Below the pieces are notes generated by a model, which was given only the letters and a program-made list of their open reading frames with translations, searched no databases and was not told the DNA's origin. Position numbers and translations under genes: made by a program. Of a stretch of DNA of 43,478 nucleotides, positions 1 to 43,478 are shown one piece after another. This DNA is from a virus. The stretch spans positions 1 to 43,478 of IMG/VR virus record IMGVR_UViG_3300021085_000071. One strand, written 5' to 3'. The stretch's first letter is position 1, and each line of letters opens with the position of its first letter.

Positions 1-1
1 T

Positions 2-2449
2 ATAAAAAGAGTTAAAGATGTTACAGACCTAAGTGTTGTTACAACTGATTGCTGGTTAGTAGATGAGGAGTATCAGTTAGACGATAAGATTAATTGGGTG
101 CCTAGTGTATTTGAAAAAGAAAGCATTCACACATTCCATTTCAAGAAACAATTAAGACATAAGTATCCAAACGAAATGGGTGGCATTCGTTGGGTTCCTA
201 AACAGTGGAACGAAGAGTATGTTATACATGAAAGTTTAGACTCTGAGCAAAAGAGTTACCCAGTAAAATTTGTAGACGATCCTACACTGCCACCGGAAGT
301 AGACAAGCCTATGTGGTTAGTAGACAAACTGTATCGTATACAAGATAAGATAGATTGGGTACCAGGAGACTTCGACACAGACAAAGTGCATGTATTCCAT
401 ATTGCTGAACAGTTAACAAACAAGTACACAGAAAATATGGGTGGTGCTTATTGGTGGCCTGGCAGTTCCACAGACTATGAGATTAAACCACACGAAGAAC
501 CTTTGCGTATACCTGTAGATCAATACCCAGTACACTTTGTAGAAAATGTTAATGACATTAGCGAAGTAAAAGAACCGTGCTGGTTAGTAGATGAGGAATA
601 CGAATTAGAGGACACTATTAATGTAATACCATACCAGAACGAACAAGAGCGTGAAATGATACACACTTATCATGTTCGTGGACAGTTAGAACATAAGTAC
701 CCAGAAGAAATGGGTGGTGTTCGTTGGGTACCTGGGAATAACAGCGAAGTAGAGATTAAAATACATGATACTACACCGTTTGGTAACTCGCTTAAATTTG
801 AGACATTTGCTAGTGAGGAAGAAGGCAGAGCTAACAGTCAAACAGGCTGGTTCTGGGTAATTGATAACGATGTAGATGTAGTAGAAGACTTTGACTTTGG
901 ATTTGTACCAGCAGTTTGGGATAAAGGCAAGAAGCATGTATGGCAAAAACTAAACCCTAAAACAGGCAGACAGTACGACTATGCAGGAGTATCACTATGT
1001 CCTAAAGAGCCTAATGCAAAAGGTCGTCCTAAATTCATCCGCGAGCCTGCTTGTACGCAACGCGAGTACCCCGTTTATACTTTGACGGCATCAGATTACA
1101 ACGAAACACTAGACGCCGCTTACAGACGCTTATGTGCGGCTACAGACACCGATATGTTCTGGGTAGTTGACTTACATACCCAAGTAGCACCGGATTTCAA
1201 CTTTGATTACTACCCTACACAATACGATAAAGGCTATATGCATGTCTTTTTAAACGAAGATGGCGAACATAAGAATGTTAGATTAGTGCCTAAAGAACTG
1301 TTTGATGAATGGGAATACACAGACGATCAAATACTAAACAACAGTTTAGGCAACTTAAAACTAATGACAGTTGAAGCAAGTTTACGACCTAAGTGGCCTA
1401 TTATTAGATTAGAGGATTACAATAGAGACGACTTTATAGACGAGTTAGAGAGTTATAGAGACGGATACGAAACAGGTGAACCAGTGCCGTTTGTCTGGAG
1501 TGTTAATCCACATACTGATATTGATGTACAAGGTACGCCTACTAAATTAGGGTTCTCTCCTAAAGTAGCAGACATAAACAAAATACATTGCTGGCAAAAA
1601 GTAAACGACCTTACTGGACAAACACACGGATATGGTGGACTTAGATTATGGCCTACCAACGGAGACTACAGTAAGTTAACCTCTGAAGACCTCAGATTAA
1701 ATAAAATTAAGAATGTTAACTACGTTCGTCAACAAGGAAGTATTACAGAAATGTTTGATATCATATTTTTAAGTTACAATGAACCAAATGCACCAGGGCG
1801 TTTTGATAAGTTACAAAAGAAAGTAAGTGAACTTGCTACAGTATCTAAACGCAAACCCAATTTAATATGGGTCAAAGATATTGAAGGTATATTCAATGCT
1901 CACCAACATGCAAGTGAGCGTGTTTCTAGTAAAATGTTTTGGGTAGTTGATGGTGATGCAGATGTGTTAGACAGTTTTGATTTCTCATACATGCCAGATG
2001 TGTATGATGAAGAAGTAGTACATGTTTGGAACAGTATGAACTTAATTAACGGACTTGAATATGGTTACGGTGGTGTTAAACTATTCCCAACACAGATGGT
2101 TAGAGATGCAACTACATGGGGATTAGACTTCACTACAGGACTAAGCAGTAGATTTAAGGCTATACCTGAGCTTAGTTGTTACACAAGATTCAACACAGAC
2201 GCTTACAGTGCGTGGAGAAGTGCGTTTAGAGAGTGTGTTAAACTATCACTCAACGATGATGCAGAAAGTAAAGAGCGTTTAGAAGCATGGTTACACCCTA
2301 ATCCAGATGCAGACTTTAGACATGATGCTAAACGAGGCGCCGAGGAAGCAGTAGCATTCGCAAAAGAGAATAAGGATAACACAGAGGTGTTATTAAACAT
2401 TAATGACTTTGATTGGCTAAAAACAACATATGAACAAAATAACTCTTAG
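2..2449 (+). CDS. Repeat-module protein of unknown function, 5' end outside window
   Basis: The reading frame is open from the left edge (first full codon at base 2), so the start lies outside. The visible 815 residues consist largely of about seven copies of one degenerate module of 45-55 residues: a W-(L/V)-V-D motif, an acidic stretch, a Pro, then H-x-(F/W), and a closing (M/Y)GG-x-x-(W/L)-x-P. Module starts lie near bases 47, 311, 578, 851, 1157, 1490 and 1937. The first three are closest to each other (HKYP and EMGG motifs); the later ones end in YGYGG-like motifs. The last 110 residues are helical, charged and repeat-free. I do not recognise the family. No signal peptide or membrane segment is visible in this part. 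The stop overlaps the next gene by 20 bases, so the two are co-translated. Confidence 0.85.
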   Translation: MKRVKDVTDLSVVTTDCWLVDEEYQLDDKINWVPSVFEKESIHTFHFKKQLRHKYPNEMGGIRWVPKQWNEEYVIHESLDSEQKSYPVKFVDDPTLPPEVDKPMWLVDKLYRIQDKIDWVPGDFDTDKVHVFHIAEQLTNKYTENMGGAYWWPGSSTDYEIKPHEEPLRIPVDQYPVHFVENVNDISEVKEPCWLVDEEYELEDTINVIPYQNEQEREMIHTYHVRGQLEHKYPEEMGGVRWVPGNNSEVEIKIHDTTPFGNSLKFETFASEEEGRANSQTGWFWVIDNDVDVVEDFDFGFVPAVWDKGKKHVWQKLNPKTGRQYDYAGVSLCPKEPNAKGRPKFIREPACTQREYPVYTLTASDYNETLDAAYRRLCAATDTDMFWVVDLHTQVAPDFNFDYYPTQYDKGYMHVFLNEDGEHKNVRLVPKELFDEWEYTDDQILNNSLGNLKLMTVEASLRPKWPIIRLEDYNRDDFIDELESYRDGYETGEPVPFVWSVNPHTDIDVQGTPTKLGFSPKVADINKIHCWQKVNDLTGQTHGYGGLRLWPTNGDYSKLTSEDLRLNKIKNVNYVRQQGSITEMFDIIFLSYNEPNAPGRFDKLQKKVSELATVSKRKPNLIWVKDIEGIFNAHQHASERVSSKMFWVVDGDADVLDSFDFSYMPDVYDEEVVHVWNSMNLINGLEYGYGGVKLFPTQMVRDATTWGLDFTTGLSSRFKAIPELSCYTRFNTDAYSAWRSAFRECVKLSLNDDAESKERLEAWLHPNPDADFRHDAKRGAEEAVAFAKENKDNTEVLLNINDFDWLKTTYEQNNS

Positions 2450-3095
2450 TGATTGGGAGAGTGTACACCACTGGGTAGATGACTGTGGCGTAAATGTTCC
2501 TCCTTCACTGATACACGAAGTAAACACAAACAAATACCCCAACGATGCATTTAGTGTAGGACAACTAGTAAGCAAAGCATGGTTAATAAGCACACTGCTA
2601 AGAACACCAATACAGCCTTATCAGACATGGGCTATACTAGGTTGCTGGGTAGGAGCATTAGTTCCACTACTGCATAGAGCTATGCCCATAGACAGAATCT
2701 ATGGCTTTGACATGGACCCTAAAAGCATTGAACTATCAGAATACTTAAACAGGCAATACTTACCAGGATGGAAGTACAAGGGTGTAGTTGCTGATGTTAA
2801 CGAACTTAATTGCCAGAATATGGAATTTATTACAGAAGGAGAGTTGATTTCTGTAAAACCTTATGCTATAATAAACACGAGCTGTGAGCATATGAACAAC
2901 GACTGGTTTGACAGTGTGGGTAATGATCAATTGATTATTATGCAAACTAATGACTCAGATCAGTATGACGATCATATAAACACTTGCTCTAGTGTTGAGG
3001 ATATGCAAGAACGCTATCCTTTAAAGAGAACAATGTATGCTGGAGAACTAAAGATACCAGTGTACAGTAGATTTATGCAGATAGGTTATAAATGA
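2430..3095 (+). CDS. SAM-dependent methyltransferase-like protein
   Basis: 221 residues, cytoplasmic. A class I methyltransferase-like core is visible: a hydrophobic strand followed by a Gly-rich turn (AILGCWVGALVPLL, about residues 68-81) and a strand ending in acidic residues (YGFDMDPKSIELS, about 90-102), in the positions of motif I and the ribose-binding acid. A later strand, YAIINTSCEHM, could be motif IV. The glycine loop is less canonical than GxGxG, so the activity is inferred and the substrate unknown. It starts inside the preceding gene and its stop overlaps the following ATG (ATGA), so it is translationally coupled on both sides. Confidence 0.65.
   Translation: MNKITLSDWESVHHWVDDCGVNVPPSLIHEVNTNKYPNDAFSVGQLVSKAWLISTLLRTPIQPYQTWAILGCWVGALVPLLHRAMPIDRIYGFDMDPKSIELSEYLNRQYLPGWKYKGVVADVNELNCQNMEFITEGELISVKPYAIINTSCEHMNNDWFDSVGNDQLIIMQTNDSDQYDDHINTCSSVEDMQERYPLKRTMYAGELKIPVYSRFMQIGYK
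2844..2872 (+). promoter_or_regulatory. Possible internal sigma70-type promoter
   Basis: TTGATT, 17 bases, TATAAT. It lies inside the methyltransferase-like gene and would drive the P-loop and Bfd-like genes. The -35 box matches only four of six bases, so this is tentative. Confidence 0.3.
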
Positions 3096-3616
3096 AACAA
3101 ACAAAAGTAATTAACTTTTATGGCGGCCCTGGCTCAGGTAAGAGTACTCAAGCAAGTGGCTTGTTTTATAAAATGAAAGCACAAGGTTACAGTGTTGAAC
3201 TAGTAAATGAATTTGCTAAAGAATGTGTTTGGGAAGGTAATGTACCTATGCTCAAAGACCAACTTTGGGTACTAGCACACCAACATCGTAAACTAGTAAG
3301 GCTTCGTGATAAAGTAGATTACATTATCACAGACAGCCCTGTGTTACTTAGTATTGTATATCGCAATGTATACGACGGTCCTATGTACACAGATGTTATG
3401 GATAAACTAGCATTAGAATGTTATCACATGTACGATAATATTAATGTAGTACTTAAACGAAGAGATCAATTTGATGCAGTGGGTAGAGCACAAGACAAAG
3501 CACACAGCGAACAAATAGATAAAGACATACTCGAAGTACTAAATGCTAACAACTGCACGTACAAAGCACTACATGTAACAGAAGACACCGTTAATAACAT
3601 ACTTGATGTTCTCTGA
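3092..3616 (+). CDS. P-loop nucleotide/nucleoside kinase-like ATPase
   Basis: 174 residues. A Walker A motif, GGPGSGKST, lies at about residues 11-19 behind a first beta strand (KVINFY), and a hydrophobic strand ending in acid (DYIITDSP, about 77-84) fits Walker B. Overall it resembles small phage P-loop kinases and AAA/NadR-like ATPases rather than hexameric AAA+ machines: it is short and I see no arginine-finger region. The substrate is unknown. The start overlaps the previous stop (ATGA), and its TGA overlaps the start of the next gene (TGATG), so the three + strand genes form one operon. Confidence 0.65.
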   Translation: MKQTKVINFYGGPGSGKSTQASGLFYKMKAQGYSVELVNEFAKECVWEGNVPMLKDQLWVLAHQHRKLVRLRDKVDYIITDSPVLLSIVYRNVYDGPMYTDVMDKLALECYHMYDNINVVLKRRDQFDAVGRAQDKAHSEQIDKDILEVLNANNCTYKALHVTEDTVNNILDVL

Positions 3617-3834
3617 TGTATAAATGTATATGCCATGCTGTAACAGATGGTGATGTCGATCGATATCATTTAATAGGAACTAAGTGCGGCAAGTGTCTAG
3701 AATGTCCTATGGGCAAGAAGATGCAAAAGAAGTTCAAAAAGAAAAACAAAAAGTTAATGAAGAAAACTATCACATGGCCTGAGCCAGACTTAGAGCCAAT
3801 TAACTTATACAACGCACCTAAAATACACTCATAA
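3616..3834 (+). CDS. Bfd-like [2Fe-2S] protein, shortened
   Basis: 72 residues. The N-terminus reads YKCICHAVTDGDV, matching bacterioferritin-associated ferredoxin (Bfd), and is followed by GTKCGKCLEC. Cys4, Cys6, Cys24 and Cys27 fit the Bfd CxC...CxxC cluster ligands; Cys30 is an extra cysteine. In E. coli Bfd the two pairs are about 32 residues apart, here only 17, so the helical segment between them is cut down. A strongly basic stretch follows (KKMQKKFKKKNKKLMKK), then an acidic/proline tail. Bfd normally passes electrons to bacterioferritin to release iron; whether this protein does so is unknown. It could be a general Fe-S or zinc protein that may bind nucleic acid through the lysine tract. 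Confidence 0.6.
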   Translation: MYKCICHAVTDGDVDRYHLIGTKCGKCLECPMGKKMQKKFKKKNKKLMKKTITWPEPDLEPINLYNAPKIHS

Positions 3835-3856
3835 AAAAAGCCCTCCGAAGAGGGCT
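3833..3856 (-). terminator. Rho-independent terminator, minus strand
   Basis: A perfect 7-bp stem (AGCCCTC/GAGGGCT) closes a TTCG tetraloop when read on the minus strand and is followed by a run of T. It ends the minus-strand block whose last gene stops at 3880 and sits between two convergent operons. On the + strand the T tract is missing, so it probably acts in one direction. Confidence 0.85.
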
Positions 3857-3879
3857 AAACTTTATAGAAGTACTGCTAT

Positions 3880-4212
3880 TTAAAAGTACTTGGAGAATAT
3901 AGTATCCGAGTCTTCTTTTACTGTTGAGTGTATTAAATCTAAATCTAACATTATCTCAACCTTAGTAATAAGATGCTTGGAGTCTATCCTTCTCAGCCAA
4001 CTTTGCATTTCATCAATAGTAAACGTTTCTGCAATGTTGGCAGTATCGAAATCGACTTTGTCGCCGGTTTCAAACGTTACCTTTATCTTTAAGATAAACT
4101 TTTTAGGGATCTCAGTAGGGTTGATATCCGATAAGAAACTTTTATCCTTAAACTTTTCTTTGTTCTTAGATTTTCCAACAAGAACAATACGAGCTGCATC
4201 GCCCTGATCCAT
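3880..4212 (-). CDS. Hypothetical protein, last gene of minus-strand block
   Basis: 110 residues, Lys/Asp-rich, with strand-rich sequence (KKFILKIKVTFETGDKVDFDT) and one helical segment (DEMQSWLRRIDSK). No recognised motif. I chose this strand over an antisense frame of similar length because it has a strong Shine-Dalgarno sequence (GGGAGG before the ATG), runs with the operon and is followed directly by a minus-strand terminator. Confidence 0.7.
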   Translation of the reverse strand: MDQGDAARIVLVGKSKNKEKFKDKSFLSDINPTEIPKKFILKIKVTFETGDKVDFDTANIAETFTIDEMQSWLRRIDSKHLITKVEIMLDLDLIHSTVKEDSDTIFSKYF

Positions 4213-4240
4213 ACCGCCTCCCTTAACGTGTATTACGTTT

Positions 4241-4906
4241 CTAACTAACTGTTACTTTTTTTGGTCTGCCTGGTCCTTTCCTTGGTTCAAGGTCTGGATT
4301 CAAACGATAAGCCTCTTGCTTCTTAGCATCTGCATCTTGCAATAATGCTTTAGCATCGTCTTCTAACATTGCCGCTTGTTGAATTAAGTTAAGAGCAATT
4401 TGTGACTCGTTAACATCGCCTTCAACTTCAGGCATAACATTAGTTTGGGCTAGTGTTGGATCACTTTCAGCAACAACTGGGTTGCTTACAGTTTCATTTA
4501 ACACATTGTCCATTGGCTGAACTGGGTCAGTTTTCAAAGGTGGGTTGGAATCGTTTTTAATTTTTCTAAGTTCTGCATTTACATCTTCTAATGCAATTGA
4601 ATCTGCAGGAGTAGGTGTTAGGCTAACTAAGTTAACTGCTACCTTCTCGATTCTCTTATCATAATGTAATTGCTGTAACATATTAGAGCCGTCGTTAAAC
4701 TGGCGTCTATCTAAAATTTCTGCAACCTCGTTCGCTTCTTGAGCTTCTGCACTCTGTACAATATTCATTAATGCATCGTGTTGTGCGTCAGGCAAGTTAT
4801 TTGTCTGTACAACTAATGCATAGTCGGGTTCACCTGGTACTTCTCTAAAGAGAACTACACATGGCTTCTCACCTATTTTGCCTACATGCTTCATTGGTGT
4901 TTGCAT
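4241..4906 (-). CDS. Hypothetical protein with C-terminal AT-hook-like motif
   Basis: 221 residues. The N-terminal 100 residues look globular (KPCVVLFREVPGEPDYALVV). The middle is Pro/Asn/Glu-rich and probably disordered. A helical Ala/Asp-rich segment follows (about 165-195), and the protein ends in RKGPGRPKK, an AT-hook-like core (GRP flanked by basic residues) that in other proteins binds the minor groove of AT-rich DNA. The function is unknown; DNA binding through the tail is inference. It lies two bases from the next upstream gene. Confidence 0.7.
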   Translation of the reverse strand: MQTPMKHVGKIGEKPCVVLFREVPGEPDYALVVQTNNLPDAQHDALMNIVQSAEAQEANEVAEILDRRQFNDGSNMLQQLHYDKRIEKVAVNLVSLTPTPADSIALEDVNAELRKIKNDSNPPLKTDPVQPMDNVLNETVSNPVVAESDPTLAQTNVMPEVEGDVNESQIALNLIQQAAMLEDDAKALLQDADAKKQEAYRLNPDLEPRKGPGRPKKVTVS

Positions 4907-4908
4907 AA

Positions 4909-5193
4909 TTATTCCTCTGCCGCAGCCTCTTCCTGAGGAGCGTCTGTTTGTTCTTCGCCTTCACGCTGAGCTTGTTGCTCTTGTACATAAGATAAGAACG
5001 TGTTTAATTTATCAAATACTGCACCTACTTGTGTAAGTTCAGCACCACGGAACGCACCACGTTGTGTTGCTAAATCAACAATCTGTAATAGTGTTCCTAA
5101 GTCAGAAAGGTTAATACTTTCTGGAATACCTGCTTCAGCACCTGCTTCAGCTTCAGGCATCTCTGCCTCTGTGTTTATAGTTTCGTCCGTCAT
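4909..5193 (-). CDS. Small acidic phage protein
   Basis: 94 residues: disordered acidic ends (Ala/Glu-rich) around a conserved-looking helical core with LSDLGTLLQIVDLATQRGAF and VGAVFDKLNTFL. From memory, small proteins of this layout recur in marine T4-like phages without a known role. A Shine-Dalgarno-like AGGAGT precedes the ATG. It is probably co-transcribed with the AT-hook-like gene. Confidence 0.7.
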   Translation of the reverse strand: MTDETINTEAEMPEAEAGAEAGIPESINLSDLGTLLQIVDLATQRGAFRGAELTQVGAVFDKLNTFLSYVQEQQAQREGEEQTDAPQEEAAAEE

Positions 5194-5240
5194 TTAAATA
5201 ACTCCTAATAGTTTATCTAAGTATTTAACAGATGTTTTAA

Positions 5241-5555
5241 TTACTGCTGGGTTTTTTTGGCGTATTTTTCGACAAGTTTTTCAAAATCATTGCGATCCAT
5301 AATACTCTTGAAGTACACTGTGAACTGACAATACCCTCGTTGGATATAGTAAAATTCCCTAGTGTTAATGCCTAGGTATTCAAACAAACTATTTTCAAGT
5401 GTGTCTGATGTCTTGCTGTCTTTAACCCTAACACGGTTAAGTATCATAGATTCTGCTATACCTGATCTACATTTTACTAAGTTTTCAAACTCCCATTCGG
5501 TGAGCTCGTTTTCAAATGTAGGTACAATGCGTGAGTATGATGCTTGAACATTCAT
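5241..5555 (-). CDS. Hypothetical protein
   Basis: 104 residues, soluble, mixed alpha/beta, with no recognised motif. It begins one base after the stop of the VWA/metallopeptidase-like gene, so it is very likely co-translated with it and may serve the MoxR-VWA pair; that link is by position only. Confidence 0.65.
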   Translation of the reverse strand: MNVQASYSRIVPTFENELTEWEFENLVKCRSGIAESMILNRVRVKDSKTSDTLENSLFEYLGINTREFYYIQRGYCQFTVYFKSIMDRNDFEKLVEKYAKKTQQ

Positions 5556-5556
5556 G

Positions 5557-6867
5557 TTAGTCTTCCCTTGTGTATGGTACCGTTATTCCAAACGGTGAGG
5601 TTGGTGTTTGGCCGCCGTATCCGGAGCCGTGTACGATAAACAAACTATCGCAATAGTTCTCGTCACCCCAACTACCCCAAGGATAGCCGTCTGTGAACAT
5701 AATAAATTTCTTAGGCTCAATGCCTGCTTCTTTCATGTAGTCGTAACAGCAATCAAACTCAGTGCCGCCACCGCCCATTAGTTCGTAGTCTAAAAACTCG
5801 TCCATGTTCATGTCGTCAAACTGCTGTGGGTTATGTACTTCAGTGTCAAAGCAGAACAAGTGTAGTTTGAATCCTGTGTACTGATCCATAATACCTTTAA
5901 CTTCACTTAGGAAGTCTCTAGACATAATATCGTCAATACTACCTGACATGTCTAATGCAATAGCAACATCAATTGATGTTTCGTAATCCATAGCAGGTAA
6001 CCAAATACCTGCGTCCATGCCCTTACGACTTGATCTGTTAAACGAGTAGTCACTCTTAATAACACTTTGGATTTGCATAGCAAGTAGTTGTCTCCAATCA
6101 AGTTGAGGATTAACTAACTTATCTAGCATTCGCTTAACACCTGCGGGTAAGTTACCAGCCTGTCCAGCCGCCTTAGCAGCCTGCATTGTAGCACTCTTGA
6201 ATTCCTGCTTGATCTTTTCTTTCTCATCAGCAGTCATTGGAACTGGACCTTTAGTACCGTCTTCGGAGTTATCTTCTTGTCCTACACCAGCACCGTCATC
6301 GTCGCCTTCTTCTTGCTCCATGTGTACATCGAAACTTACTTGCTTAATACGACCTTCTTCGTCTGCTTCTTTGTAAAGCTCGTCGTATACATCTTCACTC
6401 ATCATGTCTACATACTTGTGATCAAAGCATACTTCGATAATTTCTTTACGAATTCTTTTACCTAGTTTAGCAAACTCAAGCTCTAAGTTAATAACATAAT
6501 CGTTTGCTACATTCCAAAGTTGGTGAATTCGGTCACCTCGTCTCTCAGGGTCCATATGGTCGTAAACGCAATGTAGGATCTCATGACCCATAAGCCAAAT
6601 GCACTCTTCTTCAGTAAGTGCGGCAGTGAAATGTCTGTTGTAGTAAAAATGCTTACCGTCTGTAGCGGCAGTAGGACACCAATCAGTAGCATCAACCAAT
6701 ACAAGCCTAGTAGCCAAGTTACCAAAGAACGGTGCGTTCATTAGCATATCGACCCTAGCCTTAATTAGGATGTCTTCAATTTCTGCTGATGTTTTGTTTG
6801 TTTCAGGGACATTAAGAACAGGCTTTGGTGCGTCTGTTGTGTCCTGTTTTGCGAAAGAATATGTCAT
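5557..6867 (-). CDS. VWA-domain protein with metallopeptidase-like N-terminal domain
   Basis: 436 residues. N-terminal domain: HEILHCVYDH at about residues 95-104, an HExxH zinc-type motif in the setting of the putative metallopeptidase domain found next to VWA-like domains (DUF2201-type). An acidic linker (about 185-220) follows, then a helical segment, then a VWA-like domain with the MIDAS-type DMSGS at about residue 305 and FTDGYPWG near 390. Such proteins usually pair with a MoxR-family AAA+ ATPase, and one lies immediately upstream. The pair probably remodels or activates a protein complex; peptidase activity is not proven. It has its own consensus promoter just upstream (6899-6926). RBS AGGTAGGA. 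Confidence 0.85.
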   Translation of the reverse strand: MTYSFAKQDTTDAPKPVLNVPETNKTSAEIEDILIKARVDMLMNAPFFGNLATRLVLVDATDWCPTAATDGKHFYYNRHFTAALTEEECIWLMGHEILHCVYDHMDPERRGDRIHQLWNVANDYVINLELEFAKLGKRIRKEIIEVCFDHKYVDMMSEDVYDELYKEADEEGRIKQVSFDVHMEQEEGDDDGAGVGQEDNSEDGTKGPVPMTADEKEKIKQEFKSATMQAAKAAGQAGNLPAGVKRMLDKLVNPQLDWRQLLAMQIQSVIKSDYSFNRSSRKGMDAGIWLPAMDYETSIDVAIALDMSGSIDDIMSRDFLSEVKGIMDQYTGFKLHLFCFDTEVHNPQQFDDMNMDEFLDYELMGGGGTEFDCCYDYMKEAGIEPKKFIMFTDGYPWGSWGDENYCDSLFIVHGSGYGGQTPTSPFGITVPYTRED

Positions 6868-6898
6868 AAGTCCTACCTTGTTTCAATCTATACTGTAT

Positions 6899-6926
6899 AT
6901 TATACAGTAATTTAGTGCTATGTCAA
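6899..6926 (-). promoter_or_regulatory. Consensus sigma70-type early promoter
   Basis: On the minus strand TTGACA (6926-6921), 16 bases, TATAAT (6904-6899). It drives the VWA/metallopeptidase-like gene, whose ATG is about 32 bases downstream. Both boxes are perfect. Confidence 0.85.
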
Positions 6927-6957
6927 GTGTATATGTATACTATTTACCCTACCATTT

Positions 6958-6967
6958 CAACGACTTA
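6958..6967 (-). promoter_or_regulatory. Candidate upstream operator motif TAAGTCGTTG
   Basis: The 10-mer lies 31 bases upstream of the -35 box of the 6899-6926 promoter. The identical 10-mer lies 21 bases upstream of the promoter at 33311-33339, and close variants precede two others. Its 31-base spacing is one helical turn longer than the other three. Confidence 0.5.
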
Positions 6968-6982
6968 TGTCGCCTTTTAAAT

Positions 6983-7005
6983 AAAAAGCCCCCATTGCTG
7001 AGGGC
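6983..7005 (-). terminator. Rho-independent terminator after moxR-like gene
   Basis: On the minus strand GCCCTC/GGGGGC (one U-G wobble) with a 6-base loop is followed by TTTTTATTT. It follows the moxR-like stop at 7065 and a separate long stem-loop at 7007-7057. Confidence 0.75.
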
Positions 7006-7006
7006 C

Positions 7007-7057
7007 AAAATCCTTATACTAGGTAGGGAGTAACATAGGTAGGCGTATAAGGATTTT
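7007..7057. repeat. 13-bp perfect inverted repeat, 25-base spacer
   Basis: AAAATCCTTATAC (7007-7019) and GTATAAGGATTTT (7045-7057) are exact complements. In the moxR-like transcript this makes a long stem-loop between the stop codon and the terminator. It could protect the 3' end, be an RNase processing site, or be a protein-binding site on DNA. One arm is part of a 20-bp sequence found again near 34 kb. Confidence 0.75.
7034..7053 (+). repeat. 20-bp repeat, copy A (inverted with 34038-34057)
   Basis: CATAGGTAGGCGTATAAGGA occurs here on the + strand and again, exactly, on the minus strand at 34038-34057. Both copies lie a few bases after the stop codon of a minus-strand gene and next to a terminator, but in opposite orientation. 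An exact 20-base match in a 43-kb window is not expected by chance. Confidence 0.75.
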
Positions 7058-7064
7058 AAACTGC

Positions 7065-8171
7065 CTAAACGATGTACTTCAAGTACTTGTCGTTAAAGGT
7101 GGATTGTACATCTTTGTCTAACACCTTACGGAAGTTAAACACGATCTTATAATCCTTCATTAAGGTCTTTAGTGCAAAGATAACCATTTCAGGTTCAAAG
7201 TTGTTGAACGCAAACCTAATCATATGATTAAGCATTACACCCATATCTTTGTCTACAGTACCTGTTTCTTTGTAAGTCTCGTTGACTTCGTATGCAAGAC
7301 CTACAACCAAACTATACTTGGCTGAGATTTCTTTTGCTACTTTGGAGTTCAACTCTGTTACCTTACCGTTAAGGATATCAGTTGGGTTAGGCAAGTCCTG
7401 TGCAATCTTACGATGCTCGTTAAACTTAATAGCCATTCCCTCACCAATAGCACCTGCAAGTTCTACAAGTTGCTCTTTGCGATCTGCATCAGCAAAGCCT
7501 GGTACATTAAGGATTTCACTTACATATGACCATGAACGAGGAGTAGCAAACGCCTGTGAGCTAGTCTTCGGATCGAAGTCAAATAAGTCTTGTTTAGCAT
7601 AAGACAAGTAACCAACAACTTCACTGTGGATGTCATTGTTAACTGCCCATTGCTGCCAGTCTTCGAAGTTCACTTCCATATTAATATGACGGAACCTGTT
7701 AGCCAACGGTGCTGGCATTCTAAATGTAACACCTCTATCAGTCTCACGGTTACCAGCCGCTACAATCCTAACATTGCTAGGAAGTAGATACTGACCAATC
7801 TTACCGTTGAGAATCAACTGGTATGATGCCGCCTGTACACTTGGAGGTGCTGAGTTCAACTCGTCTAAGAACAATACGATAGTATCGTACTGACTAGCCA
7901 ACTCTTGACTTGGAAGATCAACTGGTGGTGACCATTCCATAGTGTTAGTTTCTGGATTACGGAAAGGATAACCTCGTAGATCAGTTGGCTCCATAAGTGC
8001 CAAACGCAAATCTATCATTAAGTTATTACCTGGTAGTGCGTCAGTGATACCTGCTACCAATTCCGATTTACCAATACCCGGTGCTCCCCAAAGGAAGATG
8101 GGTCTGTTTGCTGCCATTGAACGCTCAACAATTGGTGTTACTGTTGATGCTCTTGCTGTTACTTCTGTCAT
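7065..8171 (-). CDS. MoxR-family AAA+ ATPase
   Basis: 368 residues, cytoplasmic. Walker A GAPGIGKS at 29-36, Walker B VLFLDELN at about 99-106, sensor-1-like AAGN at 138-141, and a candidate arginine finger in LANRFR near 159. The order and length fit MoxR-type AAA+ ATPases, which act as chaperones together with VWA-domain partners; the VWA/metallopeptidase-like protein is the next gene. Each gene has its own sigma70-type promoter, so the two can be expressed together without being in one transcript. RBS AGGAG seven bases before ATG. Its target in the infected cell is unknown. Confidence 0.88.
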   Translation of the reverse strand: MTEVTARASTVTPIVERSMAANRPIFLWGAPGIGKSELVAGITDALPGNNLMIDLRLALMEPTDLRGYPFRNPETNTMEWSPPVDLPSQELASQYDTIVLFLDELNSAPPSVQAASYQLILNGKIGQYLLPSNVRIVAAGNRETDRGVTFRMPAPLANRFRHINMEVNFEDWQQWAVNNDIHSEVVGYLSYAKQDLFDFDPKTSSQAFATPRSWSYVSEILNVPGFADADRKEQLVELAGAIGEGMAIKFNEHRKIAQDLPNPTDILNGKVTELNSKVAKEISAKYSLVVGLAYEVNETYKETGTVDKDMGVMLNHMIRFAFNNFEPEMVIFALKTLMKDYKIVFNFRKVLDKDVQSTFNDKYLKYIV

Positions 8172-8207
8172 AAAAAACTCCTACCTTTTTTGTTAACCTA
8201 TGCAAGT

Positions 8208-8236
8208 ATTATACTATTGGTTGTTGAGTAAGTCAA
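8208..8236 (-). promoter_or_regulatory. Sigma70-type promoter for moxR-like gene
   Basis: TTGACT (8236-8231), 17 bases, TATAAT (8213-8208) on the minus strand. It overlaps the last codons and stop of the small gene 8214-8405. Confidence 0.8.
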
Positions 8237-8405
8237 CCGAAAGATCGCCTTTCCCATACATTTTTTGAAAAATTACTATTGCCTCTTCCATGGTCAATAG
8301 TGCCTCACCGTAAGCAGAACGCTCTTCGGCATTTAGTGTACGCCACTCAACGAAGTTAGATTCGTGAGTTGCATCCGGCTTATAAGTAAATTGAAATTCT
8401 GACAT
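8214..8405 (-). CDS. Small hypothetical protein
   Basis: 63 residues, acidic and helical (MEEAIVIFQKMYG), with no recognised domain. A strong AAGGGG Shine-Dalgarno sequence precedes the ATG, and it has its own consensus promoter (8437-8465). Its 3' end overlaps the promoter of the moxR-like gene. This looks like a typical early host-takeover-sized protein; function unknown. Confidence 0.75.
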   Translation of the reverse strand: MSEFQFTYKPDATHESNFVEWRTLNAEERSAYGEALLTMEEAIVIFQKMYGKGDLSVDLLNNQ

Positions 8406-8436
8406 ATTGTTACCCCTTTGTCTTTGTTATGTATAT

Positions 8437-8465
8437 ATTATACGATTTTTGATGTGCAATGTCAA
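8437..8465 (-). promoter_or_regulatory. Consensus sigma70-type early promoter
   Basis: TTGACA (8465-8460), 17 bases, TATAAT (8442-8437) on the minus strand, upstream of gene 8214-8405. Both boxes are perfect. Confidence 0.87.
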
Positions 8466-8486
8466 GTAAAAGAAGTTGTTTAATAT

Positions 8487-8496
8487 CAATGACTTA
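8487..8496 (-). promoter_or_regulatory. Candidate upstream operator motif TAAGTCATTG
   Basis: Exactly 21 bases upstream of the -35 box of the 8437-8465 promoter, the same spacing as at 9142-9151 and 33361-33370. It lies between that promoter and the terminator of the preceding gene, in non-coding DNA. Confidence 0.5.
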
Positions 8497-8501
8497 GCCA
8501 C

Positions 8502-8525
8502 AAAAAAAGGGCAGTATGCCCTTTT
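8502..8525 (-). terminator. Rho-independent terminator after glycine-zipper gene
   Basis: On the minus strand a 9-bp perfect stem AAAAGGGCA/TGCCCTTTT with a 3-base loop runs into seven T. It lies 18 bases past the stop at 8543. Confidence 0.88.
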
Positions 8526-8542
8526 AATGGTGGATTTTATTG

Positions 8543-9058
8543 TTATTGTACACTAACACGCACTGGAATATATTGTCCAATGTATGGTTCTTTCTTACGC
8601 CTAACAGTGTAGACAGAATCACCTACTTCAACATCGACTTTGTATCCAGTGATTGTTTTTGCATAAAAGCTCTGTCTTTCAACAGCCTCTACTTGGTAAC
8701 AAACAACTCCTGGGCGATTCTTTCGCTTGTTTTGGTTAATATCATTACCAATCCTATTGCCAAGCAGACCGCCAATAATCTTAGCTGCATCGTTGCCGCC
8801 TAGCTCGTCTACAATTGCAACACCAGCCGCTGTACCAAGTAGTCCGCCAGTAGAGCCAAAGCCACCGTCAACTGCTTTTTCAAGTAGTCCATCGCTGTTA
8901 TGCTTTGCTACACCTTCGCATACTTCTTTAGTTACAGGCACATCTTCCCATTGTACTGTTTGACCAAATACAGGTTGAATGCCAACTACAAGTGCATTGT
9001 CAGCCATTGCCGTAGTACTTAGTGCTACGATTCCTAATCCAAGTGCTAATTTTTTCAT
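8543..9058 (-). CDS. Exported glycine-zipper (17 kDa surface antigen-like) protein
   Basis: 171 residues. I start at the MKK codon (9058), not the upstream in-frame codon at 9109, because AGGAGT precedes it and it opens a clean signal peptide (MKKLALGLGIVALSTTAMA, cleavage likely after Ala19). Residues of about 70-100 form a glycine-zipper region (GGLLGTAAG...IIGGLLGNRIG) like the 2TM glycine-zipper domain of the rickettsial 17 kDa antigen and related outer-membrane proteins. There is no lipobox Cys at the cleavage site. It probably acts in the periplasm or outer membrane, perhaps altering the envelope or blocking superinfection (inference). It is monocistronic, with its own promoter and terminator. 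Confidence 0.8.
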   Translation of the reverse strand: MKKLALGLGIVALSTTAMADNALVVGIQPVFGQTVQWEDVPVTKEVCEGVAKHNSDGLLEKAVDGGFGSTGGLLGTAAGVAIVDELGGNDAAKIIGGLLGNRIGNDINQNKRKNRPGVVCYQVEAVERQSFYAKTITGYKVDVEVGDSVYTVRRKKEPYIGQYIPVRVSVQ

Positions 9059-9091
9059 AAAGTTACTCCTAATTTGTTTCTTTATATGTAC

Positions 9092-9120
9092 ATTATACAG
9101 ATATAACATAGTAAAGTCAA
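9092..9120 (-). promoter_or_regulatory. Sigma70-type early promoter
   Basis: TTGACT (9120-9115), 17 bases, TATAAT (9097-9092) on the minus strand, upstream of the glycine-zipper gene. Confidence 0.82.
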
Positions 9121-9141
9121 CTAAAATATTGTGTTAAATAA

Positions 9142-9151
9142 CAGCAACTTA
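9142..9151 (-). promoter_or_regulatory. Candidate upstream operator motif TAAGTTGCTG
   Basis: 21 bases upstream of the -35 box of the 9092-9120 promoter. It overlaps the stop codon of the FabZ-like gene and is the most divergent of the four copies. Confidence 0.4.
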
Positions 9152-9562
9152 CACGGCTGCTGTCGCTGTAAGCCCTATATATGCTTGAGCTACCCTAGTT
9201 GTATTGCAATAAACTATGCAATCATAGTACATATAAGAGCCTCTTTTCTTATCTAGTGTAGCAGAATACTGTATCTTTTGTCCTGGTAAAACAGGTCTTC
9301 TAAACTTAACTTTATCCACTGATGCTACCATTGTGACATATTTTGTATTAATGTCAGTAGAGACGACATGCATAGCATGTAGACCTGCTGTTTGATTACA
9401 ACCTTCAATGAGATATACTCCTGGCCATATAGGATAGTGTGGAAAGTGTCCTTTTAGCACAGGGTGATCATGTGGTATTTTATACTTTGCAACAATGTCA
9501 GTGTTGCTTATTATCTCGTGACTGTTAACGAGTAGTATTGGTTCTGCATGAGGTAGTGTCAT
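9149..9562 (-). CDS. FabZ-like (3R)-hydroxyacyl-ACP dehydratase, hot-dog fold
   Basis: 137 residues, close to bacterial FabZ length. It has the FabZ pattern: LPHAEPILLV at the N-terminus, LKGHFPHYPIWPGVYLIEGCNQTAG at about 36-60 (two adjacent motifs), and a late KVKFRRPVLPGQ strand. His39 and Glu53 match the catalytic His and Glu, with the same 14-residue spacing as in E. coli FabZ. FabZ removes water from 3-hydroxyacyl-ACP in fatty-acid elongation, so the phage may steer host lipid synthesis; a role on another thioester is possible. Its start overlaps the previous stop by four bases (ATGA). It is the last gene of the long queE-headed operon. Confidence 0.82.
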   Translation of the reverse strand: MTLPHAEPILLVNSHEIISNTDIVAKYKIPHDHPVLKGHFPHYPIWPGVYLIEGCNQTAGLHAMHVVSTDINTKYVTMVASVDKVKFRRPVLPGQKIQYSATLDKKRGSYMYYDCIVYCNTTRVAQAYIGLTATAAV

Positions 9563-9945
9563 AAATTCCCTGCAAAGTATTTTAAATCGTGTCCGCCTAG
9601 TTTAAACCAAGCCGCATCGTGTTCATCGTAAAACACGATCTTTTTCTTTATTAGATAATATGGTCTAGTCATTGCTTTATCTAATTTAATAAGTATAGAA
9701 CCTACTAATGGTTCTTGTAACTCGAATTCGTGGTGGTCAAACCACTTACGCATACATGAGTTGCCTAGAGTCGTAAGCCTTAGTCCTACTGGATTGTATC
9801 CTTCCTTATATCTAAAGTTCTTAAATAGAGCATAGCATAGTTCTACTATTTCAACATCGTTGAAATTGATTTTGTTCTTTACTGTTCTCTCTTTTATATA
9901 ACCTGCTATCTGGAATTGGATAGGACTATTGCTGTTTAAGTTCAT
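9559..9945 (-). CDS. Hypothetical protein
   Basis: 128 residues, soluble, basic. It has a helix-rich N-terminal half and a strand-rich end (RPYYLIKKKIVFYDEHDAAWFKLGG). LTTLGNSCMRKWFDHHEF could belong to a small DNA- or RNA-binding fold, but I see no diagnostic motif. It overlaps both neighbours (20 bases with the upstream gene and ATGA with FabZ), so it is translationally coupled. Confidence 0.7.
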   Translation of the reverse strand: MNLNSNSPIQFQIAGYIKERTVKNKINFNDVEIVELCYALFKNFRYKEGYNPVGLRLTTLGNSCMRKWFDHHEFELQEPLVGSILIKLDKAMTRPYYLIKKKIVFYDEHDAAWFKLGGHDLKYFAGNL

Positions 9946-10231
9946 CCTCCGTTACCTCTGTGCCTTGATCAAGTCTTACTACCTTAAACTCTTCTGATTG
10001 GAAAACTTTGTTTAATCTTTCCGCTAAATTAAAAGCATGGCCTGGGTTAGAGAAAGAAACCTTTTTGTACTTTGGTCCTGGGTAACTTACAAGTGTGTTC
10101 AGTATCCTCAGGTTAATAGGTTTTCCTTGGTAAAATACACTGTATATTGCGTCAGCACTAAGCACTTGTTCTGATTTATAAGTGTGTTTGTTAATGCTTT
10201 CCAGTATAATTGTTGGTTGTGGTCTACTCAT
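9926..10231 (-). CDS. Hypothetical protein
   Basis: 101 residues from the ATG at 10231, chosen over the ATG at 10264 because GGAG lies at the right distance upstream. The sequence contains KKVSFSNPGHAFNLAERLNKVF and FKVVRLDQG, suggesting a small alpha/beta domain, with no recognised function. A late-promoter-like octamer lies just upstream (10253-10262). Confidence 0.7.
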   Translation of the reverse strand: MSRPQPTIILESINKHTYKSEQVLSADAIYSVFYQGKPINLRILNTLVSYPGPKYKKVSFSNPGHAFNLAERLNKVFQSEEFKVVRLDQGTEVTEDELKQQ

Positions 10232-10252
10232 TGTATGTGTCTCCTGTATACA

Positions 10253-10262
10253 CATATTTATC
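10253..10262 (-). promoter_or_regulatory. Possible T4-type late promoter
   Basis: GATAAATATG on the minus strand, close to the TATAAATA late consensus, 22 bases upstream of the ATG at 10231. Without an independent mapping this is tentative. Confidence 0.35.
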
Positions 10263-10286
10263 AATTTTCGTCCATTATAATATGCT

Positions 10287-10592
10287 TTAATTCAATAGTT
10301 CTTTTAACTCACCCTTACTGTGCATTTCAGTTATAATGTCGCAACCGCCCATTAATTCACCTTTAACAAATAGTTGCGGGAATGTAGGCCAATCACTGAC
10401 CTTAGGTAAGTTTGATCTAACTTCAGGATCGGATAGTACATCTACATACCCAAATGGCTTACCTACTTCTTTTAAGCATTGTACTACTTTAGCACTAAAG
10501 CCGCATTGTGGTTGATGTGGATTGCCTTTCATAAACAATACAACATCATTAGATGCAATCATTTCTTTTATATTTTTTTCTATTTCGCTCAT
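10287..10592 (-). CDS. grxD: Monothiol glutaredoxin (Grx4/GrxD type)
   Basis: 101 residues, the usual GrxD length. It shows the active site CGFS at 30-33, a glutathione-binding Lys in FMKG (22), the WPTFPQLFVKGELMGG segment and GGCDI, all typical of monothiol glutaredoxins. Such proteins bind a glutathione-ligated [2Fe-2S] cluster and deliver Fe-S clusters, rather than acting as general disulfide reductases. It follows two membrane microproteins and cytochrome c in one operon. Shine-Dalgarno is weak, so translation may rely on coupling. Confidence 0.93.
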   Translation of the reverse strand: MSEIEKNIKEMIASNDVVLFMKGNPHQPQCGFSAKVVQCLKEVGKPFGYVDVLSDPEVRSNLPKVSDWPTFPQLFVKGELMGGCDIITEMHSKGELKELLN

Positions 10593-10594
10593 TT

Positions 10595-10672
10595 TTACTC
10601 GTTGTCATTTAATATTGTAAGTATTATAGTTGCTATAACCATAACACATATTAGTAATACTAATTCATACAT
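10595..10672 (-). CDS. 25-residue membrane microprotein
   Basis: A short hydrophobic peptide: MYELV, then a single membrane span (LLICVMVIATIILTIL), then NDNE. Its ATG overlaps the stop of the previous microprotein as TAATG, the coupling signal used repeatedly in this genome, and its stop is two bases before the grxD ATG. Very short, so it needs peptide evidence, but the packing leaves no other use for this stretch. Confidence 0.55.
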   Translation of the reverse strand: MYELVLLICVMVIATIILTILNDNE

Positions 10673-10767
10673 TACATTAGTACCAATAAACAAATTAATC
10701 CTACCCACCATAACCAGTGAGCAGATTTAAGTTCCTCTTTGATATCGTTAATGAATTTTTTAATCAT
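10672..10767 (-). CDS. 31-residue membrane microprotein
   Basis: An amphipathic basic N-terminus (MIKKFINDIKEELKSA) is followed by one span (HWLWWVGLICLLVLM). The start overlaps the cytochrome c stop (TAATG) and the stop overlaps the next microprotein (TAATG). Function unknown. By position it could anchor or partner the cytochrome c. Confidence 0.6.
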   Translation of the reverse strand: MIKKFINDIKEELKSAHWLWWVGLICLLVLM

Positions 10768-11216
10768 TACTTACTCGGAAGTCCTGCTTCTATAAACTTA
10801 CCTATTTGATCCATTTGGTCTGCACTAAGCATTCCTGCTTGAGCCCACATAGTAGCACTCATTGCACCAACTTGTCCTTTGTTCTTATAAGTGTTAAGTC
10901 TGTCTACAATGTATGCTGAACTCTGTCCTGTAAGTTTAGGGAATGGTCCCATGCCTTGTCCTTCTGCTCCGTGACATGCGGCACAACCTGCCCATAAACT
11001 TCTGATGTCACTGAACTCGTCTAAGTTAGCCAATGCTTGTTTGCGTTGCTCTATCTCAGATGGTGTGCCGTTAAGTGCTACATACTCTGCATAACATTCA
11101 CCTGTACAAGAACTGTTACTGCTGTAACCACTGTATGCCATGTTAGGATAGATCATTAACATAAAAAATACTGTGATTGCAACACAACCACCTAATGCTT
11201 TAATTAATTCGCTCAT
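10767..11216 (-). CDS. Class I c-type cytochrome, exported or membrane-anchored
   Basis: 149 residues. A hydrophobic segment at about 8-28 acts as a signal peptide or anchor. The single heme site is CAACH at 78-82, followed by GAEGQGMGPFPKLTGQSSAYI, the typical c4/c5-like continuation; Met119 or Met123 is the likely sixth ligand. The C-terminal helix (SADQMDQIGKFIEAGL) completes a class I fold. There are two further Cys (37, 41) before the domain. Heme attachment would need the host Ccm system in the periplasm. It starts on the stop of a dithiol glutaredoxin (TAATG) and is followed by two membrane microproteins. It probably feeds or diverts host respiratory electrons during infection (inference). 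Confidence 0.88.
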   Translation of the reverse strand: MSELIKALGGCVAITVFFMLMIYPNMAYSGYSSNSSCTGECYAEYVALNGTPSEIEQRKQALANLDEFSDIRSLWAGCAACHGAEGQGMGPFPKLTGQSSAYIVDRLNTYKNKGQVGAMSATMWAQAGMLSADQMDQIGKFIEAGLPSK

Positions 11217-11446
11217 TACTTACTTGCCTCTACTAACGCCTTGTATTCAGTAAAACCGCCAATCTTTTCACCGTTTACAATAATCTGTGGGAATGTTCTA
11301 GCACCTGGAAATGTTTCCATTAGTGTTTCTCTGTCAAAGTCCTCGTCTAACATTTTGTATGTTAGTTCGTGTCCTTCTCTTTCTGCTAATGCTTTTGCTT
11401 GTACGCAAAATGGACATTGTGGTTTACTATAAATTTCTACTTTCAT
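11216..11446 (-). CDS. Dithiol glutaredoxin
   Basis: 76 residues, short as in Grx3-type and phage glutaredoxins. It has the active site CPFC at 11-14, the cis-Pro TFPQ, and a GG motif (NGEKIGG) for glutathione binding. It reduces disulfides with glutathione, for example as donor to ribonucleotide reductase. Here it is the first of a tight Grx, cytochrome c, microproteins, GrxD set. A GAGAGGAA-like Shine-Dalgarno lies before the ATG. Confidence 0.92.
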   Translation of the reverse strand: MKVEIYSKPQCPFCVQAKALAEREGHELTYKMLDEDFDRETLMETFPGARTFPQIIVNGEKIGGFTEYKALVEASK

Positions 11447-11456
11447 TTTTCCTCTC

Positions 11457-11729
11457 TTATGTTAAATCTACTGACAACTTACATCGTGCCAAATCATGTT
11501 TATCTTCAAACGTTAAAATAAGTGTTTGATCCTTATACCAATCTTCCCTTTCCCATCTCATGTTTTTGTGAGGGATAAAATACCAACCCCACTTACCAAC
11601 ACAAATAGAATCCATATACTCTTTAGCACTCATTGGTAACGCATTTACATGTGTACGCCAATTGTGATCTAAGTGTACATTATATTGTCCACCTACTTCT
11701 TCTGCACATGGATCTAATATTACAGTCAT
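11457..11729 (-). CDS. Hypothetical protein
   Basis: 90 residues, Trp-rich (WRTH, GKWGWYFIPH, WEREDWY), soluble. The end is strand-like (TLILTFEDKHDLARCKLSVDL). From memory, small Trp-rich proteins like this recur in marine T4-like phages; the role is unknown. Its ATG overlaps the upstream stop (ATGA). Confidence 0.7.
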   Translation of the reverse strand: MTVILDPCAEEVGGQYNVHLDHNWRTHVNALPMSAKEYMDSICVGKWGWYFIPHKNMRWEREDWYKDQTLILTFEDKHDLARCKLSVDLT

Positions 11730-11902
11730 TCGTCGCTAAACTTACCACCGTCACCAATTACATTATTGGAGACTTTTCTAGGTTTTTCTGTAGGTATATT
11801 TTCTAATACTTTACACAAGAAAGCAACATTAAATGTTGCTTCTTCGATACCTTCTGTGTTTAAGTTTCTAACATGCATTACAAACTTTTCAAAGTCGTTC
11901 AC
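11726..11902 (-). CDS. Small hypothetical protein, GTG start
   Basis: 58 residues: a helical first half (MNDFEKFVMHV, then EEATFNVAFLCKVLENI) and a Lys/Gly/Asn tail. The GTG start overlaps the upstream TGA (GTGA) and the TGA overlaps the next ATG (ATGA), so the frame exactly fills the space between two real genes. That is strong packing evidence despite the short length. Function unknown. Confidence 0.7.
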   Translation of the reverse strand: MNDFEKFVMHVRNLNTEGIEEATFNVAFLCKVLENIPTEKPRKVSNNVIGDGGKFSDE

Positions 11903-12411
11903 TGCTCTTGCTTACGAAGTTTATTTAACTGTTTCATTTGTTGCTTACACTCTATTTTGGTTTTAAAAGGTCCTCTAAAACCGTATTCAAGTAGTGTAGT
12001 TAACTTAGGTCCGTGTCCTTGTTTCCAGCCTTTATCGAAATTGATACAATACCAACCTGCAGCATAGTATACATCACTACCTTCAGACTTTAAGTATAAA
12101 GGAATGTCATCTCTATAGTTCTCGTCGTTAGGTTCTACTGGTATAGGGTTTGGATAATCTATAGCATGTCCTTTAATATAAAACTCGTCTGGTACCATAG
12201 ATGGCTTTTCAATTTGATCCTCAAACAAAGTAATGTTTCCAAAGTGTTCACGCACCTCATCTTCGGCATCAAATACCTCTATGGACTTGCCTGATATAAA
12301 AGTAAAATGGTTTTGTACATTCTTGTTTAGAATGCCAATACGCTTTTCACCTTTTTGCACTATCCATGCTTCGCTACTAATTTGTTGTAATTTTGTTTTC
12401 ATATCAATCAT
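11899..12411 (-). CDS. Hypothetical protein
   Basis: 170 residues from the ATG at 12411, chosen for the AGAGGAA before it; an in-frame ATG at 12504 lies inside the upstream gene. The N-terminal half has an EAWIVQKGEKRIGILNK strand region. The C-terminal half has YYAAGWYCINFDKGW and ends in a basic helix (KTKIECKQQMKQLNKLRKQ). No function recognised. Confidence 0.72.
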   Translation of the reverse strand: MIDMKTKLQQISSEAWIVQKGEKRIGILNKNVQNHFTFISGKSIEVFDAEDEVREHFGNITLFEDQIEKPSMVPDEFYIKGHAIDYPNPIPVEPNDENYRDDIPLYLKSEGSDVYYAAGWYCINFDKGWKQGHGPKLTTLLEYGFRGPFKTKIECKQQMKQLNKLRKQEQ

Positions 12412-12421
12412 GTGTGTTCCT

Positions 12422-13099
12422 CTATGATTTTGGGTATGTGTATAAGTTCTGTAATTCTGGTTTAGGTGCTTTGTCCCATTGTCCTTCTGAACATTGTTCA
12501 ACAACAGACTCTAGTATACCGTCCTTTAACATTTCTTTGTAAGAACTAAGTTTGCACCCTTGTGCATATGGTTGCTGAGCACACGGTTGAGAATGATCAG
12601 TCCATTTCATATGATCGAATTCTGGATCTTCTAGTTCTGTGTAAAGAACATTTCTGTGTGCCTCACGTTTAAAAATAGTTTTACCACGGTCAATAGTTGT
12701 ATACAATGTACCACTAATACCAAATCCAATCGTTGCTTGATCATCACCGTCTAAGACAGTTTGTCGTCTTTGCATATGATCTAAGTAGTAACCATCAGGT
12801 CCAAATCCCATTGGGGCATGATCTTCTCTATCTTCAGTTGGGTGTGGAACATACCTTTCGTAATCAGGCTGATAGTAACCATACTTGGCACCGTAGTTCT
12901 CACTAATCCAAAACTTTTCTTTGTCCCATTCGTCCTGCGTTAAGGTTGTTGTTTCCTTTTTAAATATCTTAGTATAGCCTTTGTTGCCACCTTCGTGTGC
13001 AATATACTTTAGATCTTTATCAATTTGAATGCTAAGTTCCTGCTTTGGCAAGTCGAAATGCCAATCTAGAACTAAATGAGGTTTTTTTGTACTAGCCAC
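12422..13099 (-). CDS. Hypothetical protein, GTG start
   Basis: 225 residues, soluble, rich in Asp, Tyr and His, with several Cys near the end (CAQQPYAQGC, VVEQC). The GTG start has AGGAGA six bases upstream and overlaps the upstream stop. I recognise no domain. Confidence 0.72.
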   Translation of the reverse strand: MASTKKPHLVLDWHFDLPKQELSIQIDKDLKYIAHEGGNKGYTKIFKKETTTLTQDEWDKEKFWISENYGAKYGYYQPDYERYVPHPTEDREDHAPMGFGPDGYYLDHMQRRQTVLDGDDQATIGFGISGTLYTTIDRGKTIFKREAHRNVLYTELEDPEFDHMKWTDHSQPCAQQPYAQGCKLSSYKEMLKDGILESVVEQCSEGQWDKAPKPELQNLYTYPKS

Positions 13100-13304
13100 T
13101 GTAATCTCCTGTAAAATGTTTGTCGAAGTACTCTTCGTTAAGTTTGTCTATGTCGTCGTTTTTATTTACTAACTGCTTATATTTACCACCAAATAACCTT
13201 CTATAAACCGTCTCACCTTTATCAGGTGATTCGTAAATCCACTTAGGATTCTTGGTAGGCCACTGACCTGAAAGTATCTTCTCAGCCTTGTCCATATCTT
13301 CCAT
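13092..13304 (-). CDS. Small hypothetical protein
   Basis: 70 residues from the ATG at 13304 (CGGAG upstream), preferred to the ATG at 13337 that would overlap RNase H more. Charged, with no membrane span. Residues WIYESPDKGETVYRRLFGG form the most conserved-looking part. Function unknown; it overlaps the RNase H gene and the next gene. Confidence 0.7.
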   Translation of the reverse strand: MEDMDKAEKILSGQWPTKNPKWIYESPDKGETVYRRLFGGKYKQLVNKNDDIDKLNEEYFDKHFTGDYSG

Positions 13305-14352
13305 TGAGGAACTCCGAATAATCGCCTGGGTTTTCACTCATACGCATTAAGTTATGTTTAGCACAAAACTTCATAAAGTGAATACCAACTTGTCCAATTG
13401 GTTCCTTAGCCTTTGCTTCTTCTATTCTAGCAATGCACTCATCTTTAATCTCATCAGGTTGCATTGTTAAATCAATTAGTATTTTGTTGCGTTCGAAGTC
13501 ATCTTTTACTCTATGCTCTTCTTCGTTATGATCAACCCATCGTTGTAACATAAAGTTATTAAAGTTGAAGCCGCCTGTATGACGATCTTCAAATGCTTCA
13601 CGAATGCCTGTTTTGTTCTTAGTACCTTTAGTTCTAGCACCTGGGTATGCACTGAATACATTATCACTAGTATCACCACGCACACACTTCTCAAACAGTA
13701 TCCACTCAGGGTCTGGTGCTTCTAGTGGCAATTTAGTTTTCTTATTAATAAGAGGTTCGCCAGTCTTACCGCTAGTAATACCATCAATGGCTACAATCTT
13801 ATCTTGTACACCATCATACTGTGATACATTCTCTGCAATCAACTGATGAAAGTCACTGTCACTGCTAATAATAACATGCTTGTCGTCTGGGTGTTGTTGT
13901 ATCCAAGTAGCAATAAGGTCATCTGCTTCTGCATTGCCTTGTCTAACTACCGAACAGTTAGTCTTTTCTTGTAGGAAAGTTAGCATATCGTTATATGCTT
14001 CAAAGAAGATCTCATCATCTTCTTGCTCTCTAGGTGAGCGTTGGTCAGCAATCACTTTACGGTTTGCTTTGTAAGGTGTATAAAAGTCTTTACGCCATGA
14101 ACGACCTTCTAAGCAAAATACAACATGAGTACCATCAAAGTCACGCCACGCCTTCTTAACACTGTTGAACATAATGTGCATAGCCATGCCAATCTTCATA
14201 TCCATATCATTGCCACGAGCAACATGTTTTGCTCTAAAGAACATGTTCATGCTGTCTACTAGTAAGAATGTCTGTTTTTGCATGTTGTTATCTACCATAG
14301 TTGTTTGTTTAGTGTCTAATTTTAACATAGGTTGTAGGCTCGTGTCAATCAT
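13282..14352 (-). CDS. rnh: T4 RNase H-like 5'-3' exonuclease (FEN-1/PIN type)
   Basis: 356 residues, longer than T4 RNase H (about 305). Acidic metal-binding motifs appear in order: LVDSMNMFF near the N-terminus, GNAEADDLIA (about 140), SSDSDFHQL (about 162) and RGDTSDN (about 228), the pattern of phage RNase H/5' nucleases. In T4 this enzyme removes RNA primers and adjacent DNA from lagging-strand fragments. The first ATG overlaps the upstream stop (ATGATTGA); in-frame ATGs at residues 19 and 24 lack a Shine-Dalgarno, so the first is kept. Confidence 0.88.
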   Translation of the reverse strand: MIDTSLQPMLKLDTKQTTMVDNNMQKQTFLLVDSMNMFFRAKHVARGNDMDMKIGMAMHIMFNSVKKAWRDFDGTHVVFCLEGRSWRKDFYTPYKANRKVIADQRSPREQEDDEIFFEAYNDMLTFLQEKTNCSVVRQGNAEADDLIATWIQQHPDDKHVIISSDSDFHQLIAENVSQYDGVQDKIVAIDGITSGKTGEPLINKKTKLPLEAPDPEWILFEKCVRGDTSDNVFSAYPGARTKGTKNKTGIREAFEDRHTGGFNFNNFMLQRWVDHNEEEHRVKDDFERNKILIDLTMQPDEIKDECIARIEEAKAKEPIGQVGIHFMKFCAKHNLMRMSENPGDYSEFLNGRYGQG

Positions 14353-14566
14353 TTAATAAGTCATCGAAAGGTGATTCTTTTAAGTTATCAACTCTTAGTT
14401 TTTCAAAGTCCCTAGCCAAATCGTATGATAGGTTCTGTTTGAAGTTTGATACTACATAATCAATCTCTCCAGCAGTAAAGCCTTCAAGTTGTTTTGCAAC
14501 TACTGGTTCAATCGCTTGTACCAGTTGTATTAGTTTAGTCTTCGCTGTCTGTTCTAATGACGACAT
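14345..14566 (-). CDS. Small hypothetical protein
   Basis: 73 residues, all-helical in appearance (EQTAKTKLIQLVQAIEPVV). It overlaps both neighbours: 32 bases with the upstream gene and 8 with RNase H. No recognised motif. Confidence 0.68.
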   Translation of the reverse strand: MSSLEQTAKTKLIQLVQAIEPVVAKQLEGFTAGEIDYVVSNFKQNLSYDLARDFEKLRVDNLKESPFDDLLND

Positions 14567-15047
14567 CAGTTTCTCCTACACCTTCTGGTCCTTCTTGCAT
14601 ACCGTAATCTAAGTCTGCGTTCTCTTGAATAAGTACTGTTCTACAAACATCGTTAAACCATTTGTTCACTACTGCTTCATCGCTTTCGCCAGTGTAGCCA
14701 TTGTTATGTAACATTTGTACAAAGTGATCATTCCAATCAAGTTCAATGTATCCTGCTTTTGCGTTCTCAGGGTTGACACCTAGTTCTAATACATTTACCC
14801 AAGGTTCTTCTTTTAGTTCGGCAACCTTCTTTTCAAATTCAACTTTACCAATCTTCTCATTCTTTAAGTCGATCTCTAATTCAGCAACCTTGCCATCAAC
14901 TTCGTTATCAACTTCAATGAGTGCTAATGCTTTCTCCAAGTCCTCGCCGTCGTAATAGTATTCTGCTTCTGCTATTGCTCGAGACTTACCTTTAAGTCCC
15001 CAACTAGCAGGTAACATACTAAATGGTATTTTAGTTTTCTTTTTCAT
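14535..15047 (-). CDS. Conserved T4-like phage protein of unknown function
   Basis: 170 residues. The N-terminus FSMLPASWGLKGKSRAIAEAE is, from memory, a recurrent signature in marine T4-like phages without known function. A coiled-coil-like charged helix follows (about 45-80), and an acidic tail ends the protein. GAGGAAGAGA serves as the ribosome site. The start overlaps the small zinc-type gene. Confidence 0.75.
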   Translation of the reverse strand: MKKKTKIPFSMLPASWGLKGKSRAIAEAEYYYDGEDLEKALALIEVDNEVDGKVAELEIDLKNEKIGKVEFEKKVAELKEEPWVNVLELGVNPENAKAGYIELDWNDHFVQMLHNNGYTGESDEAVVNKWFNDVCRTVLIQENADLDYGMQEGPEGVGETDVVIRTDSED

Positions 15048-15180
15048 TCTCTTCCTCTTTTAATTGTGTGTAATATTTCAAACTGCATTCAGCACCACAA
15101 AATACTTTAGACTTGTCAGCAGTATGATATTTTACTGTGCCAACAAGTATCATTTTATCGCAACTATAACACTTAAACAT
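15031..15180 (-). CDS. Small four-cysteine zinc-binding protein
   Basis: 49 residues. Cys4-x2-Cys7 and Cys28-x3-Cys32 (FKCYSC, VFCGAEC) form a likely treble-clef or TRASH-like zinc site, followed by an aromatic helix (SLKYYTQLKEE). The start overlaps the queE stop (TAATG), and the end overlaps the next gene by 17 bases. The closeness to queE suggests co-expression; a role in modification or transcription is guesswork. Confidence 0.72.
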   Translation of the reverse strand: MFKCYSCDKMILVGTVKYHTADKSKVFCGAECSLKYYTQLKEEENEKEN

Positions 15181-16100
15181 TACTTACCAATTGCATTACC
15201 ATATATGTGTGCGTGAACACGGCTTGTATAATAATACCCTCGTTGTATTGCTTCGTCTGCAATTATTGCTTCTGTCATCTTTAGTCCTTCTACAGTACCG
15301 CCGACACCCATAATCCAAACAGGCCATGTAACACCTGCATCTCTAAATGCTTTAACATGCTCTTCAACTTCGTCCCAACTTTCTTTGGAACCGTTTACTA
15401 CAAACTTTAGTTGTCCGTGATCACTTGCATTTGCATACTGCTTAACTACCTCAGGCTTGATTGCTCTTTTGTTTTCTTCACCAGCAGTAGTCCATAGTTT
15501 AGGAGAAACACTCCAATACCATTCAATATCATTACCACGAGCATCTGGAATTAATCCACCAAACTCGCTACTAATATACATGTCATCTATTAAATTAATT
15601 AAGTCTTCTTGTATAGGCTTTGTACCATTTGTTTCAACTGTAACTCTATGAGGACAATCTCCGCGTTTAGCAAACTCACGCATAATAGCAACCATGCTTA
15701 GTTGTGCTTGTTTAAGCATTGGCTCGCCGCCTGTAAACACCATATCAGCACGTTGTCCTGTCTTAGTATGTTTGAATGTACTTGTGGGTAATAACGCTGT
15801 AAGCTCGTCTACAGCCTCCTCTACAGTACGATCTGTTATGAGATGCTTATACTTCTTAGCCCATGTATATGAACTATCACACCCTTTACTAAACACTGGA
15901 AGTTCTTCTACTACTTTAATCTTTGAGATATCAATATCTTCATAAGGCAACTCCCAACTGTCTGGGTTAGTAGGTTCATCTTGTCCAAAGCCATTGCACT
16001 GTAAGTTACACAGGAAGAACCTTATCCACAAACTAGGAATGCCCACATAAGCACCTTCGCCTTGTGGACTATAGAATGTTTCACTATATTTTAAATTCAT
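15180..16100 (-). CDS. queE: QueE, 7-carboxy-7-deazaguanine synthase (radical SAM)
   Basis: 306 residues from the ATG at 16100 (GAAGG upstream); an in-frame TTG at 16115 is less likely. The N-terminus SETFYSPQGEGAYVGIPSLWIRF is the QueE opening. Cluster cysteines appear as Cys31-x3-Cys35 (CNLQC) and Cys74 (GCDSSYTW), so a 38-residue insert replaces the usual two residues before the third Cys. FTGGEPML is the SAM-binding GGEP motif. QueE converts 6-carboxytetrahydropterin to 7-carboxy-7-deazaguanine, on the way to preQ0. FolE, a QueD-like protein and a DpdA-like transglycosylase lie upstream. It heads an operon with a perfect promoter. Confidence 0.88.
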   Translation of the reverse strand: MNLKYSETFYSPQGEGAYVGIPSLWIRFFLCNLQCNGFGQDEPTNPDSWELPYEDIDISKIKVVEELPVFSKGCDSSYTWAKKYKHLITDRTVEEAVDELTALLPTSTFKHTKTGQRADMVFTGGEPMLKQAQLSMVAIMREFAKRGDCPHRVTVETNGTKPIQEDLINLIDDMYISSEFGGLIPDARGNDIEWYWSVSPKLWTTAGEENKRAIKPEVVKQYANASDHGQLKFVVNGSKESWDEVEEHVKAFRDAGVTWPVWIMGVGGTVEGLKMTEAIIADEAIQRGYYYTSRVHAHIYGNAIGK

Positions 16101-16125
16101 GTATTTTGCCTTCAATAATGTTACT

Positions 16126-16154
16126 ATTATACATTATGTACACTGTAATGTCAA
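16126..16154 (-). promoter_or_regulatory. Consensus sigma70-type early promoter for queE operon
   Basis: TTGACA (16154-16149), 17 bases, TATAAT (16131-16126) on the minus strand. The -35 box overlaps the end of the fpr gene. Both boxes are perfect. Confidence 0.86.
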
Positions 16155-16867
16155 TCTACAAATGCTCGTTCAAGCATGAAATCACCTGCTTCACCTACAT
16201 TGCCTTCAACCCAGCCTTGCTCTGTGAACTGCTTTCTACATTGTTTATTTAGGTCTGTTGACCCACAAACCATAACAGAATCTCGCCCAAGTGTAAGTCC
16301 ACCGGGTAAGAACTCTTCAATGTGGTCCCAAAATCTACCAACTCGTGGGTAGTCTTCTCTGGTTACACTATCAATATATCTGAATGGTAAGTCTCCTTCA
16401 AGTAATGAAAGTTCTGGTCTGTATGCTAGTTCAACTTTTTCTCTAACAGTGTGAAACAAAAATACATTGTCGTACTTTTCATATGTTTCAAAGTCTTTAG
16501 TAATACTCATAAACGGAGCAATGCCTGTACCAGTTGAAAGCATGACCAAGTTCTTGGTTGGTTTGAGGTAATCAATTACCAAACTGCCTGTACACTTAGG
16601 CTTGATTAATATCTCATCACCTATTTGAATGTTTTGTAACTTGCTTGTTAGCGGACCATCTTGTACTTTGATACTTAAAAACTCTATAAAGTCATCGTAG
16701 TTAGTACTCACAACACTGTATGCTCTGTATATAGGCCTTGGTTCTACATCTAATCCAATCATAGCAAACTCGCCATTCTTAAAACGAAAGGCTTTATCAC
16801 GAGTTGTTTTAAAACTAAACAACCTATCACTGTAGTGTTTTACTTCTGTTACTTTTTCTATGAACAT
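16151..16867 (-). CDS. fpr: Ferredoxin/flavodoxin-NADP+ reductase (Fpr type)
   Basis: 238 residues, close to bacterial Fpr length. FAD-binding RAYS at 48-51 (RPIYRAYSVVS), NADP-binding STGTGIAPF at about 111-119, VMVCGS near 210, and the C-terminal ERAFVD typical of bacterial Fpr. It moves electrons between NADPH and ferredoxin or flavodoxin in the cytoplasm. The phage may use it to power radical-SAM QueE, Fe-S proteins or ribonucleotide reduction (inference). The ATG overlaps the upstream TAG. It ends its operon just before the queE promoter. Confidence 0.9.
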   Translation of the reverse strand: MFIEKVTEVKHYSDRLFSFKTTRDKAFRFKNGEFAMIGLDVEPRPIYRAYSVVSTNYDDFIEFLSIKVQDGPLTSKLQNIQIGDEILIKPKCTGSLVIDYLKPTKNLVMLSTGTGIAPFMSITKDFETYEKYDNVFLFHTVREKVELAYRPELSLLEGDLPFRYIDSVTREDYPRVGRFWDHIEEFLPGGLTLGRDSVMVCGSTDLNKQCRKQFTEQGWVEGNVGEAGDFMLERAFVD

Positions 16868-17028
16868 GTTTCTTTTACCGTTTCTACTTTTTTCATACCA
16901 AGTAGCACTCGTGCCTCGTCTCGCACTTCTGCAGATACTGCATGTCCAAATCCTTCTGGATCAAGCAGTCTGCGTACGAATCTTTCTAATTGTGCTTCTT
17001 TGATATTTGTTATTACAACGTTAGACAT
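16858..17028 (-). CDS. Small hypothetical protein
   Basis: 56 residues from the ATG at 17028 (AGGA eight bases upstream), preferred to an in-frame codon at 17088. Charged helical peptide with ERFVRRLLDPEGFGHAV and RDEARVLLGM. It overlaps both neighbours. Function unknown. Confidence 0.7.
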   Translation of the reverse strand: MSNVVITNIKEAQLERFVRRLLDPEGFGHAVSAEVRDEARVLLGMKKVETVKETCS

Positions 17029-17378
17029 AGTATAATTCCTATATAAGTTAAAAAATGTGCAAGTTGATCTACACCGTGTGTTACCCAAAACATTTGGTCT
17101 TGAGATGTGTAACCTCTATCCTTCCAAACATTACTTTTAATATAGTCTATATGGTAGTGTATGACTGCGTCTAATGTTCCTAGTACAATACTAAAGAACA
17201 ATGGTACATCGAACACTACTAAAACTAGTCCAGTGAGTACACCATGCAAACTAGCATGAGCCACTCCACCTTTCGCACCATAGGTTGCTTTGTCTTTGAT
17301 CATCCATCCGTATTGGAAAAAGTAATCTGCCATAGTGTGCTTAATGGCAAGAAATGTTATCAACTGTAGTTCAAACAT
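17013..17378 (-). CDS. DUF3307-like membrane protein
   Basis: 121 residues from the ATG at 17378 (AAGGAG upstream). It has the DUF3307 look: an N-terminal helix with KHTMADYFFQ, then Gly/His-rich GGVAHASLHG, two to three membrane spans (LTGLVLVVFDVPLFFSIVLG; LTYIGIILCLTL), and HYHIDYIKS between them. DUF3307 proteins occur in bacteria and phages with no settled role. Confidence 0.78.
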   Translation of the reverse strand: MFELQLITFLAIKHTMADYFFQYGWMIKDKATYGAKGGVAHASLHGVLTGLVLVVFDVPLFFSIVLGTLDAVIHYHIDYIKSNVWKDRGYTSQDQMFWVTHGVDQLAHFLTYIGIILCLTL

Positions 17379-17697
17379 TATCTCCTTCCTTGACAAACAC
17401 TCCATCGATCATTTGACCCTTACGGTCCTTGATATCGTTGTATGCTTGATCTAAACATTCGGTAATACTTAAATTATTGCGTTCTGCAATGTTAATTAGC
17501 ACAACAATCATATCACCAATGTCGTCTTTGATGTCTCTACCTTTACAGATATTATCGCTTAGTTCACCCATCTCTTGGATAAGTTTTGCTAATTGATCTT
17601 TATCATTAGCACCGTCAATTAAGTTACGGTCGTGATGCCATTTCCTAATGTCATTGGTGCGTTCTATCATTAACTGTGTTTCTGCATTTGTTGCCAT
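17371..17697 (-). CDS. mazG: MazG-like nucleotide pyrophosphohydrolase
   Basis: 108 residues from the ATG at 17697, with GGAGG nine bases upstream. The MazG/all-alpha NTP-PPase pattern is visible: QEMGELSDNI followed by DDIGDMIVVLINI, giving the ExxE and ExxD-type metal-binding acids. Such enzymes cleave NTPs or dNTPs (or ppGpp-like molecules) to monophosphates. MazG-like proteins are frequent in marine phages. The start overlaps the upstream TGA (TGATG). Confidence 0.82.
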   Translation of the reverse strand: MATNAETQLMIERTNDIRKWHHDRNLIDGANDKDQLAKLIQEMGELSDNICKGRDIKDDIGDMIVVLINIAERNNLSITECLDQAYNDIKDRKGQMIDGVFVKEGDNV

Positions 17698-18200
17698 CAA
17701 TCCAATCCTCCTTGGTCGATTGTATTTAAGATAAGGTCAGGATCTATGTCACCTATTTCAAGTTTTATTGCTTGATATACTGCATCATGCAACTCGCTTA
17801 CTTCAAAGTGAGTCTCACCACTTTTAATATCGAAGTATATGTCTTCGATAACCTTAACTAAACCTGCGTTATAGATTTGATCAAAATCCAACATGCCAGG
17901 CTTTACACTATGGCCGTAATCAATTAGGCCAAAGAATAGTGTTTCATTAACACTAATAGTTTCTAGTAGTATATCTTTTTCACTGCCTCTATTAATTAGA
18001 GTGATACCGTCTTTATATTGATTGCACTGTTCAGCAAGTATTTCAATACATTGGAATACTTCATCTACTGAAATAGGAAATCTTTTACAAAGCCAGTCTA
18101 AGTTTTTACGGTCAAGTACTGCATCACCTATATCACTTACAGGAACAACACTTCCGGATACAACTAGTTGATTTGAATTACCTCTGGTTTCTATTCCCAT
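17697..18200 (-). CDS. Hypothetical protein
   Basis: 167 residues, acidic, soluble, helix-rich. It has no recognised motif; VSELHDAVYQAIKLEIGDIDPDLI is the most regular segment. The start overlaps the folE stop (TAATG) and the end overlaps mazG, so it is coupled on both sides. Confidence 0.7.
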   Translation of the reverse strand: MGIETRGNSNQLVVSGSVVPVSDIGDAVLDRKNLDWLCKRFPISVDEVFQCIEILAEQCNQYKDGITLINRGSEKDILLETISVNETLFFGLIDYGHSVKPGMLDFDQIYNAGLVKVIEDIYFDIKSGETHFEVSELHDAVYQAIKLEIGDIDPDLILNTIDQGGLD

Positions 18201-18889
18201 TATTTGTCACACGAGTATTGTTGTTGAAGTTTAATGTTATCCATAAATTCCTTCTTAGTTCCTGCATCTTCTTTGAATGCACCTTTAAGAACAGTTGTTT
18301 GTGTTAAACTACTGTGAGCTCTAACACCCCTATTCTCTACGCATCCATGTGTGGCTTGTACATAAACACCTAAGTGTTCAGCACCTGTGGCTTTTTGAAT
18401 CTCCCTAACAATGTCATTAGCAAGTTCTTCTTGTAGTGTTCCACGCATTGCACACCACTGTGCAATTCTTGTGTACTTACTTAGTCCAATTAGTTTCTCA
18501 CTAGCAATAATACCAATGTATGCTACACCTCTAACAATCTGGTGATGATGTGAACACATACTTGTGAGTTCACTACGCACAACTAACATGCCTTCGTAAC
18601 GATCTTCACTGTCGTTAGGAAAAGCAGTTGCGGCTGGTATCGGGTCATAACGACCTGCCATTAGTTCATTGATATACATTTTAGCAAGGCGTTTGCCTGT
18701 GCCCATGCTGTTAGGATCGTTGTGCCTATCAATGCAAAGTCTGTCTAGCACATCTTCAAAGGCTTCTGTTGCTCCTTCGATTAGTGCTTCTTTTTCACCT
18801 TCTTGTAAATGTTCAGAGATGTTATCTCCTGCCCAGTAACGAGTGTTACTTTCTTGTAATCGCTTGATTACTTCTTCATGCTTTTTCAT
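18200..18889 (-). CDS. folE: FolE, GTP cyclohydrolase I
   Basis: 229 residues. The zinc/catalytic signature MCSHHHQ (Cys112, His114-116) and HGCVENRGVRAHSS near 186-200 match GTP cyclohydrolase I, with the usual N-terminal helices. It converts GTP to 7,8-dihydroneopterin triphosphate, first step of folate and of 7-deazaguanine synthesis. With a QueD-like protein, QueE and a DpdA-like transglycosylase in the same window, the deazaguanine route is the likely purpose; boosting folate for thymidylate synthesis is an alternative. CGGAGA precedes the ATG. Confidence 0.95.
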   Translation of the reverse strand: MKKHEEVIKRLQESNTRYWAGDNISEHLQEGEKEALIEGATEAFEDVLDRLCIDRHNDPNSMGTGKRLAKMYINELMAGRYDPIPAATAFPNDSEDRYEGMLVVRSELTSMCSHHHQIVRGVAYIGIIASEKLIGLSKYTRIAQWCAMRGTLQEELANDIVREIQKATGAEHLGVYVQATHGCVENRGVRAHSSLTQTTVLKGAFKEDAGTKKEFMDNIKLQQQYSCDK

Positions 18890-18902
18890 GTTTTCTCCGA
18901 GT

Positions 18903-19115
18903 TTAAGACGAGGATGTCTTGTTTAGTTTTATAATACCATTTTCCCAATTTTCAGCAACATCTTCGGCATAGTGAATACTCTTGCCTAGTAGTTGTCTAC
19001 TTTCCATTAGTTTGTTTCCTTCGAACAGATCTACTACATAGACCATGTCTGGTCCTTTGGACCCTTGTTCAGCATATACTGTTTTACGAATTTTTGCTGT
19101 GCGTTTAGTGTTCAT
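18903..19115 (-). CDS. Small hypothetical protein
   Basis: 70 residues, basic N-terminus (MNTKRTAKIRKT), then YVVDLFEGNKLMESRQL and a helix (HYAEDVAENWENG). AAGGAAAT ribosome site; the ATG overlaps the upstream TGA (ATGA). No function recognised. Confidence 0.72.
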   Translation of the reverse strand: MNTKRTAKIRKTVYAEQGSKGPDMVYVVDLFEGNKLMESRQLLGKSIHYAEDVAENWENGIIKLNKTSSS

Positions 19116-19600
19116 CCTATTTCCTTAAAGTTCCACCATTGTTCGTAAGGGAAAACTACCCATGGATCATAATCCGGTGTAAGTTCCCTTGCGTAAAAAT
19201 TTACTTGCTCAAAGCTGCTAGTTGATTTACTAAGTAGTGTAGCATACTTTAGTTGGATGTCAACTACTTCATTGCCTGCCCATTCAAATATATAGTCATC
19301 GATACTTTGAAGTGTTGTTCCTGTATCATTGATATCGTCAACAATAAGTATCTTATCATTTTGATGTTTATCTATGATATGTTCAAGTGTACTTTCGTCT
19401 TGTAAGTTACCGTCTCTATACTGCCATCTAAAGCCTTCGAATGGTACTTCGAAGTAATGACTAAGCATAACACCAGGGAAGTATGCACCTCTACCTGGAC
19501 CAACAACTACATCTGGTTTGTATTGTGCAACTGACATATCTCTGACAATATGCTGTAAGTCGCCAACTAGAGTATCGTAGTCATAGAATAGTTTTGTCAC
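19112..19600 (-). CDS. Phosphoribosyltransferase
   Basis: 162 residues from a GTG at 19600 that overlaps the galE TGA (GTGA) with GGGAG upstream; an ATG at 19618 inside galE is possible but has no ribosome site. Type I PRTase motif KILIVDDINDTGTTL (about 82-96) is the PRPP-binding loop; VVVGPGRGAYFPGVML is the first loop. This is the xanthine/hypoxanthine PRTase-like group, moving phosphoribosyl from PRPP to a base. It may salvage purine bases for phage nucleotides; the exact base is unknown. Confidence 0.85.
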   Translation of the reverse strand: MTKLFYDYDTLVGDLQHIVRDMSVAQYKPDVVVGPGRGAYFPGVMLSHYFEVPFEGFRWQYRDGNLQDESTLEHIIDKHQNDKILIVDDINDTGTTLQSIDDYIFEWAGNEVVDIQLKYATLLSKSTSSFEQVNFYARELTPDYDPWVVFPYEQWWNFKEIG

Positions 19601-20571
19601 TTCTGCTTTTTCTCCCATGCAAAGGAATGTTCTATAATTTCATCCAAACCGTAGATTGGACTCCAACCTAGTTCGCTTTTAGCCTTTGTAATATCAGCAT
19701 AAGTTTTAGGTGGATCACCTGCTCTTCTATCAACCAATTCCCACTTAACCTTCTCACCAGTAACTCTTTCAAATGCTTCAATAACTTGCATTACACTGTT
19801 AGGACTTGATTGCCCTAAGTTAAATGTATTACTAACACCTTTGTCATCCAAATAGTTAAGTGCGGCTAAATGTGCTGTAGCAATATCAAACACATGAGTG
19901 TAGTCTCTTTCTGCAGAACCATCTGCTGTGTCATAGTCTCCACCAAACACTTGTACTGTTTCATCGTTGATAATTGCTCTAGCAATAATAGGTACTAAAT
20001 GACTTGCTGGTTTCTGCGTATAACCATGTGTGTTTTCAGGGTCAGCACCAGCGGCGTTAAAGTATCTTAGATTAACATACTTCAAACCGTAAGCTCTATC
20101 GTAGTCAGGTAACATATCTTCAACCATCTTCTTAGTAAGTCCGTATGCACTTACAGGATTAGTTGGAGTATCTTCTGTTGTAGGAAAGTCTTGTATGTCA
20201 CCATACACTGAACTTGAACTACTAAACACAAACTTTTTAACACCTGCTTCGATACCATTATTAATCAAGTTAATTGTGTTTGCAACATTGTTCTCATAAA
20301 ACACACCAGGGTCAGTAACACTACGCCCAACCTCATGGTCAGCCGCGAAGTGCATAATTGAATCAGGCTGTGTTAGTTTAATAACACCCTTCATCTGGTG
20401 ATTGTTTAAATCGAATGGATATTGTGTTACACCAGGTATTTCCTTTTTAACACGATCCACATTGATAACATTGTGTCCTGCGGCTACAAGTAAGCGACAT
20501 ACCATGCCACCAATGTATCCACTGCCACCTGTTACTAATACTGTTTTCGCTTCTGCGTTACTTTCATTCAT
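19597..20571 (-). CDS. galE: UDP-glucose/galactose 4-epimerase-like protein
   Basis: 324 residues, usual GalE length. NAD-binding GGSGYIGG at 15-22, SSSSVYGD near 118 (catalytic Ser), SAYGLTKKMVEDM (Tyr-x3-Lys) near 143-150, RYFNAAGADP near 172, and GDPPKTYAD near the C-terminus all fit GalE of the extended SDR family. It interconverts UDP-hexoses. Directly downstream of a glycosyltransferase gene, it probably supplies the nucleotide sugar used by that enzyme. The ATG overlaps the upstream stop; AAGG lies before it. Confidence 0.92.
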   Translation of the reverse strand: MNESNAEAKTVLVTGGSGYIGGMVCRLLVAAGHNVINVDRVKKEIPGVTQYPFDLNNHQMKGVIKLTQPDSIMHFAADHEVGRSVTDPGVFYENNVANTINLINNGIEAGVKKFVFSSSSSVYGDIQDFPTTEDTPTNPVSAYGLTKKMVEDMLPDYDRAYGLKYVNLRYFNAAGADPENTHGYTQKPASHLVPIIARAIINDETVQVFGGDYDTADGSAERDYTHVFDIATAHLAALNYLDDKGVSNTFNLGQSSPNSVMQVIEAFERVTGEKVKWELVDRRAGDPPKTYADITKAKSELGWSPIYGLDEIIEHSFAWEKKQK

Positions 20572-21760
20572 ATTTTGCCTTTGCTACATGCTTACGGAAA
20601 CCCCAGTCGTTTCTCGCCCATTGTTCACCATTGCCTTCTAGTACATCAATTGTACGATCAATAGTTCCATTCTGATAATCACTTATCTTGCCAATATTAT
20701 ACGATGATAGATCGTTGTTGTCAATTGAATTAAACATCTTTGTCAACTTATCTTGAGCATCATCAATACTCCACGGTACATATAAGTGATTACCGTTATT
20801 TGCAAATACTTCTGGAAAACTTCTATATGCTGGATATAGTGTTAGAGTCCCCATTGTATCTGCTTCGCTTACTGTATTGCTTACCCAATCTTGTAAAGCA
20901 CAATTAAACAACACTTGGCTATCTGCTAAGTAGTTATAGTAATCATTCTTCTTAAGACCTGTGTAAACTTTAAAGTTTGCAGTGTTACCTTCTTGTAATG
21001 CCATAGCACGATCTACATACTCAGGGTCATTACTCTTTAGTTCTGGGTGTCCACAAAAGATAGCAAACTCTACACTAGGGTCTACTTTATAATACGCTTC
21101 TGCTAAGTCCATATAAAAGTGAGGTTGTTTCTCATCGTCCCAACGAGCGGCAAAGCCAACTCGTCTGTTTCGAGTAATGAGAGTTTTTAGTTCAGGAACA
21201 CGCTCTTGCACTTCAGACTTACCATATGGTAAACCTGTTACATAGATTGGTGCTTTGAATCCTGCAATCCTAAGATGTGCAACAAACTCTTCAGAGGCTA
21301 CGCAAATACCAGATACAAATTTATCTAGCATCTGTTCGTATTTACGCATCCATTCAAACATACCTTCTCTAATTAAGAAGTCGTCTGGGTCAGTAGTTTG
21401 TGCTAGGAACCTAACAAACACCTTGGGTCTAAACTCAGGTGGTGATTGATCCATGATATAAGGTAAACATTCGAGACCTGGTGTAAACATATCTTCATAA
21501 AAGATAACATCATCACTAGTAAGCTCTCCATTCTTCATCTTTTGAACAAGGTCCATTGTCTGTGATAAACTATAATACGAGCGTCCGTGAGCATCTAACA
21601 CACTACCTGTTACGATTGCTTTACTGTTATCTAGCTCTTCACCTGTAATAACTTCATAGTCTATACCACGGTGGTTGAATACTCTTTCGTTCCAGTCCTG
21701 CAATTGTAAAGTGTAGCGAGCCTCATAACTCTCTAAACCCATATAAAATAGTTTTCTCAT
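20564..21760 (-). CDS. GT-B type glycosyltransferase
   Basis: 398 residues. It has two Rossmann-like halves; the second opens with RRVGFAARWDDEKQPH and holds FKVYTGLKKNDYYNYLADSQVLFNCALQDWVSNTVSEAD, the ADP/GDP-sugar-binding pattern with a conserved acid seen in group 1 (GT4-like) enzymes. Paired with galE. It may glycosylate phage DNA, a virion protein or host surface sugar; nothing in the sequence decides between them. AGGAGAAGGAG ribosome site. A perfect sigma70-type promoter sequence lies inside its 3' part. Confidence 0.78.
   Translation of the reverse strand: MRKLFYMGLESYEARYTLQLQDWNERVFNHRGIDYEVITGEELDNSKAIVTGSVLDAHGRSYYSLSQTMDLVQKMKNGELTSDDVIFYEDMFTPGLECLPYIMDQSPPEFRPKVFVRFLAQTTDPDDFLIREGMFEWMRKYEQMLDKFVSGICVASEEFVAHLRIAGFKAPIYVTGLPYGKSEVQERVPELKTLITRNRRVGFAARWDDEKQPHFYMDLAEAYYKVDPSVEFAIFCGHPELKSNDPEYVDRAMALQEGNTANFKVYTGLKKNDYYNYLADSQVLFNCALQDWVSNTVSEADTMGTLTLYPAYRSFPEVFANNGNHLYVPWSIDDAQDKLTKMFNSIDNNDLSSYNIGKISDYQNGTIDRTIDVLEGNGEQWARNDWGFRKHVAKAKYE
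20696..20724 (-). promoter_or_regulatory. Internal consensus sigma70-type promoter
   Basis: TTGACA (20724-20719), 17 bases, TATAAT (20701-20696) on the minus strand, inside the glycosyltransferase gene and 125 bases before galE. It would drive galE through fpr. A perfect match inside coding DNA is less certain than one in a gap. Confidence 0.6.
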
Positions 21761-21912
21761 TTCTTTGTCTCCTTCTCCTTTGTTGGTGGAGGTGTATTAC
21801 TAGGGATTTCACCATAGTCAACAACTTGCGTTACTTTATCATTTAAGTTGCCTGCATCTGTATTTAGAAGTTTTTTATTATCTTCTACAGTTTTTTTCGA
21901 TTTTTTAGACAT
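21757..21912 (-). CDS. Small lysine-rich hypothetical protein
   Basis: 51 residues: a very basic start (MSKKSKKTVEDNKK), a short central stretch with VTQVVDYGEIPSNTPPP, and a charged tail. CAGGAA lies before the ATG; the TGA overlaps the glycosyltransferase ATG (ATGA). Probably disordered. Function unknown. Confidence 0.68.
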   Translation of the reverse strand: MSKKSKKTVEDNKKLLNTDAGNLNDKVTQVVDYGEIPSNTPPPTKEKETKK

Positions 21913-21960
21913 CTTAAGTTCCTGTTGTTAATTTGGTCTTTCTGCTCTTAGACAGCAACA

Positions 21961-22140
21961 TTACATTGCGTTCTTTTTGTCTTGGATCTCTTGACGCCTT
22001 GCTTTAGCAAGTTTAGTCAAATCCATTAGAGCACCACGTGCTCTGGCAGCTGATGCTTTAACACCGTTAGTTTCGAACTTATCGTTCTCAGCAAGGTAAG
22101 TTTCAATTGCTGCTTTTATTTGTAAATGCACTTCTGTCAT
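21961..22140 (-). CDS. Histone H1-like (Hc1-type) small basic protein
   Basis: 59 residues. The segment NGVKASAARARGALMDLTKLAKARRQEIQ resembles the chlamydial/bacterial Hc1 histone-like pattern (KGNKAAAxRxRxGxxxLxKxAKxxRxE) in position and charge. It probably binds DNA and could compact or protect the phage or host chromosome. AAAGGAGAA ribosome site. It lies between the QueD-like and small Lys-rich genes. Confidence 0.65.
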   Translation of the reverse strand: MTEVHLQIKAAIETYLAENDKFETNGVKASAARARGALMDLTKLAKARRQEIQDKKNAM

Positions 22141-22152
22141 TTTTTTTCTCCT

Positions 22153-22608
22153 TTATTTTAACGAGTCGAATACATCTGCTATTGCATCTGTATCTTCAAA
22201 ACTTGGACTATCCTCTAAATATGCTTCTAAGGGATATTCCATTTCGCAACCGTTCTCGTTATCCTCGGCTACCGAAATCTTTATATAACGATTAGGATAC
22301 TTTGCTTGTATCTCACTCGCTAGTTCATCAGCGATCATCTCGCATGATTTGTGATCTAATTGTAGTACTTCAGGCCCACCTTCTGTGTTAGCATAAAGTC
22401 TCTCCAACCATCTTTTAAACTGTATAAACTCGATGTCTCTATCATCGTGGAACACTTCAATCCATACTTTAAAATGGAATATGTGTCTATGTGGAAAACC
22501 AAGAAAGGACACATCGTCCCAGTCACCTGTTGCTAACTTAGGATCAGTGTCAGCACCTGGATACATGTGAACACCTTCTTTACTAAATGTTACCCAAATA
22601 CTTCTCAC
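22153..22608 (-). CDS. queD: QueD-like / 6-pyruvoyltetrahydropterin synthase-family protein
   Basis: 151 residues from a GTG at 22608 with GGAGG upstream and GTGA overlap. His14, His40 and His42 (PHRHIFHF) fit the three zinc ligands of QueD/PTPS; IEFIQFKRWLERL matches the xIDFxxLK segment, LDHKSCEMIADELASEI the PTSE helix region, and ISVAEDNENGC (Glu115) the substrate-anchoring Glu. The Cys that normally stands a few residues before the second His is absent (a Phe/Leu stretch instead), so the chemistry may differ. QueD makes 6-carboxytetrahydropterin from the FolE product; FolE, QueE and a DpdA-like protein are nearby. Confidence 0.72.
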   Translation of the reverse strand: MRSIWVTFSKEGVHMYPGADTDPKLATGDWDDVSFLGFPHRHIFHFKVWIEVFHDDRDIEFIQFKRWLERLYANTEGGPEVLQLDHKSCEMIADELASEIQAKYPNRYIKISVAEDNENGCEMEYPLEAYLEDSPSFEDTDAIADVFDSLK

Positions 22609-22790
22609 GACCAACCTCCGTCAATGCCTTCCATTACTTCATTCATATGGCCTAACATTTGTGTGATAGGTTCATCGTAGTCACCAATCTCATAGTCAAC
22701 ATCATCTTGTTCTTTGAACATTGCCTTTACTTGGTCACCGTACTGAACAACCATTTCAAGTTGTTCTCTCATTTCATCTGATATTGCCAT
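22605..22790 (-). CDS. Small acidic hypothetical protein
   Basis: 61 residues, acidic, helical (MREQLEMVVQYGDQVKAMF; EPITQMLGHMNEVMEGI). The ATG overlaps the preceding microprotein stop (TAATG) and its TGA overlaps the queD-like GTG. Function unknown. Confidence 0.7.
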   Translation of the reverse strand: MAISDEMREQLEMVVQYGDQVKAMFKEQDDVDYEIGDYDEPITQMLGHMNEVMEGIDGGWS

Positions 22791-22888
22791 TAGTTTGCCT
22801 CCATTGCAATTAGCATAAACAACATAACCGCCGCGGCAATCAGCAACGGCGAAAAGTTAATTAATAAATTTTTATTTTGTTTATCCAT
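22790..22888 (-). CDS. 32-residue membrane microprotein
   Basis: MDKQNKN, then a single span (LLINFSPLLIAAAVMLFMLIAM), then EAN. Start and stop both overlap neighbours as TAATG, which supports translation. Function unknown. Confidence 0.68.
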   Translation of the reverse strand: MDKQNKNLLINFSPLLIAAAVMLFMLIAMEAN

Positions 22889-23298
22889 TAGGCTTCTTTG
22901 CTCGGGTCCCACAGTGTTAAGTTCTTAGTCTTAAGTCTGTTAATAACTAACTTGTAACGGCTTTGCTCTTCCTTCCATTCTTTCAACCAGTTAGCACCAT
23001 CACGTTCTGCATCAATAAAGATTGCATTTGTCATAGCCAGTGGTACTAAGATTGCAAAGTGAACAATGATACTTGCTACTGTGTTATATCCAAACCACCC
23101 CAAGTAGTTTGCCGCTAAGAATCCAAACCATACACTCCAAATAGTAAACAGCACTAACATAAAGTATGTCTGTAAACTTGGGTCTGGGATATACTTTAAT
23201 GGATTATATTTGACATCCATTACACGCCTCCAGCCACTTACGAGACTCATTGTAGTTCGTCTAAATAGACTTGGCTTTTTTAAACTTGGTTCGATCAT
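22888..23298 (-). CDS. Two-span membrane protein
   Basis: 136 residues. A basic N-terminus (KKPSLFRRT, WRRVMDVKYNPLKY), two membrane spans (TYFMLVLFTIWSVWFGFLAANYLG; VASIIVHFAILVPLAMTNAIFI) and a charged C-terminal helix. AGGAGAATAGCA before the ATG. It sits among single-span microproteins and is unrecognised. Confidence 0.75.
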   Translation of the reverse strand: MIEPSLKKPSLFRRTTMSLVSGWRRVMDVKYNPLKYIPDPSLQTYFMLVLFTIWSVWFGFLAANYLGWFGYNTVASIIVHFAILVPLAMTNAIFIDAERDGANWLKEWKEEQSRYKLVINRLKTKNLTLWDPSKEA

Positions 23299-23300
23299 TG

Positions 23301-23387
23301 CTATTCTCCTGTACTAACTAATGCAATATACGCAACTAAAACTGTAAAACAGACGCCGAAAACGACTAGTCCTGCTAAAATTTCCAT
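23301..23387 (-). CDS. 28-residue membrane microprotein
   Basis: Almost wholly one span: MEILAGLVVFGVCFTVLVAYIALV followed by STGE. A clear AGGAGAA ribosome site precedes the ATG, and its own last codons supply the ribosome site for the following gene. Function unknown. Confidence 0.65.
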   Translation of the reverse strand: MEILAGLVVFGVCFTVLVAYIALVSTGE

Positions 23388-23399
23388 TATGTATTTCTC

Positions 23400-23495
23400 C
23401 TATTCATTGTGATGTCTCACATACTCTTTTATTACATGCATACCATATGAAACCCATGTAACAAAAAACAAACTCCAAAACAAGATTTCAATCAT
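23400..23495 (-). CDS. 31-residue membrane microprotein
   Basis: One span near the N-terminus (IEILFWSLFFVTWVSYGM), then a charged tail (KEYVRHHNE). The start lies within the end of the upstream gene, so it is probably translated by coupling; its own ribosome site is weak. Function unknown. Confidence 0.58.
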   Translation of the reverse strand: MIEILFWSLFFVTWVSYGMHVIKEYVRHHNE

Positions 23496-23685
23496 ATAAG
23501 TCTAACGCTTCTTGTCTTGTTAAACCCATTTCCTTCAACTTTTGATCAATGTCGAAATCATAGTATTCACCTGTAAACTTTCTTAGTTTACTGCGTTCGG
23601 TTAGCATAACACTACTAATCCAACAGCCGTATGCCATAACACTAATTATTATAACACCAAATACTATTTGTAAAAACTCAATCAT
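23488..23685 (-). CDS. Single-span membrane protein
   Basis: 65 residues: N-terminal span (FLQIVFGVIIISVMAYGCWI), then a charged cytoplasm-like tail ending in a helical KLKEMGLTRQEALDLYD. The ATG overlaps the stop of the upstream gene. Function unknown. Confidence 0.7.
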   Translation of the reverse strand: MIEFLQIVFGVIIISVMAYGCWISSVMLTERSKLRKFTGEYYDFDIDQKLKEMGLTRQEALDLYD

Positions 23686-23812
23686 CGTAGTATTCCGTTT
23701 CTTCGTCTAATGCAATTAACTTATCTCTGAAGTCAGTGATAATTTCAATTACATCTTGTATTTCGCCGATATCTTCTTTAGTATCGATTTCGACTTCTAT
23801 TTTAATTTTCAC
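23678..23812 (-). CDS. Small acidic protein, GTG start
   Basis: 44 residues, very acidic, with one amphipathic helix (EIQDVIEIITDFRDKLIAL). The GTG has AAGGAT upstream and lies 31 bases below a sigma70-type promoter. The stop overlaps the next gene by eight bases. Function unknown. Confidence 0.65.
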   Translation of the reverse strand: MKIKIEVEIDTKEDIGEIQDVIEIITDFRDKLIALDEETEYYDD

Positions 23813-23842
23813 GCTCTATCCTTAATAGACACTTTAAAGCAC

Positions 23843-23871
23843 ATTGTACTACATAAATTATAGTAAGTCAA
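23843..23871 (-). promoter_or_regulatory. Sigma70-type promoter
   Basis: TTGACT (23871-23866), 17 bases, TACAAT (23848-23843) on the minus strand, in the gap between two microprotein genes. It would drive the leftward half of the membrane microprotein cluster and the QueD-like gene. Confidence 0.72.
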
Positions 23872-23876
23872 CCTAT

Positions 23877-24044
23877 TCATACTATGTGTTGTTCTCTACT
23901 TTTGTGTGCAGTGTGTGTTGAACCACTTTTAGTTTTGTACGGTTTGTCGACAATACCTTTTGTTCCACCACCTTCACTTATTAATAAATGTACAAGAGCA
24001 ATCAAACTTGCTATCATACCTGCTGCTAATATTACTCCATCCAT
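23877..24044 (-). CDS. 55-residue single-span membrane protein
   Basis: N-terminal span (GVILAAGMIASLIALVHLLI), then Gly-rich and basic tail (GGGTKGIVDKPYKTKSGS; HTAHKSREQHIV). The ATG overlaps the upstream stop (TAATG). Function unknown. Confidence 0.68.
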   Translation of the reverse strand: MDGVILAAGMIASLIALVHLLISEGGGTKGIVDKPYKTKSGSTHTAHKSREQHIV

Positions 24045-24169
24045 TAAAACTTACTCCACCATTCCTTGGTAACTTTGTCTGTGTATTTGTGCGAGTATAT
24101 AAAAGCGATTGCACCAAATACCATTGGGCACATCATTACTGCAAGTACACCTAATAATCCTATATCCAT
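24044..24169 (-). CDS. 41-residue single-span membrane protein
   Basis: N-terminal span (IGLLGVLAVMMCPMVFGAIAFIY), then SHKYTDKVTKEWWSKF. Start and stop are both TAATG overlaps with neighbours. Function unknown. Confidence 0.68.
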   Translation of the reverse strand: MDIGLLGVLAVMMCPMVFGAIAFIYSHKYTDKVTKEWWSKF

Positions 24170-24675
24170 TAGTCAATAATCTCGTCTTTGGTGTACTTGG
24201 TCCAATCGGTGTACACTTTTCTATCCATTAAGTCATGAACATTGTGTGTCCATACGCCTGGGTTTGTTGCTTTAAAGTCTTTGTCATCTAACTTGATACA
24301 TGCGTTGTATCCTAACTGACCAATGTAAGGTAACTTAACACTAATCATTGGTATAAAAGTGTCATACTCTGTCATACCACCTTCAAGTATATTCTCGTGG
24401 TGTTTAACATCATAATCCAATGTTACCCAAATATCATTCTTTAATAGTTCTATACACATGAAGTCCCAATCTACTAGCTCTTCATTTGTGGGATTGAAAC
24501 TTTGATTAGCACCTAAGTATATGTGAGGGCAGTTGTTATTCAATGCCCTTGCTAATATCTCTTTAGGATTCTGTAAGCCAATAACAAACAATGTTCGCTG
24601 ACCATACATAGGTGTATGCTCTACTTCAGTTCCTACAAAGAACTTAGTATCGTCTGTGTAACCTTCTCTATCCAT
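24169..24675 (-). CDS. Conserved-looking protein of unknown function, near dpdA
   Basis: 168 residues. Motifs that look conserved: FFVGTEVEHTPMYG, TLFVIGLQ, HIYLGANQSF, WVTLDYDVKHHENI. The alternating strands and helices with well-placed Asp, His and Glu suggest an enzyme with an alpha/beta (possibly TIM-barrel-like) fold, but I cannot name it. It is the second gene downstream of dpdA and may belong to the DNA modification module. Confidence 0.72.
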   Translation of the reverse strand: MDREGYTDDTKFFVGTEVEHTPMYGQRTLFVIGLQNPKEILARALNNNCPHIYLGANQSFNPTNEELVDWDFMCIELLKNDIWVTLDYDVKHHENILEGGMTEYDTFIPMISVKLPYIGQLGYNACIKLDDKDFKATNPGVWTHNVHDLMDRKVYTDWTKYTKDEIID

Positions 24676-24865
24676 ATCTAATATAACCTTCTGCTATTAA
24701 GTTATCAACAAGTGTTGCCGCAGTATCATGTTCCACCCATTTAGTTGTCATGGGGTAATCATTGTGGGAATAAAGAAACTCAACCATTTTAGCATCAATT
24801 ATCTTAACTGTTACTCCATAGCCTTCGTTTAAAAACAACCCTTCTATACTGCGATCTATACTCAT
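24668..24865 (-). CDS. Small hypothetical protein
   Basis: 65 residues from the ATG at 24865, next to the dpdA stop (TTTTAATATG); a TTG four codons upstream is unlikely. GYGVTVKIIDAKMVEFLYS and a C-terminal helix suggest a small alpha/beta domain. Function unknown. Confidence 0.68.
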   Translation of the reverse strand: MSIDRSIEGLFLNEGYGVTVKIIDAKMVEFLYSHNDYPMTTKWVEHDTAATLVDNLIAEGYIRYG

Positions 24866-24866
24866 A

Positions 24867-26429
24867 TTAAAACTCAAAAAATTCGTTTATTACTTCTTCT
24901 GTTGCACTCTCACCTTCGCCGGCAAAACTAACATGTGTAATAAACTCTTTGTAGTCTGTAAGCATTTGCCTAGGGTTAGGATTACTAGGATCAAAAAAGT
25001 CTTCTGCAAACTTTTGAAACATCAAAATATTAGCAGGAACATAAGGTGATAGTTCACCAGCCTTACTGTTCTTCTTAGCCTTTCTCCAGCCTTTGTAATC
25101 AAAGTTTTCTCTATATGCTTCTACATCAGCAAGTCTATTTGCTTCTTGTACTGCATCAATGTGATTGAATACACTATGACCCATATAGTAAAGATATGTT
25201 TGTGTGTCCCAAGTAGTACTATCACGCTCTGCATATAACTGATTGCCTTCTTTATCTAGTTTAGGCTCACCATGCTTGTCTGTAAGTGGTTGCCCTTCAC
25301 TGAACTTGAAGTTACCATTCTTGTCTTGTGCACCTGGACCCATAGTACATAGGTCACCCATTGTAAGTCTACTCATTACAGGACTATGTCCAAACGGAGC
25401 AGGCAAATCACTACCAACAAGTTCCTGTTGATCAAATGCTCTGTCCATAAAGTAACCAAACTTACCAGGCTCAAAGAAGTTATGTGCGTATGTTTGTCCG
25501 TATGCTGTATTAACAAATGGACTAGCGGCATCAAAACTTAATGTGATGTTAGGGTTATCATACTTTCTTAACTGTCTTTGTATTGCTGTTAAGAAACATG
25601 CCCATTGTAGTTTACCTGTACCCAAGAAGTGAATCCAGTCTTTGCCTTCAAGCAAACCATCTTCACGCAAGTCTAACAATCTGTTTAACACACAATGCAT
25701 GTCCTTCATGTTTATACCTGCAAACGCATAGCCTTCTAGTGTGCGACTTGCATCACCATATGCTTCACCTACGAACTTAGGATCTGAGAAACTCTTAACA
25801 GCATTATACCATTCTTTACTTGTTGCTTCGTCTGTTCCACTCAACACATTTAGGAACTTAGTTGCACCTGGTACTCTGTTCTGCACAAAGTAATGTAAGT
25901 TTAGTAGGCTGATGTCAAGAGTATCTGAGAACTCAGTTAGTCCTGTTTTACTGCTTAATGGCTCAACTGCGGCAAATGCTGGAATGTCTAATGTCATACT
26001 CCAGTCTGCTGTGTGTTCTAACCAACGCAATATCTTTTCGCATATTGCTGTTCTTGCAGGGTCGTTTGCTTCTTTGGCGTTAGCCCAATCCATCTTCATA
26101 ACACCTGTAGCAATCTGGAAACCACCGGAGTCTCCAAGTAGCACTTTTACTGTGTTACGATCTCTGTCTTGTATCATTGGCTCGTCGGCGTGACTTTTGC
26201 TAATATCTAAATGAGCATGTCCCGCCGAGTATAGGCCGTATGGGTAATGAAAATAAGTGTCTTTGTCTTTGAGGAAATCTAAACCTTCGTTTCCATGTTC
26301 AAAGCCTGCTGGCACTCTGCTTTCGTTAGGTACTTTATTAACAATCTTATCTAGTTGTTTTGTATAGAAACTACTAATAGCCGGTAAGTATACCGCATAG
26401 TCTTTCTGTGATTTACCTAAGTCTTTCAT
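24867..26429 (-). CDS. dpdA: DpdA-like 7-deazaguanine DNA transglycosylase (TGT family)
   Basis: 520 residues. TGT-fold landmarks in order: LLGDSGGFQ at 97-105 (Asp100), LDIPAF near 148, NVLSG at 194-198 (VQGG position), GYAFAGI at 233-239 (GGL position), HFLGTG at 267-272, and LSFDAASPF at 297-305, where Asp300 fits the nucleophile. The tRNA-enzyme zinc site is not visible, and companion genes (FolE, QueD-like, QueE) point to DNA as target: exchange of guanine for preQ0 or a derivative, which protects phage DNA from restriction. The C-terminus is a Gly/Ser/Glu linker ending NEFFEF, almost the same as the end of the polymerase. The clamp gene is three bases upstream. An archaeosine/queuosine tRNA enzyme is the alternative. 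Confidence 0.8.
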   Translation of the reverse strand: MKDLGKSQKDYAVYLPAISSFYTKQLDKIVNKVPNESRVPAGFEHGNEGLDFLKDKDTYFHYPYGLYSAGHAHLDISKSHADEPMIQDRDRNTVKVLLGDSGGFQIATGVMKMDWANAKEANDPARTAICEKILRWLEHTADWSMTLDIPAFAAVEPLSSKTGLTEFSDTLDISLLNLHYFVQNRVPGATKFLNVLSGTDEATSKEWYNAVKSFSDPKFVGEAYGDASRTLEGYAFAGINMKDMHCVLNRLLDLREDGLLEGKDWIHFLGTGKLQWACFLTAIQRQLRKYDNPNITLSFDAASPFVNTAYGQTYAHNFFEPGKFGYFMDRAFDQQELVGSDLPAPFGHSPVMSRLTMGDLCTMGPGAQDKNGNFKFSEGQPLTDKHGEPKLDKEGNQLYAERDSTTWDTQTYLYYMGHSVFNHIDAVQEANRLADVEAYRENFDYKGWRKAKKNSKAGELSPYVPANILMFQKFAEDFFDPSNPNPRQMLTDYKEFITHVSFAGEGESATEEVINEFFEF

Positions 26430-26432
26430 TCA

Positions 26433-27188
26433 TTAACCCTTCGCAGGTAATAGGTATGTGTACTCACCAAGTCCACTTAGTACTTTAATTTGCATTAAGC
26501 CTGAGTCGTTAATACTCAACACGCAATTAGCACTGTCGCTTAGTCTAAGAATCTTTAACACAATGTCTAGTGGCCATTTCCAATCACGCTTAATACCACC
26601 GTCAATGTTACCATTGATATGTACTTTAGCTCTATCACTAACACCATCTCCAATGTGGAATGTTAAGTCAGTGCCATCAGTCTTAGGTGAGAATGTTGCC
26701 TCATAAGCACCAAGGATGCCATTAAAGTATCCTAAGTCTTTTAAGTTCTTTGCAGTAGGCACAATGTTTACTTCAAACTCAGCACCTTTAAATGTAATGT
26801 CTTTCATTTGCTGATTAACAACATCTGCTAACATGAAACGATAGTTTGCATCGTTACCATCTGTGCTTTTAAATGCTACTTCAACTGGCACTTCTTCGCC
26901 ATTGCGATCTTGTTTTACAACTTCTACTGTAGCATCTTCGCTGTCAAAGCCTGGATACTGTAAGTAACCTTGTAGTACACCCATTCTGCTTAGACCTAAT
27001 GTTGCATCTGCAAAGTCTGGTACTGGGTTTACTGTTTTGCCTTTAAAGATTACAGTCTTCTCAGGATCAACAGTTTGTATTTCTGTTTTCTCCAAGTCAC
27101 CTGTGATCTTTACCATTTCGAATATACCTAAGCCATGTGTATGCTTTAGTACATCCTTTAAAATATTTTTGATATGATTATCAGCCAT
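26433..27188 (-). CDS. 45: Sliding clamp, gp45-like
   Basis: 251 residues from the ATG at 27188 (GGAGAATAGAG upstream), preferred to an in-frame codon at 27230 that lies beyond the promoter. Strand-rich sequence with FEMVKITGD, DFADATLGLSRMGVLQGYLQYPG and a final strand pair GLMQIKVLSGLGEYTYLLPAKG, as in T4-like clamps; T4 gp45 is of similar size (about 228). A trimeric ring on DNA that holds polymerase and, in T4, activates late transcription. It has its own promoter at 27222-27250. dpdA follows after three bases. Confidence 0.85.
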   Translation of the reverse strand: MADNHIKNILKDVLKHTHGLGIFEMVKITGDLEKTEIQTVDPEKTVIFKGKTVNPVPDFADATLGLSRMGVLQGYLQYPGFDSEDATVEVVKQDRNGEEVPVEVAFKSTDGNDANYRFMLADVVNQQMKDITFKGAEFEVNIVPTAKNLKDLGYFNGILGAYEATFSPKTDGTDLTFHIGDGVSDRAKVHINGNIDGGIKRDWKWPLDIVLKILRLSDSANCVLSINDSGLMQIKVLSGLGEYTYLLPAKG

Positions 27189-27221
27189 CTCTATTCTCCG
27201 TGTTGAGTATTGTAGTGTGTA

Positions 27222-27250
27222 ATTATACACTTGTTATTTAGGTAAGTCAA
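27222..27250 (-). promoter_or_regulatory. Sigma70-type promoter for clamp-dpdA operon
   Basis: TTGACT (27250-27245), 17 bases, TATAAT (27227-27222) on the minus strand. The ATG of the clamp gene lies 33 bases downstream. Confidence 0.83.
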
Positions 27251-27510
27251 GTTCTTTTTGCCTCTTTTTTTAGATGTTTTCTGTTAAAATATAATCTAAC
27301 ATAAGTCTTTCTTGTTATAGCAACTGCCGAAAATGCAATTGTTAAGTACACTGATGTCCAAAATATCTGTTGTGCTTCAGTTATCATAATTGGTATAAAT
27401 GTTCTATTTGCAATCCACAATAACATTATGTTCAGTGGAAAGTTTATTAGTGTTGCTATTGCTGTATCAGTAATGGCTTCTTTAAGAGCTGCCTTTTTCT
27501 CACTTGTCAT
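27247..27510 (-). CDS. DUF7220-like two-span membrane protein
   Basis: 87 residues: N-terminal helix SEKKAALKEAITDTAIATLINFPLN leading into a first span, a second span (IFWTSVYLTIAFSAVAI), then TRKTYVRLYFNRKHLKKEAKRT. This matches small phage membrane proteins with a RxYxxRxxFN ending. AAGGAATAAA ribosome site. It lies between polymerase and clamp; function unknown. Confidence 0.75.
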   Translation of the reverse strand: MTSEKKAALKEAITDTAIATLINFPLNIMLLWIANRTFIPIMITEAQQIFWTSVYLTIAFSAVAITRKTYVRLYFNRKHLKKEAKRT

Positions 27511-27518
27511 TTTATTCC

Positions 27519-30215
27519 TTAAAATTCAAAAAACTGTTGCATAGTTTCGGATTCATGTATACGATCTAAGTCAAATCCCATTTGACCTATCACATTGGTT
27601 ACCTTCTTATCAAGTACTGCTGTTTCCATTGCCTCGTCATCAAACGGCAATTCTTTAAACCAATCTGGTAAATGCATCTCATCAGTTGGATATGCAATAC
27701 TGTCATAGCCCATTGCATTACTTTTAAGCCTACACACAATTACTTTCATACCGTCTGTAATAGTCATGCTGTAGTTGTCGCCTTGTGCTTGTTTAAAGTT
27801 ATTCCAATTGATACTTGCTCTAACATGCCCAGGAATAGTTGCACCTTTCTTCTTGCCGTCATCCTTAATTGCATCTAACCTATGTAGTCTATAGTTGTCA
27901 GGAGCATTTACTCTAGCCTTCTCAGCCATCTTAGCAGTGTATGTAGTTAAGTTGTTTACACGCTTCGGCATACCTTTCTGCCAACTTGGTAAATCTTTAA
28001 AGTATTTCTTGTAGTCTCTGATCTTATCAATGACATCTTTTTCTGTTGAGCCATCCAAGCAGTCTCGTAATATTTCTTCTAAGAAGTCTTGTATGAACTC
28101 TGGTGTATCACTACGCTTCAAGTCCAATCCCATAACTTTTAGTTTGCCACCTTCTGGTTGCCAACCTTCCAAGTCTAGTACTTGGATAGCATAACGCTTC
28201 TTAGTAATAAACAAACCTGATCGACCAACTACTTCTCGTCCTGCTTTCATAACCTTGCCGGACTCTAGTGGAACATTAAATGTATCCTTTAGCCATTGTG
28301 GGAATGTATCACTAACTGTGTCTGAGATATGATCATACAACTTAATTGCACTTTCCATATCTAAGCCTTGCCCTTCGGGTAAAGCCGGAACAGCACTAAA
28401 GTAAACAGAGTCAGTGTCACCATATATCATACAGTCTCCTGTGTGATCATATTTGCCTGTTAGCATACGATTAGTTTCAGCACCCATGTGTTTAGTAATA
28501 GCTCTGCCTGTTAGTGTAGTACTCTGTCCTATGCGTTTGTCAAAGAACCTACAATGTGGATTAAGTATCGCACCATACAAACTGTTCAAGTTAATCTTCT
28601 TAACTAACTGTCGCTTATCATAGAACGCCTTTTCAGCATCTGTGGTTGCTTCTTTCTTCTTGCCTTGCAACACTTGTCTCTCACTGTACCAACGCTCTAG
28701 TAGTCCTGGAACAATGCCTTGGAAGTCTGTTCTAAAGATAGTACCGTTAGCACTAATGTTCCAAGGTTGTCCGCTGTTGAACACTAAGTTGTATACATCA
28801 GCACCAGTGACTTCTACTGTGTCGCCACCTATCATGTCTAGCTCTAATGGACGATCAACATCCTTATTCATTACTAGTTCAAATTCATTACTACCAAACT
28901 TACCTAACCAAGCATCAGCAAACGACTTCTTCTCTAATACAATCTTGTCATTAATCTCTTGATCTGTGTATGTGGGTTTGAGCTGTGCAACAATAGTCTC
29001 TGGTGCCATATTCAATGCTCTAAACACACTAGGATATAGACTGTTTAAGTCCATGCTACCTACCCATTCGTGATAACCTTTCTTGGGGAACGCAACATAA
29101 GCACCTGCCGCCTGTGTGTTCTCTTCTCTATTCTTTACACGATCAGGAACAACATATCCTCGTCTATGGCTTTCGTTAATAATTGCTTGTTCTGTTGTAG
29201 CCACAGCACCCATTGTTACAGGAAGTAATACAGTATTGTCATGTGCAATAGTGTTAGCCAAGTCAATGAACTGTAGTTTCTTATCTAGTTTATCCAACAA
29301 CAATGTATCTTGAATGTTGTATTCTAAGAACTTTTCAAAGTCATGATTGTATAGTTTATCTAGCGAACCTTCATAGGCTACTTTCTTTTCACCTACTTCC
29401 ATCTCACCAATGTAGTCTAGTCTGTAACTGTGTCGTTCCTCATAGTTATACTTTCTATACAATTGCATATAGTCTAAGTGTACACGCCCTATAAGGTCGT
29501 ATGTAGTACGCTCTGCACCAAACGCTTCATAGGTCTTCTTCATTGGAGTCTTATCAAACAAACATAACTTACGAGTTTCTGCTTTGCCTAATGTACGCAC
29601 AATACGATTGTATGTGTAAGGAATATCATAACCCTCACTGTTCCAACCACTTAGTATGTCAGCATCTTCAATTACTTCTAGGAATGTTTTTAGTAGCTCG
29701 GCTTCTGTGCGAAACAGTATAACCTCTGGCATCTTACTTGCTATGCTTTGTGCTTGTCCCCAACTAAGTGTTTTAGGTGGTACTGCTAAACACACCATTG
29801 CATCCATCCACTGTAAATATACAGCGACAGATGTTATAGGAGTAAACGAATCATCGGGAGAACTATATCCTCTCTGTGGATCAAAGTCCACCTCAATATC
29901 AAAAAATGCTGTGTGTAGTTTAGGTGGCTCTGCATTTGTGTAATGCTTTGCTAGTGTCTTGTTAAGAGGCTTAATGTCACTTTCGAATGTAACATTGTGC
30001 GTATTCATTGCAATATTCTTCTTAAAGTCTTTGTCGTTATTGCAACGAACTTCTGTGACCGGCTGGCCATATATGCTTTGCTGTTTACCTTTTGGATCGA
30101 GTATATAGAAGTTATACTCAGGCTTTAGTTGTTGAATAATTCTCTTACCATCTACACGCTCAACTACATGTATAATATCTTTGCTCTTCTCGAAGAAGGC
30201 GTCAACATAACTCAT
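27519..30215 (-). CDS. 43: DNA polymerase, family B, gp43
   Basis: 898 residues from the ATG at 30215 (GGAG nine bases upstream; an in-frame TTG five codons earlier is less likely), the same length as T4 gp43. Exonuclease motifs: FDIEVDF (Asp106), DILSGWNSEGYDIPY and YNIQDTLLL. Polymerase motifs: MDLNSLYPS (A), KKINLNSLYG (B) and YGDTDSVY (C, about 597). It copies the phage genome with 3'-5' proofreading. The C-terminus ends QQFFEF, the site where T4/RB69 polymerases carry their clamp-binding tail. No frameshift or intein. Confidence 0.97.
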   Translation of the reverse strand: MSYVDAFFEKSKDIIHVVERVDGKRIIQQLKPEYNFYILDPKGKQQSIYGQPVTEVRCNNDKDFKKNIAMNTHNVTFESDIKPLNKTLAKHYTNAEPPKLHTAFFDIEVDFDPQRGYSSPDDSFTPITSVAVYLQWMDAMVCLAVPPKTLSWGQAQSIASKMPEVILFRTEAELLKTFLEVIEDADILSGWNSEGYDIPYTYNRIVRTLGKAETRKLCLFDKTPMKKTYEAFGAERTTYDLIGRVHLDYMQLYRKYNYEERHSYRLDYIGEMEVGEKKVAYEGSLDKLYNHDFEKFLEYNIQDTLLLDKLDKKLQFIDLANTIAHDNTVLLPVTMGAVATTEQAIINESHRRGYVVPDRVKNREENTQAAGAYVAFPKKGYHEWVGSMDLNSLYPSVFRALNMAPETIVAQLKPTYTDQEINDKIVLEKKSFADAWLGKFGSNEFELVMNKDVDRPLELDMIGGDTVEVTGADVYNLVFNSGQPWNISANGTIFRTDFQGIVPGLLERWYSERQVLQGKKKEATTDAEKAFYDKRQLVKKINLNSLYGAILNPHCRFFDKRIGQSTTLTGRAITKHMGAETNRMLTGKYDHTGDCMIYGDTDSVYFSAVPALPEGQGLDMESAIKLYDHISDTVSDTFPQWLKDTFNVPLESGKVMKAGREVVGRSGLFITKKRYAIQVLDLEGWQPEGGKLKVMGLDLKRSDTPEFIQDFLEEILRDCLDGSTEKDVIDKIRDYKKYFKDLPSWQKGMPKRVNNLTTYTAKMAEKARVNAPDNYRLHRLDAIKDDGKKKGATIPGHVRASINWNNFKQAQGDNYSMTITDGMKVIVCRLKSNAMGYDSIAYPTDEMHLPDWFKELPFDDEAMETAVLDKKVTNVIGQMGFDLDRIHESETMQQFFEF

Positions 30216-30279
30216 TCTGTCTTTCTCCAAGCAACACTTTCGGCTGTCGCAATACCACTACTAATATATATGTCTTAAG

Positions 30280-30293
30280 GTGTCTAACGACAC
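30280..30293 (-). other. Small stem-loop between 2OG oxygenase and polymerase
   Basis: GTGTC and GACAC form a 5-bp stem with a 4-base loop. There is no T tract, so this is not a terminator. It could affect translation or processing of the polymerase message (in T4, gp43 binds its own leader). The remaining 88-base gap shows no consensus promoter. Confidence 0.3.
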
Positions 30294-30303
30294 GAAATTC
30301 TGG

Positions 30304-30846
30304 CTATTTCCAATTAGGACCATACTGCCAAGCAACCAATGACACTCTTGTTCCACTTACTACAGGGTTTACCCTATGCCTCCACAACGAAGGAAAAATT
30401 ATGTATTCACCTTTACCTAGTTGTTGCATACCCTCATCAAACTCTAGTTCACCACCTGTAAAGGTGTCAGTTAACATCAATGACAACGACAACTTAATTT
30501 GTTTGCCTTTGCTCTGATCGTACAACTCTTGACCGGAAAAGTCACAGTGCCAATCAACATATCCTGCACTTGGCTCAGTGTACTCCATTATGTATATTTC
30601 TATGTCGTCAATCAAGTCAAACTCATAATGCAATTCATTTTGTTGCATCATTAATGTTTGTATGGTACTTTTTATGATTGGGTCGTCAACTACTACTATA
30701 TCTTTGGCACGCCTAAACTTGCGACTGTACATAGTCACAGCATCTCGTGTAAACTCGTTGTTCTCCTTGCCCTTATTGTACCTAGCGATACAGTGGTCAA
30801 GAAACATCGAGGAGACGGAACCTGTGACTTTGTCGCCTAATGCCAT
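30304..30846 (-). CDS. 2OG-Fe(II) oxygenase (prolyl 4-hydroxylase-like)
   Basis: 180 residues. A double-stranded beta-helix iron site is visible: WHCD (His100, Asp102), His157 (SLWRHRVNPV) and Arg167 (SGTRVSL) for 2-oxoglutarate; GGELEF and GEYIIFPS fall between, as in P4H-like proteins. Such enzymes hydroxylate proteins, bases or small molecules; many marine T4-like phages carry several without known targets. AAGG before the ATG; dsbA lies nine bases upstream. Confidence 0.87.
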   Translation of the reverse strand: MALGDKVTGSVSSMFLDHCIARYNKGKENNEFTRDAVTMYSRKFRRAKDIVVVDDPIIKSTIQTLMMQQNELHYEFDLIDDIEIYIMEYTEPSAGYVDWHCDFSGQELYDQSKGKQIKLSLSLMLTDTFTGGELEFDEGMQQLGKGEYIIFPSLWRHRVNPVVSGTRVSLVAWQYGPNWK

Positions 30847-30854
30847 ATTAAACC

Positions 30855-31118
30855 TTAAAGAGTTTTGCCAACAGTTTCTAAGATAGTTTCAAGTTCATCG
30901 AACTTATCAAACTCTTCTTGGAAGCTGGCTTTGTGTGCAACTTTAATTGCTTTGTTTATGATTGCTGGTTTAAGATCCATCTCTTCTGCAATTGCTTTTA
31001 CAGTGTCTCTTAGACCTTCTCTGAGGGTTTCCATTTCGAAAGTAACTTGCATACCTTCATCAATGAGCCTCTTTAAACGGGCTTGTTCTTCTGTGTTAAA
31101 TGTTCTATTAAATGCCAT
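30855..31118 (-). CDS. dsbA: DsbA-like dsDNA-binding protein
   Basis: 87 residues, T4 DsbA being 89. The order of segments matches: a basic helix, TLREGLRDTVKAIAEEMDLKPAIINKAIKVAHKA, then FDELETILETV. T4 DsbA (double-stranded DNA-binding protein) binds near late promoters and modulates late transcription. A sigma70-type promoter (31168-31195) lies upstream inside the next gene. Similarity is by segment order and length; I could not align it fully. Confidence 0.72.
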   Translation of the reverse strand: MAFNRTFNTEEQARLKRLIDEGMQVTFEMETLREGLRDTVKAIAEEMDLKPAIINKAIKVAHKASFQEEFDKFDELETILETVGKTL

Positions 31119-31121
31119 CTG

Positions 31122-31346
31122 TTACCTCTTCTGTGTGTTTAAGTTTATGTTTATATCCATTGGTTGTATTATAGCATCTTGTGCCTTGTTGTCAACCTGT
31201 ATGTTATTAATGTGGCGAGTGCCTATAAATGGATCAAAGGATATTTCTTCAAGTATGGCTCGGTCTGTAATTTGCACACCATCTTCATCGTATGCTATAA
31301 AGTTAACTCCACCTGGTACTTCTTGTTGAGTTACAGTGACTTTCAT
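31122..31346 (-). CDS. Small hypothetical protein
   Basis: 74 residues, strand-rich (MKVTVTQQEVPGGVNFIAYDEDGVQITDR region), no membrane span. The ATG overlaps the upstream TAG. A promoter for dsbA lies within it. Function unknown. Confidence 0.68.
   Translation of the reverse strand: MKVTVTQQEVPGGVNFIAYDEDGVQITDRAILEEISFDPFIGTRHINNIQVDNKAQDAIIQPMDININLNTQKR
31168..31195 (-). promoter_or_regulatory. Consensus sigma70-type promoter for dsbA
   Basis: TTGACA (31195-31190), 16 bases, TATAAT (31173-31168) on the minus strand, inside gene 31122-31346. Both boxes are perfect. Confidence 0.72.
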
Positions 31347-31655
31347 CTATATTTCGATAGATGCTTCAAATGTAAATGTAGTGTCATCAAACTCTTTAAA
31401 CAATGCATAAGAGATATCGTTGCCTTCTTCTTCATCGATCATCTCTGCAAGTACAATTTCATATATGTACAGCATTCCATTGTCATCTTCATCGTTATAT
31501 GATATTACATCTACACCGACTTCTTGTTTGTCTTCATCGTAAGCAACGATTAATTTAGTGTCCACAACACTTTGGACGATGTCAAAAAATAATTCAACAT
31601 CGTCTGCGTCTAATTCTTGTCTGCACACTATTCGTGCAAAGTGTTTTGTAAACAT
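31347..31655 (-). CDS. Acidic hypothetical protein
   Basis: 102 residues, strongly acidic (DADDVELFFDIV, SYNDEDDNG, DEEEGND). Regular strands suggest a beta-rich fold. Its size and charge resemble phage DNA-mimic or regulatory proteins, but no family is recognised. It adjoins gene 31122-31346 without a gap. Confidence 0.68.
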   Translation of the reverse strand: MFTKHFARIVCRQELDADDVELFFDIVQSVVDTKLIVAYDEDKQEVGVDVISYNDEDDNGMLYIYEIVLAEMIDEEEGNDISYALFKEFDDTTFTFEASIEI

Positions 31656-31660
31656 ACTAG

Positions 31661-31990
31661 TTACTTACCTTTCGCAAATGCTTGAGCACCAAAGAACGCG
31701 GCAACGATACCTGCAACTGCTACAAAGTATGTTGGTGCCATACTTCCTAGTGTTTTCTGTGCTTCATCTAAGCCTGCCATACTTGCTACTACTACAGCAA
31801 ATGGATACAGTAACATACCAAACAATGAGAACCACGCCATCTTGCGTTGTGCATCTCTCATTGCATCTGCGTCTTCTAACTCTTTGCGTTTAAATTCGAG
31901 GTACATAGCCTCTTCTGCTTTTGACACTTTACCATCTCCGTTTGTATCGGCAGGATGGTGTTGTGTAGTTGCTTTTACTTCTTCTGTCAT
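31661..31990 (-). CDS. EF-hand membrane protein
   Basis: 109 residues. A perfect single EF-hand loop, DTNGDGKVSKAE at 15-26 (Asp15, Asn17, Asp19, Glu26), stands before a charged helix and two membrane spans (MAWFSLFGMLLYPFAVVVASMAG; MAPTYFVAVAGIVAAFFGAQAF). Calcium binding is likely from the motif. Membrane topology with a soluble EF-hand and a size in the holin range allow a sensor or lysis-related role, but neither is shown. AGGAG before ATG and a late-type promoter upstream. Confidence 0.8.
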   Translation of the reverse strand: MTEEVKATTQHHPADTNGDGKVSKAEEAMYLEFKRKELEDADAMRDAQRKMAWFSLFGMLLYPFAVVVASMAGLDEAQKTLGSMAPTYFVAVAGIVAAFFGAQAFAKGK

Positions 31991-32012
31991 GTGATACTCC
32001 TACCTATTGTAG

Positions 32013-32023
32013 TAGTATTTATC
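32013..32023 (-). promoter_or_regulatory. T4-type late promoter
   Basis: GATAAATACTA on the minus strand, the T4 late consensus (TATAAATACTA) with one change. It lies 23 bases before the EF-hand gene start, in a 36-base gap. Confidence 0.65.
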
Positions 32024-32026
32024 ACA

Positions 32027-32674
32027 TTATGCTTCGAATTTAATCCTATTGATCATAGTTTCGCTGAAGCCAGTGTGCTTATTTTTAGCATGAGGCTTAA
32101 CATATCCAACTAAAGTGTAGGTCTTACCAACCTCAGTTTTAGCCTCAGGCATAAAGAACTTAACAATGTGCTTATCTTCAACACTGCAAGTTACCAAATG
32201 GCTACCTGTACTAGGAATGTAACGCATGAACTCTACCTTAGCAACAAACTTGCATCGAGTAGCAGGAGTACCAACAAATTCACTGGTTCGTCCTAAGTCA
32301 CGCTCACGGTCAGTCCATTCATCTGACTTAACCTTATTGAGATATACATTAGGCAAACTGGCAGCAATACCTAGTGTAGTCTTATCTACATGATCACTGG
32401 TAACTAAACTAAGAACTTTGCGTTCAAAGTCTGTGAGGTTACGCTCTAATGCTTTAAAGCCTAGACCTTGTAAGTACTCGATTACTTCACCGGCAAGTTT
32501 CTTATCCTCGTCGGTAACATCTACCACAGTACCTTCACAAAAGTGTCGATACAAGAAAGAACTATTAGCAGTTTGGTTCTCACCAAAGTCCTCACCCTTC
32601 TTGATAAAGCCGTTGTTCAGTCTTTGGATTGCACAACTTACAGCGATTACATCTGCAACGATAAAATTATTCAT
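32027..32674 (-). CDS. Hypothetical protein, possible OB-fold C-terminal half
   Basis: 215 residues. The N-terminal half is helical (KKLAGEVIEYLQGLGFKAL; LTDFERKVLSLVTSD). The C-terminal half is strand-rich (KFVAKVEFMRYIPSTGSHLVTCSVED; KTYTLVGYVKPHAKNKHTG), as in an OB-fold nucleic-acid-binding domain. That reading is weak. GGGAG before the ATG. Confidence 0.7.
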   Translation of the reverse strand: MNNFIVADVIAVSCAIQRLNNGFIKKGEDFGENQTANSSFLYRHFCEGTVVDVTDEDKKLAGEVIEYLQGLGFKALERNLTDFERKVLSLVTSDHVDKTTLGIAASLPNVYLNKVKSDEWTDRERDLGRTSEFVGTPATRCKFVAKVEFMRYIPSTGSHLVTCSVEDKHIVKFFMPEAKTEVGKTYTLVGYVKPHAKNKHTGFSETMINRIKFEA

Positions 32675-32684
32675 ATTATCTCCC

Positions 32685-33275
32685 TTATGAATTTGTAATT
32701 ATGTTATACACATCTGCCCACAATGGAGCAATTTTTGCAGTACCAGTATAACCTAAGTTATGCCTGTGTTCAATGAGGATACTATCGAATCCTGCTTTAG
32801 TACCTGCTTCAGCATTTTCAGGCTTATCTTCGATCCACCATCCAGTGCCATACTTGTCTGCTAGTTTAACAAGTGCTTCGTCTTTATCAGCACCAGTTGG
32901 CAAACAAATAATTTCTTCAAAACAATCGCCAAACAATTTAATGAGATTTCTTTCTCTTAACATTTTGGCATGCTTGTCTGTGCTTAATGAAGTTAGCACA
33001 ACAAACCTGAATCCATGGTCAACAGTTAACATTTCCATATACTGTTGAGCATCTCTAAGGGGTGGCAAAAAGCCAATAGCGGCACTAGCATTGAATTGCT
33101 TAATTAGATTGTGCCCTACATTTTTAGATGGGAGGCTATATTGCTTTGCAATATCGTAATGGTCCTTATGTCCCTCTACTGGTGTATGTCCTTGGAACTC
33201 CATCCATTCATTGAATGCATATTCCCAGTTAAGTAATACGCCATCGACATCTGTAAAAATATATTTGTTTTTCAT
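32685..33275 (-). CDS. HAD-superfamily hydrolase
   Basis: 196 residues from the ATG at 33275, preferred to a codon at 33308 upstream. The HAD nucleophile motif FTDVDGVLL (Asp9, Asp11) opens the protein; FVVLTSLS is the Ser/Thr motif II; a Lys in the GADKDEALVK region and WWIEDKPEN (motif IV acids) follow. It is probably a nucleotidase-like or polynucleotide-end phosphatase; substrate unknown. It has its own promoter at 33311-33339 and is divergent from the + strand gene at 33397. Confidence 0.85.
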   Translation of the reverse strand: MKNKYIFTDVDGVLLNWEYAFNEWMEFQGHTPVEGHKDHYDIAKQYSLPSKNVGHNLIKQFNASAAIGFLPPLRDAQQYMEMLTVDHGFRFVVLTSLSTDKHAKMLRERNLIKLFGDCFEEIICLPTGADKDEALVKLADKYGTGWWIEDKPENAEAGTKAGFDSILIEHRHNLGYTGTAKIAPLWADVYNIITNS

Positions 33276-33310
33276 ACTTCTTTCTTCTCTTTTCTCTAAA
33301 CTATACATAT

Positions 33311-33339
33311 ATTATACAGTAAATTATAACAGTTGTCAA
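33311..33339 (-). promoter_or_regulatory. Consensus sigma70-type early promoter
   Basis: TTGACA (33339-33334), 17 bases, TATAAT (33316-33311) on the minus strand, upstream of the HAD gene. Both boxes are perfect. Confidence 0.87.
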
Positions 33340-33360
33340 GTGTAATTTTTGCCGCATTAA

Positions 33361-33370
33361 CAACGACTTA
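33361..33370 (-). promoter_or_regulatory. Candidate upstream operator motif TAAGTCGTTG
   Basis: 21 bases upstream of the -35 box of the 33311-33339 promoter and identical to the copy at 6958-6967. Located between divergent genes. Confidence 0.5.
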
Positions 33371-33396
33371 CAGTGCCTTTTTGTGTAAATAGTAGC

Positions 33397-34002
33397 ATGG
33401 CAAAGACATATACAGTATTTCCAGATATAGTATTTGAGGGTACATTACCCCTCACAGGGGAGATAGAATCGAAAGTAATGGCAGCAGTTGCCGCTGAATC
33501 AGACAGCGGATCAGTAGAAGAAACAAATTATGGCTTTTGTACTAACCCATTTGTACCATTAAACAAACCATTACAAAACTTACAACAAGTAATCCTTAAC
33601 TCATACTTTGCTGAAGCAAAGAAACACTTGCCTTACTTAGAAGGAACTAAGTCACAGATAGAACTTGTAAGGCCAAACTTGTTAAGTATAAACCCTAAGT
33701 GTAACATACCTTCTACATTTGAAAGAAACAGATACTACTCAGGTTGTATATGGTTGCAAACAACAAACAAAGGCAGTCACTTATACTTAGAATGTCCGCA
33801 AGGTAAAACATACTCTACACCATTAGGATTGATAGATTACAATCATTACATTGCACCTGCTAAGTTTAAGTATGCATTTTGGCCAGCACATTTAGATGCA
33901 GGCTTTACACCAAACAATAGTATGACTCCTACTATACTAATGCAGTTCACATTTACTGCCGCTGTTCCTTGGGACGGCAGACCACCACCTAAGAAGAAAT
34001 AG
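33397..34002 (+). CDS. Hypothetical protein, possibly degenerate 2OG-oxygenase-like
   Basis: 201 residues from the ATG at 33397. N-terminal TYTVFPDIVFEGTL and the C-terminal order YYSGCIWLQTTNKGSHLYL...FWPAHLDAGFTPNNSMTPTILMQFTF (two separate segments) recall phage 2OG-Fe(II) oxygenases of the type whose second half reads YSG...FPxxLxHGVxPN...R. The usual second catalytic His and Arg are not clearly kept, so it may be a structural derivative. It is the only + gene between two minus blocks. A TGTAAATA octamer (33384-33391) resembles a late promoter but lies only five bases before the ATG. Confidence 0.68.
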   Translation: MAKTYTVFPDIVFEGTLPLTGEIESKVMAAVAAESDSGSVEETNYGFCTNPFVPLNKPLQNLQQVILNSYFAEAKKHLPYLEGTKSQIELVRPNLLSINPKCNIPSTFERNRYYSGCIWLQTTNKGSHLYLECPQGKTYSTPLGLIDYNHYIAPAKFKYAFWPAHLDAGFTPNNSMTPTILMQFTFTAAVPWDGRPPPKKK

Positions 34003-34007
34003 AAGCC

Positions 34008-34038
34008 AAAAAAAAGGGCCTCCGAAGAGACCCTTTTT
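34008..34038. terminator. Bidirectional rho-independent terminator
   Basis: GGGCCTC/GAGACCC with a CGAA loop (TTCG on the minus strand; one G-U wobble) is flanked by eight A on the left and five T on the right, so it can stop both convergent transcripts: the + gene ending at 34002 and the fibre gene ending at 34062. Confidence 0.85.
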
Positions 34039-34057
34039 CCTTATACGCCTACCTATG
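34038..34057 (-). repeat. 20-bp repeat, copy B (inverted with 7034-7053)
   Basis: The minus strand here reads CATAGGTAGGCGTATAAGGA, identical to the + strand at 7034-7053. It lies four bases after the fibre gene stop and abuts the terminator. Confidence 0.75.
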
Positions 34058-34061
34058 AAAG

Positions 34062-37000
34062 TTAAACGAAGTTGTAATGTGCTGATGCCTTAAGAACACC
34101 TGCAGTTGGAACACTTGCTGTGCTACCGTCTGCTTTAACAAAACTTACAGTAATTGCTGCATTCTTTGTTAGTTCTATGTCGCCATCTAATTCAACATTG
34201 TAAGTACCGATTGTTGTACAATCAGCGTCATCAATTGCTACTAGAGTTGAGCCACTTGTGCCGTCCTCAGTAATCTTGATTGCGTTAACACTATCACCAC
34301 TAAATGCTGTAGTTACTTTAATTACTAACTTGTTAGCATAGTAAGTTCTACCAGTTACATTTGGCATTGTTCCAATGTTAAACGAACTTGCTGAACTGTC
34401 TGCAGTAAATGATGCTCTTAATAAAAGACCATCTGCTGAAGTTCTAACATGATCAACAACCGCACCACTTGTTGGAATTACAGTATCACTATCAGTGATT
34501 GTAGATTCAAAAGCAGTAGCAGTAATTGCGCCATCGCTTAATGAACCAAACTGTACTGTTCCACTAGCAGTAACACCAACAACACCAGTTAATGAACCAC
34601 TGTTTAAACTTGCAGTTCCGTCTGTTAATGTTGTTGAAGTAACACTTGTTAATCCAGTTAATGTACTATCTAAGTTGATAGTCATTGTATCAGTTGCACT
34701 ACCTGCAGTATTAATGTTAGTACCACCTAGTATGCTAAGTGTATCACCATTTTCAACTGTTTGGTTACCACCAGTATCACCAGCAACTGTAATTGCTGTG
34801 CTGATTGCTGCTGTGCTTACGCCTGTTACAAGACCTTTAGCATTTACAGTAATAACCGGTATTGCTGTAACACTACCGTAACTACCAACATCACTGTTAA
34901 CAGTTGCTAAAGTAGTTGCTAATGCAACATCTTGTGAACCATTAAAGTTAACTGTTGCAGTTGCATCACCTGTGATGCTAATTGCTCTAGTAGTTTCTAA
35001 TGTTGCTGCTGTATCTGCATTACCTGTTACATCACCAATAAAGTTACCAGATGTTTTAATATCTTCAGTACCGAAGTCCCACTCTGTTCCAGCTGCTGTA
35101 TAAAGGATCTGTTTAATAGAACCGTTTACATTTGCTTCAAAACCTGAGTCAGTGTTTGCACCTGCTGTGTTAACACGGAAGATTGGATCTGCCGCTTCAA
35201 CTGTTGTACTGTTAACAATAGTTTGAGTACCTTGTACTGTTAAGTTACCAGAGATAACAGCGTCACCGTTAATACCAATACTTGCTGATGTAATATCATC
35301 GGAAGTAAATGTACCAGTTGCTGTTAAGTTATTAATTGTTGGGTTTGTTGCAAAACCAACTGTAACTTTGTTGTCAGTAACTGCTGTTACGATTTCATTT
35401 GAAGTACCTTCAAATGTTAATGTATCAACATCTAAGTTTACAGTATCAGTACCACTGTCACCAGCGATATCTAAATCTGTACTAATTGTTGCTGTGCTTA
35501 CTGCTGTAACTAAACCTTTAGCGTTAACTGTAACAACTGGAATAGCAGTAGTACTACCATGTGTACCAGTATCACTGTTAACAGTTGCTAATGTTGTGCT
35601 TAGTGTAACGTTTGCTGTACCATCAAATGCTGTTGCTGTTGCTGTAGCATCGCCAGTTACTGCAAAGTGTCTAGCAGTTTCTAATGCATCAGCAGTATCT
35701 GCTTTACCAGTTAAGTCACCAGTTACATCACCAGTTACATCACCTGTTAAAGGTCCTGTAAATTGACTTGAAGTTACTGCTGTTAAACCAGTTAGTGTAC
35801 TATCTAAGTTTAATGTTAAAGTATTACCTGAACCAGCACTGTTTAAGTTTGTTCCACCTGCGATTGTTAAAGACTCAGTGTCTAAATCAATGCTTAATGC
35901 ACCACCAGTGTCGCCTTGGAAGTCTAAGTCAGTTGCTGTAAGTTGTGAATCAACGTATGCTTTAACTGATTGTTGAGTTGGGATAAGTGAAGCACTATCA
36001 CTGTTCATGTTGTCTTCGTCAACAAAACCGTTAATAGTAATTGTTCCATCACTTAATGAACCAAAGTCTACTTGACCACTAAAGTCTGCTGTAGAACCTG
36101 CTACTTCACCAGTTAATGCAATATTACCTGCACTTACATTTCCACTGAACGCACCAGTTGTTGCACCACTTAATGCACCACTACTTAATGTAGCAGTACC
36201 GTCTGTTAATGAACCACCTTCTACTGCACCACTGAATGTAGCCGCTACACCTGAAGTGATCGAACCACTTGCTAATGTTGCTGTACCGTCAGTAATTGAT
36301 CCACCTTCTACTGCACCACTTGCAGTAACACTTGTTAAACTAATGTTTGGATCTAGACTTACATCAACAACGTCTGTTGCTGATACTGCTGTAGTAATGT
36401 TTGTTCCACCTTGTACATCAACTGTGTCACCACCGTCGATTGTTTGTGAACCACTGTCAGCAGTTAATGTCCATGCTGTTGATAATGCACTTTGACTTAC
36501 TGCTGTAACACGACCTTGTTGGTCAACTGTAATTGCTGGGATCTGTGTAGATGAACCATATGTTCCAGGAGTTGCTGCTGTGTTATCTAAAGAAACAACA
36601 CCACTTGCAATACTAATTGCATTTCCGCCTGTTACATAACTGTCGACTTTAGTTTGTACTCTTGCATCTGTGTAGTACATTGTACCACTTGATACTGTTG
36701 CACTTGGATCTTCAGTTAAGTCACCAGTGTCATGGTTAGCAATACTGCTAACTTGACCAGTTACATCACCAGTTAAGTCACCTGTGAAAGTTTTAGCACT
36801 TGAGTCAACCATAACGGAAGCATCACTTGCTTTAACATCACCAGTTAAGTCACCAGTAACATCACCTGTTACTGCACCAGTTACTGCACCTTCGAATCTA
36901 CTTGCAACAATGTTCTCTGAACCTACTGTCCACTTGCTTGAAGCACCGTCGTAAATGAATTGCTTCATTACGCCGCCTACATTCGCTTCTAAACCAACAT

Positions 37001-38075
37001 CAGTACCAGTTGTACCGTTACCGTTTACACGGATGATTGGGTCATTAGTACTAACAGTTGCTGATTCAACAATTGTTTGCGTACCTTGTACTGTTAAGTT
37101 ACCTGTAATAACTGCATCACCAGAAACATTAACTGTGGATGATGTAATATCATCGGAAGTAAATGTACCTGTTACTGTTAAGTCATTTAAAGTAGGAGCA
37201 TCTTGAATTGCAATTGATATCTTGTTATCGCTAACAGTTGTATCAATGTTTGTTCCACCTTCAAATGTGATTGTCTCACCACCTGCTACTGCATCAGTTG
37301 ATCCAGTGTCAGCTGCAATGTTTAAACCAGTTGCAATACTAGCAGTACTTACTGCTGTAACTAAACCTTTTGCATTGATTGTTAAAACAGGAACATTAGT
37401 TGTTGAACCTACTTGGCCAACATCTGAGTTAACAGTTGCTAATGTTGTTGAGATTGTAGCAGTGTCGCCTGCATTTTGGAAAGTTGCTGTACCAGTTGCG
37501 TCTCCGCTTACTGCTACTGTAACTGCACTTGAAAGTCCGTTTGCATCATCTGCTGTACCAGTTAAGTCACCTACAAAGCCAGTGTTGGCTGTAATAGTTG
37601 AACCAGTAATAGCCGCCGCAGTATTTCCACCAATAACAGTACCATCAATAGAACCACCGTCGATATCTATTGCGTTTGCTGCCTGAGTGGCAATTGTGCC
37701 TAGGCCTAAATTTGTTCTTGCTCCAGCTGCTGCTGTAGCACCTGTACCACCGTTCGCTACGCTTAATGCGCCTGTAACAAAGCTACTATCGCTGAGGTCG
37801 ATTGCGCCAGCACTAACAGTTCCGGATGAAACTCTTAATGTACCTGTACTAGATGAAAGGTCAATTCCCGTTCCACCATATGCAGTTCCAATTGCTGACC
37901 CTGTCCAAGTACCTGATGTGACACTACCTAGTCTTAAATCTTCTAGTGTAGATCCATCTGATTGAGTAAGATCAAAACGATTATTACTAGAATCGTATTT
38001 GAGGCGTCCCCCGCTCTTACCCATTTGGACATCGGCTGCGATACCTTTGATACCAAAGTTTTTAATATCTGCCAT
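34062..38075 (-). CDS. Large repetitive tail fibre protein
   Basis: 1,337 residues, Thr/Ser/Gly/Ala-rich with few aromatic residues. GGTGATAAAGARTNLGLGT near 112-130 is the frequent tail-fibre motif. Long internal repeats follow: units of about 220-330 residues share NAKGLVTAVSTA, GTFTSDDITS, SGNLTVQGTQTIV and EANV, and TGDVTGDLTGDV runs separate them; some DNA stretches are identical too. Residues of about 1,190 to the end form a distinct tip-like domain. It is probably a trimeric fibre involved in host binding. AGGAGA ribosome site; late promoter and 5' stem-loop upstream. Confidence 0.85.
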   Translation of the reverse strand: MADIKNFGIKGIAADVQMGKSGGRLKYDSSNNRFDLTQSDGSTLEDLRLGSVTSGTWTGSAIGTAYGGTGIDLSSSTGTLRVSSGTVSAGAIDLSDSSFVTGALSVANGGTGATAAAGARTNLGLGTIATQAANAIDIDGGSIDGTVIGGNTAAAITGSTITANTGFVGDLTGTADDANGLSSAVTVAVSGDATGTATFQNAGDTATISTTLATVNSDVGQVGSTTNVPVLTINAKGLVTAVSTASIATGLNIAADTGSTDAVAGGETITFEGGTNIDTTVSDNKISIAIQDAPTLNDLTVTGTFTSDDITSSTVNVSGDAVITGNLTVQGTQTIVESATVSTNDPIIRVNGNGTTGTDVGLEANVGGVMKQFIYDGASSKWTVGSENIVASRFEGAVTGAVTGDVTGDLTGDVKASDASVMVDSSAKTFTGDLTGDVTGQVSSIANHDTGDLTEDPSATVSSGTMYYTDARVQTKVDSYVTGGNAISIASGVVSLDNTAATPGTYGSSTQIPAITVDQQGRVTAVSQSALSTAWTLTADSGSQTIDGGDTVDVQGGTNITTAVSATDVVDVSLDPNISLTSVTASGAVEGGSITDGTATLASGSITSGVAATFSGAVEGGSLTDGTATLSSGALSGATTGAFSGNVSAGNIALTGEVAGSTADFSGQVDFGSLSDGTITINGFVDEDNMNSDSASLIPTQQSVKAYVDSQLTATDLDFQGDTGGALSIDLDTESLTIAGGTNLNSAGSGNTLTLNLDSTLTGLTAVTSSQFTGPLTGDVTGDVTGDLTGKADTADALETARHFAVTGDATATATAFDGTANVTLSTTLATVNSDTGTHGSTTAIPVVTVNAKGLVTAVSTATISTDLDIAGDSGTDTVNLDVDTLTFEGTSNEIVTAVTDNKVTVGFATNPTINNLTATGTFTSDDITSASIGINGDAVISGNLTVQGTQTIVNSTTVEAADPIFRVNTAGANTDSGFEANVNGSIKQILYTAAGTEWDFGTEDIKTSGNFIGDVTGNADTAATLETTRAISITGDATATVNFNGSQDVALATTLATVNSDVGSYGSVTAIPVITVNAKGLVTGVSTAAISTAITVAGDTGGNQTVENGDTLSILGGTNINTAGSATDTMTINLDSTLTGLTSVTSTTLTDGTASLNSGSLTGVVGVTASGTVQFGSLSDGAITATAFESTITDSDTVIPTSGAVVDHVRTSADGLLLRASFTADSSASSFNIGTMPNVTGRTYYANKLVIKVTTAFSGDSVNAIKITEDGTSGSTLVAIDDADCTTIGTYNVELDGDIELTKNAAITVSFVKADGSTASVPTAGVLKASAHYNFV

Positions 38076-38105
38076 TTAATGTCTCCTAAAATATGCTATC
38101 GATAA

Positions 38106-38126
38106 CAAATAAATTCAGTTTATTTG
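38106..38126 (-). other. Stem-loop at predicted 5' end of late fibre mRNA
   Basis: CAAATAAA and TTTATTTG (8 bp, exact) enclose a 5-base loop. From the late promoter at 38131-38141, transcription would start near 38127, so the hairpin would form the very 5' end of the message. Such hairpins can stabilise mRNA. Confidence 0.5.
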
Positions 38127-38130
38127 ATAG

Positions 38131-38141
38131 TAGTATTTATG
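38131..38141 (-). promoter_or_regulatory. T4-type late promoter for tail fibre gene
   Basis: CATAAATACTA on the minus strand, one base from the T4 late consensus TATAAATACTA, about 55 bases before the ATG at 38075. T4-like late promoters have no -35 box and need the clamp and late sigma factor. Confidence 0.78.
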
Positions 38142-38173
38142 ACTTTTTGTGAATTAGGTATCGTTAGTAGTTA

Positions 38174-40198
38174 TTAAACGTAAGTAAGTTTGACAGTAAC
38201 ATTGCCGGCAGTTGCGCCGTTATGTGTACATCTAGCTCTTACTTCTAAGTCTTGTGTTTCCGAGGAAGGATGTATAAAATCAGGTGTTGCTTCGAACGAA
38301 CCTACTTCATCCATTGCATTAGATGTGGATGGAACGAATGCATCAGGATCAGCAAGTGTTCCTACTTGAATGTTAGGTATGCTACCTGAGTATCCTGTGA
38401 ATGCTGTGGTAACATCAACACTAACATTGAGCAGTCGTCTACCAGGACTAACATTGCCCATTAACTGTGTAGTAGCAGTTCCAAATCCGCCTGCTGGCAT
38501 TGTGAAAGTTGTTGTTAATGTTTTAGCATCTGTTGTAGCACTGTCTTCATTGGATGTCATTACCCAAGCACTACCACTATAAACATACATACCCCATTCG
38601 CCATCACCTTTGTTAAGAACATAAGCACCATCACCTGCTTCAGCAGTTAGTGAATCACGAGCTGATATATCTGAAACAACAGAAGTTCCTGCTGTTCTTA
38701 AGCCTTGCTCAATGTTCATTGCTAAAGGATATTGCCCAGTGTGACCACTAGCAATACCTGTGCCTACTCTAAAGTATTCAGTGTTTTCGTATATTAATAT
38801 TTCACCACCGTCTGTACGAGTAAGTTTTAATTTCTCAGTGCCTGGAGCAGTAACAATAGCAGGCATACCTGATACATTACTTGTACCTACGAATGGCTTA
38901 TTGTTATTGTCATTGGTGTTATTTGTAATTGTTATAGAATTACCACTTGCTTCTGTTAATGTGAGCAAGTTAGATGCAGTAAATCCAGCAGTTAAGTTTG
39001 TAATATTTGCGGCATTAATGTCTGCTGCCATATCTTCTGCTAGTGCTACTGCTATACCGTATGCACTTTGTCCTGCTGTATCAGTTGTAAAGTTAACTAA
39101 AGTATTACCTGAACCACTGTCAAAGTATGCACTAAAGTTTACATAACCACCTACAAGTCCGTATGCTGTAGCACTTGTATCTGATGTTGCATTTGTGGAT
39201 ACTGTTATTGTACTGGCTGTTACAAAATGAGAACCGAGACTACTATTAATAGAAGATGCAATCTCTGATACATTTGCGTTAGCACTTGCACCACTGAAGG
39301 TTACTGTTTGACCGTTAAGTTCTATAACATGTCCTACAGGAACTTCCGGGCCATCTACTGTGCCATCAAGTACAGTAGGAATAGCATTTTGTATATTTAA
39401 AAATGCAGCCTTACCTGTATCTGAAGTACCCAATGAACCATCATCTTGGATGTATATGTAATCGCCTTGGTTGCCTGGTATCTTAGGATCAAAGTCAATA
39501 ATTCTGTTGTTAGGTGAAATAATAAATTGATTTGGACCTGGTCCTGCATCTGTTACAGTACCAATCATTCTGTCCATTGTTGCAGTGTTTGCTTTAACAA
39601 ATCCAGTACTAATAACTGATACAACATCACCTGTTTGTAATCCATGTGCATCTTGGTGTAAGATATAATTTAATTGAGGATTTAAGTATCCAAACCTACT
39701 CATTACAGTAGGATAGAAAGATAAACTTGCAACACTTGGTAATGGATCTAATAGAGGTAAGCCATCTTCGTTAAGAGAAAATATAACACAACCACCATTG
39801 TTAAACATACCGTTACCAGTTGCACTAGAAAAAGTATTGTATCTTAATACATCTTCTACTATTGCAGTAACACTACCTTTAGTCTTATTAGAAATACTAA
39901 CAATTTTGACACACTGTCCTGAAGCAGCACCGCCAAGCCAATCACCTACAACAACATCTAGTCCGTTATATTTCTTTGATTCTCTTGTTAAGTGAGAGCC
40001 GTGATTTGCTTCTGTGACAGTAAATGTTACTTCCCAACGATAAAACTTTTTAGTAAACGCACCTGAGTACCATGGATCGTCTGATCCGTTAGCATGGTCC
40101 CAATAGGATTCACCAGTTTGGTTAGTAAGAGAACCTGCTAATACTTTACTGGGATAGTTTAATTTTATCTGATTACTTCTGTAAGACAGTTCAGGCAT
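38174..40198 (-). CDS. Structural (tail/fibre-associated) protein
   Basis: 674 residues. N-terminal part: ordered, aromatic-rich (YWDHANGSDDPWYSGAFTKKFYRWEVTFTV region). Middle: Thr/Ser/Asn-rich strands. Near 545-560: GDGAYVLNKGDGEWGMYVYSGSAWV, a motif common in phage tail and fibre proteins. C-terminal 100 residues form a beta-sandwich-like end. Its position between two fibre genes and the composition support a virion role; the exact part is unknown. AAGGAA before ATG. Confidence 0.75.
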   Translation of the reverse strand: MPELSYRSNQIKLNYPSKVLAGSLTNQTGESYWDHANGSDDPWYSGAFTKKFYRWEVTFTVTEANHGSHLTRESKKYNGLDVVVGDWLGGAASGQCVKIVSISNKTKGSVTAIVEDVLRYNTFSSATGNGMFNNGGCVIFSLNEDGLPLLDPLPSVASLSFYPTVMSRFGYLNPQLNYILHQDAHGLQTGDVVSVISTGFVKANTATMDRMIGTVTDAGPGPNQFIISPNNRIIDFDPKIPGNQGDYIYIQDDGSLGTSDTGKAAFLNIQNAIPTVLDGTVDGPEVPVGHVIELNGQTVTFSGASANANVSEIASSINSSLGSHFVTASTITVSTNATSDTSATAYGLVGGYVNFSAYFDSGSGNTLVNFTTDTAGQSAYGIAVALAEDMAADINAANITNLTAGFTASNLLTLTEASGNSITITNNTNDNNNKPFVGTSNVSGMPAIVTAPGTEKLKLTRTDGGEILIYENTEYFRVGTGIASGHTGQYPLAMNIEQGLRTAGTSVVSDISARDSLTAEAGDGAYVLNKGDGEWGMYVYSGSAWVMTSNEDSATTDAKTLTTTFTMPAGGFGTATTQLMGNVSPGRRLLNVSVDVTTAFTGYSGSIPNIQVGTLADPDAFVPSTSNAMDEVGSFEATPDFIHPSSETQDLEVRARCTHNGATAGNVTVKLTYV

Positions 40199-40212
40199 TT
40201 AAATATATTTCC

Positions 40213-42963
40213 TTATCCGTGTACAACCATTTGTATCCAAGCATGAGTAGTACTACCAAAGAATCTACTTGCACCTGTAACAGTTTCAGATAGTTTCAGT
40301 TTAATTACTGGAGTAGCCGAACCGCCAAATGCTGTTGGTGAACCACTTGATCCGCCACCTGCTATTTCTCTGGTACCCATTGTTGTTTCTAGGTTACTTA
40401 GATAGTACTTGTTATTATTATAATCGTAACCATAAATCATAACTGACGCTGGTGGATAATTATAACCAGAGTCAAATGTAATAGTAACATCATCACCACT
40501 AATTGTTGCACTACTGAGACCAGAGGTTAAATCTGATGTACTACTAAGTGAACCATTTGTGGAATAGTTAAGTTTAAATCTTTCAACAGTAGCACCTGAG
40601 CCACCACCGCCACCACCTGAGGAAGCAATAGTAACTGTGTCTGTGCCTGAATTTGTTGTTAAAGTAATACCACTACCGGCCGCTAATGTTAAAGTATCTG
40701 TTGAACTATCTGCTATAACATTGTTCTGTCCTGATACAGCAATGTTTGTGAATGCGTTTCCGCCTCCACCGCCACCGCCTGCTGGCGTTGTCCAACTAAG
40801 TCCACCACTACCGTCTGTAGTTAGTACTTGGTTTGTATCACCGTCACTGCTTGGTAATGTTAAAGTATATGTTGCAGCTTCACTGTGAGCTGGTCCTTTA
40901 ATTGTTACAGCATGTGAATTGTTTTCACAGTTTAATTTGAATGAACCTGAACCTCTAGTAGCATTACCTCTGAATACTACTTCGCCGTTACCATCTGGAT
41001 TAAGATCAATGTCTGCACCACTAGTAGTTACAATGTCATAACCATTAGTATCAAAGTGTCCACCTAGTTGTGGAGATGTATCTGCTGCTAGTGAACCTAT
41101 ACCACCTGAACCTGTTGAGTCAGCTGCTGGTGCCCAACTAGAACCATTGTATTTTAATACTTGTCCACTTGATGCACCTGAAGTGCTTACATCTGATAAG
41201 TCGCCTAATGCACTTGCACCACCTACTGAACTTAAATCAACACTGTTACCACCTGTAATACTTAATGTATTACCTGATAATCCAAGTGTTTGACTGTCTG
41301 TTTCACTTGTTAAGTATGAACTTAGGTCTGGTGGTATAAATGTAAATACACCAGTACCACCTGCGTATGATAATGAACCACTGCCACTTGCACTTCCTGT
41401 ACTAACACTTAGGTCTGTTAACTGTATGCCATCAGCACCGTCTGCTCCGTCTGCCCCATCAGCACCTGCTGGACCCTGTGGTCCTGCTACAGTACTATCA
41501 GCACCGTCAGCACCATCTGCTCCTGCTGGTCCTTGTGGTCCTGTTGGTCCTGTTGCTCCGTCTGCACCATCGGCTCCATCTGCTCCATCGTTACCTGCTG
41601 GTCCTTGTACACCCTGGGCACCTTGAACGCCTTGTACACCCTGAGCACCTTGTGGGCCTACTACATTACCGCTTACATTAACTGTTGAAGCATCACTCAT
41701 TGTTAATACTAATGATGTTCCACTAATTGCCGCAGTTGAAATGCTAGTTCCGTCTGCACCTGCTGGTCCAGTAGCACCTGTTGGTCCTCTTACACTGCCT
41801 ACATCTTGTACAGATGTATTTGAATATGTTAATGTTAAGTTGTCGCCTACTAATGCTGAACTAGTAATACCAACACCATTAGTACCTGCGGCACCTGTTG
41901 CTCCTTGAACACTGCCACTTACTGTAACAGTTGAAGCATCACTTAATGTTAATGTTAGTGTACCTGCGTTTACTGCGGCACTCGAAATGCTAGTTCCATC
42001 AGCACCATCTGCGCCTGCATCACCAGTATCACCTTTATCACCTTTTGCTCCAGCAACTCCATCAGTACCATCTGCGCCATCTGCGCCATCTGCTCCTGCT
42101 GGTCCGGTTGCACCTTGAGGTCCTTGAGGTCCTGCTATTGTGCTGTCTGCTCCATCGGCTCCGTCTGCTCCTGCAGGTCCTTGTGGTCCTGTTGCACCAA
42201 CACTTGTTAAATCAATTGTTGTACCATCGTATGATAAGTTGTTACCACTTAATGAGATAGTAGGTCTGCTTGTTAAATCTGTAAATAGTCCGCTAGTAGC
42301 AACTGTGGCTAATGAAGCACTGTTTGCTTTTGTAGCAAGACTGTTAGTCATTGTAGTACTAAAGTTAGCATCATCGCCTAGTGCGGCTGCTAATTCGTTT
42401 AGTGTATCTAATGCACCCGGAGCACTATCTGTTAATGCATTGAGTGCTGTAGTAACATAACTTTCTGTTGCAATATTACCACTTGCTGCACTTGGAACTA
42501 CTGCACCACCTAGTGAAACTTCTCCACCTGCTGTTGCTTCAATAGTTGCTGTGCCAAGTGTAATAGTATTACCACTTAGATATAAGTCTCTAAACTTTTT
42601 AGTTGGACTACCTAAGTCGTAAGTAACATCTGTTGCTGGAATAATATGTCCAGCAAGTGTACCACCACCTAAAAATGTTTGTACATCTGAGTCTGCATAT
42701 CCTGCTGGTATATCACCGTAAGCAAATTTACTTGCCGATGCATTCCATAATAATGCCTGTCCATTTGTGATTCCACTAATAGTATCAACATCAGTTAAAT
42801 CTGATATAACAGTGGCCCCGCCGCCACCTGATGAGTTTACTATAGTCGGAGTACCACTAACCCCAATGTATAAATTGCCTGTATCTGTTGCATACAACAA
42901 CTCACCTTCAGCGGGACTTGCTGGTAAGTTTGCTTGTAAGCCTCTTCTTATTTGTAATGCCAT
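40213..42963 (-). CDS. Collagen-like tail fibre protein
   Basis: 916 residues. The N-terminus MALQIRRGLQANLPASPAEGELLYATDTG is the attachment-type domain seen at the start of many phage fibres (Mtd N-terminal-like). Collagen-like Gly-x-y runs (GPQGPAGADGADGADS type) occupy about 254-320 and 428-515, with shorter ones between; they probably form triple helices, and GAKGDKGDTGD is also present. A DLTDVDTISGITNGQALLWN module and a Gly-rich linker (GGGGGGN, GGGGGGSG) lead to a C-terminal domain ending THAWIQMVVHG. Repetitive DNA here invites slippage. AGGAGA before the ATG. Confidence 0.88.
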   Translation of the reverse strand: MALQIRRGLQANLPASPAEGELLYATDTGNLYIGVSGTPTIVNSSGGGGATVISDLTDVDTISGITNGQALLWNASASKFAYGDIPAGYADSDVQTFLGGGTLAGHIIPATDVTYDLGSPTKKFRDLYLSGNTITLGTATIEATAGGEVSLGGAVVPSAASGNIATESYVTTALNALTDSAPGALDTLNELAAALGDDANFSTTMTNSLATKANSASLATVATSGLFTDLTSRPTISLSGNNLSYDGTTIDLTSVGATGPQGPAGADGADGADSTIAGPQGPQGATGPAGADGADGADGTDGVAGAKGDKGDTGDAGADGADGTSISSAAVNAGTLTLTLSDASTVTVSGSVQGATGAAGTNGVGITSSALVGDNLTLTYSNTSVQDVGSVRGPTGATGPAGADGTSISTAAISGTSLVLTMSDASTVNVSGNVVGPQGAQGVQGVQGAQGVQGPAGNDGADGADGADGATGPTGPQGPAGADGADGADSTVAGPQGPAGADGADGADGADGIQLTDLSVSTGSASGSGSLSYAGGTGVFTFIPPDLSSYLTSETDSQTLGLSGNTLSITGGNSVDLSSVGGASALGDLSDVSTSGASSGQVLKYNGSSWAPAADSTGSGGIGSLAADTSPQLGGHFDTNGYDIVTTSGADIDLNPDGNGEVVFRGNATRGSGSFKLNCENNSHAVTIKGPAHSEAATYTLTLPSSDGDTNQVLTTDGSGGLSWTTPAGGGGGGGNAFTNIAVSGQNNVIADSSTDTLTLAAGSGITLTTNSGTDTVTIASSGGGGGGSGATVERFKLNYSTNGSLSSTSDLTSGLSSATISGDDVTITFDSGYNYPPASVMIYGYDYNNNKYYLSNLETTMGTREIAGGGSSGSPTAFGGSATPVIKLKLSETVTGASRFFGSTTHAWIQMVVHG

Positions 42964-42987
42964 TTGTTAAATGTCTCCTAATAAACC

Positions 42988-43478
42988 TTAAAATGGACCC
43001 ATATCTAATGTGCCGCCACTTGGTGAACCGAATGTACCAAAGTTTAAGCCTGCATAGACAGGATCTGCTGTAATTGTTACACTAGAATTTCCTGCGTCTG
43101 TGGTAATTTCCATACCAGCACCCGCTACTAGTGTTAAAGTGTCTTCTCCAGTAGCAACTACATCTGTTTGCCCTGAAACTGAAATTGTTTTATATGCGTC
43201 TGATGCACTACCAGCACTTACATTACCGTACTCAAATCTACTGTTTGTAGCACTCCAAAGTAATGCTTGTCCGTCTGCTATTCCGCTAAGTGTATCTATA
43301 TCTGTTAAGTCTGCAACACTGGTTGTTCCTAACAGTGTATTAACATTACTATCACCGTAGTCGCTTGTTACACTACCTAATGCTGTTGTTAAATCAACTG
43401 TGCTACCACTGCCACTAATAGTAATTACATTACCTGCTAAACTTAATGTTTGAGTATCAGTATCTACATTATCAAGTA
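42988..43478 (-). CDS. Tail fibre-like protein, 5' part outside window
   Basis: 163 residues of the C-terminal end are visible; the frame is open to the right edge. It carries the module VADLTDIDTLSGIADGQALLWS followed by FEYGNVSAG, paralogous to DLTDVDTISGITNGQALLWN and FAYGDIPAG of the next fibre gene, and a strand pair ISVSGQTDVVATGEDTLTLVAGAGM like the ISITGGN segments there. It ends GSPSGGTLDMGPF. Probably another fibre or fibre-connector subunit from duplication. Confidence 0.82.
   Translation of the reverse strand, partial: LDNVDTDTQTLSLAGNVITISGSGSTVDLTTALGSVTSDYGDSNVNTLLGTTSVADLTDIDTLSGIADGQALLWSATNSRFEYGNVSAGSASDAYKTISVSGQTDVVATGEDTLTLVAGAGMEITTDAGNSSVTITADPVYAGLNFGTFGSPSGGTLDMGPF

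Follow-up and report, generated by a model that had tools for sequence, protein, structure and literature searches.

Background

Among the closest described systems are Bfd and NifU. In Bfd the cluster cysteines lie on loops L1 and L3, which form the surface for interaction with Bfr (PMC12363616), and Y2 is placed at the Bfr interface with L5 having a large buried surface (PMC13136788). Three parts make up NifU, namely a domain resembling IscU, the [2Fe-2S] core domain and one resembling Nfu; GrxD delivers the [2Fe-2S] cluster of the core domain (PMC13382767). Phage versions of IscU, A-type carriers and Grx have already been published (PMC5332604 and PMC9038755). Bfd itself is already annotated in cultured phages such as Klebsiella phage vB_KpM_FBKp34 and Acinetobacter phage ME3, with near-canonical spacing of about 30-32 residues (by eye) between the ligand pairs.

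The new element is a shortened form of this protein, termed mini-Bfd. Searches of literature full text listed no description of a shortened phage Bfd, a sequence family being something that cannot be sought by words. Mini-Bfd is carried by many uncultured viruses of bacteria, with a core that alignment places at about 28 residues. The favoured explanation, to which we give an even chance, is that of a minimal Bfd-type [2Fe-2S] ferredoxin that would serve iron-sulfur assembly in the infected cell; its cofactor, its partners and which way the electrons flow are inferred here.

The mini-Bfd gene and its surroundings

The window, meaning the whole stretch of 43,478 nucleotides analysed here (IMG/VR record IMGVR_UViG_3300021085_000071), contains one mini-Bfd gene, with the following features.

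3616..3834, + strand: mini-Bfd gene; ATG at 3616, stop at 3832-3834; 72-aa product, relatives found
3616..3699, + strand: conserved core, residues 1-28, MYxCxC ... YHLIGTKCGKC, from the alignment of homologous cores
3625..3633, + strand: first Cys pair, C4-x-C6, from the sequence; 42/42 distinct cores
3685..3696, + strand: second Cys pair, C24-x-x-C27, from the sequence; 42/42 distinct cores
3715..3765, + strand: Lys-rich tract, residues 34-50 (KKMQKKFKKKNKKLMKK), a lineage feature
3775..3822, + strand: tail WPEPDLEPINLYNAPK, residues 54-69, matching a stand-alone phage micro-ORF

The protein begins with MYKCICHAVTDGDVDRYHLIGTKCGKC, continues with the Lys-rich stretch and ends in the tail WPEPDLEPINLYNAPKIHS. 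Seventeen residues separate the CxC pair (C4, C6) from the CxxC pair (C24, C27), and Cys30 is an additional, non-conserved cysteine. The CxC...CxxC ligand pattern, the 17-residue spacing and the Lys tract had all been described in an earlier sequence-only reading of this DNA, and each is confirmed in the 72-aa ORF. One match per record was found in the 42 records searched for copy number, the window among them.

A hairpin (AGCCCTCCGAAGAGGGCT) follows the stop at 3835-3862, with a T run after it on the minus strand (by eye), and looks like a terminator of opposite-strand genes. The tail at 3775-3822 resembles a stand-alone micro-ORF, M-(IE)-W-x-x-L-x-LPPINLYNAPK, present in 90 viral stretches (L219-L294 among them), where it adjoins late structural and lysis-type genes named by eye.

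Several neighbours and redox genes of the window bear on the possible function.

2430..3095, + strand: conserved gene further upstream, weakly similar to methyltransferases; by eye like the gene upstream of the 21-residue form in L354
3092..3616, + strand: upstream gene of the AAA_28 / phage 'thymidylate kinase' family, its stop overlapping the mini-Bfd start (TGATG)
10287..10592, - strand: Grx4-family monothiol glutaredoxin (CGFS), candidate cluster donor; TIGR00365 at 145.6 bits, cut-off 117.1
10767-11216, - strand: cytochrome c-like protein, a redox gene in the same 43 kb
11264..11440, - strand: second glutaredoxin domain, a PF00462 match
16151..16867, - strand: ferredoxin-NADP reductase-like (FPR-like) gene, candidate reductase; NF008178 at 108.8 bits, below the cut-off of 390

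The DNA polymerase of the window (27519-30230) is closest, among cultured phages, to those of jumbo phages such as Sinorhizobium phage Phosso (46% identity), and a relative at 76% identity lies in a record of 339,794 bases (L409). Because of these two kinds of relatives, the window probably represents only part of a large phage genome.

Distribution and conservation

A scan of IMG/VR with the window protein returned 32 loci, four of which (L029-L032) match the tail only, and a scan with the core alignment returned 75. A search seeded with the form having 21 residues between the pairs (21-form) gave 102 relatives; the best 80 of the 102 comprise 69 of spacing 21, 10 of spacing 17 and one of spacing 19. 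In total, 46 distinct proteins have the 17-residue spacing (17-form), the window protein included, 44 have 21 and one has 19. The shortest member of the family is 31 aa long.

Cultured phages gave no match at E up to 10 to either the window protein or a composite core, and weak partial matches only to a 21-form. Plasmids yielded two partial, chance-level matches to the 17-form. The first scan of bacterial genomes found no relative; the second, with a 21-form query, kept four loci, all Bfd-like and with 31 residues between the pairs (e.g. MYVCICNAITEKQIRQ). In PHROGs the window protein is without a match, as are 24 members of set A7 at E 0.01, and five weak matches were obtained for 17-form members (best E 0.053).

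Conservation was assessed on 71 homologous cores, which reduce to 43 distinct by DNA and 42 by protein. The four Cys, Y17, L19, I20, G21 and G25 are invariant in all 42 distinct 17-form cores and H18 occurs in 41; one of the search patterns fixed YHLIGTKC, but members were also recovered with patterns for the N-terminal CxC or for the CGKC end alone. The Bfd-like reading of the sequence had hung on cysteines being kept in homologues, and they are. All 44 distinct 21-forms likewise keep the four Cys as CxC...CxxC at the protein start. The median NG86 dN/dS is 0.18; of 903 pairs, the 140 whose dS falls in the range 0-1.5 entered the calculation. Mini-Bfd is therefore a real gene under purifying selection, its existence and its conservation both being directly observed. 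A fifth Cys beside the second ligand pair (GTCCGKC) is seen in L105, L114, L116 and L117.

The Lys tract is distributed differently. A 20-aa stretch with at least eight K/R is present downstream of CxxC in 13 of the 41 distinct unfused 17-form proteins, and the tract is a feature of part of the 17-forms rather than a family trait. Binding of nucleic acid by this tract was rejected as a family function, as most members are without it.

Relationship to Bfd

Mini-Bfd shares with Bfd (Fer2_BFD PF04324, PRK10509; PDB 4e6k, 6e6q-s) the MYxCxC start, the (V/I)T(D/E) that follows, the G(T/S)xCGKC end and the order of the ligands. The difference lies in the stretch between the Cys pairs, which is 31-32 residues in Bfd and 17 in the window protein (17, 19 or 21 across the family). 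In E. coli Bfd the figure is 32.

When profile A5, the core alignment of 48 rows (five of them 21-forms), was compared with 177,635 PDB sequences, four Bfd chains came out on top (E 0.0019-0.0056), and Bfd is the sole family with a full-length match to the core. In hhalign the 17-form-rich core alignment pairs with Bfd at a probability of 97.0 and the 21-form at 97.2, and the two align with each other at 99.4. The family profile scores 25.6 bits on the E. coli Bfd sequence, 24.4 and 18.1 on Bfds read from records, and 13.9 and 13.8 on two more phage Bfd-like proteins. One hundred Cys-preserving column shuffles reach at most 9.8 bits against Bfd, compared with the real 25.6, and 104 motif-matched negatives (other open frames of similar Cys pattern) at most 4.5. 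In a model scan of 24 members, three of them bacterial, the 21-forms match Bfd models directly (L310: PRK10509 E 2.6e-8, Fer2_BFD E 2.8e-4).

Descent from Bfd, on which these comparisons bear directly, is very probable. The alignments give good support to such an ancestry with loss of an internal segment, because Bfd tops the PDB search, shuffles and motif controls are beaten and 21-forms match Bfd models. The spacing series 31-21-19-17 is most simply read as the loss of a segment between the two ligand loops. The profile comparisons and the spacing thus bear out the earlier description of a Bfd-like protein with a shortened core, a minimal variant.

The window protein itself reaches 12.6 bits on Fer2_BFD (cut-off 26) and 11.4 on PRK10509 (cut-off 75), and no Pfam or NCBIfam model exceeds its cut-off; it therefore cannot be filed as Bfd by that rule. 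Other 17-forms, taken singly, likewise stay under the curated Bfd cut-offs. The Fer2_BFD score counts against the favoured role as a [2Fe-2S] carrier, as does the lack of a confident AlphaFold2 fold. With a pLDDT of 54.7 for the full protein (43 sequences) and 56.3 for the core (48 sequences), the models are too poor to place the four Cys, and structure prediction is thus uninformative on the ligand geometry. Membership of the 4Fe-4S ferredoxins (Fer4) was rejected: the core is without the CxxCxxCxxxC motif, and Fer4_9 scores 14.9 bits on the window protein, below its cut-off of 27.

A change of cofactor after descent from Bfd would make mini-Bfd a micro-domain holding zinc or mononuclear iron, a knuckle for structure or for protein binding that could also serve as an N-terminal module on DNA-processing enzymes. 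Sub-threshold Pfam matches of 15 of 18 members include zinc_ribbon_6 (best E 0.012), and in the PDB search the DUF35 rubredoxin-like protein 6esq aligns with YHLIGTKCGKC at E 0.015; the fusions to a UvsW-like helicase and a PD-(D/E)XK nuclease described below would suit such a module. However, Bfd ranks above DUF35 in that same search with the only full-length core match, the first pair is CxC where zinc ribbons have CxxC, and the iscU/iscA link speaks for an iron-sulfur role, so a change of cofactor is unlikely. Zinc ribbon PF14599 is not among the matches of the window protein up to E 10, the best family member giving E 0.012. Membership of the zinc ribbons (PF14599, DUF35) was rejected, the core being without two CxxC-type knuckles and scoring below the cut-off.

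A Bfd-like protein encoded at 1001-1219 of OQ572407.1 (L217; Pseudomonas phage Y5, 'UNVERIFIED') matches P. aeruginosa Bfd 4e6k over all 73 residues at E 6.1e-46. This record may hold host DNA.

Linkage to iron-sulfur assembly genes

The gene neighbourhood in related phages was examined in 100 mini-Bfd loci, dereplicated by identical sequence around the gene and with the window left out. IscU is encoded in the fetched flanks of 22, on the same strand in 22/22 and within 500 nt in eight. These 22 loci represent 17 of the 86 distinct mini-Bfd proteins in the set; counted by record, IscU is present in 16/77. With the same queries neither control gave IscU: 0/80 loci surrounding polymerases related to the DNA polymerase of the window, and 0/76 around an unrelated phage micro-ORF. 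Fisher tests give p = 8.7e-7 against the polymerase control and 2.2e-10 against both, values that are inflated since the loci are related.

The arrangement varies between loci. In L072 and L116 iscU directly precedes mini-Bfd, with stop and start overlapping, and the L116 IscU is above the cut-off of TIGR01999. The order is iscU-iscA-miniBfd in L084-L087 (overlapping in L085 and L087), iscU-x-miniBfd-iscA in L122 and miniBfd-iscU in L331. An A-type carrier is found at 7/100 loci and in 8/50 records. In L469 NfuA lies close downstream of a 21-form (TIGR03341 E 8e-71, below cut-off; PF01106 is also in the record), and tblastn found no NfuA in the other 100 loci.

The linkage of mini-Bfd to iscU/iscA is thus recurrent and real, as observed directly in these flanks. 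It is not universal, because the fetched flanks of 78/100 loci and, separately, the window record show no IscU, and mini-Bfd lies in the fetched flanks of only 3/80 IscU-bearing viral loci. The window record has no match to IscU, IscA-type or Nfu proteins, and all family records may be fragments. The missing IscU at most loci and in the window counts against a role in cluster assembly, as do the presence of FPR in only 2/50 records and of NfuA at a single locus. Both records with FPR are close relatives of the window, and FPR was rejected as a general partner of mini-Bfd for this reason.

The neighbourhood also bears on the role that the sequence-only reading had suggested, mobilisation of iron from host bacterioferritin. 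The phage protein would dock on bacterioferritin, pass electrons to the heme and release Fe2+ for phage enzymes. Bfd ancestry is in keeping with this, as are the Bfd-annotated genes of cultured phages and the FPR-like gene in the window, FPR being the Bfd reductase in Pseudomonas. Both loops of the Bfr interaction surface are kept, nearly all 17-forms have a hydrophobic residue at position 2 (Y/F/I/L) and at position 5 (I/V/L), and Y2 is found in 44/44 21-forms. However, positions 2 and 5 flank the ligands and were perhaps kept for folding, and the internal deletion and truncated C-terminus strip away most of Bfd outside the two loops. A ferritin gene was found in 0/50 family records, a weak argument given that the host would supply ferritin. 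With IscU, IscA-type and NfuA genes as neighbours (IscU at 22/100 loci against 0/80 and 0/76), the genomic setting favours iron-sulfur assembly, and iron mobilisation gives way as the leading role; we regard it as improbable.

Fusions to DNA enzymes

In some members the mini-Bfd core is in frame with a larger protein. The partner is a UvsW-like helicase in L079-L082, L093 and L095, identified by eye against T4 UvsW. In L357 and similar loci to L364 it is a PD-(D/E)XK nuclease (PDDEXK_1 in Pfam, E 3e-7 for L357), and in L108, L109, L119 and L367 it is a small unknown protein. Internal starts in the fused proteins are possible, because a Met follows soon after CGxC in every downstream part.

The fusions suit a wider or different role than cluster assembly. 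The Fe-S domain could sense redox state or iron during phage DNA processing and modulate recombination/repair enzymes, the helicase or nuclease that it is fused to or neighbours. Two forms have been fused independently to two DNA enzymes, and nucleases of that family also occur as separate genes near mini-Bfd in other loci. The early Met means that the fusions may stem from gene overlap, most members are unfused and in the window no such enzyme adjoins mini-Bfd; a sensor is an explanation we consider very unlikely. The sequence-only reading had also entertained a new minimal Fe-S or zinc domain that binds nucleic acid. Its minimal variant stands, the basic tract as the means of binding is weakened, and the helicase and nuclease fusions leave room for some DNA-linked role.

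Proposed function

The favoured iron-sulfur carrier would have kept the CxC and CxxC ligand loops of Bfd and lost 10 (21-form) or 14 (17-form) residues, counted from the 31-spaced bacterial Bfd. It is probably a small one-electron carrier for the assembly or repair of iron-sulfur clusters during infection, where it would fill the role of the central Bfd-like domain in NifU or of Fdx in the isc system. The partner would be the phage's own IscU/IscA if it encodes them, and host IscU otherwise. In the lineage of the window, mini-Bfd could be reduced by the phage FPR-like reductase and receive its cluster from the phage Grx4.

The frequent position of mini-Bfd beside cluster-building genes suggests that these viruses themselves manage the supply of iron-sulfur cofactors during infection. 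If it carries a [2Fe-2S] cluster, it would show how little protein a ferredoxin needs and offer a natural, easily synthesised model. IscU and the A-type carriers, already known from phages, would then be joined by an electron-transfer component, and the upkeep of iron-sulfur enzymes by the phage during infection would be directly testable with three small proteins.

Comparison with known systems

Marine phages, too, encode iron-sulfur assembly proteins, IscU and A-type carriers, and with them Grx and Fe-S enzymes (PMC5332604 and PMC9038755). No Bfd-like ferredoxin is named in the passages on these genes. Fdx of the isc operon shares with mini-Bfd a place beside iscU/iscA (at some loci) and a putative electron-donor role. 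Fdx belongs to a different fold family, and we claim no similarity of sequence.

The central [2Fe-2S] domain of NifU is Bfd-like, as is mini-Bfd, and works with an IscU-like scaffold; NifU_proper is matched weakly by two members of set A7 (best E 1.5e-4). NifU is one chain, whereas mini-Bfd is encoded by a separate short gene, is shortened and is not covalently joined to IscU. It can be suggested, tentatively and with doubt outweighing belief, that members of 31-36 aa are the smallest stand-alone [2Fe-2S] ferredoxin, cut from Bfd between the ligand loops to give a detached miniature of the NifU core. The separate phage genes iscU, mini-Bfd and iscA (or NfuA) would then form a portable kit for iron-sulfur assembly.
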